Positions 1 to 45,301 of a stretch of DNA of 45,301 bases are shown here, piece after piece. Source of the DNA: Patescibacteria group bacterium (GTDB taxonomy: Bacteria; Patescibacteriota; Minisyncoccia; Phycocordibacterales; PALSA-1337). The stretch spans positions 1-45,301 of the forward strand of contig JAGWWT010000009.1 of assembly GCA_018970245.1 (NCBI GenBank). The letters are read 5' to 3'. A program made the translations under genes and the position numbers. Numbering within the stretch: the stretch's first letter is position 1; every line of letters starts with the position of its first letter. Below the pieces are notes generated by a model, which did no database searches, was not told where the DNA came from, and saw only the letters and a program-made list of their open reading frames with translations.

Positions 1-112
1 GCATCATGGTATCCCCGTCTAATTCAATCATGCGGTCCATTTCCGCATCATTGGTGATAATCTTTTCTCCAGCTAGCAATTTGGAAATCTTCTTCTTGAT
101 ATTTTCGTCCAT
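1..112 (-). CDS. Small protein spanning the contig junction (N-terminal part)
   Basis: The frame starts at an ATG (complement of 110-112) preceded by GGAG on the minus strand. It stays open to base 1. Read across the circular junction it continues from 45273 down to a TAG at 45206-45208, giving a 59-residue protein that begins MDENIKKKISKLLAGEK. The coding potential of the N-terminal Lys-rich, probably helical part is plausible, but no family is recognised. It follows the 115-339 gene in the same leftward direction with almost no gap, so it is probably the last gene of that small operon. Its continuity across the join supports a circular map. Confidence 0.55.
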   Translation of the reverse strand, partial: MDENIKKKISKLLAGEKIITNDAEMDRMIELDGDTMM

Positions 113-114
113 GT

Positions 115-339
115 TCAGCTCCGTGGCGGTCTGCTAGTCAATTCCCGTTCGCCGCGCACCACAGCTAGGAAGTGCTCACGGTCGAATCTGGGATTGTCGC
201 TTGCCAAGGCATCAGCGACTCTCCCACATGTGAATAGCCATGTTGACCATCTTTCCATTTGTTCCATTGTTCCTAGCTTTGGTTCTGGTTCTGCTATGCG
301 CAGGGCATCAGCAATCAGAATGTAATCTTTCCTTGTCAT
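115..339 (-). CDS. Small hypothetical early-type phage protein
   Basis: A 74-residue ORF with ATG start and AAGGAG about 8 bases upstream on the minus strand. Its N-terminus (KDYILIADA) is nearly the same as that of the 887-1081 protein (KDYILIAEA), and the DNA around both starts is duplicated, so the two share a copied 5' module joined to different C-termini. The remainder is charged, contains a Trp-rich stretch (residues about 29-35), and belongs to no family I recognise. Small leftward proteins with this type of N-terminus are common in phage early regions, but no function is known to me. Confidence 0.6.
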   Translation of the reverse strand: MTRKDYILIADALRIAEPEPKLGTMEQMERWSTWLFTCGRVADALASDNPRFDREHFLAVVRGERELTSRPPRS

Positions 340-366
340 ATCCTTAGCTCCTTAGTCTATCGGATT

Positions 367-813
367 TTACACAATAGCCCAGACTTCATAGAGTCTGCCA
401 CGGACAGCGCGATACAAGCTCGTATTCCCATGGTCATTAACGTGAAGGACTTCTCCAGTGTATCCAGTTGGGACTTCTGACAGATCATTGACGCGGAGTC
501 CTTCGAATATCTCATCAATACCCTCACATAGCCAGAATCCAATGTCCGCTCCATCTCCAGGATGAGCACCAAAGTAAAAGTAGGGAGGAGCTACAGATTC
601 CAAGATGTTGTACAGCTCCTCCATGTCATAGTGAGCATCATCACTTTCCCAGTAGTCATCTGCCGCGTTGGCTACTCTGGAGATTATCCGGCGTAGTTGG
701 TTCCGATACTCGCGGGATAGGTGGTGTTGCTTTGCTTCCCAGATCATGGCAGGAATCAAATCTTCTGGGCGGAGTGTACCACTACTGATACTTCCGATGT
801 TGTCATACTTCAT
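367..813 (-). CDS. Conserved-type hypothetical phage protein
   Basis: 148 residues, acidic overall. The central segment APPYFYFGAHPGDGADIGFW, with its Gly/Asp-rich turn, resembles a motif I associate with small uncharacterised proteins of tailed phages; the role is unknown. The start ATG follows a leader containing AAGGAG, which lies at the end of a 44-bp sequence repeated upstream of the 887 gene. No signal peptide, membrane segment or cysteine motif is visible. It sits in a leftward group of small genes, so an accessory or host-takeover role is possible but unproven. Confidence 0.65.
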   Translation of the reverse strand: MKYDNIGSISSGTLRPEDLIPAMIWEAKQHHLSREYRNQLRRIISRVANAADDYWESDDAHYDMEELYNILESVAPPYFYFGAHPGDGADIGFWLCEGIDEIFEGLRVNDLSEVPTGYTGEVLHVNDHGNTSLYRAVRGRLYEVWAIV

Positions 814-820
814 AGCTCAC

Positions 821-864
821 AGCTCCTTAGTCTGTTGTCCAGGATTCCGGGCTCTGGCTGCCCT
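821..864. repeat. 44-bp direct repeat, copy 1 (leader with SD)
   Basis: Identical base for base to 1088-1131. On the minus strand it ends in AAGGAGCT, the ribosome-binding site of the 367-813 gene. It also contains the small inverted repeat CCAG...CTGG around a GAGCCCGGAAT centre. This is a duplicated 5' untranslated cassette rather than coding sequence. Confidence 0.85.
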
Positions 865-886
865 TAGTACTTGTTCCAAATCACTT

Positions 887-1081
887 TCAACTCACTGCTT
901 TCTGTACTGCGTTGTCAACCTTTTCCCATAGATCGAACCACTCTTTGCAGCGTCCATCTGACGCAATGAATGGGCACGGTGGGTCCAGTTCCAGAAGCGT
1001 CTTACAGGCTTCAAGTAGTTCGGGCGCAGCAGAGATTAGGCGTGCGTTGGCCTCTGCAATCAGAATGTAATCTTTATTCAT
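887..1081 (-). CDS. Small hypothetical phage protein (NARLISAAPELLEA type)
   Basis: 64 residues. The motif NARLISAAPELLEACKTLL is a signature I recognise from many short phage proteins of unknown function. It is followed by a short Cys-containing loop (CPFIASDGRC) and an amphipathic C-terminal helix. The ATG is preceded by AAGGAG within the repeated leader at 1088-1131. The first ten residues match the 115-339 protein, consistent with duplication of the gene start. A structural or regulatory role cannot be assigned. Confidence 0.65.
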   Translation of the reverse strand: MNKDYILIAEANARLISAAPELLEACKTLLELDPPCPFIASDGRCKEWFDLWEKVDNAVQKAVS

Positions 1082-1087
1082 ATCCTT

Positions 1088-1131
1088 AGCTCCTTAGTCT
1101 GTTGTCCAGGATTCCGGGCTCTGGCTGCCCT
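1088..1131. repeat. 44-bp direct repeat, copy 2 (leader with SD)
   Basis: Second identical copy of the 821-864 leader, here serving the 887-1081 gene. A shorter 22-bp match to the start-proximal part recurs at 337-358 in front of the 115-339 gene, so three adjacent leftward genes share one translation-initiation cassette. Confidence 0.85.
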
Positions 1132-1137
1132 ACAAAA

Positions 1138-1150
1138 TGTAATTATTACA
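1138..1150. repeat. Dispersed palindrome TGTAATTATTACA (central T)
   Basis: An exact-arm copy, and the only exact copy whose central base is not G or C. It lies between the 1182 and 887 genes, just upstream of the leader repeat on the leftward strand. Confidence 0.85.
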
Positions 1151-1170
1151 GTGTGTAAAAGTTACACACT
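1150..1170. promoter_or_regulatory. Diverged palindrome with 9-bp arms, next to site 1138
   Basis: AGTGTGTAA, three bases, TTACACACT. Its core TGTAA-N3-TTACA (1154-1166) has the same half-sites and spacing as the dispersed 13-mer but a different centre. Together with 1138-1150 it forms a tandem pair only a few bases apart, which looks like a double operator controlling the leftward genes below it. Confidence 0.6.
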
Positions 1171-1181
1171 ATTGCATTTCC

Positions 1182-1442
1182 CTATTCCCGTGCAATATCC
1201 TCTTGCTCATCACGTGAGCAAGCGATGCACAGTTCGCCAAATTGATTTGGCCTCTCACAGTTCGGGCAGAATTTTATAGCATCATCGTGGTCCGGCTCGC
1301 CCGCTTCGGTGGCATAGATGCAATCGTCGCAAAGCGTCAGCTCAACGGGAATCGCCACGCCGCACTCTTCGCAATCGGCGTGGACTTCTTCGGTCTGGTT
1401 CAAATGCGCTATCGTCCGGTTGTATTGGTCTTGATGGGTCAT
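1182..1442 (-). CDS. Double zinc-ribbon small protein
   Basis: Four CxxC pairs (CEEC, CDDC, CPNC, CIAC) are spaced as two successive zinc ribbons. The protein is strongly acidic, with many Asp and Glu between the pairs. I place the start at the ATG giving MTHQDQYNRT because GGAGG lies about 8 bases before it. An upstream in-frame ATG at 1461-1463 (93 residues), with GAGAGG in front, is a possible alternative. Such small Zn-binding phage proteins often bind nucleic acid or host RNA polymerase, but nothing here fixes the partner. It is the first gene after a promoter at 1497-1525. Confidence 0.65.
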   Translation of the reverse strand: MTHQDQYNRTIAHLNQTEEVHADCEECGVAIPVELTLCDDCIYATEAGEPDHDDAIKFCPNCERPNQFGELCIACSRDEQEDIARE

Positions 1443-1496
1443 ATGTGTTACCTCCATGGACATGGTTTCCTCTCATTTGGTTTAACCTTCAGTTAA

Positions 1497-1525
1497 ACTA
1501 TCCCAAACTCTCCAATTCTTGTCAA
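1497..1525 (-). promoter_or_regulatory. Sigma70-type promoter for the leftward small genes
   Basis: On the minus strand TTGACA (complement of 1520-1525) is followed after 17 bases by GATAGT (complement of 1497-1502). It reads into the zinc-ribbon gene with a leader of about 30-50 bases. Spacing is ideal and the -10 box is a fair match. Confidence 0.6.
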
Positions 1526-1618
1526 GTACCATTTTACACTAGTACTTGCTTTGCTCTGTCTGTTAACAGTCTGCTGGGAGTCCTATCTAAATATCTAGGA
1601 TTCCTCGATAAAGTCGAA

Positions 1619-1649
1619 TTGACAGTGCATAGTGGGACAAGCGGATAAT
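1619..1649 (+). promoter_or_regulatory. Possible rightward promoter before the 1662 gene
   Basis: TTGACA at 1619-1624 and GATAAT at 1644-1649 are separated by 19 bases, longer than optimal. If used, transcription would begin only a few bases before the ATG at 1662, giving a very short or leaderless message. The 1464-1661 gap otherwise holds only the divergent leftward promoter. Confidence 0.35.
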
Positions 1650-1661
1650 TCCTAGTGAAAA

Positions 1662-1997
1662 ATGAGCGATTCCCGCCGGCAGCGCATTCCAGTCACTCCT
1701 CATCAAGTATCAAATCCCACCTATTATGTGACACTCGAACGGGCGGATATTCTTGTCGCCAAAGGTCTGTGCAAGTGGGAACCTGGACTCCGCCGATTGC
1801 GCGAGGTTAAACAATCCGCCCGTGGCGAGCATCGAGTTTGGCACAAGACTATGTGCTATGACCCGGATACCCGCGTTGCACTTCCCACCATGCAGCTAGT
1901 CAATCCCGATACGATCAGAGCTCCCTATGCGGGCGCGACTATCAATCGCTCGCATAATCGCAAGCGCCCTGCACGTTTGGCATCTACTGCCAAGTAA
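1662..1997 (+). CDS. Basic hypothetical protein
   Basis: 111 residues, rich in Arg and Lys, especially at the N-terminus (SDSRRQR) and the C-terminus (NRSHNRKRPAR). It has two isolated cysteines and no recognised fold. It is the first rightward gene after the divergent control region, and no good Shine-Dalgarno precedes its ATG. The charge would suit nucleic-acid binding, but that is only inference. Stop TAA is at 1995-1997. Confidence 0.55.
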   Translation: MSDSRRQRIPVTPHQVSNPTYYVTLERADILVAKGLCKWEPGLRRLREVKQSARGEHRVWHKTMCYDPDTRVALPTMQLVNPDTIRAPYAGATINRSHNRKRPARLASTAK

Positions 1998-2038
1998 TCG
2001 TTCAGGTAATGGTTGCGAGTGTGCGGAGCATACTCGAA

Positions 2039-2057
2039 CATTACGCGAAGCGTAATG
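2039..2057. other. GCGAAGC mini-hairpin (8-bp stem, GAA loop)
   Basis: CATTACGC-GAA-GCGTAATG is a perfect 8-bp stem around a GAA triloop. The d(GCGAAGC) core is known from biophysical work to fold into an unusually stable hairpin and occurs in phiX174/G4 origins. Two further copies lie at 45003-45021 and 45084-45094. The arms also contain everted ATTACG half-sites of the dispersed palindrome. Confidence 0.7.
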
Positions 2058-2064
2058 GAAGAGG

Positions 2065-2187
2065 ATGCGGAGCACCCAAGAGAACATGGTCGAACTAGCC
2101 GAGATAATTGGAGTAACACTCCTGCTCATCCTCCTTGGTGTGGCGATTCTGGCGCTAGTGATATTTGTTGAGACTCGCAAACTGTAA
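2065..2187 (+). CDS. Tiny single-pass membrane protein
   Basis: A 40-residue frame ending ...VFVETRKL, whose middle (LLLILLGVAILALVIF) is one hydrophobic helix. A second start at 2086 would give 33 residues. GGAAG lies close before the first ATG, so initiation is uncertain. The TAA stop is made by the dispersed palindrome at 2183-2195. Function unknown; it could be a small toxin-like, holin-like or adhesin-assembly membrane peptide. It lies just before the fibre genes. Confidence 0.45.
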   Translation: MRSTQENMVELAEIIGVTLLLILLGVAILALVIFVETRKL

Positions 2188-2195
2188 TGATTACG
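2183..2195. repeat. Dispersed palindrome TGTAATGATTACG (one mismatch)
   Basis: Central G, last base G instead of A. Its TAA (2185-2187) is the stop codon of the tiny membrane protein. Confidence 0.75.
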
Positions 2196-2216
2196 AGTGC
2201 CCGGAGCCCGGAATTG

Positions 2217-2246
2217 CGTGTCAATCCTGACACGGTAAATATTACA
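2217..2246 (+). promoter_or_regulatory. Hairpin joined to a diverged palindrome before the fibre gene
   Basis: CGTGTCA-ATCC-TGACACG (2217-2234) is a perfect 7-bp hairpin. It runs directly into GGTAA-ATA-TTACA (2234-2246), a diverged form of the dispersed site. The ATG at 2263 has no clear Shine-Dalgarno, so this leader may control initiation or transcription. Confidence 0.45.
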
Positions 2247-2262
2247 CGATTGGGTTATCCTG

Positions 2263-4542
2263 ATGTCTAATAAGCTAGTTAGCCTCCCAATACCCGCAGA
2301 TATGGCAGCGAATGGTTTGCGCCTATGGTTGCGCCGGGAAGGTGATAAGCCTGGAGTGCGCCGAGTGTGTCTGGATTGTGGATTGCCACTTGCTAACCGT
2401 TCCGAACGTGCCAAGTACTGCTACTCATGCGGAGAATCCCGCAGACGTGCTGCCATAAAGGCTAGCAACACACGCAATAATGCCAAGCGGAGAATGGGCA
2501 AACTGTCCCTGTTGGCACTCCTGCTGAGTGTAATGTTTACACCAGCAGCATGGTCACAGTCCGCGCAACTGGGCTCTAATAGTTCCCCGGTAGTCAACAG
2601 GCAGGGCATACCGATGCCTGGAGTTAGCGTTGCTATCTGCTCACCGCTAACCGTGTCCTCGGCGGTAGTGTCCGGTAACATAGCAACCTATACCGTATCC
2701 AGCACATCAGGATTCGTTGCGGGTATGCAGGTAATGGTGCAGGGATTCACTGGCGCCGATACATTCTTTAATGCTGGCACGCTATCCAACGGGCAGATAA
2801 CTAATGGATTGACTATCCTCTCCGTAACACCCACCACGATACTGGCTAACCTTACTCATGCTGATGCCAGCTCATCCACTACCGGAACTATTATCCAGCA
2901 AGGCAATAGCACCACCCCATGTGCTCCCGAGTCTACTATCTACTCAGATGTCAATCTCACTACCCCGGAATCACAGCCTATCCAGACCGACCAGCTCGGG
3001 AACTGGAATGCGTTCACCGTTCCCGGACTGTACTATGTGCAGTTCTACGCTGCCGGTCTGACTACCACCATCAAGCAAATATATGGCGGTACATCCAATG
3101 TACCGTGTGTGACAACTGCCCTGGCTATCCAGTTCAACAATGCCGGGGCATTTGGTTGCGAGCCCGACCTTACTTTTACAGCTCCACACACTCTGGCTCT
3201 AGGCGCGGGTGGGACATTCAATATAGCCGGGACAGCTAACTTCTCTGGTACGGATAACTTCTCTGGGCCTGTGACATTCACGGGCTCTGGGAATACAGGA
3301 TCTCTTTCTCTTGGGGCGACGGCTCTAGGGAACACAAGCCCCTGGACTGGCTTGCAGACGTTCAATGCCGGCTTGACGTCTCTAGGACAGACAGACGCGG
3401 ACGGTACTATTTTCATGGCCGTCCCATCCGGGGATATAGGTACTGCCATAAATTCAGCGTATGCCGCCTTGGGGTCTTCTGGTGGCAGGATCGTTCTTCC
3501 TCCGGGGACGTATTCCTATTCAACCCCCATCGTGTTGAGCACGACAGGGAAATCTGTCACGGTGGAAGGGAACAACACTGTTGCAACAGTGCTGCTCTAT
3601 ACCCCCAGCACCGGGACCGCTCTGACACTTGGCGCTTCCTACTCCAGTCTTGAACATTTCAGCCTGGAGACGACAACCGCAGGATCGACGGCTACCGGGC
3701 TAAGCGTTCTGAGCAGTGCGGACTCTTCAAGGGAAGTTCGCTTCAACATCAGTGGCTTTGCTATCGACACGAATGATGGAGCCTACAGCTTATCGGTGCT
3801 GCAATCGACGATCAATTCATGTTCGACGGCAGCAGGTTCTATAGGTTTTGAAACGACCGGGACAGCCGATGAAACACATATTGTGTCGAGTGAGTTTCGT
3901 AGCGGATGCGCTACCCTCTTGAAGTTGGGGAATGCCAATCCTCTGTGGGGTAGCGGCCTCACCTTATCCAACGCAACGTCACTATGGGTAGACGTGGGAA
4001 CTGGTCACCTGTACTGCACTCAATGCCACTGGTTCAACGCTTCGGCTACCGCAAATTGGTTTTCCAACGCGGGAGGCGTTGTCCAGATCAATGATTCTCA
4101 GTTTGAAGATGATAGTGCAACCGGATCATCCGCGTCCTACGCAACCCAGTCAAGTGGCTTTCTGGCGATGTCGGACTCCACGCTTTATTCGGGAGGGCAT
4201 ACAGTCACACAATTCGTGAATGTCACCGGGGGGGACGCTCAACTCACGAACATATTAAACAACAGTCCGACGCAGATTCCCAGCTTAAATGGTTTTTATC
4301 CCGATTCGAGCGCAAGGGCGGTGGTCACCGGAGCGAACGGACTGAGCGCGGGAACGATCACTCTTTCAGGGGGCGCCGGATCGCATACCTTTAGCGTGGC
4401 CTACTCTACCGCTCCCGTGTGTACCGCCAACGACACCACCGCTGCGAATGCGGTGAAAGTGTCGTCCAGCACGACAGCAGTAACGCTGGCCGGAACGACG
4501 ACCGATGTTATCGCGTGGAGTTGCAGCCCAAGTGCCAACTAA
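2263..4542 (+). CDS. Beta-helix tail fibre/spike with N-terminal zinc ribbon and internal signal peptide
   Basis: 759 residues. Residues about 38-65 form a zinc ribbon (CLDCG ... CYSCG) followed by basic sequence. Residue 78 is Met, and MGKLSLLALLLSVMFTPAAW-SQ is a textbook Sec signal peptide, so a second start at 2494 (preceded by CGGAGA) may yield a 682-residue exported form. A carboxypeptidase-like PGV segment follows, then repeats of the IQFNNAGAFG type seen in tail fibres. From about residue 385 there is a right-handed beta-helix of pectate-lyase type (TAINSAYAALGSSGGRIVLP). The C-terminal domain, with paired Cys, resembles those on many metagenomic phage fibres. It probably binds or degrades host surface glycans. 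Codon use changes after about 3.3 kb. Confidence 0.7.
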   Translation: MSNKLVSLPIPADMAANGLRLWLRREGDKPGVRRVCLDCGLPLANRSERAKYCYSCGESRRRAAIKASNTRNNAKRRMGKLSLLALLLSVMFTPAAWSQSAQLGSNSSPVVNRQGIPMPGVSVAICSPLTVSSAVVSGNIATYTVSSTSGFVAGMQVMVQGFTGADTFFNAGTLSNGQITNGLTILSVTPTTILANLTHADASSSTTGTIIQQGNSTTPCAPESTIYSDVNLTTPESQPIQTDQLGNWNAFTVPGLYYVQFYAAGLTTTIKQIYGGTSNVPCVTTALAIQFNNAGAFGCEPDLTFTAPHTLALGAGGTFNIAGTANFSGTDNFSGPVTFTGSGNTGSLSLGATALGNTSPWTGLQTFNAGLTSLGQTDADGTIFMAVPSGDIGTAINSAYAALGSSGGRIVLPPGTYSYSTPIVLSTTGKSVTVEGNNTVATVLLYTPSTGTALTLGASYSSLEHFSLETTTAGSTATGLSVLSSADSSREVRFNISGFAIDTNDGAYSLSVLQSTINSCSTAAGSIGFETTGTADETHIVSSEFRSGCATLLKLGNANPLWGSGLTLSNATSLWVDVGTGHLYCTQCHWFNASATANWFSNAGGVVQINDSQFEDDSATGSSASYATQSSGFLAMSDSTLYSGGHTVTQFVNVTGGDAQLTNILNNSPTQIPSLNGFYPDSSARAVVTGANGLSAGTITLSGGAGSHTFSVAYSTAPVCTANDTTAANAVKVSSSTTAVTLAGTTTDVIAWSCSPSAN

Positions 4543-4558
4543 GGCAAATGAGGGTAAT

Positions 4559-5746
4559 GTGATTACTTTCTTCAAGAAACCAAATGTAATCATTACATTC
4601 CTGTTCTTGCTGTTCCTGATGTTGGGCTACCCGCTGATTGTCTGGGAGCAAGGGCAGAACTTCCCGCCGAATGGTGGCAGCACTCCTGGTGGGAGCACCA
4701 ATGACATCCAGTACAATAACAATGGTGCTCTCGGGGGAATTACCGGGACGATCAGTGGGTCTGTAATGATAGGGGTGAATGGTTCCCACCCGATATTCAG
4801 TGTGACTGGGACTCCCGGAGAGATAGTCAACTCCACTCCCTATACCGTCCAGTGTGACAGTGCCACGACCACTATGGACCGTGGGACTACCATAGAGTTT
4901 GTCTCCGGGGCATCCAGTGTCGTTCTGCCCGATCCCGCTACAAGTGGATGCGGGAACAACTTCCCCGTTCGGTTAATATCCGAGACTTCTATCACTCTGA
5001 CATCAGCTAAACAGGTGACTGTCAATAATGGATCATCCACGGTCACATTCTGCAATTCTGGCTGCACCAATACATCTCTGGCGATGACTGCCGGAGAGTG
5101 GGTGGCAGTCAATAGCCCGGACAATTTGGTGTGGCAGGCCGATGAGGTTGTATCCGCTTCCTCCAGCGGGGTTCCTAACCCCAGTGCCAATGGTATTGTC
5201 GCCTGCACCGGAACGAACTGCTCGACATCGAGCGCCCGCACGATCACAGGGACAGCGAACCAGATAGCCGTGACAAACGGAGATGGCGTCAGCGGCAACC
5301 CCACTCTATCGTTTCCATCTACAATCGTGGTCCCGAATGGTTCCACGGCCACTACGCAATCCGCGAATGATAATTCAACGAAGGTGGCAACGACGGCATA
5401 CGTGGACGGTAAGGCTCGCATCTGGTCCTGCCGGGCTGGACTTGGTGACGGCCTGAATGCGATTCCTGCCGGAACCTATCCACAGACGACCTGCTATAAC
5501 GATACGGGCGTGACGGTCACGATCACCGGGGTAAAGTGCTACGCAGACGGCGGCACACCGACGATGAATGTGTCGGGGCATACTCTCGGAGCATTGCTGA
5601 CCGGAGCGATAACTTGTACGACAGCCTATGCCGCAGGAACGCAGAGCGCGAACGTGTCGCTCACAAGCGGAGATTATCTGCAATTCAGCTTCGTTGCCGG
5701 TGGCACAGCGAAGCAAACGGATTGGGTGGTTACGGGAACCTACTGA
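4559..5746 (+). CDS. Membrane-anchored tail-fibre-like adhesin
   Basis: I take the GTG at 4559 (GAGGG just before it) as start, giving 395 residues; an in-frame ATG at 4505 would overlap the previous gene. Residues about 11-30 (VIITFLFLLFLMLGYPLIVW) form an uncleaved membrane anchor. The protein then carries the fibre motif NDIQYNNNGALGG, beta-rich Ser/Thr/Gly sequence, the VATTAYVDGKA trimer-type motif, and a Cys-containing C-terminal domain (IWSCRAGLGDG). The site at 4585-4597 lies inside the anchor and encodes VIIT. It is the second of four adjacent surface-type proteins; receptor binding is inferred. Confidence 0.65.
   Translation: MITFFKKPNVIITFLFLLFLMLGYPLIVWEQGQNFPPNGGSTPGGSTNDIQYNNNGALGGITGTISGSVMIGVNGSHPIFSVTGTPGEIVNSTPYTVQCDSATTTMDRGTTIEFVSGASSVVLPDPATSGCGNNFPVRLISETSITLTSAKQVTVNNGSSTVTFCNSGCTNTSLAMTAGEWVAVNSPDNLVWQADEVVSASSSGVPNPSANGIVACTGTNCSTSSARTITGTANQIAVTNGDGVSGNPTLSFPSTIVVPNGSTATTQSANDNSTKVATTAYVDGKARIWSCRAGLGDGLNAIPAGTYPQTTCYNDTGVTVTITGVKCYADGGTPTMNVSGHTLGALLTGAITCTTAYAAGTQSANVSLTSGDYLQFSFVAGGTAKQTDWVVTGTY
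4585..4597. repeat. Dispersed palindrome TGTAATCATTACA
   Basis: Exact copy, central C, inside the adhesin gene where it encodes VIIT within the membrane anchor. It is the last site before a 5.8-kb gap. Confidence 0.9.
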
Positions 5747-6456
5747 TGATGTACATTCTCGCATTCTTGGCTCTGTTCAATCCATATCTCCAGCATCATC
5801 GGAAGATATTCTCCAGTGGTCCTCCCGCCACAACCGTCACTGAGGACGGGACGGGCTATACGATCTCAGGCAGCGGCTCCAAGACGTTTACGCTTTCCAG
5901 CGGAATATCAGCGGGAAATGGAGTCATAGTTATTGCGTCATCCACCGCTAACGCGGCCCCAATTTCAGCGTGTAGCGATAACAGCAGTCCATCCAACGGC
6001 TCCTACAGCCTCGATGAGGGCCTCAACTTCAGCGGTACTCCGAGTGGAATAAAACTGTGTTCCGTATATGCCGCCAACTCACTTACGACTATAACTGTTA
6101 CGGCTACTCAGAGTTCGACGCGAGTCCACGTTCTAATAGTCAACAATTTTGCATCTTCTAGCTGGGCCGATACAGCGGTAGTTGGAACCGGAACGCAAAG
6201 TTTCGGGACATCAGCATCGGCTACAGCCGGAGCAGCGGTGACCGGAACCGAGGTCGTGATTGCGGCGTGCATGGTCGCTGCCAGCGGCGATACTATGGGA
6301 TTTAGTTCCTATTCTGTAATCTATAATACAGATACCGCCCTGAGCAAACTGTGGGGGTCTGCATGGAAAGAAGTGGCTAGCGGGACGCCTTCGCAAAACT
6401 GCACATCGTCAGGCAACACGGCAATTATTCTGCTGTTACAGGGGTACAAAGAATGA
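5746..6456 (+). CDS. Exported/anchored beta-rich fibre accessory protein
   Basis: 236 residues from the ATG at 5746, which overlaps the preceding TGA (TGATGATG), indicating translational coupling. The N-terminus MMYILAFLALFNPYL is hydrophobic and likely directs membrane insertion or export. The remainder is Ser/Thr/Gly/Ala-rich beta-sheet sequence with four spaced Cys and no catalytic motif that I recognise. It overlaps the next gene by 4 bases. A longer upstream reading in this frame (from 5536) lies inside the preceding adhesin and is not credible. Function is probably structural or adhesive. Confidence 0.6.
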   Translation: MMYILAFLALFNPYLQHHRKIFSSGPPATTVTEDGTGYTISGSGSKTFTLSSGISAGNGVIVIASSTANAAPISACSDNSSPSNGSYSLDEGLNFSGTPSGIKLCSVYAANSLTTITVTATQSSTRVHVLIVNNFASSSWADTAVVGTGTQSFGTSASATAGAAVTGTEVVIAACMVAASGDTMGFSSYSVIYNTDTALSKLWGSAWKEVASGTPSQNCTSSGNTAIILLLQGYKE

Positions 6457-9400
6457 CAAAACGAATTGTATTGCTGGCTGCCTTTCTCTTCGCGCTGCCC
6501 GCGTGGGCTGGGACGTACTATGCCAATTTCTCGACAGGCAACAATTCCAATTCTGGAACTTCGCAAGCATCTCCGTGGAAAACTTTCCCCGGCATGAACA
6601 CAAGTGCATCTTGTGCGGGGGGCAATCCAACCTATACGCCCACAGCAGGTGATAAATTCATCCTTTCCGGTAACGTCACATGGCCTGCGGCTTGCTTCGA
6701 GTGGTCATGGACGTGGAGCGGAACGTCCGCATCGCCCATTTACATTGGTGTGTGCAGCAGCACGGATTCCGCGAGTCCTTGCTTTGGAGGAACAAGCTGG
6801 CCTTCGACGGGATGGACGCAGCCGGTTTTTGATCTCAACTACACGAAAGCTCAGAACACGACGCCTGATACTTATCGGCAGGATGTGATCTACGAGACAG
6901 GAAACTACGTCATTTTCGATAACTTTCAAGAACTTCACGCGAACGTCCCGGCGGCCTCCGCTAGTATCGCTGGACAGGTAGGCGTAGGACTTTATGCTTA
7001 CAATACAACCGGAGTCACACTGGAAAACGCGAAGTTTACTGACTGGGTCTCCACCGACTCAGCTACGGTCGGAAGTACGACGTACTATTACACGGCTGGA
7101 GGAATGTACGGAGTCAACGTCGTAAACAACGTCACTGTCTCGGACGCGAACGGTTATGCTTCCGTAGGGGGCACGAGGTATAACCAGGGATTTGGGGGAG
7201 CGTGCAAGAATTGCGGCGAGATTAAGAACAGCACGTTTCACGACGTGTGGGGAGCCTGCTTCACTCCTTTGACTAGCTGCCACGATAACAACCTGTACAA
7301 CGTCTATCAGGGAACTCCCACAAGCGGCAGTGCTACTTCAGTAGCCAATCTGCTCGGTGTCCATACTCTAGTCATCGAGGACACGAACCCGTGCGGCGGA
7401 AGCACTTCTTCGGGTGGCTCCAAAATCTACAACAACTGGATCCATGACAATTTAGCGGGTGTGAACATCTTTGTGAAGTTTAATTCGTTCGTATACAACA
7501 ACGTCCTTGCCCATAATGGCAACAACGACGGAATACGCTTCTGCCTGCCTGGTTCTAGCTACAACACGTCGTCTGCCGTAGGGTACGTCTATAACAACAC
7601 AATTGATTGCTCAAACGGGCTCATCTGTGTCGGAGGCGGTAGTCCCGACGTGTTCAATGGGACCCTGATTGTCCGAAACAACGTTCTAATCAGCGGAAGT
7701 GCAACTATCGGATTAAATGGTTCTGGCTATGCCACGGTTGCAACTTTGACGCAAGATCATAATCGCAGCGGCCCAAGTCCCGGCATGTCCTCTGCTGAGG
7801 CCAGTCAGTACGGATTCGTCTACGCCAACCTGTATAAGCCATCATTGTCCGACCCGAACACGGTAGGACAAGGCGTGAACCTTAGCGGAAGCTGCGGTGG
7901 TAATTTCGTCGCTCTGTGCCAAGACACGAGCGGTGCTCCGTGGTTTGGCGGAGCCTATATCAACCGTGGTTCCTCATGGGACTTGGGCGCGTTCATGGCG
8001 CAGGGCGGAGGCGGGAGTACAGGGCCGCCCAGCGCAGCGATAACCTCTCCTTCTGCCGGGACCGTCACTGGTTCGGTCAGCTTCACGGCTACCTGCACGC
8101 CACAAGGAAGCGCAACGGTCAGTACCATCCAGCTCTACATAGACGGATTCCCATTTGGCGCGGCAGGTACGGCCTCTCCTTATACGCTATCTTGGGATAC
8201 CAATACGGCAAGCAACGCGCGCTCCCATGCTTTGACAGCAGTCTGCACCGATAGCAACAGTCAGACCGGAAGTGCTGGCCCAGTAAATGCTACCCCAGCG
8301 AATACCCATGCGAATGGTGGGTTCGTGTCCGATTCGGTATGGGCTCCAGGGATACCGAATATCTCGTTCACGACGCAAACGACCGGAAGCGAAACATACA
8401 ACTACTGCATCACGCCGAACAGCACCACGAATAACGACAATGAGACTGGGCTCTCCCAAGCGCTTCCGACAGGGTACGGGGATTTCGCTACGATCATCGC
8501 AATCCGTGCCGGAGGGTATATCCAGGCGTACAACAATGGCGTGGGATACACGACCGATGCGGGACCCACGGCATACCCGGTTGTCACGGGGACAAATTAC
8601 TGCTTTGCCATGACGCCGGATCTGGGATCTGGTACGTATACGGTGGCGGAGACTTCTCCGAGCGCGGTAACGATCGCCACGAACTTCCAGTTCCGGGCGT
8701 CTGCCTCTAGCCTGAGCTACCTGAGCGCCTACGCAACGAATAACTCGACTCCGGATACAGTGGTGGTGAACAGCTTCGCCATCGCTGGATCGGCGGTCCT
8801 TTCGTTCAACCCTGGCAATCTTAATTTTGGCAACGTGACTAACACCACAACTTCGATGCTTACGGATGCGGTGACGGTGGCGAGTGGCCCGGCAACAGGA
8901 GTCAGCGCGGTTGTTGCCGGAACCGGATTCTCGCTGGACGCTTCGAGCACTTGCAGCACGTCGATCAGTGCAGCCTGCAACTACGTGGTGGACTTCACTC
9001 CTCCAAGCACCGGAAGCTATTCTGGAACGCTTACCGTCACAAGCTCGGCAACGGGAAGCCCGCAGGTATTCACGCTGAGTGGGTCTGGTGTGGCTGCTAC
9101 TCCTCCCACTCTGACATTTAGCCCCACTTCCAACATTGACTTTGGCGGAGTGCAGATTCATACCTCGTCCAGTGTCCAGACAATCACAGTGGGAGTAGTA
9201 AACGGCCCTGCTACAGCCAGCAGCATCGTGATTGGTGGACTCAATGCCAAGGACTTCAAGATTGTATCCAATTCTGCTACAGATTGCCGGGCGAGCATGG
9301 TGGATGGTTGTCAGATAGCGGTGCAGACTACTCCTCAGGCAAACGGGATTGAGATAGGTTCTATAGTGTTTACAAGTAATGGTAATCTATCACCATACAC

Positions 9401-9461
9401 CATCAACTTGCAGGTCAACAGTGTGAACACTCAGAAACCTGCCCCTACTGGATCACTATAA
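6453..9461 (+). CDS. Secreted parallel beta-helix protein with Ig-like and choice-of-anchor D domains
   Basis: 1002 residues. Residues 1-19 (MTKRIVLLAAFLFALPAWA) are a cleavable Sec signal peptide. Residues about 20-500 are a parallel beta-helix rich in N-N-T/V ladders (YNNWIHDN, VYNNTID). Residues about 525-615 are a bacterial Ig-like domain (SVSFTATCTP). Two choice-of-anchor D/ASPM-SPD2-Hydin domains follow (LSFNPGNLNFGNV; LTFSPTSNIDFGGV). This architecture is typical of secreted soil-bacterial, notably Acidobacteriota, proteins rather than classic phage tails, so host acquisition is plausible. The last roughly 130 codons return to phage-like codon use. It may be a spike, glycan-binding or matrix protein. 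Confidence 0.65.
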   Translation: MTKRIVLLAAFLFALPAWAGTYYANFSTGNNSNSGTSQASPWKTFPGMNTSASCAGGNPTYTPTAGDKFILSGNVTWPAACFEWSWTWSGTSASPIYIGVCSSTDSASPCFGGTSWPSTGWTQPVFDLNYTKAQNTTPDTYRQDVIYETGNYVIFDNFQELHANVPAASASIAGQVGVGLYAYNTTGVTLENAKFTDWVSTDSATVGSTTYYYTAGGMYGVNVVNNVTVSDANGYASVGGTRYNQGFGGACKNCGEIKNSTFHDVWGACFTPLTSCHDNNLYNVYQGTPTSGSATSVANLLGVHTLVIEDTNPCGGSTSSGGSKIYNNWIHDNLAGVNIFVKFNSFVYNNVLAHNGNNDGIRFCLPGSSYNTSSAVGYVYNNTIDCSNGLICVGGGSPDVFNGTLIVRNNVLISGSATIGLNGSGYATVATLTQDHNRSGPSPGMSSAEASQYGFVYANLYKPSLSDPNTVGQGVNLSGSCGGNFVALCQDTSGAPWFGGAYINRGSSWDLGAFMAQGGGGSTGPPSAAITSPSAGTVTGSVSFTATCTPQGSATVSTIQLYIDGFPFGAAGTASPYTLSWDTNTASNARSHALTAVCTDSNSQTGSAGPVNATPANTHANGGFVSDSVWAPGIPNISFTTQTTGSETYNYCITPNSTTNNDNETGLSQALPTGYGDFATIIAIRAGGYIQAYNNGVGYTTDAGPTAYPVVTGTNYCFAMTPDLGSGTYTVAETSPSAVTIATNFQFRASASSLSYLSAYATNNSTPDTVVVNSFAIAGSAVLSFNPGNLNFGNVTNTTTSMLTDAVTVASGPATGVSAVVAGTGFSLDASSTCSTSISAACNYVVDFTPPSTGSYSGTLTVTSSATGSPQVFTLSGSGVAATPPTLTFSPTSNIDFGGVQIHTSSSVQTITVGVVNGPATASSIVIGGLNAKDFKIVSNSATDCRASMVDGCQIAVQTTPQANGIEIGSIVFTSNGNLSPYTINLQVNSVNTQKPAPTGSL

Positions 9462-9471
9462 GGAGATATGG

Positions 9472-9966
9472 ATGCCAATCTATTATAACAATGGCAAGAA
9501 TACCCTCGCGGTGAATCCAGTCCCGCCGACCTGCCTGATGCCAGGAGACGGTAAGTACATGCTGGGCCTGTCCGTGGCAGCCGGGATTGCCCCCACTCCG
9601 GGACAGGTGCAGGAGCCCAATGACAGCAATGTGCTGTTTGAGGCTGTCAACGTGAATGACCGGAGCATCGCTATCAACTTGGCTCCTCGCCCAATGGGTG
9701 GTTCCACTCCCGGACTTCTGGTCCAAGTCAGCGCGGATGGTGATCCTGGGGCAGCGGAGATAGACATCCAGGATGCCGCTGTGGATGCCGATGGTGCTTA
9801 CCTTACTCCGAACAATGCCGTCTACAAGATCACCGCCTGGACCCTCAACGGTGCAGTCTATACGGCATGGACGGAACTGCAACCGGAATCCGGGAGATTT
9901 GTCACCCTGAAGGTGATTGCCAATCCTAATGGAGTGAAGTTCACGGCCAAAGCCGTCTACGTCTAA
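9472..9966 (+). CDS. Hypothetical virion-associated protein
   Basis: 164 residues with a clean AAGGAG before the ATG. The sequence is beta-rich, with Pro/Gly turns and a repeated PTP/PNG pattern, and it lacks export signals. It lies directly upstream of the TerS candidate, whose ATG follows its stop without a gap. Position and composition would fit a small capsid-decoration or head-associated protein, but I recognise no family. Confidence 0.55.
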   Translation: MPIYYNNGKNTLAVNPVPPTCLMPGDGKYMLGLSVAAGIAPTPGQVQEPNDSNVLFEAVNVNDRSIAINLAPRPMGGSTPGLLVQVSADGDPGAAEIDIQDAAVDADGAYLTPNNAVYKITAWTLNGAVYTAWTELQPESGRFVTLKVIANPNGVKFTAKAVYV

Positions 9967-10437
9967 ATGGAAACGCAGAACGGATATAAGGCAGCAGAGG
10001 CATCCTTCCTCAAGGCTATCAGGAAGGACAAGAGCCTCATTGCCAAGAACAAGCTGAAGGGCTACCGCATCAATACCAAGGTGAAGCGAGCCCTCCGGCA
10101 GAGCACCGTAGAGTACTTCCGGGAAATATTGGATGATGCCACGGAAACCCGGCTTTGGATGGTATTCATGACCGGGAAGATTCCCAGGGAGGGGCCGGAT
10201 GGGAAAGTGGTTCTGGATGACTTTGGCAATCCTGTTCTGGATGATGTGGAGCTGAATCCCATCTCTTGGAAAGCCTTCGAGAAGGCCGTTGAGTACAAAC
10301 GGGGCAGGCCGATTGTCACCCTCCGTTCTGAGGACGATCAAGGCACCGACTCCAAGGCAATCGAGATCAATATCATTGGTGCTACTCCCGAGTTCTTTGA
10401 GGAACAGGCAAAAGCGCGGGGATTCCTAACCCGCTGA
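9967..10437 (+). CDS. Candidate small terminase subunit
   Basis: 156 residues, highly charged and mostly helical. The N-terminal 60 residues are rich in Lys/Arg (FLKAIRKDKSLIAKNKLKGYR), suitable for DNA binding, and an acidic mid-region follows. The assignment as TerS rests on location immediately before terL and on size. No unmistakable HTH motif is visible, so an alternative packaging or head role is possible. Its ATG abuts the previous stop and no separate ribosome-binding site is seen. Confidence 0.45.
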   Translation: METQNGYKAAEASFLKAIRKDKSLIAKNKLKGYRINTKVKRALRQSTVEYFREILDDATETRLWMVFMTGKIPREGPDGKVVLDDFGNPVLDDVELNPISWKAFEKAVEYKRGRPIVTLRSEDDQGTDSKAIEINIIGATPEFFEEQAKARGFLTR

Positions 10438-10438
10438 G

Positions 10439-10451
10439 TGTAATGATTACA
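10439..10451. repeat. Dispersed palindrome TGTAATGATTACA
   Basis: Exact, central G, one base after the TGA of the TerS candidate and five bases before the terL ATG. It occupies the place where a Shine-Dalgarno would be expected. Confidence 0.92.
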
Positions 10452-10456
10452 TTCTG

Positions 10457-12037
10457 ATGGCTATCAAAATAGCATTGCAGCCTCAGCAAGCCTTCCTGGG
10501 TTATCTGATCGAGAAGTCCAGGGCTTCTTGGATCGGATATGGTGGTTCCCGTGGTGGTGGTAAGTCCGGGGCCATCCGGCGCATCATGCTGAATCGCCGG
10601 GCCAAGCACCCTCACACGGATGGTCAGATACTTCGACGGGTATGGGATGATGTGGAAAAGAACCACATCAATAAGATGTGGGAAGAGTTCCCGGCTCTCC
10701 ATGACTACTACAAGGCCACATCCCACGTTATTGAGCTGCCCGAGTCTCTTGGTGGTGGAAAGATATTCTTCAGCGCGGCTGAGAATGCCATCGACGTTGA
10801 GCGCAAGGCATTCGGTCCAGAGTTCTATGACATCATGGTGGATCAGGCCGAACAGTTCACGGAGCGTGAATTGTCCCAGCTCAAGACTACTTGCCGCTGG
10901 CCTGGAGTCCCGGATGGATCGTGCAAGTTCATCCTGCCATTCAATCCTGGCGGGGTTGGGGCCGCATTCTTGCAGCGGGTGTTCTACCTGAAGGACTACC
11001 ATGAAAGAGAAATCCCAGAGGACTATGTGTTCCTTCAGGCTTATGGTTGGGATAACGTTGAATGGTCCCGTGCAGCTCTGGCAGCCGATGGGTATGTCGG
11101 GGATTGTCTGGGTCATAAGTGCGGCAAGTGCGGGCCATGTGTTTACTATTCCTGGGATAGTGAGACACGGTTTAAGTACTATACTACCCGCAGCCAATAC
11201 GGACAGGAGCAGAACAGGCTCCCCGCACACATGAGAGCTGGACAGCTCCTTGGAGACTTCAAGAAGTTCTCCGGCCAGTACTTCTCTAACTTTGATGAGG
11301 CTGTCCACAAGTGGGAGCTGGGGGATATTGACTTCAAACCGTGGTGGCCCGTGTGGGGCTCTCTTGACTGGGGCTACCAGCACTCCTCTTCCTTCCATTG
11401 GCACACTCAGGCCGGGTACGTGAATGATAAGGGTGAGTCCAAGAGACTGGTCATCACCTTCCGGGAGTTCCTTGCAGACCATTTGTCTGAGCGTGCCTTG
11501 GCAGAAGAGATATGCGCGATCAATGGTGATCTGAAGCTGTCCAATATCTACGCGGGGCATGATCTGTGGAAGAAGGACAATGCTGGGGAGACTAAGGAAC
11601 AGGCTATGTCCAAGGTGTTTGTCTCCCACGGACTGCCATCCCTCAAGAAAGCGGCTATTGACAGGGTAGATGGATGGCGATTCCTGCATCGGGCACTGGA
11701 TGAGGGTGAGTGGATCATCACGGGCAACTGCAAGATGGCTCTCCGGGCTCTCCCTGTGGCCGTGTTCGATGAGAAAAAGAACAATGAGGACATCCTCAAG
11801 ACGAATACTCCAGAGGATGATGTCCTTGATGAGCTGAGATATGGCCTGTACTCCCAGTTTGCTGTTCGGGATGTGCCCCTCAACGTCAAGATTGCCGAGA
11901 GATCGTCCCATTTGACCGATAGGACCAACCGGAACATCCTCATTATGCGGCTCAATGCCGAACAGGACAGGAAAGTAAGGAATGCCGGGCTTGTGAACAA
12001 CCGGGCATCCTCCAGATACCGGAGATTTGGGTCATGA
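10457..12037 (+). CDS. terL: Terminase large subunit
   Basis: 526 residues, normal length for TerL, the ATP-driven motor and nuclease that packages phage DNA into proheads. The Walker A motif is GGSRGGGKS (29-37). The Walker B-like strand is DIMVDQAEQ (125-133), with Gln in place of the usual Glu directly after the Asp. The C-terminal RNase H-like nuclease shows LDWGY (Asp 304), AGHD (Asp 369) and an acidic cluster PEDDVLDE (453-459). A CGKCGPC knuckle at about 222-228 is an unusual insertion. No Shine-Dalgarno precedes the ATG; the dispersed palindrome sits there instead. The gene overlaps the next by 4 bases. Confidence 0.92.
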   Translation: MAIKIALQPQQAFLGYLIEKSRASWIGYGGSRGGGKSGAIRRIMLNRRAKHPHTDGQILRRVWDDVEKNHINKMWEEFPALHDYYKATSHVIELPESLGGGKIFFSAAENAIDVERKAFGPEFYDIMVDQAEQFTERELSQLKTTCRWPGVPDGSCKFILPFNPGGVGAAFLQRVFYLKDYHEREIPEDYVFLQAYGWDNVEWSRAALAADGYVGDCLGHKCGKCGPCVYYSWDSETRFKYYTTRSQYGQEQNRLPAHMRAGQLLGDFKKFSGQYFSNFDEAVHKWELGDIDFKPWWPVWGSLDWGYQHSSSFHWHTQAGYVNDKGESKRLVITFREFLADHLSERALAEEICAINGDLKLSNIYAGHDLWKKDNAGETKEQAMSKVFVSHGLPSLKKAAIDRVDGWRFLHRALDEGEWIITGNCKMALRALPVAVFDEKKNNEDILKTNTPEDDVLDELRYGLYSQFAVRDVPLNVKIAERSSHLTDRTNRNILIMRLNAEQDRKVRNAGLVNNRASSRYRRFGS

Positions 12038-12351
12038 TGTGGCCCTTTATACATCGAAGTGAGCATGAATCGGCTATGAAGCTGAAGGATGCTGAAATTA
12101 AGGCACTCTGTGAGCTGGTTGAAGATAAAAGGGAGCAGATCAGGCTCCTTGAATCTCTTTTGACCACTCCAAAGTGTAATGATTACACCAAGGAGGCTCC
12201 TAAGAAGGCCCCGGAAGCCAAGTTTGTGCCTTCCAGCCGATCTGGATGGAGAAGTATGGTCCAGGTTGCCAGTGATGAGACAATTCCAGCGCCTAGTGAC
12301 TCGCATCAGGCGCTAGAGCAGCGAGTGAGGGAACAAGGAGGTTCCACGTAA
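12034..12351 (+). CDS. Small coiled-coil protein carrying an embedded palindrome
   Basis: 105 residues, start ATGA overlapping the terL stop. Residues about 15-45 (MKLKDAEIKALCELVEDKRE) form a coiled coil; the rest is Lys/Pro/Ser-rich and probably disordered. The palindrome at 12175-12187 encodes CNDY at residues 48-51, in the linker after the coil. The same peptide appears in two unrelated proteins of this phage. The role is unknown; being within the packaging block suggests a virion or assembly function. Confidence 0.6.
   Translation: MMWPFIHRSEHESAMKLKDAEIKALCELVEDKREQIRLLESLLTTPKCNDYTKEAPKKAPEAKFVPSSRSGWRSMVQVASDETIPAPSDSHQALEQRVREQGGST
12175..12187. repeat. Dispersed palindrome TGTAATGATTACA
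   Basis: Exact, central G, inside the coiled-coil gene (reads CNDY). Confidence 0.92.
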
Positions 12352-12767
12352 TGGCATTCATGCACGGTAAGTTCAGAGAGCCACGCGCAGAGGGCGAAAA
12401 GTCCATGCCGGGCAAGTCTCCGAAGGACCATGAGATGGAACATGGCAAGTCAATGGCTCCTCATGGTGGTTCTGAGGAGAAACACGTCACAGAAACCCAT
12501 CCGGGTGAGACACAGCCCCATCCGGTCACTGGAGTCCACGCTTTTCATGCTCATCACATGGGGAGTGGCAAGTTCAAGAGCCATACCCACCATGATGGGG
12601 GAGAAGTGGAGACTCGGCACCACCCGAACGAGGCCGATCTGCACCAAGCTCACAAGGATGCCTTCCCGGATGAGTTCGGTGATGACGATGGCACCAGCCA
12701 AGGAGAAGGAAGTGACTTTTCCGACTCTCTCAGTGGAGTTGGTGGCATGATGGGAGATGGTGAGTAA
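12351..12767 (+). CDS. Histidine-rich hypothetical protein
   Basis: 138 residues with many His clustered between residues 25 and 105 (HAFHAHHMG, SHTHHDGG, TRHHP) and an acidic Asp/Glu-Gly tail. The composition suggests metal binding or a disordered linker; no fold is recognised. The ATG shares one base with the previous stop (TAATG) and is preceded by AAGGAGG, so it is well translated. It lies between terL and portal, where phages keep small head proteins. Confidence 0.6.
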   Translation: MAFMHGKFREPRAEGEKSMPGKSPKDHEMEHGKSMAPHGGSEEKHVTETHPGETQPHPVTGVHAFHAHHMGSGKFKSHTHHDGGEVETRHHPNEADLHQAHKDAFPDEFGDDDGTSQGEGSDFSDSLSGVGGMMGDGE

Positions 12768-13085
12768 TTGTCCGGTCTTGGACAAGCCTATCTCCCGAAG
12801 TTGCCAGTGCCCAACTTCTCTCTAGACAATCCGTACTGGGTTGACCCGAGAAAGCACTGGGGATGGTTGCGCCCGGAGTACAGGCCCCGGCTAAGTGCCA
12901 GGGATTTTCTGTACGCCTGTACTTGGGAGATCAGGAGATGGGATGTCCACGGTGCCGCTTGCGTTCGGATGGCCCGCATCAACAGTTTCAAAGTTCTTGG
13001 AGTAATGCCCTTCAAGTACAAGGATCGACTTGTAGTACACATCAAGAATCAGAAAAAGGAGCAGGATAATGAGAAAGTGGCTTAG
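12768..13085 (+). CDS. Hypothetical protein with TTG start
   Basis: 105 residues; the TTG directly follows the previous TAA, with GGAGATGG upstream. The sequence is aromatic and basic (WVDPRKHWGWLRPEYRPRLS) and ends in a Lys-rich tail. No ATG is available before the conserved-looking region, which supports the TTG. It overlaps the next gene by 17 bases. No family recognised. Confidence 0.55.
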   Translation: MSGLGQAYLPKLPVPNFSLDNPYWVDPRKHWGWLRPEYRPRLSARDFLYACTWEIRRWDVHGAACVRMARINSFKVLGVMPFKYKDRLVVHIKNQKKEQDNEKVA

Positions 13086-13917
13086 CTTAGCAGTTCTGAC
13101 TCTCCTTGTCGCCTTTGCATTCGTCTCGGCTGATGCACAGGTGGGCAAGAACGGAGAGAGTGATCTGTCCCATGTTGGTGGAGTCTATGTGTCCAGCAAC
13201 TATGCAAACTGGACAATGACCGTAGACAATCCCACCACGGTTGCTGCCGCATCCCCGGCTACTCTGATTCTCAGACAGCCCGGACAAGTGCTCCCTGATG
13301 GCAGAACCATCTATCCCTATGTGGGAGAAGTGGTAAATGTTGGATCAGGAGCAAATCAGGAAGCCGTCACCCTCACGGCTACATCAGGGTGCTTCCTGAA
13401 TGCCCCGGTTGACTCCTGCACGATCACGGGTAACACATCCAACACACATGGCCGTGGAGATGTTGTGGCCTCCGGCACAAATGGCGTCGGTGAGGCTACT
13501 CAAGATGCCGGGAATAATGGTGGTGGACTGGTCTACTGGTCCAATGATGGTGGGATAGTTGCTCTCTCCACAGGCGGCACAACCACCACGGTCTGCACTG
13601 GCTGCATCCCTATTAACTCTCTGGTGCTGGGAGTTGTGGCCAGAGTTACCACCACAATCACGTCTGCTTGCACTGGCTGGGAGTTGGGTGATGGCACAAC
13701 GGCTGCCCGGTTTACGGCTAATAACACCAATCTGACAGCCGGGACCGTATCTGCCCTCAATACCCAGACCACTTCTGGTGTGGCATCCACAACCACTGGG
13801 ATGCTCAACATCAGCACAGCTAAAAACATCGTGGCTACTTGTGCTACAGGTAATCCGGGTGCCGGGGCTCTCCACGTCAAGGCATTCGGATATATCCTCG
13901 CCACTCCGAACCAGTAA
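13069..13917 (+). CDS. Sec-exported beta-rich protein inside the packaging block
   Basis: 282 residues. Residues 1-23 (MRKWLSLAVLTLLVAFAFVSADA) form a signal peptide with an ADA-type cleavage site. The mature part is Thr/Gly/Val-rich beta sequence with several Cys (CFLNAPVDSC, CTGC). AAGGAG precedes the ATG at 8 bases. A signal peptide is odd for a head gene between terL and portal; it may be a periplasmic or surface protein, or a decoration protein that gained an export signal. The fibre proteins at 2263-9461 show the same habit. Confidence 0.6.
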   Translation: MRKWLSLAVLTLLVAFAFVSADAQVGKNGESDLSHVGGVYVSSNYANWTMTVDNPTTVAAASPATLILRQPGQVLPDGRTIYPYVGEVVNVGSGANQEAVTLTATSGCFLNAPVDSCTITGNTSNTHGRGDVVASGTNGVGEATQDAGNNGGGLVYWSNDGGIVALSTGGTTTTVCTGCIPINSLVLGVVARVTTTITSACTGWELGDGTTAARFTANNTNLTAGTVSALNTQTTSGVASTTTGMLNISTAKNIVATCATGNPGAGALHVKAFGYILATPNQ

Positions 13918-14138
13918 TGCCAACCGAGAACTTCAAGTCAGAGAATGCCTATAGGAAGTGGAACGCCTATAGACATATTCACGGAATCCCGGCTCCCAAC
14001 TTGACCACGGCTGTTGTAGCCGGAGTTCCACACAAAGTCCAGCACAGCAGCCTTAGTCGGCCTAAGCCCCAAGCCGAGAAGAGGCTCAAGGCTGTGGAGA
14101 AAAAGAGGAGGGGCTGGAAGAGTGCTGGAGGAGGATAA
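13917..14138 (+). CDS. Small basic protein
   Basis: 73 residues, Lys/Arg-rich at the C-terminus (EKRLKAVEKKRRGWK). The ATG shares a base with the preceding TAA and has no independent Shine-Dalgarno, implying coupled translation. The charge pattern suits DNA or RNA binding; no family is recognised. Two more short genes follow in the same block. Confidence 0.5.
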   Translation: MPTENFKSENAYRKWNAYRHIHGIPAPNLTTAVVAGVPHKVQHSSLSRPKPQAEKRLKAVEKKRRGWKSAGGG

Positions 14139-14140
14139 AG

Positions 14141-14341
14141 ATGGCGAAGTGGCTACAGGCAGCAAGGGAAAGGATGGAGAGGAAGGGCACTGTGGGTAAG
14201 TTCACCCGCAGAGCCAAGAAGTCCGGCAGGAGTGTTGGGTCTGAAGCCCAGCACGTCCTACACAGCAGCTCAGCGTCCGGCACGGAGAAGAAGGAAGCCA
14301 ACTTCGCACGGATGGCTAAGCGTCACTGGAAGCCTCTCTAG
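14141..14341 (+). CDS. Very basic small protein
   Basis: 66 residues with AGGAGG about 6 bases upstream of the ATG. About a quarter of residues are Lys or Arg (MAKWLQAARERMERKG, TRRAKKSGRS). This could be a small DNA-condensing or head-interior protein, but no homologous family is known to me. The palindrome at 14346 follows its stop. Confidence 0.55.
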   Translation: MAKWLQAARERMERKGTVGKFTRRAKKSGRSVGSEAQHVLHSSSASGTEKKEANFARMAKRHWKPL

Positions 14342-14345
14342 TAGA

Positions 14346-14358
14346 TGTAATCATTACA
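14346..14358. repeat. Dispersed palindrome TGTAATCATTACA
   Basis: Exact, central C, five bases after a TAG stop and upstream of the next Shine-Dalgarno. Confidence 0.92.
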
Positions 14359-14381
14359 CTTTCGATGAAGGGAGAATGAAG

Positions 14382-14633
14382 ATGGCAGAGTCACCAGCAG
14401 AGAAAGCGGCCCGAGAGAAAGCCGAACAGGAAGAACGTATCAAAGCTCAGATCCCGTTTGATCCGGCCAAGCATGGAGTGGGCACGGCTCCGGTAGTTGA
14501 GCCCGAGTCCGTCAAGGAGTTGTTCCATAAGGTAGTGAAGCCTCTCATGCAGAGAGTGGAAGCATTGGAGAAGAGGCTCAGTCCTAAGACTCTGGCTCTC
14601 AATCCGGCCCCAGACTCAACAAAAGTCCAGTAA
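14382..14633 (+). CDS. Small charged helical protein
   Basis: 83 residues from ATG 14382, which has GGGAG at good distance; ATG 14376 in the same frame is too close to it. The N-terminal half (EKAAREKAEQEERIKAQ) is a charged helix. The C-terminal half has a second helix (VKPLMQRVEALEKRL), probably oligomerising. A longer open frame runs upstream through the previous gene and is not used. Function unknown. Confidence 0.5.
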   Translation: MAESPAEKAAREKAEQEERIKAQIPFDPAKHGVGTAPVVEPESVKELFHKVVKPLMQRVEALEKRLSPKTLALNPAPDSTKVQ

Positions 14634-14974
14634 TGTTCACTGTCAACGCAGCCGGGGCCAAGCTGACTCCCACCCTGTTTATTGATCTGTACCACAGAGC
14701 AAAGAAGCTGGCCCCTCCACGGTTCCTTACCCTCCGTATCCACCCGGATAGGTATAAGGAGCTATACGCTCTGGCAGAAATACCGGAGTCCATCCAGATT
14801 GGACCAACTCCTGGCCCTCTCGGCAGGCAGATCGTGCGGGTAGCCTGCATCAAGCCCCCGCTAGGGGTAGCGGATGGGATAGCCATCCAACTGGACGACA
14901 AGGCTGATCCATCCAAGATGGTATTTGAGATTCACGGCATAGCCGAGATGATTGTGGACAATTTACTTACATGA
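14633..14974 (+). CDS. Hypothetical protein
   Basis: 113 residues of mixed alpha/beta sequence (FLTLRIHPDRYKELYALAEI). The start overlaps the prior stop as TAATG and its end overlaps the next start as ATGA, so it is in a tight translational chain. No motif is recognised. Location next to portal suggests a head-related role. Confidence 0.5.
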   Translation: MFTVNAAGAKLTPTLFIDLYHRAKKLAPPRFLTLRIHPDRYKELYALAEIPESIQIGPTPGPLGRQIVRVACIKPPLGVADGIAIQLDDKADPSKMVFEIHGIAEMIVDNLLT

Positions 14975-15180
14975 CACTTCCTCCCAAAGCCATCAATGCC
15001 CTCATCAATATCAAGAGGGAATTGCTCGCCAAGGCAGAGGAGGAAAGTGTAATCATTACACCTAAGCCAGAGACAAAATCAGAGACAAAACACATCAGTC
15101 ACCCTATGCGCCACGCCCGTAGACTTAATGCTTGGCAGAGATCATGCCAGCGAAGGGATTGGTCATCTCCCATATGGTAA
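14971..15180 (+). CDS. Small hypothetical protein with embedded palindrome
   Basis: 69 residues, basic towards the C-terminus, with paired Trp. The palindrome at 15048-15060 encodes VIIT. The 4-base ATGA overlap with the preceding gene is a typical coupled start. It ends just before the portal gene. No known family. Confidence 0.45.
   Translation: MTLPPKAINALINIKRELLAKAEEESVIITPKPETKSETKHISHPMRHARRLNAWQRSCQRRDWSSPIW
15048..15060. repeat. Dispersed palindrome TGTAATCATTACA
   Basis: Exact, central C, in the small gene before portal (reads VIIT). Confidence 0.92.
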
Positions 15181-15190
15181 GAAGGGGAAA

Positions 15191-17470
15191 ATGGTAACGG
15201 CAGCCACACCACCAATCGAGCAGCCCGTCCCGGACGATCCTGAGCAGAACCAACCTGAGCAGGATCAGGAACAAGAAGCCCCTAACTATGGGGAGTGGAA
15301 TGAGGCTCTGCCGGAAGAGTTACAGACCACCCTTGTCAAGCTGGCTGAGAATGTCTGCAATGAGTTCAAGTATCCCCGCAGACTGGAAGTGATGAAGGCT
15401 TGGAAGGCCAGAATGTTCTGGCGGGAGATGCAGCACCTAAAGTGGAACTGGGGTGGAGAGTGCTGGGAGATCATGTTTGGTCCAGCAGGGTACAATAGCC
15501 AGAACAACGAGGGGGATAGGGACAGTGCCCTGCTGTACTCGACCAATATGTATCAGGGATTTGGTGAGTCCTTCATGGCTATTATCACTCAGAGCGTGCC
15601 TAATGTGCGCTTTGAGCCGGAAGACCCAGAAGAACCAGCTGATATGGAGACAGCCAAGGCTGCCGAGCCTCTTCGCAAGCTGATCCAGCATGAGAATGAC
15701 CCCATTAAGCTGATGACCAAGGCTGCCTACTACGCCTGGACTGATGGCCGGATACACGGGTGGACTCGCTGGGAAGTAGACAAGCGCACCAATACTCCCC
15801 GCGAGATGCAGACGATTGAGGGGTCAATGGAGGTGAAGATTCCGGTCATCTATGAAGAGGACTGTGAGTATCCATACCTTCAGTATTCCAAGGAGTACCA
15901 TGTGTCAACCGTCCGGGAAAAGGTGAGAAAACGTGCGTTCCCGGTAGATTACTGGAAGAAGATCAAAGGGGGTAGCAGTGGGAACGGCCAGGATGTGTAT
16001 GAGAGGACTGCCCGCATCTCGGTCAAGCAGGGAATCTCCATGCGGTCTGCTGGCGGGGATGCCTACTCCCATCTGGTGACAACTCAGCGCACCTGGATGC
16101 GCCCATCCATTCTCATGGGGGATACCGTTGAGGAAGATAAGAGAGATCAGCTAGAATCCCTGTTCCCTCATGGTATCTATGTGGAAGTGGATAACGGAGT
16201 CTACACAGGCTCCCGTGATGCCACTATGGATGATGAGTGGGTGGTAGAGAACATCATGGAGGGGGACGGATCATTCAGGAATGCCAAGGGAACTTGCCTC
16301 ATATCCGTCCAGGAGCGTGTCAACGATCTCAATAACGCCACTCAGGATGTATATGAGAAAACCCTCCCCGCTTCCTACTGGGATGACAAGCTGTTCGATA
16401 TAGATGGCATGAAGCGGCAGCGGTCCAGCCCCGGAGCCCGGTATGGGGTGAACATGAGTGAACTGCCTGCTGGGGATACCATTGCTGCACATTTCGCATT
16501 TGAGCCAACAGCTACAGTTAGCGCGGATATGCTCCAGTTCACCAAGGAGCTGATGACAGATGTGCCGGAGTTCCTTACAGGCATATCTTCCATCTTGTTT
16601 GGGGCCGACACGGGAGGGGACAAGAGTGGCAAGGCTCTCTCCATCCAACAGGCTGCTGCCATGGGCCGGGTTGGATTGCCATTCCGCACCCTCAAGAGAT
16701 TCTATGCCCGCATGATGGAACAGGCTGTACGGTGCTCAGCTAGGAACAGGAAGTCTGATTGGAGGATGGGCATCCGATCACAGACCGGAGAGATTGAGAC
16801 TGTGGCCGTCCGGGTTGGTGATCTCAATGGCAAGGTGCGCTGCTTTGCCAATGCGGATGAGAACTATCCCGAGTCCTGGATTTCCAAGCGCAACACATAT
16901 ATGCAGCTCATGCTGGAGGGCAATACCGATCCAACTCTGAAGGCCATTCTTGCCAACCCAGAGAATCAGAACTTGGCAAAGAAGCTGATCGGTCTTGAGG
17001 ACTTGACCCTCCCGGATGAGAATAGCTGGAGGAAGCAGATGGTTGAGATTAACCTTCTGCTTGCCGAGCCTCCCAATGTGGTCCAGCCTCCTCCGGCCCA
17101 AGTGCCAAATCCGTTGCAGCCTGAAACTATTGAGACTATCCAGCCTCCACCCACTACACAGAGCACCATTCCTATTGATCCTGTCTATGACAACAATGCT
17201 GCCGAGTTCCTAACGGTTGTCATCTGGATCAATAGCCAGAAGGGGCAGGAAGCTAAGAAAGCCAATCCGAAGGGATTTGAGAACGTGAGGTTGCATGGGT
17301 TGGAGCATAAGCAGGCGCTACAGGCGCAGACACCGCCTCCGGTAGTGCCTCCGGTACCACCCCACCGGGCAGCTCCACATGCAGCCCCAGCGCCGGGAGG
17401 AGCACCCCCGATGTCACCGCCATCGGCAACTCCTCCCCAGGCAGCGGGGGCTGCACCTGCGGGAGTGTAA
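15191..17470 (+). CDS. Portal protein (podovirus/P22 type)
   Basis: 759 residues from ATG 15191, after GAAGGGG. The portal forms the ring at the capsid vertex through which DNA is packaged and to which the tail attaches. Length, the early helical region (LEVMKAWKARMFWREMQ), the central part with PASYWDDKLFDIDG, and the later SGKALSIQQAAAMGRVGLPFRTLKRFY segment fit P22-like portals. The last 110 residues are Pro/Ala-rich and low complexity. Identification relies on these features and on position between terminase and scaffold. The TAA stop is formed by the palindrome at 17466. An upstream in-frame start (15128) would overlap the previous gene. Confidence 0.8.
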   Translation: MVTAATPPIEQPVPDDPEQNQPEQDQEQEAPNYGEWNEALPEELQTTLVKLAENVCNEFKYPRRLEVMKAWKARMFWREMQHLKWNWGGECWEIMFGPAGYNSQNNEGDRDSALLYSTNMYQGFGESFMAIITQSVPNVRFEPEDPEEPADMETAKAAEPLRKLIQHENDPIKLMTKAAYYAWTDGRIHGWTRWEVDKRTNTPREMQTIEGSMEVKIPVIYEEDCEYPYLQYSKEYHVSTVREKVRKRAFPVDYWKKIKGGSSGNGQDVYERTARISVKQGISMRSAGGDAYSHLVTTQRTWMRPSILMGDTVEEDKRDQLESLFPHGIYVEVDNGVYTGSRDATMDDEWVVENIMEGDGSFRNAKGTCLISVQERVNDLNNATQDVYEKTLPASYWDDKLFDIDGMKRQRSSPGARYGVNMSELPAGDTIAAHFAFEPTATVSADMLQFTKELMTDVPEFLTGISSILFGADTGGDKSGKALSIQQAAAMGRVGLPFRTLKRFYARMMEQAVRCSARNRKSDWRMGIRSQTGEIETVAVRVGDLNGKVRCFANADENYPESWISKRNTYMQLMLEGNTDPTLKAILANPENQNLAKKLIGLEDLTLPDENSWRKQMVEINLLLAEPPNVVQPPPAQVPNPLQPETIETIQPPPTTQSTIPIDPVYDNNAAEFLTVVIWINSQKGQEAKKANPKGFENVRLHGLEHKQALQAQTPPPVVPPVPPHRAAPHAAPAPGGAPPMSPPSATPPQAAGAAPAGV

Positions 17471-17478
17471 TCATTACA
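17466..17478. repeat. Dispersed palindrome TGTAATCATTACA
   Basis: Exact, central C; bases 3-5 of the site are the portal stop codon TAA. Confidence 0.92.
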
Positions 17479-17492
17479 AGTTCCGCATCCAT

Positions 17493-17509
17493 CTGGGAAC
17501 CGATCCCAG
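17493..17509 (+). other. Short hairpin between portal and scaffold genes
   Basis: CTGGGA-ACCGA-TCCCAG, six perfect pairs, with no T-run after it. It may be an mRNA processing or weak pausing element. Confidence 0.35.
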
Positions 17510-17550
17510 CCTAGACAACTAGGAAAACGGGGGATGCACGGAGAGAACAC

Positions 17551-18840
17551 ATGGGAACAGAACCAAACCCGATAGCTGGAGCTGGCTCAGGAACGGAGCC
17601 TATAGTTCCGGGTATCGAGCTGGACCCCACAGCAACGTCAACTGTGGAGGGCCAGGGTGAAGGGAGTCAACCGGATGGTGATGAAGGTCAACCACCCAAG
17701 CCGGGAGAGGGTGAAGGTCAAGGGGAAGGTGGAGAATCCCGCGAGGATGGCAGGGTAATTCCGCAATGGATGAGGGCGCTGAAGGATAGCAACCCGGAAG
17801 CGTACAAGAGAGCCAAAACGGACCTGTTTGAGTTGCGGGATAGAAGGTCAGTCCACCCAACCGCCCAAGCCGCACGGGAGGAGCATGAAGTCTTTGAGTC
17901 ATTGGGGGGAGCTGAAGGAGTTGAGAAGCTGCAAGAGGAAGGACAGTTCTTCCAGGAAGCAGCCAAACAATTCCTCAAGGGTGATCCGGCATTCGTCAAG
18001 GATTTGTGGGAAGAGGATGCGATTGCCGCAGCACTTCACGTCCAGCCAATGCTTGATGAGTTCAAGGCCCGTGATCTGGAAGGCTACAAGTCCACGGTAG
18101 CCCGGCTATGGGAGGATGAATTTCAGGGTGTGGGATTCGGCAATGCTCTCAAGGCACTCGCGGAATCCATATCCACTGGCAACAAGGAGACATCCTTAGC
18201 CCTCGTGGATGGATTCAAGAAGTGGTTTGACAGCATTGGGGAAGTGGCCCGTAAAGCCGAGGACCCACGGGTGAAAACCCTCTTAGCGGACAGGGCACGG
18301 CAGCAAGATCAGTCGGAACAGGCTCAGCAGCAGGAGTTCCTGAAGTCCTACCGATCGGAGACAATCAATACTGTGGTTGAGGAAGCTACCAAGGTATTCG
18401 ATAGCTTCTTCAAGAACCGCAAGATTGATGCCGACGACAGGATGGACTTACTTAGGGAATCCATTGCCATAGCCAACCGGGCTGTGGAAGCGGACTCCTC
18501 ATTCAAGAGCCAACGTGACAGGCACTTGGAACGAGGAGACTCCCAAGCGGCTCGCCGGCTGACAAAGGCCCGCTTTGCCCGTGAGTTACCCGAAGCGGTC
18601 AAGCGAGTGGCCCGCAGGTATGGGCTCATTTCCGGGACTCCACGCCAAGATCAAGGAAACGGCCAGGGGGGAGGAAGGCAACAGCCAGCTCCCAGGGCAC
18701 CACAGGGATGGGTTGCTGTCAATGAGCGTCCTACTCCAGAGCAGATCAACAGGTCACTGACATCCAACAGTGACATCATTTCCAAGAGAGCCGTTCTCAA
18801 GGACGGCAGAAAGGTAACGTGGGCGCATCTCAAGGCATAG
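17551..18840 (+). CDS. Putative scaffolding protein
   Basis: 429 residues with GGAGAG before the ATG. The first 70 residues are Gly/Glu/Pro-rich and disordered. Residues about 70-360 are long charged helices (EEATKVFDSFFKNRKIDADD), followed by a Gln/Gly/Pro linker and a short basic C-terminal segment. An acidic disordered head, long helices and a basic tail between portal and capsid genes are the usual marks of a scaffold that shapes the prohead and leaves or is degraded. Assignment is by context and composition; the sequence itself is not conserved. Confidence 0.65.
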   Translation: MGTEPNPIAGAGSGTEPIVPGIELDPTATSTVEGQGEGSQPDGDEGQPPKPGEGEGQGEGGESREDGRVIPQWMRALKDSNPEAYKRAKTDLFELRDRRSVHPTAQAAREEHEVFESLGGAEGVEKLQEEGQFFQEAAKQFLKGDPAFVKDLWEEDAIAAALHVQPMLDEFKARDLEGYKSTVARLWEDEFQGVGFGNALKALAESISTGNKETSLALVDGFKKWFDSIGEVARKAEDPRVKTLLADRARQQDQSEQAQQQEFLKSYRSETINTVVEEATKVFDSFFKNRKIDADDRMDLLRESIAIANRAVEADSSFKSQRDRHLERGDSQAARRLTKARFARELPEAVKRVARRYGLISGTPRQDQGNGQGGGRQQPAPRAPQGWVAVNERPTPEQINRSLTSNSDIISKRAVLKDGRKVTWAHLKA

Positions 18841-18846
18841 TGGAAG

Positions 18847-18859
18847 TGTAATCATTACA
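18847..18859. repeat. Dispersed palindrome TGTAATCATTACA
   Basis: Exact, central C, between scaffold and capsid genes. Confidence 0.92.
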
Positions 18860-18886
18860 CTTTGAGGGCGCTCCAGGAGACACCAT

Positions 18887-20161
18887 ATGGCACCAGGATC
18901 AAATCAGAATGCAATCGCGCTGCAAATTGAGGCAGTGCGGCCCGAAGTTCCCCTTCTCTATCAGGTGGACAATACCCTGTTGGGCATGGTCCAGAAGAAG
19001 GCGAAGGGGCTCCAGACGGTATCATCGAGAGCATACCGCGCTCCCGTTGAGATCACGGCTGGGGGAGCCATCAATCAATTCAATCCTGATGGCGGAAACC
19101 TGGGACGCGGGAGTGCCCTCAAGACGGAAGTGATGCTCATCAACCAGTTCTATTTCAACTTCGCGGTTGAATACACTGCGTTGGCCGAGATCGCTACCGA
19201 CGACAAGGAAAAGGCGGTTGAGAACTACGTCACCCGCCAGATGACCCGGATGATGGAACAGTTCCGGGCGGGCATTGAAGCACTGTTGGCTTATGGGGAT
19301 GGATCGGGAACACTGGACACGGTGACAGCCGTGAACGGTCAAGTCCTGACCGTCAACAATGCCAATCAGTTCTTCGATAACCAGATCGTGCAGGTATTTA
19401 CGGCTGCTGGCGTTCTGCGAGGGACTTTCCAAATCCTCACAGCCGATGCCATCGCCAACACGATCACTGCCGATCCCACGACCCCCATCCCGGCTGGAAC
19501 CATCGCCACGGACGTTCTATCCGTGAGTGGATGTGTTGGCCCCTCAGTGGCTTCATCCTCACTGAATGGAGTCAACTACCTCCAGCTCAGCTCCAGTGTG
19601 GGGAACTATCTGGGAATCCAGAGAGCTGCCTACCCTGGCCGTCTATCCACCCCGTTCATCGCTGGGAATAATGCCTTCATCACCCCCCAGCGTTGCCGGG
19701 CGCTCATCAACCTGGTTCGCACCGCGATGGGTATCGAATCCCCCGATGCGTCCAAGTTTGTGTGGCACATGAACGTGGACCAGGAAGCTGCCATTGAGAA
19801 CATTGGATTGATCGTCTCCCAAGTCATCCAGAACCAGCTCAAGGGTGGCTCTTCCCAGGATATGCTGGCTAAGACTCCTCCCAAGACGTTCGGAGGGAGG
19901 CCCATCTTCGCCAATATCCACGCTCAGCCGGGCCGTATTGATGGGCTCCCGCTGGAACACTGGTTCCGTGCAGAAATCCAGCCTCTTGACTTCTATGAAG
20001 TCAACGGGCAGACATTGTTCCCGATCTACGGGAATGATGGTGGATTGGCTGCGAGCTTCATCACGTATTTGTGGTGGGGTTGGAACATAGCCAGTGAGAA
20101 TCTGCGCGCTGGTGTGTATAGCACTGGCAACGGCATTCCCACGGGCTACTTCGGACACTAA
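18887..20161 (+). CDS. Major capsid protein
   Basis: 424 residues, AGGAG 8 bases before the ATG. HK97-fold major capsid protein is inferred from length, position after scaffold, absence of Cys clusters, and elements such as an extended arm region, a long spine helix (VENYVTRQMTRMMEQFRAGIE, about 110-130) and the later FGGRPIFANIHAQPGRIDG loop. An inserted beta region at about 140-210 may be an I-domain-like decoration. It assembles into the shell with scaffold and portal. It is followed by an unusually structured intergenic RNA. Confidence 0.8.
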   Translation: MAPGSNQNAIALQIEAVRPEVPLLYQVDNTLLGMVQKKAKGLQTVSSRAYRAPVEITAGGAINQFNPDGGNLGRGSALKTEVMLINQFYFNFAVEYTALAEIATDDKEKAVENYVTRQMTRMMEQFRAGIEALLAYGDGSGTLDTVTAVNGQVLTVNNANQFFDNQIVQVFTAAGVLRGTFQILTADAIANTITADPTTPIPAGTIATDVLSVSGCVGPSVASSSLNGVNYLQLSSSVGNYLGIQRAAYPGRLSTPFIAGNNAFITPQRCRALINLVRTAMGIESPDASKFVWHMNVDQEAAIENIGLIVSQVIQNQLKGGSSQDMLAKTPPKTFGGRPIFANIHAQPGRIDGLPLEHWFRAEIQPLDFYEVNGQTLFPIYGNDGGLAASFITYLWWGWNIASENLRAGVYSTGNGIPTGYFGH

Positions 20162-20182
20162 GAAGCTGTCGCTGTCACAGGG

Positions 20183-20265
20183 AGTGGGTGATCTCAAGGC
20201 AGATGGTGAGAGAAAACACCTGATGCCGAGGTTCTTACGAGGAGAGAGCCTAGAGATCACCCACT
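20183..20265 (+). ncRNA. Predicted three-way-junction RNA after the capsid gene
   Basis: An outer stem of 13 perfect pairs (20183-20195 with 20253-20265) closes two inner hairpins. P2 pairs 20198-20208 with 20217-20227: four pairs, a GAU/UGA internal loop able to form tandem G-A pairs, then GGUG/CACC around AGAGAAAA. P3 pairs 20229-20235 with 20245-20251: seven pairs with one G-U. The joints are AA, G and A. It ends 19 bases before the next ATG. Weak T-richness follows (TTTATT), so it might attenuate transcription, be an RNase III site or control translation. It does not match the hammerhead core. Confidence 0.55.
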
Positions 20266-20284
20266 TTATTACAGGGGAGTCAAG

Positions 20285-21070
20285 ATGGATACAGTAATTG
20301 AGATACGGGAAGTTCCCAAGTGGGTATCGGACAGGATTACATCCAAGGGGGGTCTGAACCCTTACGGGGAACCTAACTTCCGTGTCGTGTGGGGTGGAAG
20401 CCGGACTTATCAAGTGGGTGGAATGTTCAAGCACGTTGTCTATGTCACGGACCCTAGTGGCAACAAGCGGGGAGTGGTGACGGAGATTGCTGAAGTGAGG
20501 ACTCTCCTCAAGTACAATCCCCATCGCTGGCACATGGAGAGATGGCGCGGCCCGGAGTATTATGGCACTCGGGAGGAGTGGTATAGGAACACATGGGATG
20601 AAGTGGCTCAGCTCCACACGATGGGGGATTACCCTAGCCGAGGGGATTATGAGCATGTGTTCTACTTGGCTCAGTGCCCCCACATGAAGCCCGAAGATAC
20701 TGAATGGTGTATGCCCTGCCAAGTGGGATTTGGAGAATACATCCCGCTGGAGCCCAACGTATTCCTTCTGGAGAGGCAGATATACGCCCTCCTCAAGTCT
20801 GAGGATGTGTCCAATCTGGCAGAGATGGGTGCTCTATTCATGCGGGAGAACATCAAGCGCCAGATCAGGAACAAGATAGTGGGGGAGCGTGTCCGTAATG
20901 CAATGCGGCCCAAACTGGCCGTACAGCCCACTAGCTGGCAAGGAGGGACCAATAGTCGGTGTTCCGTGCCGGAAGCAAAGTGTAATGATTACATCCCGCT
21001 CCCGGCCAATCGAAGAGGATTCGCACAGTCGGATCATGCAATGCCAAATCACAAGGAGAAGGAGAACTAA
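20285..21070 (+). CDS. Hypothetical virion protein with embedded palindrome
   Basis: 261 residues, GGGGAG before the ATG. Aromatic, charged N-terminal domain (VVWGGSRTYQVGGMFKHVVYV) and a Cys/His cluster (CPHMKPEDTEWCMPC, about 138-152) that could bind zinc. The region near residue 233 reads CNDY because of the palindrome at 20981-20993 and lies in a disordered tail. It follows capsid and precedes head-tail genes; the product may be a head or maturation protein. No family recognised. Confidence 0.55.
   Translation: MDTVIEIREVPKWVSDRITSKGGLNPYGEPNFRVVWGGSRTYQVGGMFKHVVYVTDPSGNKRGVVTEIAEVRTLLKYNPHRWHMERWRGPEYYGTREEWYRNTWDEVAQLHTMGDYPSRGDYEHVFYLAQCPHMKPEDTEWCMPCQVGFGEYIPLEPNVFLLERQIYALLKSEDVSNLAEMGALFMRENIKRQIRNKIVGERVRNAMRPKLAVQPTSWQGGTNSRCSVPEAKCNDYIPLPANRRGFAQSDHAMPNHKEKEN
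20981..20993. repeat. Dispersed palindrome TGTAATGATTACA
   Basis: Exact, central G, near the 3' end of the 20285 gene (reads CNDY). Confidence 0.92.
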
Positions 21071-21889
21071 ATGCCTCCTAGCAAGAATGAAATAGCGGCC
21101 ACTCTTACCCGCTCAGAAGCTGCGCGGGCCGGAGTGCTGGATGGGGTGCAGGTGCAGGAAACCATAACCACTAACGCCAAGAAGCTGTATGGCTTCACTC
21201 GGAAGATGGTCCCCAAGGACTTGCCAACCGAGCCCAAGCTGTACATCTACAGCATCTCCGAGTATGGAGAGATTGTTGATCTGGGGCCGGGATTCCAGAA
21301 GTTTGAGATTGTTGCGTGCCCGGAAGGGGAATCCTATGGACCACCCTGCGTCATCAACCCAATCTACTTCTTTGAGGAAGCCAAGGTGGATGTGACGGAA
21401 CACACCTTCACATCCGGCAAGCAGATCGTGGATGCTATCCTCAAGATCGGCCCTGGTATGAATGCAGCTTGGGACCGCAGGAAGATAGGATGGTTTGTGT
21501 CGGAGACTGATCCCCCCTCCAAGGAGGAAGTCAAGAGGGCTGTTGAAATCTACACAGCAGAATGTCAGAGACTCCTCACGGAAGGGAATCGTCACGCTGC
21601 TGCTGGACATCTCAATGAGATCAATGAGACTCACCGCCGCTCTGCCAAGTATCTGGGGCAGAGGGTGGATTGGGACAAGCCCACTCGCAAGATGGTGGAC
21701 TGTGTGGGATGCCAGGAGAGAATCCCCGCTGGCACCGTTATGCACGCCGTCCCGTACTGCGGGGCAGTACAGCCGGGACGCTGGCCGGATGCAGTGGCTC
21801 TCGGCATGAAGCGTCTGGAGGATGTCCCTCCCGGAGTGGACATTGATCCCAGACGCCCAAAGCCCCCGGAGCCAAACAAATCAGCCTGA
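21071..21889 (+). CDS. Hypothetical protein with C-terminal Cys motif
   Basis: 272 residues with AAGGAG upstream. An alpha/beta N-terminal part (LYIYSISEYGEIVDLGPGFQKFEIV) is followed by a helical segment and a CVGCQERIPAG ... VPYCG cluster (about 215-233) that could coordinate zinc. The tail is Pro-rich. It is adjacent to the 20285 gene, which also has a Cys cluster, so the two may act together in the head. No family is recognised. Confidence 0.55.
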   Translation: MPPSKNEIAATLTRSEAARAGVLDGVQVQETITTNAKKLYGFTRKMVPKDLPTEPKLYIYSISEYGEIVDLGPGFQKFEIVACPEGESYGPPCVINPIYFFEEAKVDVTEHTFTSGKQIVDAILKIGPGMNAAWDRRKIGWFVSETDPPSKEEVKRAVEIYTAECQRLLTEGNRHAAAGHLNEINETHRRSAKYLGQRVDWDKPTRKMVDCVGCQERIPAGTVMHAVPYCGAVQPGRWPDAVALGMKRLEDVPPGVDIDPRRPKPPEPNKSA

Positions 21890-21898
21890 AATAACCCC

Positions 21899-21928
21899 TT
21901 GACAGGAGTTGTTCATTCTGTGTACACT
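21899..21928 (+). promoter_or_regulatory. Sigma70-type promoter within the structural region
   Basis: TTGACA (21899-21904), 18 bases, TACACT (21923-21928). The extended -35 TTGACAGG and the CTGTG before the -10 box resemble the phage's promoters at 32316 and 41402. It starts a message of about 60 leader bases before the connector gene, so tail genes can be transcribed separately from head genes. Confidence 0.6.
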
Positions 21929-21941
21929 ATCAGCACTGACA

Positions 21942-21990
21942 TCGCGGGGCAGGCCCCGCGAGGGGAGCACCCAACCTCCCCGCTGCGGGG
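21942..21990 (+). promoter_or_regulatory. GC-rich leader with competing hairpins
   Basis: First hairpin: TCGCGGGGC / GCCCCGCGA (21942-21950 with 21953-21961). Then GGGGAG (21962-21967) can pair with CTCCCC (21976-21981), or CCCCG (21978-21982) can pair with CGGGG (21986-21990). The two use the same C tract, so they exclude each other. The second would hide the GGGG that is the only candidate Shine-Dalgarno for the TTG at 21997. Confidence 0.5.
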
Positions 21991-21996
21991 TCTACC

Positions 21997-22773
21997 TTGC
22001 CAGTAATTCCTAGCTCAGCCTACGTCACTCTTGAGACTGTAACCACTCTCATCAGGGCCATCGCCAATGACATGCTGTTCTCCAGTGCTGGTGAAATCCT
22101 CACCGACTCGGCAGCATTCATGCTGCCCCTGCTCAATGATGCCCTGGAGTGGTTTACCGAGGAGTGCAACAATCATGGAGTAGGGACATTTGTGAAGGAG
22201 ACTGTTCTCACTCCCCTCACAGCTACTCCAGATGTGTCCGACCCGGCTACCCAAGTTAGTGTGTCTGACACTGGATACAATGATGGGGCTGGTATGCACC
22301 TAGCTCCCCAGCTCCCTACCGATCTCCTGGTGCCACTATTCCTGTGGGAGAGGCAGACTGCTGAGCTGGAGGACTGGGTAGAGATGACAGAGAGGCCGGA
22401 TGGTCTGCCATCTGTCCTGCCTGGGTTGCGTTTCAGGATATGGGAGTGGAGGACTGATGCCCTCTATATGCCAGGAGCTACCCAGTCCAATGACGTGAGG
22501 CTCCGGTACACAAGCACTCTGCCTCAGTTCTCATCTGTCAACGATACTCTCTATTTCCGGGGAGCCACAGGATGCTTGGCCTACTACATGGTCAGCTCCT
22601 ACCTGTCCAGCAAGAATCCCGATGCCGCTAAGATGGCAGAGAGCCGGGCTGCGGAGAGATTGAACCAGATAGTTACCCGCAGCTCCCGGATGAAGCAACG
22701 GGAGGCTATTTCCCGCAGGAGTTATGGCAATCCCCGTGGAGGGCCATCTTTTGTCCCACCCAGGAATCCGTAA
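21997..22773 (+). CDS. Putative head-tail connector/adaptor
   Basis: 258 residues from a TTG start; no ATG is available near the conserved N-terminus. The helical beginning (AYVTLETVTTLIRAIANDML, NDALEWFTEEC), a central beta part and the C-terminal Arg-rich helix (RSSRMKQREAISRRSYGNPRGG) fit podovirus adaptor proteins that sit under the portal (P22 gp4/T7 gp11 role). Placement between capsid and nozzle supports this. The weak start and structured leader suggest post-transcriptional control. Confidence 0.55.
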   Translation: MPVIPSSAYVTLETVTTLIRAIANDMLFSSAGEILTDSAAFMLPLLNDALEWFTEECNNHGVGTFVKETVLTPLTATPDVSDPATQVSVSDTGYNDGAGMHLAPQLPTDLLVPLFLWERQTAELEDWVEMTERPDGLPSVLPGLRFRIWEWRTDALYMPGATQSNDVRLRYTSTLPQFSSVNDTLYFRGATGCLAYYMVSSYLSSKNPDAAKMAESRAAERLNQIVTRSSRMKQREAISRRSYGNPRGGPSFVPPRNP

Positions 22774-22775
22774 GG

Positions 22776-22788
22776 TGTAATGATTACA
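22776..22788. repeat. Dispersed palindrome TGTAATGATTACA
   Basis: Exact, central G, three bases after the connector stop. Confidence 0.92.
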
Positions 22789-22808
22789 CTTAGACAAGGA
22801 GAGGAAAC

Positions 22809-23228
22809 ATGGCATTAGCCGTAAAAGTAATGGGATTTGATGGTAATCCCCTCGACCAGAGGAGTTTTGAGGCTGGGGACAGGTTCATCAAGGTCAGGGT
22901 CCAGCTCCAGATTCAGGCCGGGAACTACGCTGCCAACGGTATTGCTCTGGATTGGAGTAATGGTGGAGGAGCACCAGCCAATCCATCCTCCATTCCCCCC
23001 GCAGCTCAGGGTCTAGCTCAAGGTCCATGTGCCGTGACTATCTCCGGGAGTGGTCCAGCCGGAGGAGTCAATGCTAATGGCGGGAAGTATGTAGCCGTCC
23101 CCGGCACTGATCCCACCAATTGGCTCCTGAAGATATTCGCCACTGCTGGTACTGAGTATGCCAATGGCGCTTTAGGCAATGATGCCCTGAATGACATCAT
23201 TAACGCCGAAGTGCTCTGGCCCCGGTAA
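22809..23228 (+). CDS. Small structural-type protein
   Basis: 139 residues with GGAGAGG before the ATG. Gly/Asn/Ala-rich beta sequence without Cys clusters or signals (MALAVKVMGFDGNPLDQRSF). Small proteins of this sort between connector and nozzle genes are often minor tail or head components. No family is recognised. Confidence 0.55.
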   Translation: MALAVKVMGFDGNPLDQRSFEAGDRFIKVRVQLQIQAGNYAANGIALDWSNGGGAPANPSSIPPAAQGLAQGPCAVTISGSGPAGGVNANGGKYVAVPGTDPTNWLLKIFATAGTEYANGALGNDALNDIINAEVLWPR

Positions 23229-23250
23229 GTAGTTTCCTCCAGAAAGTAAG

Positions 23251-23263
23251 TGTAATCATTACA
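23251..23263. repeat. Dispersed palindrome TGTAATCATTACA overlapping a start codon
   Basis: Exact, central C; its final A is the A of the ATG of the 23263 gene. No Shine-Dalgarno is visible, as at terL. Confidence 0.92.
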
Positions 23264-26200
23264 TGCCCAGTCCAGACAACATCAGCGTAGACCTGCCTAT
23301 CCCGAACTTTGGGGGTCTAGTCAGTGGTCTGCTAGACCCTCAAGCCCTTCCTCTCGGTGCTTCCCCATATAACAGGGATATAGCCTTTGCCGGAGTCAAT
23401 CCATCCGGCACCAGCAGCGGGACTGGCACACGTCCAGGGATGAAGCCTTTCTATGCTGCCCCGTTTGCCGGGAATCCCACAGTCAACTACCTCAAAACGT
23501 TTGTGGACTCAATGGACATCTTCCATCTCCTGTCCCTGGATGGTCTGGGGAATATGCGGGATGAGACTCCGTGTCCCGAGCCTCCGGGAGTCCCTGCCCT
23601 CATCGGCACTGTCCTTGCCGGATGCCTATGCCAGTCTGACTCCCTTATCAATAGGGAGTGGATGGCATTCTCGGCTGCTGCCCATCCTGGATTTGGAGTG
23701 GACATCCCCCGGCAGTGGGATGGGGCCAACTTCGATAGGGTAAGCCAGGGTGGTCCAGGTGCCCCACCATCGGTAGCAGACTACAATAACAGTTTTGATC
23801 TGGAAGCCTCCCCGAGTGGAATCCTCCCTGTTCCCGGACAGGCTGTATCGTCCGTTACTCAGGATGGTAACACGGTCACAGTGACCATGACCCTGCCTCT
23901 CCTCACTATCTTTGGAGCCAACCTGGGACTCCGGGGATTGCAAGTGGGAGATAGCGTCAAGTACACGGGTGATCCCGTTCCCGGATACAACGTGACTGCT
24001 GTGGTCACGGCTGTATTGCCCCCCAATCAATTTCAGTTCTACATCACTGCCACGGGCCTTGCCAACTCTGGTGGGGGCACGATGTACTTTGGCATTGCCG
24101 CTTTCAATACAACAGGGCTTGCAGATGCCTTCCCAATCTATAGTGAGGCTACTGTAGCCGGAGCTGGAGTGGCAGCTTACAACACTACTTGGAATGTCCG
24201 GGCTGTAGTGAATGGTGGCGGCCATACAACCATAACGGCCTACGCTCCTGTCTACAACCAGGGTAACTCTGGCAACGGCACCATTGGTGTAGGTGGAGAC
24301 ATAGATGCCGGGGTGCATCAGGTGTCTGTGGCATTCATCACCAGGGAGAACTACATCACCAAGCCCTCCCCGTGGGCCACTTGGACTGCTGCCGGAGGGT
24401 TGCAGGCCCAGTTGAATAACATCCCCATCGGCCCTCCAAATGTGATAGCCCGAGTGCTGCTGTTCACGAGCGTCATCACTCCCCCGGCCACTACGGGATC
24501 ATTCTTTTACTTTGATGGGTCGGTAGTGGTGAATGCCAATCTCACTTACCCTTCAATGGTGATAAACGATAATGTCACCACCACCTACCTTGTGAACTTC
24601 TCCGATGCTGTTCTCCTTAACGGCCAGCCGGGAGATGATCTGTTCAACTTGGTAGAGCTGGGTGAGTGCTCTCAGGTGACAGCTTACTCCGGGAGGCTGT
24701 TCTGGTGTGGAGAGAGAGCCAAGGTACAGAACTTCATCAATCTGTCCTTTGATGGTGGATGGAATGGTAACACCCCACTTGGTTGGTCATACGCATCTGC
24801 TGGAGGTAGTAAATCCGCCGATGCTTATTGGGGGGATGCCTACCGGATCACTGGAGATGGAACTATCAGTCCGGGAACTATATCCCAATCCGCCTATCAG
24901 GATTACCTGGGAGTTCCTATCCTCTCTGTCAATACTGCCTATTCAATGAGGGTAAGACTCCAGAAAAGTGCTGGGCTTGTAGCTGGGCAAGTAGTGATTG
25001 AGTTCTACAGTGCAAATGGTGGAGGCACTCTAGGTTATGTCCAGATAGACCACTCTCAGATTGGCACTGAGTATTCTGAGTTCATCCTTCCTGTGATGAA
25101 CGCGCAGGCGACCATCCCGGCTGATCTTGTTCTGATAGTCACCGGAGCTGGCACTCCTACTCTGGGAGAATGGGTGGATGTAGACTGCCTGGAGATATTC
25201 CCCACCAACCAGCCTTACTACAACACCCAAGTCCGGTGCTCCTATGCCCTTGACCCGGAGAGCTACAACCAGCTTACGGGGATTATGAATGTCGGGGCCG
25301 AGAATGGGTATGCTGTCAAGGCTACCTTCAATCTCCTGGATAACAAGCTGTACATGGTCAAGGAACTGGGATTGTTCTCCACGGCTGACGATGGATCCAA
25401 TGAACCATCCAGTTGGACCATCAATACTGTATCGGCCACTATGGGAACTGGCTCTGCCCGTGGAGTGGGAATAGGAGATAGCTGGGCCATCATAGCCCAT
25501 AAGACCGGGGTTTACATATTCTGGGGTGGTGAGCCTGTCAAGATCAGCCAGGAGATTCAACCAGACTGGGATCGGATCAACTGGGCTTACGATCAGACTA
25601 TCTACGTGGTGGTGGATACCATCAACAAGCGCATCCATATCGGCGCTCCTGTGGATGGCAGCACTGTTCCTAATGCCGAGTTTGTCTGTGACTACGCTCA
25701 GCTCGCCAATGCGGAGGGGCAGGTAAGCGGGCAGGACATTGCGGCACACCCGCAGGTTTACTACTCCATCTATGCCCCGGATAGAGTCATGGCTCCCGGC
25801 AAGTCCCGAAAGTGGACCATCTGGAATCTGTCCATGAACTGTGGAGCACTCACTATCCGCACGGATGGCTCCTATCATCTTCTGCGGGGGAATGCTACCG
25901 GGACTGGGAAGGTGTACGATCAGGATGTCAATCAGCTATCAGATGATGGAGTGGCAATCCACTCTCAGTACCAGACAGCCTACTTCCCGCAATCAATGGA
26001 GGAGCAGCAGCTCCAGCTTGGGGCGCACCGTAAACTCCTCAAGTATCTGACCGGATACATCTATGGTGTGGGCTCTCTCCTGATGACCATCTATGGCCCA
26101 CAGAACCAGAGGGCTGTGTCCTTGACACCATCACCATTGCAGAATCCCCCTCCGTGGGACTTCGAGAAGAATGTGAACTACATTGGGGAGAGGATGTCCA

Positions 26201-26301
26201 TCTTGGTTGAGACAAATGCCGTGGGGTCTTGGTTCAATCTGTCCAAGATGATAGCCACTATCCAGAGAGAGATAATCACCCCAGTCAGAGGGGTCAATTA
26301 G
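23263..26301 (+). CDS. Large tail protein, probable nozzle/tubular hub
   Basis: 1012 residues, mostly beta. The N-terminal IPNFGGLVSGLLDPQALPLGASPYNRDI and the later VYIFWGGEPVKISQEIQPDWDRINW segment resemble the tail tubular/nozzle type of short-tailed phages (T7 gp12/P22 gp10 role), which closes the tail channel and carries spikes. An inserted carbohydrate-binding-like region lies at about 480-640 (LSFDGGWNGNTPLGWSYASA). The size and the lack of a tape-measure gene nearby support a podovirus. Assignment is moderate; direct motifs are weak. Confidence 0.55.
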   Translation: MPSPDNISVDLPIPNFGGLVSGLLDPQALPLGASPYNRDIAFAGVNPSGTSSGTGTRPGMKPFYAAPFAGNPTVNYLKTFVDSMDIFHLLSLDGLGNMRDETPCPEPPGVPALIGTVLAGCLCQSDSLINREWMAFSAAAHPGFGVDIPRQWDGANFDRVSQGGPGAPPSVADYNNSFDLEASPSGILPVPGQAVSSVTQDGNTVTVTMTLPLLTIFGANLGLRGLQVGDSVKYTGDPVPGYNVTAVVTAVLPPNQFQFYITATGLANSGGGTMYFGIAAFNTTGLADAFPIYSEATVAGAGVAAYNTTWNVRAVVNGGGHTTITAYAPVYNQGNSGNGTIGVGGDIDAGVHQVSVAFITRENYITKPSPWATWTAAGGLQAQLNNIPIGPPNVIARVLLFTSVITPPATTGSFFYFDGSVVVNANLTYPSMVINDNVTTTYLVNFSDAVLLNGQPGDDLFNLVELGECSQVTAYSGRLFWCGERAKVQNFINLSFDGGWNGNTPLGWSYASAGGSKSADAYWGDAYRITGDGTISPGTISQSAYQDYLGVPILSVNTAYSMRVRLQKSAGLVAGQVVIEFYSANGGGTLGYVQIDHSQIGTEYSEFILPVMNAQATIPADLVLIVTGAGTPTLGEWVDVDCLEIFPTNQPYYNTQVRCSYALDPESYNQLTGIMNVGAENGYAVKATFNLLDNKLYMVKELGLFSTADDGSNEPSSWTINTVSATMGTGSARGVGIGDSWAIIAHKTGVYIFWGGEPVKISQEIQPDWDRINWAYDQTIYVVVDTINKRIHIGAPVDGSTVPNAEFVCDYAQLANAEGQVSGQDIAAHPQVYYSIYAPDRVMAPGKSRKWTIWNLSMNCGALTIRTDGSYHLLRGNATGTGKVYDQDVNQLSDDGVAIHSQYQTAYFPQSMEEQQLQLGAHRKLLKYLTGYIYGVGSLLMTIYGPQNQRAVSLTPSPLQNPPPWDFEKNVNYIGERMSILVETNAVGSWFNLSKMIATIQREIITPVRGVN

Positions 26302-26314
26302 TGTAATGATTACA
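26302..26314. repeat. Dispersed palindrome TGTAATGATTACA
   Basis: Exact, central G, begins immediately after the TAG of the nozzle gene. Confidence 0.92.
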
Positions 26315-26338
26315 CTTTGAGATCCTTATGGGGAACCT

Positions 26339-26500
26339 ATGGGAAACCTGAGTAAGCCGCAAAAGCTGAGCATCCCTCAACTTGCCGACATTCACTTGAA
26401 TCACCCTCCAACCGGGAAGGCTATCCAGGCCATTCTGGAATACATCAATGCTAACGTAACTCCGGTGCAGGGAAACCGGGTAGAGCCCAAGAAGAAGTAG
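26339..26500 (+). CDS. Short hypothetical protein (53 residues)
   Basis: ATG at 26339 with GGGGA about 5 bases upstream; the frame ends in TAG directly before the ATG of the next gene. The sequence begins MGNLSKPQKLSIPQLADIHL, has one helical segment (GKAIQAILEYINANV) and a Lys-rich end. Another ATG at 26328 is in a frame that closes after seven codons. A small tail-assembly or chaperone role is possible. No family is recognised. Confidence 0.6.
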   Translation: MGNLSKPQKLSIPQLADIHLNHPPTGKAIQAILEYINANVTPVQGNRVEPKKK

Positions 26501-26899
26501 ATGAAAGTCAGAGAGTACAAGGAGTCGGACCTGGATAGGCTGAAGGAGCTGTACCACAACTCCGGGTTTGATTACTACCTTCCAGGCATGAATGAGTTCT
26601 TCTCCAAGCGGGTAGTGGATAGCCCGGACGGTATAGCAATGGCAGCCTTCCTGAAGTTGAATGCGGAGGCTTACCTGATCTGCGACCCGAAGTGGAGAAA
26701 CCCGGCTTGGAGGATGGAAGCACTCCGGCAACTGGAATCCGTGTGCCGGGAAGATGCCGTTGAGAAGGGAGCGATGGAGGCTGTGTCCTTTATCCCCCCT
26801 CAGTTGAATAAGACGTTTGGCCGGAGACTATCCAAGATGGGATGGAGTCCCTGCCGTCCTGAGTGGCAGTGTTATTTCAAGGTGATACAGAATGGCTAA
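26501..26899 (+). CDS. GNAT-fold acetyltransferase-like protein
   Basis: 132 residues. The N-terminus KVREYKESDLDRLKELYHNSG is the standard first strand-helix of GNAT proteins, and the C-terminus KMGWSPCRPEWQCYFKV resembles the last two strands. The acetyl-CoA loop (Q/RxxGxG/A) is not clear, so activity is uncertain. GNAT-like proteins occur near tail genes in several phages and could modify a host or virion protein. It overlaps the next gene by 8 bases. Confidence 0.6.
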   Translation: MKVREYKESDLDRLKELYHNSGFDYYLPGMNEFFSKRVVDSPDGIAMAAFLKLNAEAYLICDPKWRNPAWRMEALRQLESVCREDAVEKGAMEAVSFIPPQLNKTFGRRLSKMGWSPCRPEWQCYFKVIQNG

Positions 26900-27185
26900 G
26901 AAGAAGAACAGGATTGGTGCCACTCTATACAATCTGGATAGGACCATTGCATCCGCAATCTGGGGCACCTATCAAGAGACAATCAGTTCTGAAGTAGGTA
27001 GGATTGCCATCGGTGCTGGAAAGCCGGACGGCTGGACTCCCAAGTGGAAATTCGAGATAAGGTGGGCCAAGGCTCTGGCCCACTGGCTCAACACCACCCC
27101 TAAGATTTGGGGAGTGGACCATACCAAGAGGGCCATAGAACATGCTGATCTTCTGGACTCGGTTGATAACGGGAAGGAGCAATAA
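26892..27185 (+). CDS. Small basic hypothetical protein
   Basis: 97 residues, Trp-rich and basic (MAKKKNRIG, WTPKWKFEIRWAKALAHW). It overlaps the GNAT gene by 8 bases and is followed without a gap by the ejection-type protein, so it is part of the same unit. Amphipathic character would permit membrane or DNA contact. Function unknown. Confidence 0.5.
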   Translation: MAKKKNRIGATLYNLDRTIASAIWGTYQETISSEVGRIAIGAGKPDGWTPKWKFEIRWAKALAHWLNTTPKIWGVDHTKRAIEHADLLDSVDNGKEQ

Positions 27186-27728
27186 ATGTCTCGTGCAGCA
27201 ACAAAAGAAGCCCAGCAAGCCCAGTCAACCGCTGCGGGTAACGCGGATCAGTATGGGTCTAATGCTGCTGGGTTGTATGGCAATCTTACTCCAGAAGCTA
27301 CCAGTTTAGTCAATTCACAGGGATATGATCCTGCTACTCTATCGGCTATCACTAATGCCGAGATGGGAGGAGTCAATGCAGCCTTTACTGGGGCTGGCAA
27401 CCAGATTAACCGCACAGCGGCCCGAGCTGGGAATACTGCTGGCGTGTCTGGGGCTCTCGATACTCTGGCGAGAGATAAGGGAGTAGCCGGAGGCCAGGAA
27501 GCCGGGGGAATCCGGATTCAGAATGCCAACTTTGCCAATCAGCAGAGGATGGCCGGGCTTAACCTTCTCAACAGTCTGTACAATACCAACGTGGGAGCCC
27601 AGACTGCCAATGAGGGCATCAGGACTGGGGACATCAACGCTCAGACTAACGCATCCCCCGGATGGGCTCAAACCCTCAGTGGGGTTCTAAGCGCGGTAGG
27701 TGGGCTGTTCTCACCAAAAAAGGTATAA
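27186..27728 (+). CDS. Putative internal (ejection) virion protein
   Basis: 180 residues, rich in Ala, Asn, Gly and Gln (FTGAGNQINRTAARAGNTAG), ending in a hydrophobic stretch (TLSGVLSAVGGLF). P22 gp7/gp20/gp16-type DNA-transfer proteins are small, Ala/Gln-rich and located just here, before the lysis genes, so the role is inferred by analogy. GGAG precedes the ATG. It is the first of three such genes in a row. Confidence 0.5.
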   Translation: MSRAATKEAQQAQSTAAGNADQYGSNAAGLYGNLTPEATSLVNSQGYDPATLSAITNAEMGGVNAAFTGAGNQINRTAARAGNTAGVSGALDTLARDKGVAGGQEAGGIRIQNANFANQQRMAGLNLLNSLYNTNVGAQTANEGIRTGDINAQTNASPGWAQTLSGVLSAVGGLFSPKKV

Positions 27729-27729
27729 C

Positions 27730-29067
27730 ATGGCACAACAAATCCTAGATGATCCCGACCTGTTGGATGATGAGCTGAAGAAGAGGTTGCTACAGCCTCC
27801 CCCGGCTGCCAAGCCTCTATCCGGGCAACCTTCTGGACAACCCTCTGGACAACCCTCTGGACAACCCTCTGGGCAGCCTGTTGCTGGGCAGCCTACTGCT
27901 GCCCCGATAGGCACTCCCATTCCTGTTGCCCCTGATATTCCAGCTCCGGCAGCTCCCTATGCCAGCCCTGTGGGATCAACTCCCATCATACCAGCTCCCC
28001 GCACTCCCAGACCCGAGTATCATGGCATAAGCCGGATACTGGATACTCTTGGTGGGGCTACCCGGATTGGCTCAGCCATAGAGGCAGCCGGGGGACTGGG
28101 AACGGAAGGATGGAGACAGAAGGCCGCTGATGAGGAGCAGCAGATTGAAGAAGGTGAGAAGGAACGGCAGGCTAATGCTGCCCTACAGGAATCTACTGCC
28201 AAGGCTGGGCTAACGGAAGCTCAGGCTGAGGCTGCCCGGAAGATGGGTGAGAATGTAATGATTACACTCGACGGGGTCACTTATTCCGTCCCCCGGAAGG
28301 ATGCCGAGAAGCTGATAGGGACCGGCATCACCCAGGCGGGTGCTAATGAGAGAGCAGCCGGAGCTAATCAAACCAAGATCACCACTACTGGCATGGCCCA
28401 AGAGGGAGCCAACAAGCGCACCGAGGAAACTAATACTTCCAAGGAAACTATTGCTGGTCTGGATAATGCCACAAAGGAGAGGATTGCTGCCCAGACCAAT
28501 GCTGTCCGGCAGTCCATAGCCCGGTCCCATGAGTTGATGGCTACTGAGAGAGCCCACATCACAGCCGGGAAGGTCAATCCATTTGTCCTGAAGTCCTATG
28601 GTGATCTCCAGGATTCCACATCCAGGTTGAATGTGATGGAGGAGAACCTGAAGGCAGCCTTGGGAGGGGATCAGCAAGCCATGCTGTCCCTGCTTGCCAA
28701 CCACCTGGGAATGACGATGGGACTCCAGAAGGGCACCCGCATGAACCAAGCCCTTATCAATGAGGCCGAGGCCAGCGCCCCATGGCTTGGCCGCATCCAA
28801 GCCCGGTTTGGTAATGATGGCTATCTGACTGGAGTTGTCCTCACTCCTCAGCAGATGGAGTCAATGGTTGCGCTGGCCCGCAACAGGCTGCAACAGGATC
28901 AGAGGAAGTTCAGTGAGATTCAGCAGTTCGCTGGAGCCCAAGGTGGTCCTCCAGTTGATGGGCGCGATCTAGGTCCAGCTCCAGCCGGGAAAGCGGATGG
29001 TAGCACTGGAACCCTCCCAGATGGAACAAAGGTAATAGTCAAGGGTGGAAGGATTATATCTCAATGA
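27730..29067 (+). CDS. Putative internal virion protein with GQPS repeats
   Basis: 445 residues from ATG 27730 (AAAGG six bases before). Residues about 30-75 are Pro/Gln/Gly/Ser repeats (five GQP units). Then come long Ala/Glu/Gln helices and the VMIT encoded by the palindrome at 28254-28266. Large Ala/Gln-rich helical proteins in this position are usually ejected into the host with the DNA. The upstream extension to 27700 lies within the preceding gene and lacks a ribosome-binding site. It overlaps the next gene by 4 bases. Confidence 0.55.
   Translation: MAQQILDDPDLLDDELKKRLLQPPPAAKPLSGQPSGQPSGQPSGQPSGQPVAGQPTAAPIGTPIPVAPDIPAPAAPYASPVGSTPIIPAPRTPRPEYHGISRILDTLGGATRIGSAIEAAGGLGTEGWRQKAADEEQQIEEGEKERQANAALQESTAKAGLTEAQAEAARKMGENVMITLDGVTYSVPRKDAEKLIGTGITQAGANERAAGANQTKITTTGMAQEGANKRTEETNTSKETIAGLDNATKERIAAQTNAVRQSIARSHELMATERAHITAGKVNPFVLKSYGDLQDSTSRLNVMEENLKAALGGDQQAMLSLLANHLGMTMGLQKGTRMNQALINEAEASAPWLGRIQARFGNDGYLTGVVLTPQQMESMVALARNRLQQDQRKFSEIQQFAGAQGGPPVDGRDLGPAPAGKADGSTGTLPDGTKVIVKGGRIISQ
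27823..27882 (+). repeat. Tandem 12-bp repeat coding GQPS
   Basis: Five adjacent 12-base units; the middle three are identical (GGACAACCCTCT) and the outer ones vary at a few bases. Such exact units suggest recent slippage expansion in a disordered linker. Confidence 0.85.
28254..28266. repeat. Dispersed palindrome TGTAATGATTACA
   Basis: Exact, central G, inside the GQPS-repeat protein gene (reads VMIT). Confidence 0.92.
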
Positions 29068-30800
29068 GCAGCCCAGCCCAGATACAGTGGGATGACGAGG
29101 ACGTTAAGCCCGCTAAGCCTGCACCCTCAGATCAGCCCCAGATAAAGTGGGATCAGGCTGGCACTCCTATCCAGGATACATCCACCATCGGTGCAGCACC
29201 ATCCACAACTGGCAAGGTCAGCGAGGCCGCACTCAACCTGCTTCACTCTGCATTCAACACACACTTTCCATTTGTCCATCCTCTGGATGCTGACTCTGCC
29301 GCTACCGAATCCGTTCTGGGGTCTACCAAGCCTATTGAGAACTATACCCAGGAGGGCCGAGCTGAGCATCCCATCCTGTCCCGTGTTGGGGATGTAACTC
29401 GGGGGATAAAGGAACTAGTACTGGGTGGGCAGGAAGCGGGAAAGCCTATGGGCACCAGCTCCGGGATTGTCAACAATCCTGTGACATCTGCCATAGCTGC
29501 TGCCCCCGAAGCTGCCGAGTTAGCCAGCCGGGGCACCGAGGCTATCGGTAATATGATAGGTCCATCAGTCGAGAAGGCTGAAGGACTGTCCAACCGGGCT
29601 CTATTCCCCCGAGATATGCCCGTTGGAGAGCAACCTCAGATACACTCTGAGTTCAACCGGGTAGCCCGCAGTGTTGCTCCCTACACCAAGGAGACTCCTC
29701 TTGAGACTGGCGAGGGTGGGGCTCTACGTGGGGCTCACGTAGCCCGACAAGCTGCCCAGAATATCTGGGATGAGAATGTGGAACCTGTGGTTGAGAGCTA
29801 CGGACAGGTCCGCAGACCTACTACCGATCTGGCTGAGAAGATCAGGGGGACTGTCAGTGATACGGATAGAGAGCTGGGTTCTCCCCGTGCTCATGCCACT
29901 GACAAGCTGGCCGATCTGTATCAAGGGCAGACCAAGACGGTCAAGGAGATGGCTGATCGTGTTCGGGAGCTGAATAATGACAAGGCCGTAGTACGCTTCC
30001 AGAATATGGATGCTAATGAACAGTCTCAGGCTCTCCTTGGTGATCCATCACTGAGAGGCAAGGTAGCCGAGTTGAATGGCTTGCGGGATAAGATGTTCGA
30101 CACCATATCCCAAGAAGGTGGAGATACACTGGGGGCTCAGTTCCAGAATGCCAGGTTGGATTGGGGGGCACTCAGGAACTACGAGGACCGTGTGTTGAAT
30201 GCCAAAGTTCCCACCCCGCAGCCCCTCCATGTTAGGCTGGCTAATACAGTTCGCACCTTCATCAGTCCACGGGGGGTGGACTTCTATGCCCGGCCCTCCG
30301 ATACTCTTGGAAGACTCAATAATCCCAACAGGCTAATCCCCAAAGCTCTCAACATGGCCGGGAGGATAGGATACCCAGAAGAGATTCCCACAGAAGAACT
30401 GCTAGGAGCCCACCCATTCCCCCCAGCAGGTCAGAGAATACTACCCCCTATTGGTGGGACAGGTGAGGGGCAGCCATTGAGGGAAGTAATCGGGCAACCG
30501 ATCATAGGAGGACACAACACGGAACTTCCTGCAGTGCGCGTAGGAGAGTCCATGACTCAGGGGGGCAAACTGGCCCGAGTGGAAGGACCAAACTACCGGG
30601 AGCCTTTTCCCATAGAGTCTGGCCCGCGCACCCCAGTTCCCCCTAGACAAACAGTCGGGGTCCATGAGCCTGCATCCTCCATATCCGGTGTGGAGATACG
30701 CGCAGGAGCCAGGGGAAGATGGCAGAGAGTCCTCGATGATCCGGCAGCCACAGCAGCAGAAAAGAATGAGGCCAGGGAGAATTTGAGGAAGCTGAAGTAG
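29064..30800 (+). CDS. Large internal virion/ejection-type protein
   Basis: 578 residues. It begins with two copies of a short QIQWDDED/QIKWDQAG motif, then helices rich in Ala and Glu, and a Pro/Gly-rich C-terminal third (PTEELLGAHPFPPAGQ). The ATGA overlap with the previous gene and its place as the last gene before lysis genes make an ejection-apparatus role likely. No enzymatic signature such as transglycosylase is visible. The palindrome at 30801 follows its TAG. Confidence 0.5.
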   Translation: MSSPAQIQWDDEDVKPAKPAPSDQPQIKWDQAGTPIQDTSTIGAAPSTTGKVSEAALNLLHSAFNTHFPFVHPLDADSAATESVLGSTKPIENYTQEGRAEHPILSRVGDVTRGIKELVLGGQEAGKPMGTSSGIVNNPVTSAIAAAPEAAELASRGTEAIGNMIGPSVEKAEGLSNRALFPRDMPVGEQPQIHSEFNRVARSVAPYTKETPLETGEGGALRGAHVARQAAQNIWDENVEPVVESYGQVRRPTTDLAEKIRGTVSDTDRELGSPRAHATDKLADLYQGQTKTVKEMADRVRELNNDKAVVRFQNMDANEQSQALLGDPSLRGKVAELNGLRDKMFDTISQEGGDTLGAQFQNARLDWGALRNYEDRVLNAKVPTPQPLHVRLANTVRTFISPRGVDFYARPSDTLGRLNNPNRLIPKALNMAGRIGYPEEIPTEELLGAHPFPPAGQRILPPIGGTGEGQPLREVIGQPIIGGHNTELPAVRVGESMTQGGKLARVEGPNYREPFPIESGPRTPVPPRQTVGVHEPASSISGVEIRAGARGRWQRVLDDPAATAAEKNEARENLRKLK

Positions 30801-30813
30801 TGTAATCATTACA
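30801..30813. repeat. Dispersed palindrome TGTAATCATTACA
   Basis: Exact, central C, immediately after the TAG of the ejection protein and before the lysis-type genes. Confidence 0.92.
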
Positions 30814-30830
30814 TCTGGGAGGCATGAGGG

Positions 30831-31025
30831 ATGCACAACTACTGGATGATATTTATAGGAGCTGGGGGACACTACGTTATATCCGCCCTTGTCACTTCTA
30901 TGCCTCCATACGAGGGTACCAATTACTGGATCAAGTGGCTCTATGCCTTCCTCCACGCTATAGCAGCCAACTTGGATAAGGTCCATATTCCAGGCGGAAT
31001 GAAAGACTTAGAGGGGAAAAAATGA
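30831..31025 (+). CDS. Small membrane protein, holin candidate
   Basis: 64 residues, GGGAGG upstream. Hydrophobic segments at about 4-25 (YWMIFIGAGGHYVISALVTS) and 32-46 give one or two membrane passes with a Lys-rich C-terminus. A holin or lysis-timing role is suggested by its place two genes before a muramidase-like ORF. The 4-base overlap with the next membrane protein suggests they are made together. Confidence 0.5.
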   Translation: MHNYWMIFIGAGGHYVISALVTSMPPYEGTNYWIKWLYAFLHAIAANLDKVHIPGGMKDLEGKK

Positions 31026-31243
31026 ACATGGATGTAGTCTGGAATGCCGCAGTCGTGGCCCTTACCTGGGTGGTGTGCCTCGCTACTCAATGGGGGATAT
31101 TCAGGGAGAAGATCAAGAACCTGGAGATGCGTCTATTGAAAGTGGAGGAGGAGAAGTTCCTAACCAGGGATGAGTTTGAGTCCCGCCACAGTGAAGCCCT
31201 CATGCAGATTGGAGAGCTGCGTAGGATCATCGCCTCCAAATAG
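31022..31243 (+). CDS. Membrane protein with coiled coil, lysis-associated
   Basis: 73 residues: one transmembrane helix (AAVVALTWVVCLATQWGIF, about 9-27) followed by a charged coiled coil (KIKNLEMRLLKVEEEKF). This layout is shared by XhlA-type lysis proteins and by inner-membrane spanins; no lipobox or outer spanin was found. Its frame starts within the stop of the 30831 gene. Confidence 0.5.
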   Translation: MNMDVVWNAAVVALTWVVCLATQWGIFREKIKNLEMRLLKVEEEKFLTRDEFESRHSEALMQIGELRRIIASK

Positions 31244-31259
31244 TCCTTGAGTGAGTTCC

Positions 31260-31613
31260 ATGAATTTCTGGCCCAATCCGGTGGTAAGGCTGGCTACAGC
31301 AATCAGCGTAGCCGAGGGCTCTAATCCTGATTGGCACAACCCCGGTGATCTCACCTACGCTCACGGTCATGCCACAACTGGAGTAGCCAACAAAGAAGGA
31401 GTCTTGATATTCGTAAGGCCCCAGGATGGATGGGAAGCACTCTACCATGAAGTGGGGCTTATGCTCTCGGGCCGATCCCACATCTACAAACTCACGGACA
31501 CTCTGGAACAGGTGGGACTGAAGTATTCTGGTGGTGATACCAACTGGTCCAAGAACGTGGCAGCCTACTTGGGAGTCCCTGAGTCCACAACTTTGCAGCA
31601 ACTCTCGGTGTAA
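31260..31613 (+). CDS. Muramidase/transglycosylase-like endolysin candidate
   Basis: 117 residues from ATG 31260; a GTG at 31251 would add three. The segment AISVAEGSNPDWHNPGDL contains a Glu followed by the NNPGDL-like element typical of lysozyme-fold phage hydrolases that sample ANNPGNL, and DGWEALYHEV matches their later helix. Glu 19 would be the catalytic acid. It presumably cleaves peptidoglycan at lysis or during entry. It is small, so it may be a virion-associated domain. The stop TAA lies in the palindrome at 31609. Confidence 0.6.
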   Translation: MNFWPNPVVRLATAISVAEGSNPDWHNPGDLTYAHGHATTGVANKEGVLIFVRPQDGWEALYHEVGLMLSGRSHIYKLTDTLEQVGLKYSGGDTNWSKNVAAYLGVPESTTLQQLSV

Positions 31614-31621
31614 TGATTACA
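31609..31621. repeat. Dispersed palindrome TGTAATGATTACA
   Basis: Exact, central G; contains the TAA of the endolysin-like gene. Confidence 0.92.
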
Positions 31622-31638
31622 TTCAAGGAGGAGTAGAA

Positions 31639-32220
31639 ATGAAAAAAGTGGCAACATTGCTTGCGGTTGTTCTGTTACTTATGGTTATTCCTGTAATGGG
31701 CCAGCAGACGGCTCCCCCGCCAACTCCACCCCCTCCCACACTCCAAACACTTCCAGGATGGAATGTGGCCGTCAACGGCAGCTTTTCATCGGCCAATGGC
31801 GGGACTAACAACGGTTTCGCTCTCACCCAGGAGCTAAGGCTGTCCGATCACTACGCAATCCGGGCAGATGAATATCTCCTCAATGACCCCAATACCACGG
31901 TGACTCTGGGGGGTCTGGAGTACAGGTTGCCAGCAACGGCCATCTTCAAGTCCACTCAGTACGCGGCCAATGCCTCCAAGGTTGAGCTGTTCGCTAACGC
32001 GGAACTGGGTACGGCACACGCTACTGTTCCATCCACATCCCCTATCACAGTGAGACATCTAGCCGTGGGGATTGGCGGGGGATTTGATGTCTGCGTCAGC
32101 ACCAATGTGTGCATCCGGCCACTGGACTTGAAATATGTCAATGGTGGGGTGATGACACATGGAGGCCAAGTGCTGGGGAATGGTATTGATCTGGAGGCAG
32201 GCATCGGCCTCCGCTTCTAG
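31639..32220 (+). CDS. Exported outer-membrane beta-barrel-like protein
   Basis: 193 residues with a strong AGGAGG start. Residues 1-21 (MKKVATLLAVVLLLMVIPVMG) are a signal peptide, followed by a Pro-rich linker and alternating beta strands. The C-terminus GIGLRF ends in Phe, the usual BAM recognition signal for outer-membrane barrels. Placed after lysis genes, it could be a receptor-masking or superinfection-exclusion protein, or alter the host surface. This implies a diderm host. No catalytic motif is visible. Confidence 0.6.
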   Translation: MKKVATLLAVVLLLMVIPVMGQQTAPPPTPPPPTLQTLPGWNVAVNGSFSSANGGTNNGFALTQELRLSDHYAIRADEYLLNDPNTTVTLGGLEYRLPATAIFKSTQYAANASKVELFANAELGTAHATVPSTSPITVRHLAVGIGGGFDVCVSTNVCIRPLDLKYVNGGVMTHGGQVLGNGIDLEAGIGLRF

Positions 32221-32227
32221 CTCCTTA

Positions 32228-32303
32228 GTGACTCGCTCCGCTGGAAGCGATTAAGTCACGGTGTAATAGGAGATGGCGGGGTATGACTCCTCTGCCCCGC
32301 CAT
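32228..32303 (+). terminator. Paired stem-loops after the late region
   Basis: GTGACT/AGTCAC (32228-32233 with 32254-32259) encloses a small inner hairpin. It is followed by a strong stem ATGGCGGGG/CCCCGCCAT (32273-32281 with 32295-32303). There is no T-run, so termination would be weak or need a factor, but the position between late genes and the regulator promoter fits a terminator. Confidence 0.5.
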
Positions 32304-32310
32304 TAACATT

Positions 32311-32344
32311 CAGGATTGACAGGCAGTTAATCCTGTGTTAGCCT
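32311..32344 (+). promoter_or_regulatory. Regulator promoter with a 7-bp dyad
   Basis: TTGACA (32316-32321), 17 bases, TAGCCT (32339-32344). CAGGATT (32311-32317) and AATCCTG (32329-32335) are inverted arms overlapping the -35 and spacer, a plausible XRE operator. Transcription would start about three bases before the ATG at 32354, giving a leaderless message. Confidence 0.5.
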
Positions 32345-32353
32345 GTATGTGCT

Positions 32354-32665
32354 ATGGCTAACAAGGTGCCGACAAAGTGTCTGGAGCCCAAACCCAACGG
32401 GCAATCCGTACTCTTCTGTGATGTCTACATCAATCTCTCTCACGTATCTCTCCGCACCAACCTTACTGTAGCAGCTCTCTCCTTTATCTTCTCCGGCAAG
32501 CGTAACCCAACCTTTAAGACAGCCAAGAAGATCGCCCGCGCTCTCGGTATGGGATTCCCCGAGTTTGTTCATGCCCTCGATCAGCAGAACCTCAACAGGA
32601 AGCCCTACATCTCCATGGATGTTCCTGTGACTCCTGTAGCACCTCCTGTGGAAAAAGTCAGTTAG
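32354..32665 (+). CDS. XRE/Cro-type transcriptional regulator
   Basis: 103 residues. Residues about 26-75 form a helix-turn-helix of Cro/C1 type (LSHVSLRTNLTVAALSFIFSGKRNPTFKTAKKIARALG). This family represses or activates promoters by binding palindromic operators. The N-terminal 25 residues and Pro-rich C-terminus are unlike classic CI, and no autocleavage domain exists. No Shine-Dalgarno precedes the ATG. It stands at the boundary between late and DNA-metabolism genes, where a lysis/lysogeny switch would be expected. It is the alternative candidate for binding the dispersed palindrome. Confidence 0.75.
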   Translation: MANKVPTKCLEPKPNGQSVLFCDVYINLSHVSLRTNLTVAALSFIFSGKRNPTFKTAKKIARALGMGFPEFVHALDQQNLNRKPYISMDVPVTPVAPPVEKVS

Positions 32666-32680
32666 CTTCAACATTTCCTA

Positions 32681-32709
32681 TTGACAGGTTAAACTCCTTG
32701 TTATACCAT
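32681..32709 (+). promoter_or_regulatory. Promoter of the replication block
   Basis: TTGACAGGTT at 32681-32690, then ACT, then GTTATACC at 32700-32707. The -10 is TATACC at 15 bases or TACCAT at 17. The same spaced pattern occurs on the minus strand in front of the parB-like gene. The start codon at 32718 follows within about ten bases of the -10, so the transcript is nearly leaderless. Confidence 0.6.
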
Positions 32710-32717
32710 CTGTCCCT

Positions 32718-34274
32718 GTGAAAATACCAAACCCAATAGAATGTGGGCTTCCTGAGAAGTTCACCACTTGGCGAGCCAATCAGGAACAGGCGATAGACGT
32801 AATGATTACGTCTCCCAAGAGGGTAGTAGCACTGTCTGCCCCTACTGGGTTTGGCAAGTCCCCCGCGTATGTCGCCTATGCCCTGCTGAGCAAGAAACCT
32901 ACCTGCATCGTCACCAATTCCCGTGGGCTCCAGGATCAGTTGATGAGAGACTACCGCGAGATAGGGATGGTGGACATCCGGGGCAAGAACAACTACCCCT
33001 GCGGTCTGAGAGATGACTATAGCTGCCAGGAAGGTCACAGTGCCAAGTGCCCTTACAAGGATAGCGTGCAGTGCCCTTACACTCAGGCTGAGTTCCGCGC
33101 CCGGAGTAGCAGTCTGGTAGTCACCAACTATCCCAAGTGGATTACATCGAGTAGGCTTGAGACTAGCTGGACTGCCCACTTTGAACAGGTTGTATTCGAT
33201 GAGGGGCACGATGCCCCCGATGCTCTGGCTAATGCCATGCAGATCGTTCTCAGTGATGATGACGTGGAGAAGGTTCTCCAGGTTGACTATCCGGTGGGAG
33301 TGGACAACTTCACCTGCTGGAAGATATGGGCAAGCCGGGCCAGGGATGTGGCGCAGTCCAGGCTGATTGAATCGGAGATCAAACTGCTTGAGATGAATGC
33401 TCCCAAGGCATCGTGGATCAAGCAATACCTTCATCTCAAGAGACTGGTGAAGCGGTTGTCCATCCTGGCAACAGCGCGGCCTAACAACTGGGTGGTGGAT
33501 GAAGTGGATGGTGGATTCCAGTTTGATCCCATCAGCCCGGCACAATACGCGGAAGGCACACTCCTGCTGAGAATGCCCAAGATTGTAATCGTCAGCGCCA
33601 CACTGCGGCCCAAGACCATGTATATGTTGGGACTGGGTTCAGGCTCCTTCCAGTTCCAGGAGTTTGACAGTGATTTTGATCGCAAGAGATGTCCTATATA
33701 TTGGATTCCTACTATGCGTGTGGATGTTAGAGCAACAGACCTGAGCCAGCTCTGGATCAGGCTGGATCAGATAATGTCCAGACGGCGTGATCGGAAGGGG
33801 ATCATCCACACCATCAGCTATGCTCGACGTGATGACATACTGGCCCGGAGCCGCTATGCCGCCAATATGCTCACAAACATCCGTGGTGAGTTGCCTACCA
33901 CTGTGGTAGAGGTATTCCGCAAGGCTGGTCCTGGCACCGTGCTGGTGAGTCCCAGCGTATCCACTGGCTATGACTTTCCTGGCAAGGATTGTGAGTGGCA
34001 GTTCATCTGTAAGATTCCATTCCCCGATGGCCGGAGCAAGATCATCAAGGCCCGGCAGGAGTACGACAAAGAGTATGGGCCATACTCGGCTATGCAGTCT
34101 ATGGTCCAGTCCTTTGGCCGGGGCATGAGGAGCCGCGAGGATCAGTGCGAGGGCTTTGTAGCCGATGACCATCTGGCGTGGTTCCTGCCGAGATATGGGC
34201 ATCTGGCTCCCAGGAGTTTCCATTCCCATTTCCGTAAAGTAGATGTAGTTCCCGCACCACCAGCAGCTTTGTAG
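32718..34274 (+). CDS. XPD/DinG-like iron-sulfur superfamily 2 helicase
   Basis: 518 residues from GTG 32718. Motif I is APTGFGKS (41-48), the DEAH-type box is DEGH (161-164), and motif VI is QSFGRGMRS. Cys 95, 103, 111 and 119 are spaced as the four Fe-S cluster ligands of XPD/DinG helicases, which unwind DNA 5'-3' using ATP. It heads the DNA-metabolism block and likely supports replication or recombination. The palindrome at 32798-32810 encodes VMIT just before the Walker A motif. There is no Shine-Dalgarno. Confidence 0.85.
   Translation: MKIPNPIECGLPEKFTTWRANQEQAIDVMITSPKRVVALSAPTGFGKSPAYVAYALLSKKPTCIVTNSRGLQDQLMRDYREIGMVDIRGKNNYPCGLRDDYSCQEGHSAKCPYKDSVQCPYTQAEFRARSSSLVVTNYPKWITSSRLETSWTAHFEQVVFDEGHDAPDALANAMQIVLSDDDVEKVLQVDYPVGVDNFTCWKIWASRARDVAQSRLIESEIKLLEMNAPKASWIKQYLHLKRLVKRLSILATARPNNWVVDEVDGGFQFDPISPAQYAEGTLLLRMPKIVIVSATLRPKTMYMLGLGSGSFQFQEFDSDFDRKRCPIYWIPTMRVDVRATDLSQLWIRLDQIMSRRRDRKGIIHTISYARRDDILARSRYAANMLTNIRGELPTTVVEVFRKAGPGTVLVSPSVSTGYDFPGKDCEWQFICKIPFPDGRSKIIKARQEYDKEYGPYSAMQSMVQSFGRGMRSREDQCEGFVADDHLAWFLPRYGHLAPRSFHSHFRKVDVVPAPPAAL
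32798..32810. repeat. Dispersed palindrome variant CGTAATGATTACG
   Basis: Two symmetrical changes (T to C and A to G at the ends) keep perfect dyad symmetry, with flanks extending it to GACGTAATGATTACGTC. Inside the helicase gene. Paired changes imply selection for symmetry. Confidence 0.8.
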
Positions 34275-34304
34275 GTCCAAATCTGACTATAGGAGAGTGT
34301 TAAC

Positions 34305-35222
34305 ATGGCGGTAAAGAAACAAGCAGCAGGCAGTGGATTCAACTTGGGTGATCTCAGCGGTTACTCCTCTGGAGGAGTTCTGCCGGAGGGTGACTATGTG
34401 TGGAAGGACTTGACGGTGCAGATGTTTCAGGGAACCAAGACGGATGGCTCCCCGGCTGGCCCGGCCCGTTTGGGAGTCATGATTACAATGGCTCCCCTGG
34501 GTGGAGGAGAGGACATCAATCAGTTCTACTCCTTCGGCAGCAAGGCCCATGAGTCATGGGCTCCCAACCCGGATACAGGCAAGGGAATTGTCCCTGTCCC
34601 TGGTGGTCCGGGAACACCCCCCAACGCATCCACCAACTGGGCAGTCCTGGTGAAGTCCCTCCAAGACAGTGGGTTGCCCAACGGTGTCCTCAGTGACGAT
34701 CTATCGGTGCTGGAAGGGATGTGGGTACACATGGCCAACGTCCCGGAGCCAGAAGGCCGGAAGGCATTCATATCTAAGACTGGGGAATCGGCAGTCGAGG
34801 ACAAGCCCCGGACGATTGCCGTTGTCTCCGAAATCAAGGACGATGGCAAGCCTTGGGAGGGGACGGGCGGTATCCCGGAAGCAGCCCCGGCCCCAAAAGT
34901 AAAGCCCAATGGCTCTGCCAAGCCTGCGGCCACAGCCACTCTAGCACAACGGGCCACTGCACCTGCCACACCTGCCTCTGCGGGTACGGATGACGGTGTG
35001 GAAGAGGCAGCCCTGGCGGGTATCTCAACCGTCCTTGAGAAGTCCCCGACTTGCCTCAAACTGCAACTCCGCACGGGCACCTTCAAGGCTGTCAAGGAAG
35101 CGGTCAGCCAGGAGATGGCCCAGAAGGTCATCAACACTTACTTCTCAAGCGATGCACAGTTGAGTGCATTACTTGAACAGCTTGGCTCTACCTTGAAAGG
35201 CCAACAGGTAGTGCAGACGTAA
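34305..35222 (+). CDS. Possible single-stranded DNA-binding/recombination partner
   Basis: 305 residues. The N-terminal 170 residues are beta-rich with Gly turns; an Ala/Pro linker follows; the C-terminal 60 residues are helical. In many phages a protein of this shape sits between a helicase and a Cas4-like nuclease plus Sak4-like ATPase and acts as an SSB-like factor. Sequence motifs are too weak to be sure. Its last codon precedes the nuclease gene by one base. Confidence 0.4.
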   Translation: MAVKKQAAGSGFNLGDLSGYSSGGVLPEGDYVWKDLTVQMFQGTKTDGSPAGPARLGVMITMAPLGGGEDINQFYSFGSKAHESWAPNPDTGKGIVPVPGGPGTPPNASTNWAVLVKSLQDSGLPNGVLSDDLSVLEGMWVHMANVPEPEGRKAFISKTGESAVEDKPRTIAVVSEIKDDGKPWEGTGGIPEAAPAPKVKPNGSAKPAATATLAQRATAPATPASAGTDDGVEEAALAGISTVLEKSPTCLKLQLRTGTFKAVKEAVSQEMAQKVINTYFSSDAQLSALLEQLGSTLKGQQVVQT

Positions 35223-35223
35223 C

Positions 35224-35847
35224 ATGAAAGCCTCCTTCACTTCGGCTAAGTTGGAGCTTCCTCCGACTCCAACTCCCAGGTCCAAGGGAGTCCATGCCAG
35301 TGGTGTCATTCGAGCCATTGCCACTGAGATGGGGATACTGGGAAAGCCGGAGTGGATGGATGTCCCAAGCATGGCCGATCAGAGGGAGATCACTGATCCC
35401 ACAGCCATACTCCGCATCTGCATCGGCCTCGCTTGGGAGGAGTGGTACATACTCAATATCCTGTTCACGCAGGGAGTCATCAAGCATCCTGGAGAGATGT
35501 TCCTGGATGACATCTATATGAGCCCGGATGGGGAGTCCGTGGATGTAATCATTACATCCGGGAAGCACATGGTTGTCACGATCATCCATGAAGTGAAGGC
35601 TACCTATAAGAGCATCAATACAGTCAGTGATCTCAGCTCCCAATGGCTGTGGCTCTCCCAAGTCAAAGCGTACTGCAAGGGAGCCAACACGCGGTTTGCC
35701 CGGCTGCACATCCTCTATCTCTGTGGGGACTACAAGTACCCTCTCAAGCCCCAGTTGCATGTGTGGGACTTGGAGTTCACTCAGAAGGAGATTGATGACA
35801 ACTGGCAACTGCTGTCCGACTACAAGAATTTCAGGGAGGCAAAGTGA
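35224..35847 (+). CDS. Cas4/RecB-like PD-(D/E)XK exonuclease
   Basis: 207 residues. The catalytic core is Asp 107 (GESVD) and EVK (123-125), followed by QVKAYC, the QxxxY motif of RecB-type nucleases. It probably resects DNA ends for recombination with the Sak4-like ATPase downstream. The palindrome at 35544-35556 encodes VIIT immediately after Asp 107 and begins at the third base of that Asp codon. No four-Cys Fe-S cluster is seen, unlike classical Cas4. Confidence 0.75.
   Translation: MKASFTSAKLELPPTPTPRSKGVHASGVIRAIATEMGILGKPEWMDVPSMADQREITDPTAILRICIGLAWEEWYILNILFTQGVIKHPGEMFLDDIYMSPDGESVDVIITSGKHMVVTIIHEVKATYKSINTVSDLSSQWLWLSQVKAYCKGANTRFARLHILYLCGDYKYPLKPQLHVWDLEFTQKEIDDNWQLLSDYKNFREAK
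35544..35556. repeat. Dispersed palindrome TGTAATCATTACA
   Basis: Exact, central C, with flanks GGA/TCC extending the dyad to 19 bases. It overlaps the catalytic strand of the exonuclease gene. Confidence 0.92.
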
Positions 35848-36035
35848 GTCTGCCTAACCTAGTAATGAGACTTATTCCAAACAAGAGGTGTGGCCGATGC
35901 GGGCAACTAGGGTATGTCCATGAACGTACCGGACTGTGCCTGTCTTGCACCAACATAGGATTGCTGCGCTGGGCCAAGTGGAAGATGAACGAGGATATAG
36001 ACAGGAGATCAGATGCTACCAGCTTCATTCGCTAG
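35844..36035 (+). CDS. Small zinc-ribbon protein
   Basis: 63 residues from GTG 35844 (GTGA overlaps the previous stop; GGGAGG upstream). CGRCG...CLSC forms a CxxC/CxxC zinc ribbon at about 16-36. Its 3' end overlaps the ATPase gene by 23 bases. Such ribbons often bind DNA or partner proteins; a role with the neighbouring recombination enzymes is inferred. Confidence 0.55.
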   Translation: MSLPNLVMRLIPNKRCGRCGQLGYVHERTGLCLSCTNIGLLRWAKWKMNEDIDRRSDATSFIR

Positions 36036-36795
36036 AGATGGATTCCTTCCACCCGACCAACTCAGGAAGGGAAAGCTGCGCCGCTTGATGGTTGGCACCG
36101 ATGGATGGCCCAACACAGGCAAGACCGAGTTTGCCCTGAGTGCCCCAGGGCCGGGGATTGTCATTTGCCTGGACAGAGGATTCGAGTCCATGCTGGACAA
36201 TCCCCATCCTCCCGTCACCCGCAGGAGTGACTTCGCATTCAAGGTCATCACCGTCCCCCTGCCAACCCAGCTCAAGCAGCCAGAGTATGTGGAGCACTGG
36301 AGGGCATTCTACTCCGAATATCTGAAGGCTCTAGCCAACCCGGATGCCCGGACAGTGGTGCTTGATGGTGACAGTGACTCCTGGGAGCTGCAACGGCTGG
36401 CAGAGTTCGGACGTACCTTGCAGGTGCCATCCCTCCAGTATGCCAACGTCAACAATGCCCGCAAAGCCATGATCTCCAGGGCATGGGACTCCGGGAAGAT
36501 ATTCATCTCCACCAACAAACTATCGGATGGTTACGAGACTAAACTCGATAAGGACAACAAAGCTACCCAGGTCAAGACTGGCAAGGAGAAGCGCCAGGGA
36601 TTCAATGACTGGGGATACCTGTACAGCGTACAGCTCCGGCATCTGTACCATGAAGGCCAGTTTGGGGTACGCATCCTCATGTGCAAGTCAGACACTTCCT
36701 TGCAAGGTCTGGAGCTGTGGGGTGAGGATTGCAACTTCAAGTCTCTGGTTCAGACCATCTACCCGCAGATTCCACTGAATGAATGGGGGTACTAA
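36013..36795 (+). CDS. Sak4/RecA-like ATPase
   Basis: 260 residues, AGGAG before the ATG. Walker A is GWPNTGKT (31-38); Walker B strand is TVVLDGDSD (about 112-120). This is the architecture of phage Sak4-type single-domain RecA-like proteins, ATP-driven factors for single-strand annealing and recombination. Next to a RecB/Cas4-like nuclease and a possible SSB it forms a likely recombination module. Confidence 0.75.
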   Translation: MLPASFARDGFLPPDQLRKGKLRRLMVGTDGWPNTGKTEFALSAPGPGIVICLDRGFESMLDNPHPPVTRRSDFAFKVITVPLPTQLKQPEYVEHWRAFYSEYLKALANPDARTVVLDGDSDSWELQRLAEFGRTLQVPSLQYANVNNARKAMISRAWDSGKIFISTNKLSDGYETKLDKDNKATQVKTGKEKRQGFNDWGYLYSVQLRHLYHEGQFGVRILMCKSDTSLQGLELWGEDCNFKSLVQTIYPQIPLNEWGY

Positions 36796-37007
36796 TGCGT
36801 GAGGCACTACTGCTGAATGGATATGTCCGGGTATTTGATGACCATAAGGCTCTATGCAGTCTGGTAGAGATACTTACCCAAGAGGGCCATGCCGTGCTGA
36901 TGGAAGAGACTTATGTGGCTGGACGTAAGACCAGCACCACGGCCCACCATTATATGACTTGCACCGCCTGCGCACGGGCATATCAGGAGGGGGTGGATAA
37001 GCAATGA
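36795..37007 (+). CDS. Small hypothetical protein with Cys pair
   Basis: 70 residues from the ATG at 36795, which overlaps the preceding TAA (TAATG) and has GGGGG upstream; an in-frame ATG at 36783 is less likely. It contains HHYMTCTACARAY with a CxxC, a short His/Cys cluster. It overlaps the next gene by 4 bases. Unknown function. Confidence 0.5.
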   Translation: MREALLLNGYVRVFDDHKALCSLVEILTQEGHAVLMEETYVAGRKTSTTAHHYMTCTACARAYQEGVDKQ

Positions 37008-37732
37008 TCTTAGTGGATGCGCGGGTAGGGAGCCGAGAGCTTCACCCCTACATACAACGTCTTGGGTATAAGGCCGAGATAAGCCAACTGGAATTTGGGG
37101 ATGCCTGCTTTGAAGGCAACGGTCCTCACGGTCCTCTCTGTGTGGGAGTAGAGCGTAAGACACTATCCGATATGCTCAACTGCATAGACGATGCCCGCTA
37201 TGCGGCCCACCAGCGCCCTGGGATGCTGGCAATGTACTCCAAGAACATCCTGATGCTGGAGGGGGTATGGAAGCCCGATAGCGTTACGGGCTACCTGATG
37301 GAGTGTGTGGCTACCCTCACATGGCGTCCATTCCGCTACCGGGCACAGATGACTCGATACTCCAAGCTGTTCCGGTATCTGTTGAGCATTCAGCTTGCGG
37401 GCACTTGTGTAATCATTACACGAGATCAGGAGCACACAGCCTACAATATCTGTGAGTGCTTCTCCTACTTCCAGAAGAGGTGGGAAGATCATACAAGCCT
37501 CCTGGAGACACAGACACTCAACATGCCATCCCTAACAGGCAAGCCATCTCTTGTGCGCCGCTGGGCAGCCCAGATCGAGGGAGTTGGTGTAAAGCATAGC
37601 ATGGAGGCAGAGAGATTATTCAAGACTCCCTACGAGTTAGCCAGCTCCGATGAACATGACTGGATCACAGTGCCGGGAATAGGGGCTAAGTTGGCTCGAA
37701 GCATCATCAAGCAAATTCACGAGACAGAATAG
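37004..37732 (+). CDS. ERCC4/XPF-type structure-specific nuclease
   Basis: 242 residues. Gly-Asp (32-33) and VERKTLSDM (49-57) form the GD...ERKxxxD signature of the ERCC4 nuclease family. The C-terminus ITVPGIGAKLARSIIKQ (about 219-236) is a helix-hairpin-helix DNA-binding element. The family cuts branched DNA such as flaps and Holliday junctions; here it would resolve recombination or packaging intermediates. The palindrome at 37408-37420 encodes VIIT in a core strand. Confidence 0.8.
   Translation: MILVDARVGSRELHPYIQRLGYKAEISQLEFGDACFEGNGPHGPLCVGVERKTLSDMLNCIDDARYAAHQRPGMLAMYSKNILMLEGVWKPDSVTGYLMECVATLTWRPFRYRAQMTRYSKLFRYLLSIQLAGTCVIITRDQEHTAYNICECFSYFQKRWEDHTSLLETQTLNMPSLTGKPSLVRRWAAQIEGVGVKHSMEAERLFKTPYELASSDEHDWITVPGIGAKLARSIIKQIHETE
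37408..37420. repeat. Dispersed palindrome TGTAATCATTACA
   Basis: Exact, central C, inside the XPF-like nuclease gene (reads VIIT). Confidence 0.92.
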
Positions 37733-37742
37733 GAGGATCACC

Positions 37743-37976
37743 ATGAAGATTCTAGCTTACATAATGATGACCATTACTCTATCCTTGGCCCTGCTGCTGT
37801 TCCCGTTTGCTTGGGCCTTTTATCTTGCTGCCCGCGCTGCGGATGGATGCAGGCTAATCATCAAAGACCAATGTCGGGAGAGAGGCACAGTGCTGAATAA
37901 GCGGAAGGTTGATCCTGTGGCCTATGGCGGAGTAGAGCCGTGGCTGGAATGGGAGCAGCAAGAGGAGAGAAAATGA
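37743..37976 (+). CDS. Membrane protein, single pass
   Basis: 77 residues. AYIMMTITLSLALLLFPFAWAFYLAA (about 5-30) is a transmembrane segment; the C-terminal half is acidic and basic. AGGAGG precedes the ATG. Its stop overlaps the next small membrane protein. Two tiny membrane proteins before the DNA polymerase block may be exclusion proteins or replisome anchors; this is speculative. Confidence 0.55.
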   Translation: MKILAYIMMTITLSLALLLFPFAWAFYLAARAADGCRLIIKDQCRERGTVLNKRKVDPVAYGGVEPWLEWEQQEERK

Positions 37977-38092
37977 GCCGACGCTGGGTAGTCCATAAGC
38001 GATCCCGATTCCTGGAAGTGCTTCCCACTGCCCTGCTTATGGTTGCGTTGATTATCCTAATAGTCTGGACTCTATGGGTAGTGAGCAAATGA
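37973..38092 (+). CDS. 39-residue single-pass membrane protein
   Basis: ATGA overlap with the previous stop and again with the next start (ATG at 38089). MSRRWVVHKRSR gives a basic N-terminus; LLMVALIILIVWTLWVV is one membrane helix, so the topology is N-in. It forms a coupled pair with the 37743 protein. No family recognised. Confidence 0.55.
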   Translation: MSRRWVVHKRSRFLEVLPTALLMVALIILIVWTLWVVSK

Positions 38093-39447
38093 GCCGATGC
38101 CCTACATGCCCTGGTAAGTTCAACTGTGTGCCCTACAGCGGGCCGGAGGTATCCGACTATGTATTCGTTGGTGAAGCTCCTGGCGTGGATGAGAATAGAC
38201 AGATGGTGCCCTTCGTTGGCAAGACTGGCAGGGAAGTTAATGAGCACTACCTGCCACTGGCGGGACTGCGGAGAGATCGGTGTCATGTTACAAACGCCAT
38301 TCAATGTCTACCTGATCGGCCCCACGGGAGACTTGACCTTACTCGCCAAGCGGACAGGGATTTACTCCTGGCGTGTTCTGGATACCACCTTGCTGGAGAG
38401 CTGGAACAGGCGCAACCAAAGCTGATAATCCCTATGGGACTATTGGCGTGCTATGCAATTGACCCAGATATAAACTTGGAGTTGCAGCACGGCATCCCCA
38501 TGGAGACAGCCTGGGGAACTGTGTTCCCCATGTACCATCCAGCCGGAGGATTGCATGAGCCCAAGAAGATGCTCATGATCCGTAATGACTGGGTGAGGCT
38601 GGGCAAGTACATCAAAGGTAAACTGCGGGAGCCTGCTGACCATTACCCCTATCCATCCTACTCGGAAATAAGTGCCCAAGAGCTATTTGATGACTACCTG
38701 GAATGTAATGATTACACGCGGCCACTAGCCTGTGATACGGAAGTTACCCGTTTCCGGGAGCCGTTCTGTCTCAGCTTCTCGGATGCTCCTGGAACTGGCA
38801 GGCTGATCCGAGCTGAGGACACGGAGTCATTGGAGATATTCCAGGCCATACTGGACAGGTGGGAAGGACCAATCCTGTTCCATAACTGGCTGTTCGATTA
38901 CTCAGTCACTCAGGCTATGGGCCTGAGATTCCCGCACAAGCTAATCGTGGATACGATGGTACGGACTTACCATCTGGGCAACCTGCCGCAAGGGCTCAAG
39001 GCTCTGGCTTACAGGTTGCTGGGTATGAAGATGCAGGACTTCGATGACTTAGTGACGCCCTATTCAACTCCCCTGTGCCTGGAATATCTGCGTAACGCTC
39101 TGCCACTGGATTGGCCCAAGCCTGATGAACAGCTCAAGCGAGACGATCAAGGCCAGTGGAAGCTGTATAAGCCCCAGAGCATGCGCACCAAGCTGAAGAG
39201 GTTTCTCACGGACTACCAGAAGAATCCTGCCAAGGATGTCTACAAGAGCTGGGATAACTGGGAAGATAGCCATGAGCTGATACAGAAGGTATGTGGATCG
39301 TGGCCGGGAAAGGACATCAGATATGTGCCGATGGACAAGGTAATCTATTATGCGTGCCGTGACGCTGATGCTACGTTGCGGCTGTGGCCCGTGTTGCAGG
39401 GAATGACTCGGCAGGTTAGGCGTAAGCTATCGGAGCATTGGGAATGA
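38089..39447 (+). CDS. Family 4-like uracil-DNA glycosylase fused to 3'-5' exonuclease
   Basis: 452 residues from ATG 38089 (overlaps the prior TGA). Residues 1-175 are a UDG: CPTC (4,7), Cys 73 and Cys 96 match the four Fe-S ligands of family 4 enzymes, GEAPG (28-32) is the water-activating motif and YHPAG (149-153) the HPA loop. Residues about 212-440 are a PolA-type proofreading exonuclease: DTE (216-218), NWLFD (Asp 270), YYACRDAD (Exo III). The palindrome at 38704-38716 encodes CNDY in the linker. SPO1 polymerase also joins a UDG to exo and pol; here the pol part is a separate gene. Confidence 0.8.
   Translation: MSRCPTCPGKFNCVPYSGPEVSDYVFVGEAPGVDENRQMVPFVGKTGREVNEHYLPLAGLRRDRCHVTNAIQCLPDRPHGRLDLTRQADRDLLLACSGYHLAGELEQAQPKLIIPMGLLACYAIDPDINLELQHGIPMETAWGTVFPMYHPAGGLHEPKKMLMIRNDWVRLGKYIKGKLREPADHYPYPSYSEISAQELFDDYLECNDYTRPLACDTEVTRFREPFCLSFSDAPGTGRLIRAEDTESLEIFQAILDRWEGPILFHNWLFDYSVTQAMGLRFPHKLIVDTMVRTYHLGNLPQGLKALAYRLLGMKMQDFDDLVTPYSTPLCLEYLRNALPLDWPKPDEQLKRDDQGQWKLYKPQSMRTKLKRFLTDYQKNPAKDVYKSWDNWEDSHELIQKVCGSWPGKDIRYVPMDKVIYYACRDADATLRLWPVLQGMTRQVRRKLSEHWE
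38704..38716. repeat. Dispersed palindrome TGTAATGATTACA
   Basis: Exact, central G, at the UDG-exonuclease domain junction (reads CNDY). Confidence 0.92.
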
Positions 39448-40028
39448 GAAATGGGGCGCCAACAAGGATTGCTGAGCTTCCTCCATCTTGGCACCCATCT
39501 GGCTTGATTCTTGATCCATACGCTGGAAGCCAGTGCTGGTGGCAGAAGTCAAGGTGGGAGCCAATACTCGTGGATAAGTATGTGCCCATGCCCGGAAGAG
39601 TCCTAGCAGATTGTATCCAGCTACCCTTTGAGGATAGTACTTTTGATTGGGTCTGCGCTGATCCTCCTCATTGGATTCGTAGATCACCATTAAAGAGAAC
39701 CAGTAACTTTGTAAATGCTACGGCATCTGCTTGGGATCTCCATGCTACAGATAGGAGTCACGGCTATTTTGGTGCATACCCTGATAGGTCAAGCCTGAGA
39801 CATGAGTGGTCAGGCGTAGCGAGGGAACTTCATCGAGTAACTAAAACAGGAGCACATCTCATCTGGAAGTCTATAGATGGAGCAAAAACCAGGGCTCAAT
39901 GTTGCAATGCTGATGATCTTCTCTGTTTAGTGGATTGGTGGACTATGATAGACTGCCTGTCCTTCAAGTCTTGTGTATCATGGTCTACGGCATCCACTAT
40001 CTGGAGTCTATGGGTGAGGGATGACTAG
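39444..40028 (+). CDS. Class I DNA methyltransferase-like protein between polymerase halves
   Basis: 194 residues from the ATG at 39444 (ATGA overlap). LILDPYAGSQ is a motif I-like SAM-binding element and CADPPHW a motif IV-like DPPx catalytic element, so base (adenine or cytosine) N-methylation is a possible activity. Codon use is visibly more AT-rich (TCTACGG, CTCATTGG, TATTTTGG) than the flanking genes, consistent with recent gain. It separates the UDG-exonuclease gene from the polymerase domain gene. No restriction nuclease is seen, so self-protection or anti-restriction is conceivable. Confidence 0.6.
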   Translation: MRNGAPTRIAELPPSWHPSGLILDPYAGSQCWWQKSRWEPILVDKYVPMPGRVLADCIQLPFEDSTFDWVCADPPHWIRRSPLKRTSNFVNATASAWDLHATDRSHGYFGAYPDRSSLRHEWSGVARELHRVTKTGAHLIWKSIDGAKTRAQCCNADDLLCLVDWWTMIDCLSFKSCVSWSTASTIWSLWVRDD

Positions 40029-41364
40029 GCTCTATAATGGCGTTCGGTTACTGGGCAATGGCCCCAGCATCCGCAACGTACAGAAGATAGACCTTGGTGC
40101 CATGCCCATGATCCTGTGCATGGCTCGTACAGGCTTACAGATTGATCCAGATCACTTTGCCCGGCTGGAAAAGACTCTGGTGGATGATATGGACAGGATC
40201 ACTGAGGATGTCCATACCATCACGGGCCACTACATCAACCTAGATTCCGGGGATCAAGTATCGGAGCTGTTATTCAAGAAGCTGAAGCTGAAGCAAGCCC
40301 GTTTCAAACTCACCAACAGCGGGGATCGGGAGAGTGTCGAGGATGAAGTGCTGAAAGCAATCCAGCACGATCATCCCGTGGTGCCCAAAATCCTGGACTA
40401 TAAGGAGTGCAGCAAACTGCTGGGAACTTATGTTAGACCCATACCTAAACTTGCCAAACGCGATAGTGATAGCGTGCCCAGATTGTTTCCAAACCTCACA
40501 ACTACTCGTGTGCCTTCCGGTAGACTGGCCTGTAAACAACCAAATCTACTTGCTATGCCAGCACGTACCAACAGGGGCAGGGACATCAGGCGTGGATTTA
40601 TTACCAAGCCTGGCTGGTCCTATGTGTCGGTGGATGAGTCCCAGATCGAGGTTAGGCTAACGGCCCATTGCTCCGGTGATCCCGGATTGATCCGAGTCTA
40701 TGAGAATGAGGAGGATGTGTACAGTGACTTCGCCATCACAGCTTTCCATTTACCCGATCTACGTTATCGGGATGACACCGGATGGCACTATCCTGGAGTT
40801 CATAGGATGGATCACCGTTATCCGGCCAAGACCTGCATACTGGCTGCTATTTATGATGTGTCTGCTAAGGGATTGCTTGAGCAGATGCCCCCAGGACTCG
40901 GATGGACAGAGGACAAGTGCCAAGACTTAATCAACGCCTTCTACATGAAGTATCCCGGCATCTTGGAGGACCGCAAGAAGTATCACCGTACTGCCCGCAG
41001 GCTGGGTTACGTGTGGGATATGTGGGGCCGCATCCTCCAAGTGGCTGCTGTGCGATCCGTCCACAACTGGGTAGTGAGTGCAGCTCTGCGGGAGGTAGGT
41101 AACTTCCCCTACCAGTCTGGGGCACAAGGCACGATCAAACTGACAATGGCAGCCGTCCAGGATGACTTGGAGCAATGCGGGATGCTGGAGGTAATCCATC
41201 CCTTATTGCAGGTCCATGATGAGTTGCTATTTGAGGCTAGGGATGATGTAGTGGACGAGCTGATAGAGTCAGTCAAGTACAGGTTCGAGAGTTGTGCTCC
41301 CCTCCGTGTGCCGATCAAAGCCGGAGGAGCCAAGGCAGCAACGTGGGGAGATTTGGACAAGTAA
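40021..41364 (+). CDS. Family A DNA polymerase, polymerase domain only
   Basis: 447 residues; no 5'-3' or 3'-5' exonuclease domain (the latter is in the 38089 gene). Motif A is VDESQIE (Asp 205), motif B RYPAKTCILAAIYD (Arg 266, Lys 270, Leu 274, Tyr 278), motif C QVHDELLFE (His 399-Glu 401); catalytic residues are present. The residue equivalent to E. coli Phe 762 is Leu, which viral surveys associate with temperate or slow phages. The Tyr after the motif A Asp is Glu, and NFG of motif B is ILA, both unusual. It should act as the phage replicase with the UDG-exonuclease protein. Confidence 0.85.
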   Translation: MTRLYNGVRLLGNGPSIRNVQKIDLGAMPMILCMARTGLQIDPDHFARLEKTLVDDMDRITEDVHTITGHYINLDSGDQVSELLFKKLKLKQARFKLTNSGDRESVEDEVLKAIQHDHPVVPKILDYKECSKLLGTYVRPIPKLAKRDSDSVPRLFPNLTTTRVPSGRLACKQPNLLAMPARTNRGRDIRRGFITKPGWSYVSVDESQIEVRLTAHCSGDPGLIRVYENEEDVYSDFAITAFHLPDLRYRDDTGWHYPGVHRMDHRYPAKTCILAAIYDVSAKGLLEQMPPGLGWTEDKCQDLINAFYMKYPGILEDRKKYHRTARRLGYVWDMWGRILQVAAVRSVHNWVVSAALREVGNFPYQSGAQGTIKLTMAAVQDDLEQCGMLEVIHPLLQVHDELLFEARDDVVDELIESVKYRFESCAPLRVPIKAGGAKAATWGDLDK

Positions 41365-41369
41365 TGAAC

Positions 41370-41382
41370 TGTAATGATTACA
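41370..41382. repeat. Dispersed palindrome TGTAATGATTACA
   Basis: Exact, central G, between the polymerase stop and the promoter at 41402. Confidence 0.92.
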
Positions 41383-41401
41383 TAATTCCCACAGTTTAGG
41401 A

Positions 41402-41430
41402 TTGACAGGGAGTTAAACCTGTGATACAGT
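41402..41430 (+). promoter_or_regulatory. Promoter of the Cys-repeat gene
   Basis: TTGACA (41402-41407), 17 bases, TACAGT (41425-41430). TTGACAGG, AGTTAA and CCTGTG repeat the 32316 promoter at the same spacing, and the palindrome at 41370-41382 lies 19 bases upstream of the -35. Confidence 0.65.
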
Positions 41431-41448
41431 TCTGTCAAGGATTAAGCC

Positions 41449-41484
41449 ATGATACTCAATGATGAACCAGGGGGAGGACAATAA
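41449..41484 (+). CDS. Short leader peptide MILNDEPGGGQ
   Basis: Eleven codons and a TAA that overlaps the next ATG by one base (TAATG). A near-identical frame start recurs at 42196. It may be a coupled leader or the stump of a gene split by insertion of the Cys-repeat ORF. Confidence 0.35.
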   Translation: MILNDEPGGGQ

Positions 41485-42212
41485 TGGAATGGCTAACAGA
41501 TTCAAGACGAAACAAGTGCTCGGTTGAATATTTCGGGTCGCGTGAGAAGGCACAAAAAGCTCTCGACTCACTGGAAGGCTGCAAGGGCTGTGTTAACTGC
41601 TCGGACTGCTCGGGCTGTTCGCGCCTCTCGGGCTGCTCGCGCTGCTCGTACTGTTCGGACTGCTCGCGCTGCTCGTACTGCTCGGGCTGCAAGGGCTGCT
41701 TGTACTGCTCGGGCTGCAAGGGCTGTGTTAACTGCTCGGACTGCTCGGACTGCTCGGACTGCTCTGGATGCTCGGGCTGCTTGGACTGCTCGTACTGCTC
41801 GTACTGCTCAGACTGCTCACGCTGCTCAGGCTGCAAGGGCTGCTCGCGCTGCTCGGACTGCTCGCGCTTCTCGAATAACTCAGAAAAAAAAGAAGCACCG
41901 GCCCAAGTGCCGCGAGTACCAGACCTGCACCGCCTCGTCTACGAGGCCGCAAAGCAGCCTAACGCGCTGGAAATGTACAGTTGGCACACCTGCAAGAACA
42001 CGCACTGCCGCGCCGGATGGGCCGTCACACTAGCTGGTCCCGAGGGCAAAGCTCTTGAGAAACAAGTCGGTACGGAACTTGCGGCGATGATGATCTACGA
42101 CGCGAGCTGCCCCGGATACAAGATCAACCCTGCGCGGTTCTATGACTCTAACGAGGACGCGCTGGCCGATATGAAGAGGCTGGCGGAGGCAAGCCATGAT
42201 ACTCAACGATGA
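41484..42212 (+). CDS. Cysteine-triplet repeat protein
   Basis: 242 residues with GGGAGGA before the ATG. Residues 33-128 are 32 consecutive triplets of the form C-x-x (mostly CS followed by D, G, R or Y), with only one Cys replaced (by Leu); residues 129-137 are FSNNSEKKE. A Trp/His/Cys domain follows (residues about 147-242; YSWHTCKNTHCRAGW, MMIYDASCPG). The regular spacing could bind many metals or iron-sulfur units, form a disulfide ladder or give a solenoid. The C-terminal domain occurs, to my memory, in other phage and soil-bacterial repeat proteins of unknown role. A 135-base unit inside is duplicated. Confidence 0.65.
   Translation: MEWLTDSRRNKCSVEYFGSREKAQKALDSLEGCKGCVNCSDCSGCSRLSGCSRCSYCSDCSRCSYCSGCKGCLYCSGCKGCVNCSDCSDCSDCSGCSGCLDCSYCSYCSDCSRCSGCKGCSRCSDCSRFSNNSEKKEAPAQVPRVPDLHRLVYEAAKQPNALEMYSWHTCKNTHCRAGWAVTLAGPEGKALEKQVGTELAAMMIYDASCPGYKINPARFYDSNEDALADMKRLAEASHDTQR
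41580..41867 (+). repeat. Nine-base-type repeat encoding C-x-x triplets
   Basis: The DNA is a CTGCTCG-rich tract with a three-codon period. CKG-CVN-CSD at triplets 1-3 recurs at triplets 16-18, an offset of 135 bases, so the array has grown by segment duplication. The reverse strand gives false long ORFs. Confidence 0.85.
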
Positions 42213-42231
42213 GCAGCTAGAATTTCTATGA
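42196..42231 (+). other. Second MILNDE-type short frame
   Basis: ATG followed by MILNDEQLEFL and TGA, overlapping the end of the Cys-repeat gene in another frame. The first 22 bases around it match 41445-41466 with two differences, forming direct repeats on either side of that gene. Likely a duplication relic rather than an expressed gene. Confidence 0.4.
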
Positions 42232-42247
42232 TTGAGAGGAGGTAGTG

Positions 42248-42697
42248 ATGTCCAGCAAACCACTAACAAAGAAGTTGCGCCAGCAGATGGCCCAGTCCGT
42301 TGCAGGATCAGGGCCAAGCCTTATCCCACAAGCACCACCACCCCGGCCCAAGCCCGAGCCAGAAGAGGAAGCACCATCCATTGATCTTCTGATAGCGGAC
42401 ACGGATGACCGGGATACCCTCCGATCCCTAATCAAGAGCCACGTCGAACTGAACAACCAACTCAGTGGGCTGGAGAAGGCCATCAAGCCCATCAAGGACC
42501 GCATTAAGGCCATTGTGGGAGACTACGGGATCGAGCGAGCTATCTGTGATGGCACCAAGATCAGCTATAGCCACTCCCAGCGATCCACGATCAACGGCAC
42601 AAAGCTGCTGGGAGCTGGGATTGATCCAGACATCATCACCCGCTGCACGGATGTCTCGGATGTCTACACTCTCAAGGTCACACCGGAGAAGGTATGA
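42248..42697 (+). CDS. Hypothetical helical protein
   Basis: 149 residues from ATG 42248 with GGAGG upstream (a GTG three bases earlier is less likely). The N-terminal 55 residues are Pro/Glu-rich; residues about 55-105 form a coiled-coil helix (VELNNQLSGLEKAIKPIKDRIK); the tail is beta-rich with TKISYSHSQRSTI, resembling Gp157-like or nuclease-inhibitor proteins in layout only. Its stop overlaps the next ATG. Function unknown. Confidence 0.5.
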   Translation: MSSKPLTKKLRQQMAQSVAGSGPSLIPQAPPPRPKPEPEEEAPSIDLLIADTDDRDTLRSLIKSHVELNNQLSGLEKAIKPIKDRIKAIVGDYGIERAICDGTKISYSHSQRSTINGTKLLGAGIDPDIITRCTDVSDVYTLKVTPEKV

Positions 42698-42840
42698 TCG
42701 GCATCCTCATACTCTCCAGTGTCGGCCTATACCTTGTGGCAATGTCCCTCCGGGCTCCCAAGCCCGATCACCCACACATCAATGAAGTCTGCATGAGACT
42801 GCGGAACCTCCCACCAATAAAAAAAGGCCGGGGTTTTTAG
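42694..42840 (+). CDS. 48-residue membrane protein read into the terminator
   Basis: ATGA overlap with the preceding stop. MIGILILSSVGLYLVAMS is one membrane helix. The last residues (KKGRGF) and the TAG are encoded by the hairpin that terminates the opposing parB transcript. No family recognised. Confidence 0.45.
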   Translation: MIGILILSSVGLYLVAMSLRAPKPDHPHINEVCMRLRNLPPIKKGRGF

Positions 42841-42849
42841 CCCCGGCCT
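42818..42849 (-). terminator. Rho-independent terminator of the parB-like gene
   Basis: GGCCGGGG (42826-42833) pairs with CCCCGGCC (42841-42848) around TTTTTAG. On the minus strand the stem is followed by seven T's. On the plus strand no T-run follows, so it terminates the leftward transcript. Confidence 0.8.
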
Positions 42850-42860
42850 CCCATCCCAAG

Positions 42861-42873
42861 CGTAATAATTACA
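42861..42873. repeat. Dispersed palindrome CGTAATAATTACA (one mismatch, central A)
   Basis: Lies between terminator and parB-like stop codon (42875-42877), so the gene has a site at each end. Confidence 0.75.
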
Positions 42874-42874
42874 C

Positions 42875-44128
42875 TTAGGAAACGATCTTAGTCAGCTCCT
42901 TCCTGAGTTGTTCGTCCGTGATCTCTCCAGAAAAGCACCGCTGGAAAGCCACAGCAATGGCGATCACAGCCGCGTGTGATCCCGGCAGAGTCAGCTCACT
43001 CACTACCTTCCGCATCTCTGCCGCATTGAGAGCAACGTGTTGGGTGCTGGCCTTCTCCTTGACGGCAGCCTTCTTGACATCTGCCGAGCTGACCTTCTTG
43101 GCCTCCTTGCCAGCTTTGGCAGGCTTCTCTCCGGCAACCTTGGCAGCCTTGGACGCCACATACTTCTCAAACTTCTCCATGGCTGCCTCATACTCCTTCT
43201 TGGCCGCGTCGAAGTCCGCTTCCGCAATAGCCCGGACCTTCTCCGCTTCCTTGAACGCTGTGGCCGCTGCCTTCTTGTCTTTGGCATTGTCAAACTTCTG
43301 CCGGGATGCGGCATAAGCCTCCGCTGCCTGTGTGGTTTTGTTCTTGAGAGTTTCCTGAGCCTGATTGAATGTGGCTTCCGTCTGAGTCACGGCATCCTGG
43401 AAACCCTGTTTCTTGGCGTTCTCTTCCGCTTCCTTCTTCTCCCTGGCGAGCAACTTCTCCTCATCCCGTTCCTCAGTCTCCAGAGCCTTCTGCCGTTCCT
43501 GTTCCGCACGTTCCAGGACTGCCGTGCGCTTCTCAGCGGGCACTTTGGTCAGCTCATAGGCAGCAGCCACACCAATGAGCCCGTTGTGAATCTTCTCCTG
43601 CACCGATTTGGGCAGCTCCAGAAACGAGAGAGTCATGTTGATGAAGCTGTTACTGGCAGGTTGAATCTTGTTTCCCTTCCTGCCTCCCGGACGGCTGAAT
43701 ACCTCCCGGACTTCCATCTTGCTGAGCCCGGCGTCCAGCAGACGCTTAATGGCAATCGCCTGATCCATCGGGGATTGATTCTCCCGCTCCATGTTCTCGG
43801 CCAGTTGCCGCTTGAGCCTGGACTTGGTATCGGCGGATTCCCGAACAATTGCTGGAACCGTGAGGCCGGCAGCTTGAGTTTTGTTGAGAAATTCCACGGC
43901 TGCCAGCCGATAGAATCCCGTGGTCAATCGGTACTTGTGGCCGTTGGCGCCGGGTTGGATCAATTCAACTTCCACGGGCTCCATAACCCCACCAGTGGAT
44001 ACGATGCTGGACGCCAGGGATTGAATCCGAGTGTCCTTTAGGCCGAACCGCGTATTGTCATCTGCCAAAATCTCCTTGGGATCGAGATTCAGCAGCTCTC
44101 CCGAAGCTACTGCACTTGCCTTTGCCAT
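42875..44128 (-). CDS. Orphan ParB/KorB-like DNA-binding protein
   Basis: 417 residues, AGAGGAG before the ATG. The ParB/RepB N-terminal domain has GFYRLAA (71-77, the GxxRxxA CTP-site element) and ENMEREN (111-117, the ENxQR/D element). A helix-turn-helix with LPKSVQEKIHNGLI spans about 126-195. A long coiled coil (about 200-340) and a Lys/Ala-rich tail follow; the last 40 residues (SELTLPGSHAAVIAIAV) are globular. ParB proteins are CTP switches that load at parS; KorB is the regulatory version. No ParA gene is present. Dispersed palindromes flank the gene, making it the best candidate binder. Confidence 0.85.
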   Translation of the reverse strand: MAKASAVASGELLNLDPKEILADDNTRFGLKDTRIQSLASSIVSTGGVMEPVEVELIQPGANGHKYRLTTGFYRLAAVEFLNKTQAAGLTVPAIVRESADTKSRLKRQLAENMERENQSPMDQAIAIKRLLDAGLSKMEVREVFSRPGGRKGNKIQPASNSFINMTLSFLELPKSVQEKIHNGLIGVAAAYELTKVPAEKRTAVLERAEQERQKALETEERDEEKLLAREKKEAEENAKKQGFQDAVTQTEATFNQAQETLKNKTTQAAEAYAASRQKFDNAKDKKAAATAFKEAEKVRAIAEADFDAAKKEYEAAMEKFEKYVASKAAKVAGEKPAKAGKEAKKVSSADVKKAAVKEKASTQHVALNAAEMRKVVSELTLPGSHAAVIAIAVAFQRCFSGEITDEQLRKELTKIVS

Positions 44129-44175
44129 GTTACGCTCCTCTTTTGAGATGTACTGCTCGAAGGATTCCGCATTGC

Positions 44176-44204
44176 AAGGTATAACGCCTAGTCAAACCTG
44201 TCAA
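44176..44204 (-). promoter_or_regulatory. Promoter of the parB-like gene
   Basis: Minus strand TTGACAGGTT (from 44204), then ACT, then GTTATACC; -10 TATACC at 15 bases or TACCTT at 17. The pattern matches the helicase promoter at 32681. The palindrome at 44213-44225 ends 8 bases before its -35, fit for autoregulation. Confidence 0.65.
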
Positions 44205-44212
44205 GAAAAAAG

Positions 44213-44225
44213 TGTAATCATTACA
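44213..44225. repeat. Dispersed palindrome TGTAATCATTACA upstream of parB-like gene
   Basis: Exact, central C on this strand; includes the TAA stop of the GIY-YIG gene on the minus strand and lies just upstream of the parB promoter. Confidence 0.92.
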
Positions 44226-44544
44226 TCGAAAGTAGTCCGGCCAGCTTGCTCAACTCGGCCTTCTCCCTGGCTAAGTACCTGCACAGCGGGCATATAGAGT
44301 AAATTCCACGGGATGGAGATGCAGCACTTTGTTTATGCAGTTTCCTCTCCAGCGTCCTATCCCCAGGGAATATAGCTGCCAGCTCGAAGGTGATCCCAGC
44401 TCGCGCTACCGCATTCATCAGGCGAGCACCGCGCCCGTCCAGGTGATGACCTATCCGAGTCTCCAGGCTATCCACACTGGCAGTATAGCCGATGTAGTGG
44501 GTAGCGTGCTTGTAGGGAGTGTTGAAGTGGAGGATGTATATCAT
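44221..44544 (-). CDS. GIY-YIG nuclease-like protein
   Basis: 107 residues from ATG 44544, which overlaps the preceding TGA; a GTG at 44553 is less likely. MIYILHF and HYIGYT form the GIY-YIG core; the Arg in TRIGHH and the Glu in RTLERKLHKQ match the catalytic and metal-ligand positions. A Cys pair (CPLC) follows. Freestanding GIY-YIG enzymes in phages can be homing nucleases or host-DNA degraders. It sits just before the parB-like gene. Confidence 0.7.
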   Translation of the reverse strand: MIYILHFNTPYKHATHYIGYTASVDSLETRIGHHLDGRGARLMNAVARAGITFELAAIFPGDRTLERKLHKQSAASPSRGIYSICPLCRYLAREKAELSKLAGLLSM

Positions 44545-44756
44545 ACTTTCCACTTCCCATAGACTGGCTCCAGGACTCCATCCTCCAGGATGTCAGCCAA
44601 CGTGTAGTTAGGCTTGGCGTGCAGGTTAGGCCGGGGTTTCACAGCTCCGTTTTGGTGGTACTTGTCCAAGTGAGTAGCATACTTGTTAATAGTGAGTGTG
44701 CATCCACAGAACGAACAGTTGGTAGTGCGATTAAATCCGTTTCTCTCAATAGCCAT
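44541..44756 (-). CDS. Zinc-finger small protein
   Basis: 71 residues. CSFC (14-17) and HLDKYH form a C2H2-type finger, followed by a basic linker and an acidic end. It overlaps the GIY-YIG gene by 4 bases at its stop and the 44746 gene by 11 bases at its start. DNA binding is likely; the target is unknown. Confidence 0.6.
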   Translation of the reverse strand: MAIERNGFNRTTNCSFCGCTLTINKYATHLDKYHQNGAVKPRPNLHAKPNYTLADILEDGVLEPVYGKWKV

Positions 44757-44928
44757 TGACGTCCTCCCAGAACGCCAGCGTATCCTTCACAATCGCCCGC
44801 TCCTCACTAGTCAGCGTAGGGATGCGGAGTAGTCCGCGCAGCCTTACTAGCTCGTGCTCTATTTCCTCTTGCGTCCAATCAGGATCATACACACCCGACA
44901 TCCGTTGAAGGTGCTCCTCGTGATCCAT
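44746..44928 (-). CDS. Small acidic helical protein
   Basis: 60 residues with GAGGGG before the ATG. The sequence is charged and helical (DWTQEEIEHELVRLRGLL, LTSEERAIVKDTLAFW), like phage small regulators. It is the first gene after a 200-base structured leader and a consensus promoter. No family recognised. Confidence 0.55.
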   Translation of the reverse strand: MDHEEHLQRMSGVYDPDWTQEEIEHELVRLRGLLRIPTLTSEERAIVKDTLAFWEDVNGY

Positions 44929-44971
44929 AAACCACCCCTCTTTTTAATGTACCGAGCCAGCATACTAATGC

Positions 44972-45056
44972 TAGGGTGCTCGCTCCGCTCAGCTCACTAG
45001 TCCATCATGCTTCGCATGATGTCCGTGAGCTATCGCTCCGCTCGCAGCGCACCCTA
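44972..45056. other. Long nested hairpin in the leftward leader
   Basis: TAGGGTGC (44972-44979) pairs with GCACCCTA (45049-45056); inside AGCTCAC pairs with GTGAGCT (44991-44997 with 45025-45031); at the tip CATCATGC-TTC-GCATGATG is a perfect 8-bp mini-hairpin (45003-45021). The side bulges are direct repeats of CGCTCCGCTC. It may be an attenuator, an origin cruciform or a structured 5' RNA. Confidence 0.6.
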
Positions 45057-45076
45057 CGTTATACCCATCGTGCGGA

Positions 45077-45101
45077 GCACAGGCCGCGAAGCGGACTGTG
45101 C
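45077..45101. other. Second GCGAAGC hairpin
   Basis: GCACAG...CTGTGC encloses CCGC-GAA-GCGG with one mismatch; the core contains the stable GCGAAGC sequence. It lies between the promoter and the long hairpin, in the leader of the leftward transcript. Confidence 0.6.
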
Positions 45102-45136
45102 GGTTCTCCCTCTCCCTCTCCCTGAACCTAACTTCG

Positions 45137-45165
45137 ATTATAGCATACTTTCCAGGGATTGTCAA
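45137..45165 (-). promoter_or_regulatory. Consensus sigma70 promoter, leftward
   Basis: Minus strand TTGACA (complement of 45160-45165), exactly 17 bases, TATAAT (complement of 45137-45142). This is a perfect consensus match and the strongest promoter seen, driving the leftward 44928 to 42875 genes. Confidence 0.9.
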
Positions 45166-45180
45166 TAGCTAATATAAATT

Positions 45181-45213
45181 CCTCACTCATCTCTGAGGGG
45201 GTTTTCTAGTCAA
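45181..45213 (-). other. Hairpin at the end of the leftward junction gene
   Basis: CCTCA (45181-45185) can pair with TGAGG (45194-45198), followed by GGGTTTTC. As a minus-strand terminator the T-run is on the wrong side, so only a weak plus-strand terminator is possible. Support is low. Confidence 0.2.
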
Positions 45214-45301
45214 TCCACGCAATATATTGATCTAGTAACCCGCACCTATTCGGGTTAGGGATTGATCTCACGAGCATCATGGTATCCCCGTCTAATTCAA
45301 T
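45206..45301 (-). CDS. Junction-spanning small protein (C-terminal part)
   Basis: Open in the same frame as the 1-112 segment; bases 45274-45301 repeat bases 1-28. The unique part encodes LVRSIPNPNRCGLLDQYIAWID and ends in TAG at 45206-45208. Confidence 0.5.
   Translation of the reverse strand: MELDGDTMMLVRSIPNPNRCGLLDQYIAWID
45236..45257. other. Short hairpin within the junction gene
   Basis: TAACCCG-CACCTATT-CGGGTTA, seven perfect pairs and an eight-base loop. It lies in coding sequence of the junction-spanning protein and may be incidental or part of a terminal structure. Confidence 0.4.

Follow-up and report, generated by a model that had tools for sequence, protein, structure and literature searches.

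A cysteine-triplet array in a phage accessory protein as a possible beta-solenoid spacer before a conserved C-terminal domain

In the antifreeze proteins TmAFP and DhbAFP the beta-solenoid coil has 12 residues, with C2, S5, C8 and A11 pointing inward (PMC8038014), and proteins of the TmAFP type gain activity only after oxidation (PMC8038014). The gene described here lies in a window of 45,301 nucleotides that is the entire contig C89 of a 1.42-Mb MAG, and encodes a protein (P0001; Table 1) for which a sequence-only reading had reported 32 unbroken triplets at residues 33-128 with Cys in all but one. Translation bore this out, with Cys opening 31 of the 32 triplets and LSG being the sole exception. 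We propose, at about an even chance, that this CXX array is a Cys-cored beta-solenoid that acts as a spacer in a phage accessory protein and presents a conserved C-terminal domain. No publication on the family was found in a literature search, and the solenoid reading of the two PHROGs families to which P0001 belongs, phrog_15341 and phrog_31265, is new here.

Table 1. Positions in the window of the CXX gene, the parts of its product and the bordering elements
Feature	Position	Strand	Basis
CXX-triplet gene, P0001, 242 aa	41484..42212	+	ORF call and relatives
N-terminal cap, residues 1-32, W..D..NKCSVEYFGS.E.A..AL.SL	41484..41579	+	kept in relatives; AF2 pLDDT ~95
32-triplet array, residues 33-128, 31 with first-position Cys; proposed beta-solenoid	41580..41867	+	translation; no confident AF2 fold
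C-terminal helical domain, HTCxxTHCRAGW, residues 141-242	41904..42209	+	phrog_31265, alignment A2, AF2 pLDDT mostly >90
Shine-Dalgarno-like GGGGGAGGAC upstream of ATG	41470..41479	+	read from sequence
DNA polymerase I-like gene (polA), left border of accessory slot	40021..41364	+	
Conserved phage ORF, ~150 aa, right border of slot	42245..42697	+	
Promoter-like TTGACA-N17-TACAGT	41402..41430	+	sequence and family scan
Direct repeat, left copy	41444..41465	+	sequence comparison
Direct repeat, right copy, encodes last ORF residues and stop	42191..42212	+	sequence comparison
Palindrome TGTAATGATTACA between polA and promoter	41370..41382	.	one of 20 exact copies in contig

The protein would be built of three modules, namely a short N-terminal cap, a thin CXX beta-solenoid and a conserved helical C-terminal domain, of which the conserved stretch covers about residues 141-236 and the last few residues are encoded by the right copy of a direct repeat. 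The reading frame is real, as the cap and the C-terminal domain flank the array in the same frame and are conserved across many independent contigs. In the array of the window Cys was encoded by 27 TGC and 4 TGT codons, and among 108 distinct full-length relatives, the set used for codon and array-length statistics, Cys positions showed 89 minor-codon synonymous differences compared to 13 losses of Cys, so that selection on the protein keeps Cys. Both the conservation of the flanking modules in frame, seen in >100 proteins, and the synonymous variation at Cys codons speak against an artefact in which the repeat would be untranslated, or read in the wrong frame or on the wrong strand; we regard this as next to negligible, even with the antisense strand and the other frames likewise open across the repeat and a homologue in Flavobacterium phage FL-1 annotated in a different frame. 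In the record of FL-1 (KY421186; locus L080, 3412-4228) the annotation gives the C-domain as an ORF of its own and, in a wrong frame, the CXX array as an APVAPIAP protein, with one frame break separating array and C-domain; a search of BFVD returned the FL-1 homologue only.

A 135-base duplicated segment had also been described within the array. The spacing of 135 bp was found again and the segment length was not, the exact repeat measuring only 37 bp (41577-41613 and 41712-41748) within a 140-bp stretch at 81% identity. In a self-comparison of the array DNA, shifts of 27 and 54 bp scored equal to or above the shift of 135 bp, and other shifts by multiples of 9 nt fitted about equally well. 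As the 27- and 54-bp shifts score as well, the 37-bp repeat is best read as ordinary turnover of 9-nt repeat units.

P0001 matched phrog_15341 over residues 4-138 (N-terminal cap and array; 5.5e-21), and phrog_31265 over residues 141-236 (E 3.5e-27), in the C-terminal domain for which a search had been recommended; P0001 had no match in Pfam and NCBIfam and PADLOC returned nothing for it. The CXX relatives form a large family of phages and prophages which is already in PHROGs, unnamed and without assigned function. There were 77 relatives of P0001 in IMG/VR, and a search with a C-domain pattern gave 420 relatives, plus 36 in bacterial genome contigs, CXX arrays being present in Bosea, Kaistia, Rhizorhapis and Phyllobacterium isolates; when irregular relatives served as queries, two scans returned almost only those queries themselves. 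The family is thus large and functionally blank, with at least one deposited record annotated in the wrong frame. Several loci (L041/L042, L050, L052, L062, L063, L067) carry 2-5 CXX genes each, partly in tandem and with several cap and tail types.

Array length ranged from 3 (L192) to 59 triplets with a median of 28, and was not in multiples of 3 or 4 triplets among the relatives. It differed in 4 of 4 close pairs matching in cap and domain, including two pairs in which cap and domain were identical (50 versus 30 triplets in L019/L025; 37 versus 42 in L004/L009). Arrays turn over by whole triplets.

Across 2,254 triplets from relatives, position 1 was Cys in 99.2%, position 2 was Ser in 71% and Thr in 4%, and position 3 was D in 35%, G in 20%, R in 15%, N in 13% and Y in 7%, with Thr almost absent. 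Residues common in tight turns (D, G and N) thus dominate position 3, and residue autocorrelation in the relatives' arrays gave no coil-length periodicity at positions 2 and 3. To count what takes the place of lost Cys, a first and wider tally was discarded for its wrong-frame reads (frequent F, R and I accompanied by W at position 2), and a filtered tally, made after the contaminated one had been seen, gave the non-Cys register residues as S30 G6 I5 L3 F3 A3 T2 Y2 M1 V1, with no His, Asp, Glu, Asn or Gln in the filtered set. The only charged replacements were two Arg, on L030(-) and L201(-), where the arrays are read on the opposite strand, and these were judged to be wrong-strand artefacts. 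R, Y and W together made up 4 of 43 one-step changes from Cys, whereas a share above one half would be expected from mutation alone when transitions count double (binomial 2e-10), Arg and Tyr being the commonest expected products of single transitions from TGY. In locus L157 (1-585) several triplets near the array end read SYD in place of CYD, Ser standing for Cys.

These replacements fit a position that is buried, and do not fit one that binds metal. This bears on the earlier suggestion of a metal-binding or Fe-S array, or of a metal store, here taken as metallothionein-like, in which the thiolates of the repeat would coordinate Zn, Cu, Cd or Fe-S clusters; a content of 31 Cys among 96 residues, Cys in 99% of the relatives' triplets under purifying selection, and CxxC pairs, which are typical metal ligands, would all suit such a role. 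The suggestion fared poorly. Lost Cys is replaced by Ser, Gly or hydrophobic residues and not by His, Asp or Glu, array length varies from 3 to 59 triplets, with 3-6 triplets sufficing beside an intact cap and domain in L192, L213 and L031, Cys-poor solenoids lacking Cys arrays take the same place before the same C-terminal domain, and the protein is without the Pfam or NCBIfam match noted above; we therefore consider a metal array unlikely. Some metal or redox chemistry within the array is nevertheless possible, and retention of Cys at 99% is stricter than a small or hydrophobic core requires, so that some Cys-specific chemistry may be involved.

Non-Cys positions lay four triplets apart 11 times compared to 5.7 expected (P=0.007, rising to 0.04 when corrected for the testing of lags 1-8), a weak, post hoc statistic from few arrays to which L054 contributes most pairs, and this spacing would fit a 12-residue coil like that of TmAFP. 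Large and small residues are often neighbours in the irregular L054 array (STN IIH, SEN LTH, GDN LAN, SKE IVS), which anecdotally looks like volume compensation.

Structure prediction, which had been offered as a check, did not yield a solenoid: AF2 on P0001 with 43 aligned sequences gave confident caps and an array with pLDDT ~30 and no fold, and for L054 ORF2, an irregular relative run without an alignment, no fold was obtained either (pLDDT 37). The tendency of AF2 to predict solenoids confidently from perfect repeats (PMC11795689) does not underlie the solenoid claim, as AF2 gave the array no fold. When the 100 best Foldseek hits were re-scored with VIA-align 2, Z stayed at or below 3.1, with every hit falling on the C-terminal domain and none meaningful, and a profile of the C-domain against the PDB gave nothing significant; profile A1 matched 1ezg with E=6e-4, a score biased by Cys. 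A published Cys-rich repeat (PMC7379824) was set aside as eukaryotic and different from the CXX array.

In most relatives the THCRAGW domain comes after a CXX array; in five others (L104, L116, L140, L146, L154) and in bacterial genome contigs (for example L224, L225, L227, L228, L236, L243 and L244) it comes after pentapeptide repeats. All five C-domain proteins with pentapeptide repeats that were tested matched PF00805 in Pfam (L116, L140, L154, L225, L227; E down to 1e-38). In L233 the same domain follows an LRR-like repeat, as read from its sequence, which was without a Pfam match. In L052, L053 and L060 the CXX arrays are followed by a second C-terminal domain (phrog_20532/7964), which in L079 (1319-2026; contig C76, also from this MAG) is found in related form after a GNAxV hexapeptide YdcK-type beta-solenoid (PF18836). 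One conserved phage domain is therefore found on unrelated repeat types, at least two and probably three in number, and the second domain on two, and CXX arrays replace recognised solenoids in two independent settings. We read the CXX array as a solenoid mainly because each of two C-terminal domains is common to CXX arrays and recognised solenoids. The solenoid part of the earlier proposal hence gained indirect support, from domain sharing with PF00805 and PF18836 proteins and from the every-third-residue register, and gained none from the AF2 fold of the array. This would be a natural solenoid-swap experiment, separating the purpose of a rod (shape, spacing) from its material.

The exchange with ordered solenoids, the strong purifying selection on Cys, and the strict register with replacements of buried type all weigh against a disordered, flexible Cys-rich linker from cap to C-terminal domain, kept by slippage and composition and not by a fold. 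A linker of this kind would account for the pLDDT of ~30 in the array and for the free change in length by whole triplets with no coil-length quantisation or residue periodicity, and we consider it improbable. The sharing of the C-terminal domain with pentapeptide repeats could also suggest an inhibitor of the MfpA/Qnr pentapeptide type, in which the solenoid surface would be the active part and would mimic DNA, pentapeptide-repeat proteins being known gyrase inhibitors. DNA mimics are strongly acidic, and the CXX array is near neutral in charge (+2 in the window; median -0.11 per triplet in relatives), which makes this very unlikely. P0001 itself has no pentapeptide repeats, in keeping with its lack of a Pfam match.

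In the remaining rival the array would be a disulfide-zipped rod or a thiol switch, folding or locking on Cys oxidation only, as might follow lysis or oxidative stress. Such a rod would account for the strict retention of Cys over Ala or Val, and has a precedent in beetle antifreeze proteins, which depend on disulfides, those of the TmAFP type being active only once oxidised (PMC8038014). Inspection by eye showed no signal peptide at the N-terminus of P0001 and the protein is therefore probably cytoplasmic, which disfavours this rod, as do the tolerance of Ser, Gly and Ile replacements and the clashes that would be expected if all four Cys of a 12-residue coil were paired across the core. We hold it unlikely, and place the possible rivals in the rough order of disulfide-locked rod, then disordered linker, then metal array.

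The window carries a tailed-phage genome by its terminase-, capsid- and DNA polymerase-like ORFs, as read from their translations, with tblastn support for the polymerase assignment and weaker tblastn support for the terminase. In L250 and L255, the two closest phages (PolA 81% identical), a different small ORF follows polA, and the equivalent of the promoter-like sequence directly precedes the conserved downstream gene. The claim that the CXX gene has its own promoter is therefore upheld for the presence of a promoter-like sequence and doubtful for its ownership. Since the slot in these phages holds another small ORF and the promoter abuts the downstream gene, the CXX gene is an accessory (moron-like) cassette in a variable slot, which would either have been inserted between promoter and conserved gene or have arrived with its own copy of the promoter. 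The flanking direct repeats reported from the sequence were confirmed (22 bp, 1 difference between copies, chance 0.00), and may be the scar of cassette insertion. The neighbourhoods of other family members contain various genes of early or replication type, as judged by eye, and neighbour clustering found no constant neighbour gene of the CXX family; the largest neighbour cluster was rejected as an antisense artefact.

The promoter-like sequence belongs to a family, TTGACA-N12-TGTGATAC, with 6 matches at ≤2 mismatches compared to 0.2 expected (32316, 32681 and 41402 on the plus strand and 44179 on the minus strand; those at 15883 and 18697 may be chance). A 13-bp palindrome, TGTAATNATTACA, occurs between positions 1138 and 44225 in 20 exact copies, or 23 with ≤1 mismatch, compared to 0.06 expected (for example at 4585, 10439, 12175, 41370 and 44213), with G or C at the centre in 19 of the 20. 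It is spread across the whole contig with none in the rest of the MAG, its core is also found at the end of polA in L250, L253 and L255, and taken together the copies resemble an array of stoperators or parS-like sites; a ParB-like ORF, by reading, lies at 42875-44128 (-).

The module architecture is well supported, by sequence, conservation, modular swapping, length turnover and the variable slot. For the fold we infer that the Cys side chains would point inward and form the core, with position 2 (mostly Ser) and position 3 (mostly Asp, Gly, Arg, Asn and Tyr) outward, and that about 12 residues, or four triplets, would make a coil, giving about 8 coils in P0001. The rod would then serve as a rigid spacer, evolvable in length and surface, that displays the C-terminal domain. 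We speculate that in takeover or counter-defence this domain is most likely shown to a protein of the host. A bolder claim, which we think has only a slim chance of being right, is that of a new beta-solenoid class with a continuous Cys stack of up to 59 triplets as its core, which would work in the reducing cytoplasm, be evolutionarily interchangeable with other solenoids and have a Cys-dependent chemistry of its own, the thiol-lined rod reversibly binding metal or forming disulfides as a switch.

Compared with described systems, P0001 matches both phrog_15341 and phrog_31265 and differs from them in naming only. It is like metallothionein-like proteins in very high Cys content and CxxC spacing, and unlike them in its replacement pattern, its modular swapping and an array length unfit for metal storage. 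The YdcK-type GNAxV phage proteins (PF18836; phrog_7964) share their C-terminal domain with the CXX proteins of L052, L053 and L060, but their six-residue repeat lacks Cys and their C-terminal domain is not that of P0001. The PF00805 proteins with the THCRAGW domain have the same C-terminal domain and module order, and differ in a unit of 5 residues versus 3, a hydrophobic versus a Cys core and another N-terminal part. The antifreeze protein TmAFP (Tenebrio/Dorcus; 1EZG) is likewise Cys-rich with an inward-type residue at every third position, inwardness in the CXX array being presumed, and the weak lag-4 signal may point to the same 12-residue coil. Thr is rare in the CXX array, which lacks the Thr-x-Thr ice face of TmAFP and is not an antifreeze protein; TmAFP is a secreted protein whose core residues run C, S, C, A in alternation, C2 and C8 forming a disulfide, whereas nearly all inward residues of the CXX array would be Cys. 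Such an all-Cys core, if true, would be a new answer to the stability of a very thin solenoid and could serve protein design.
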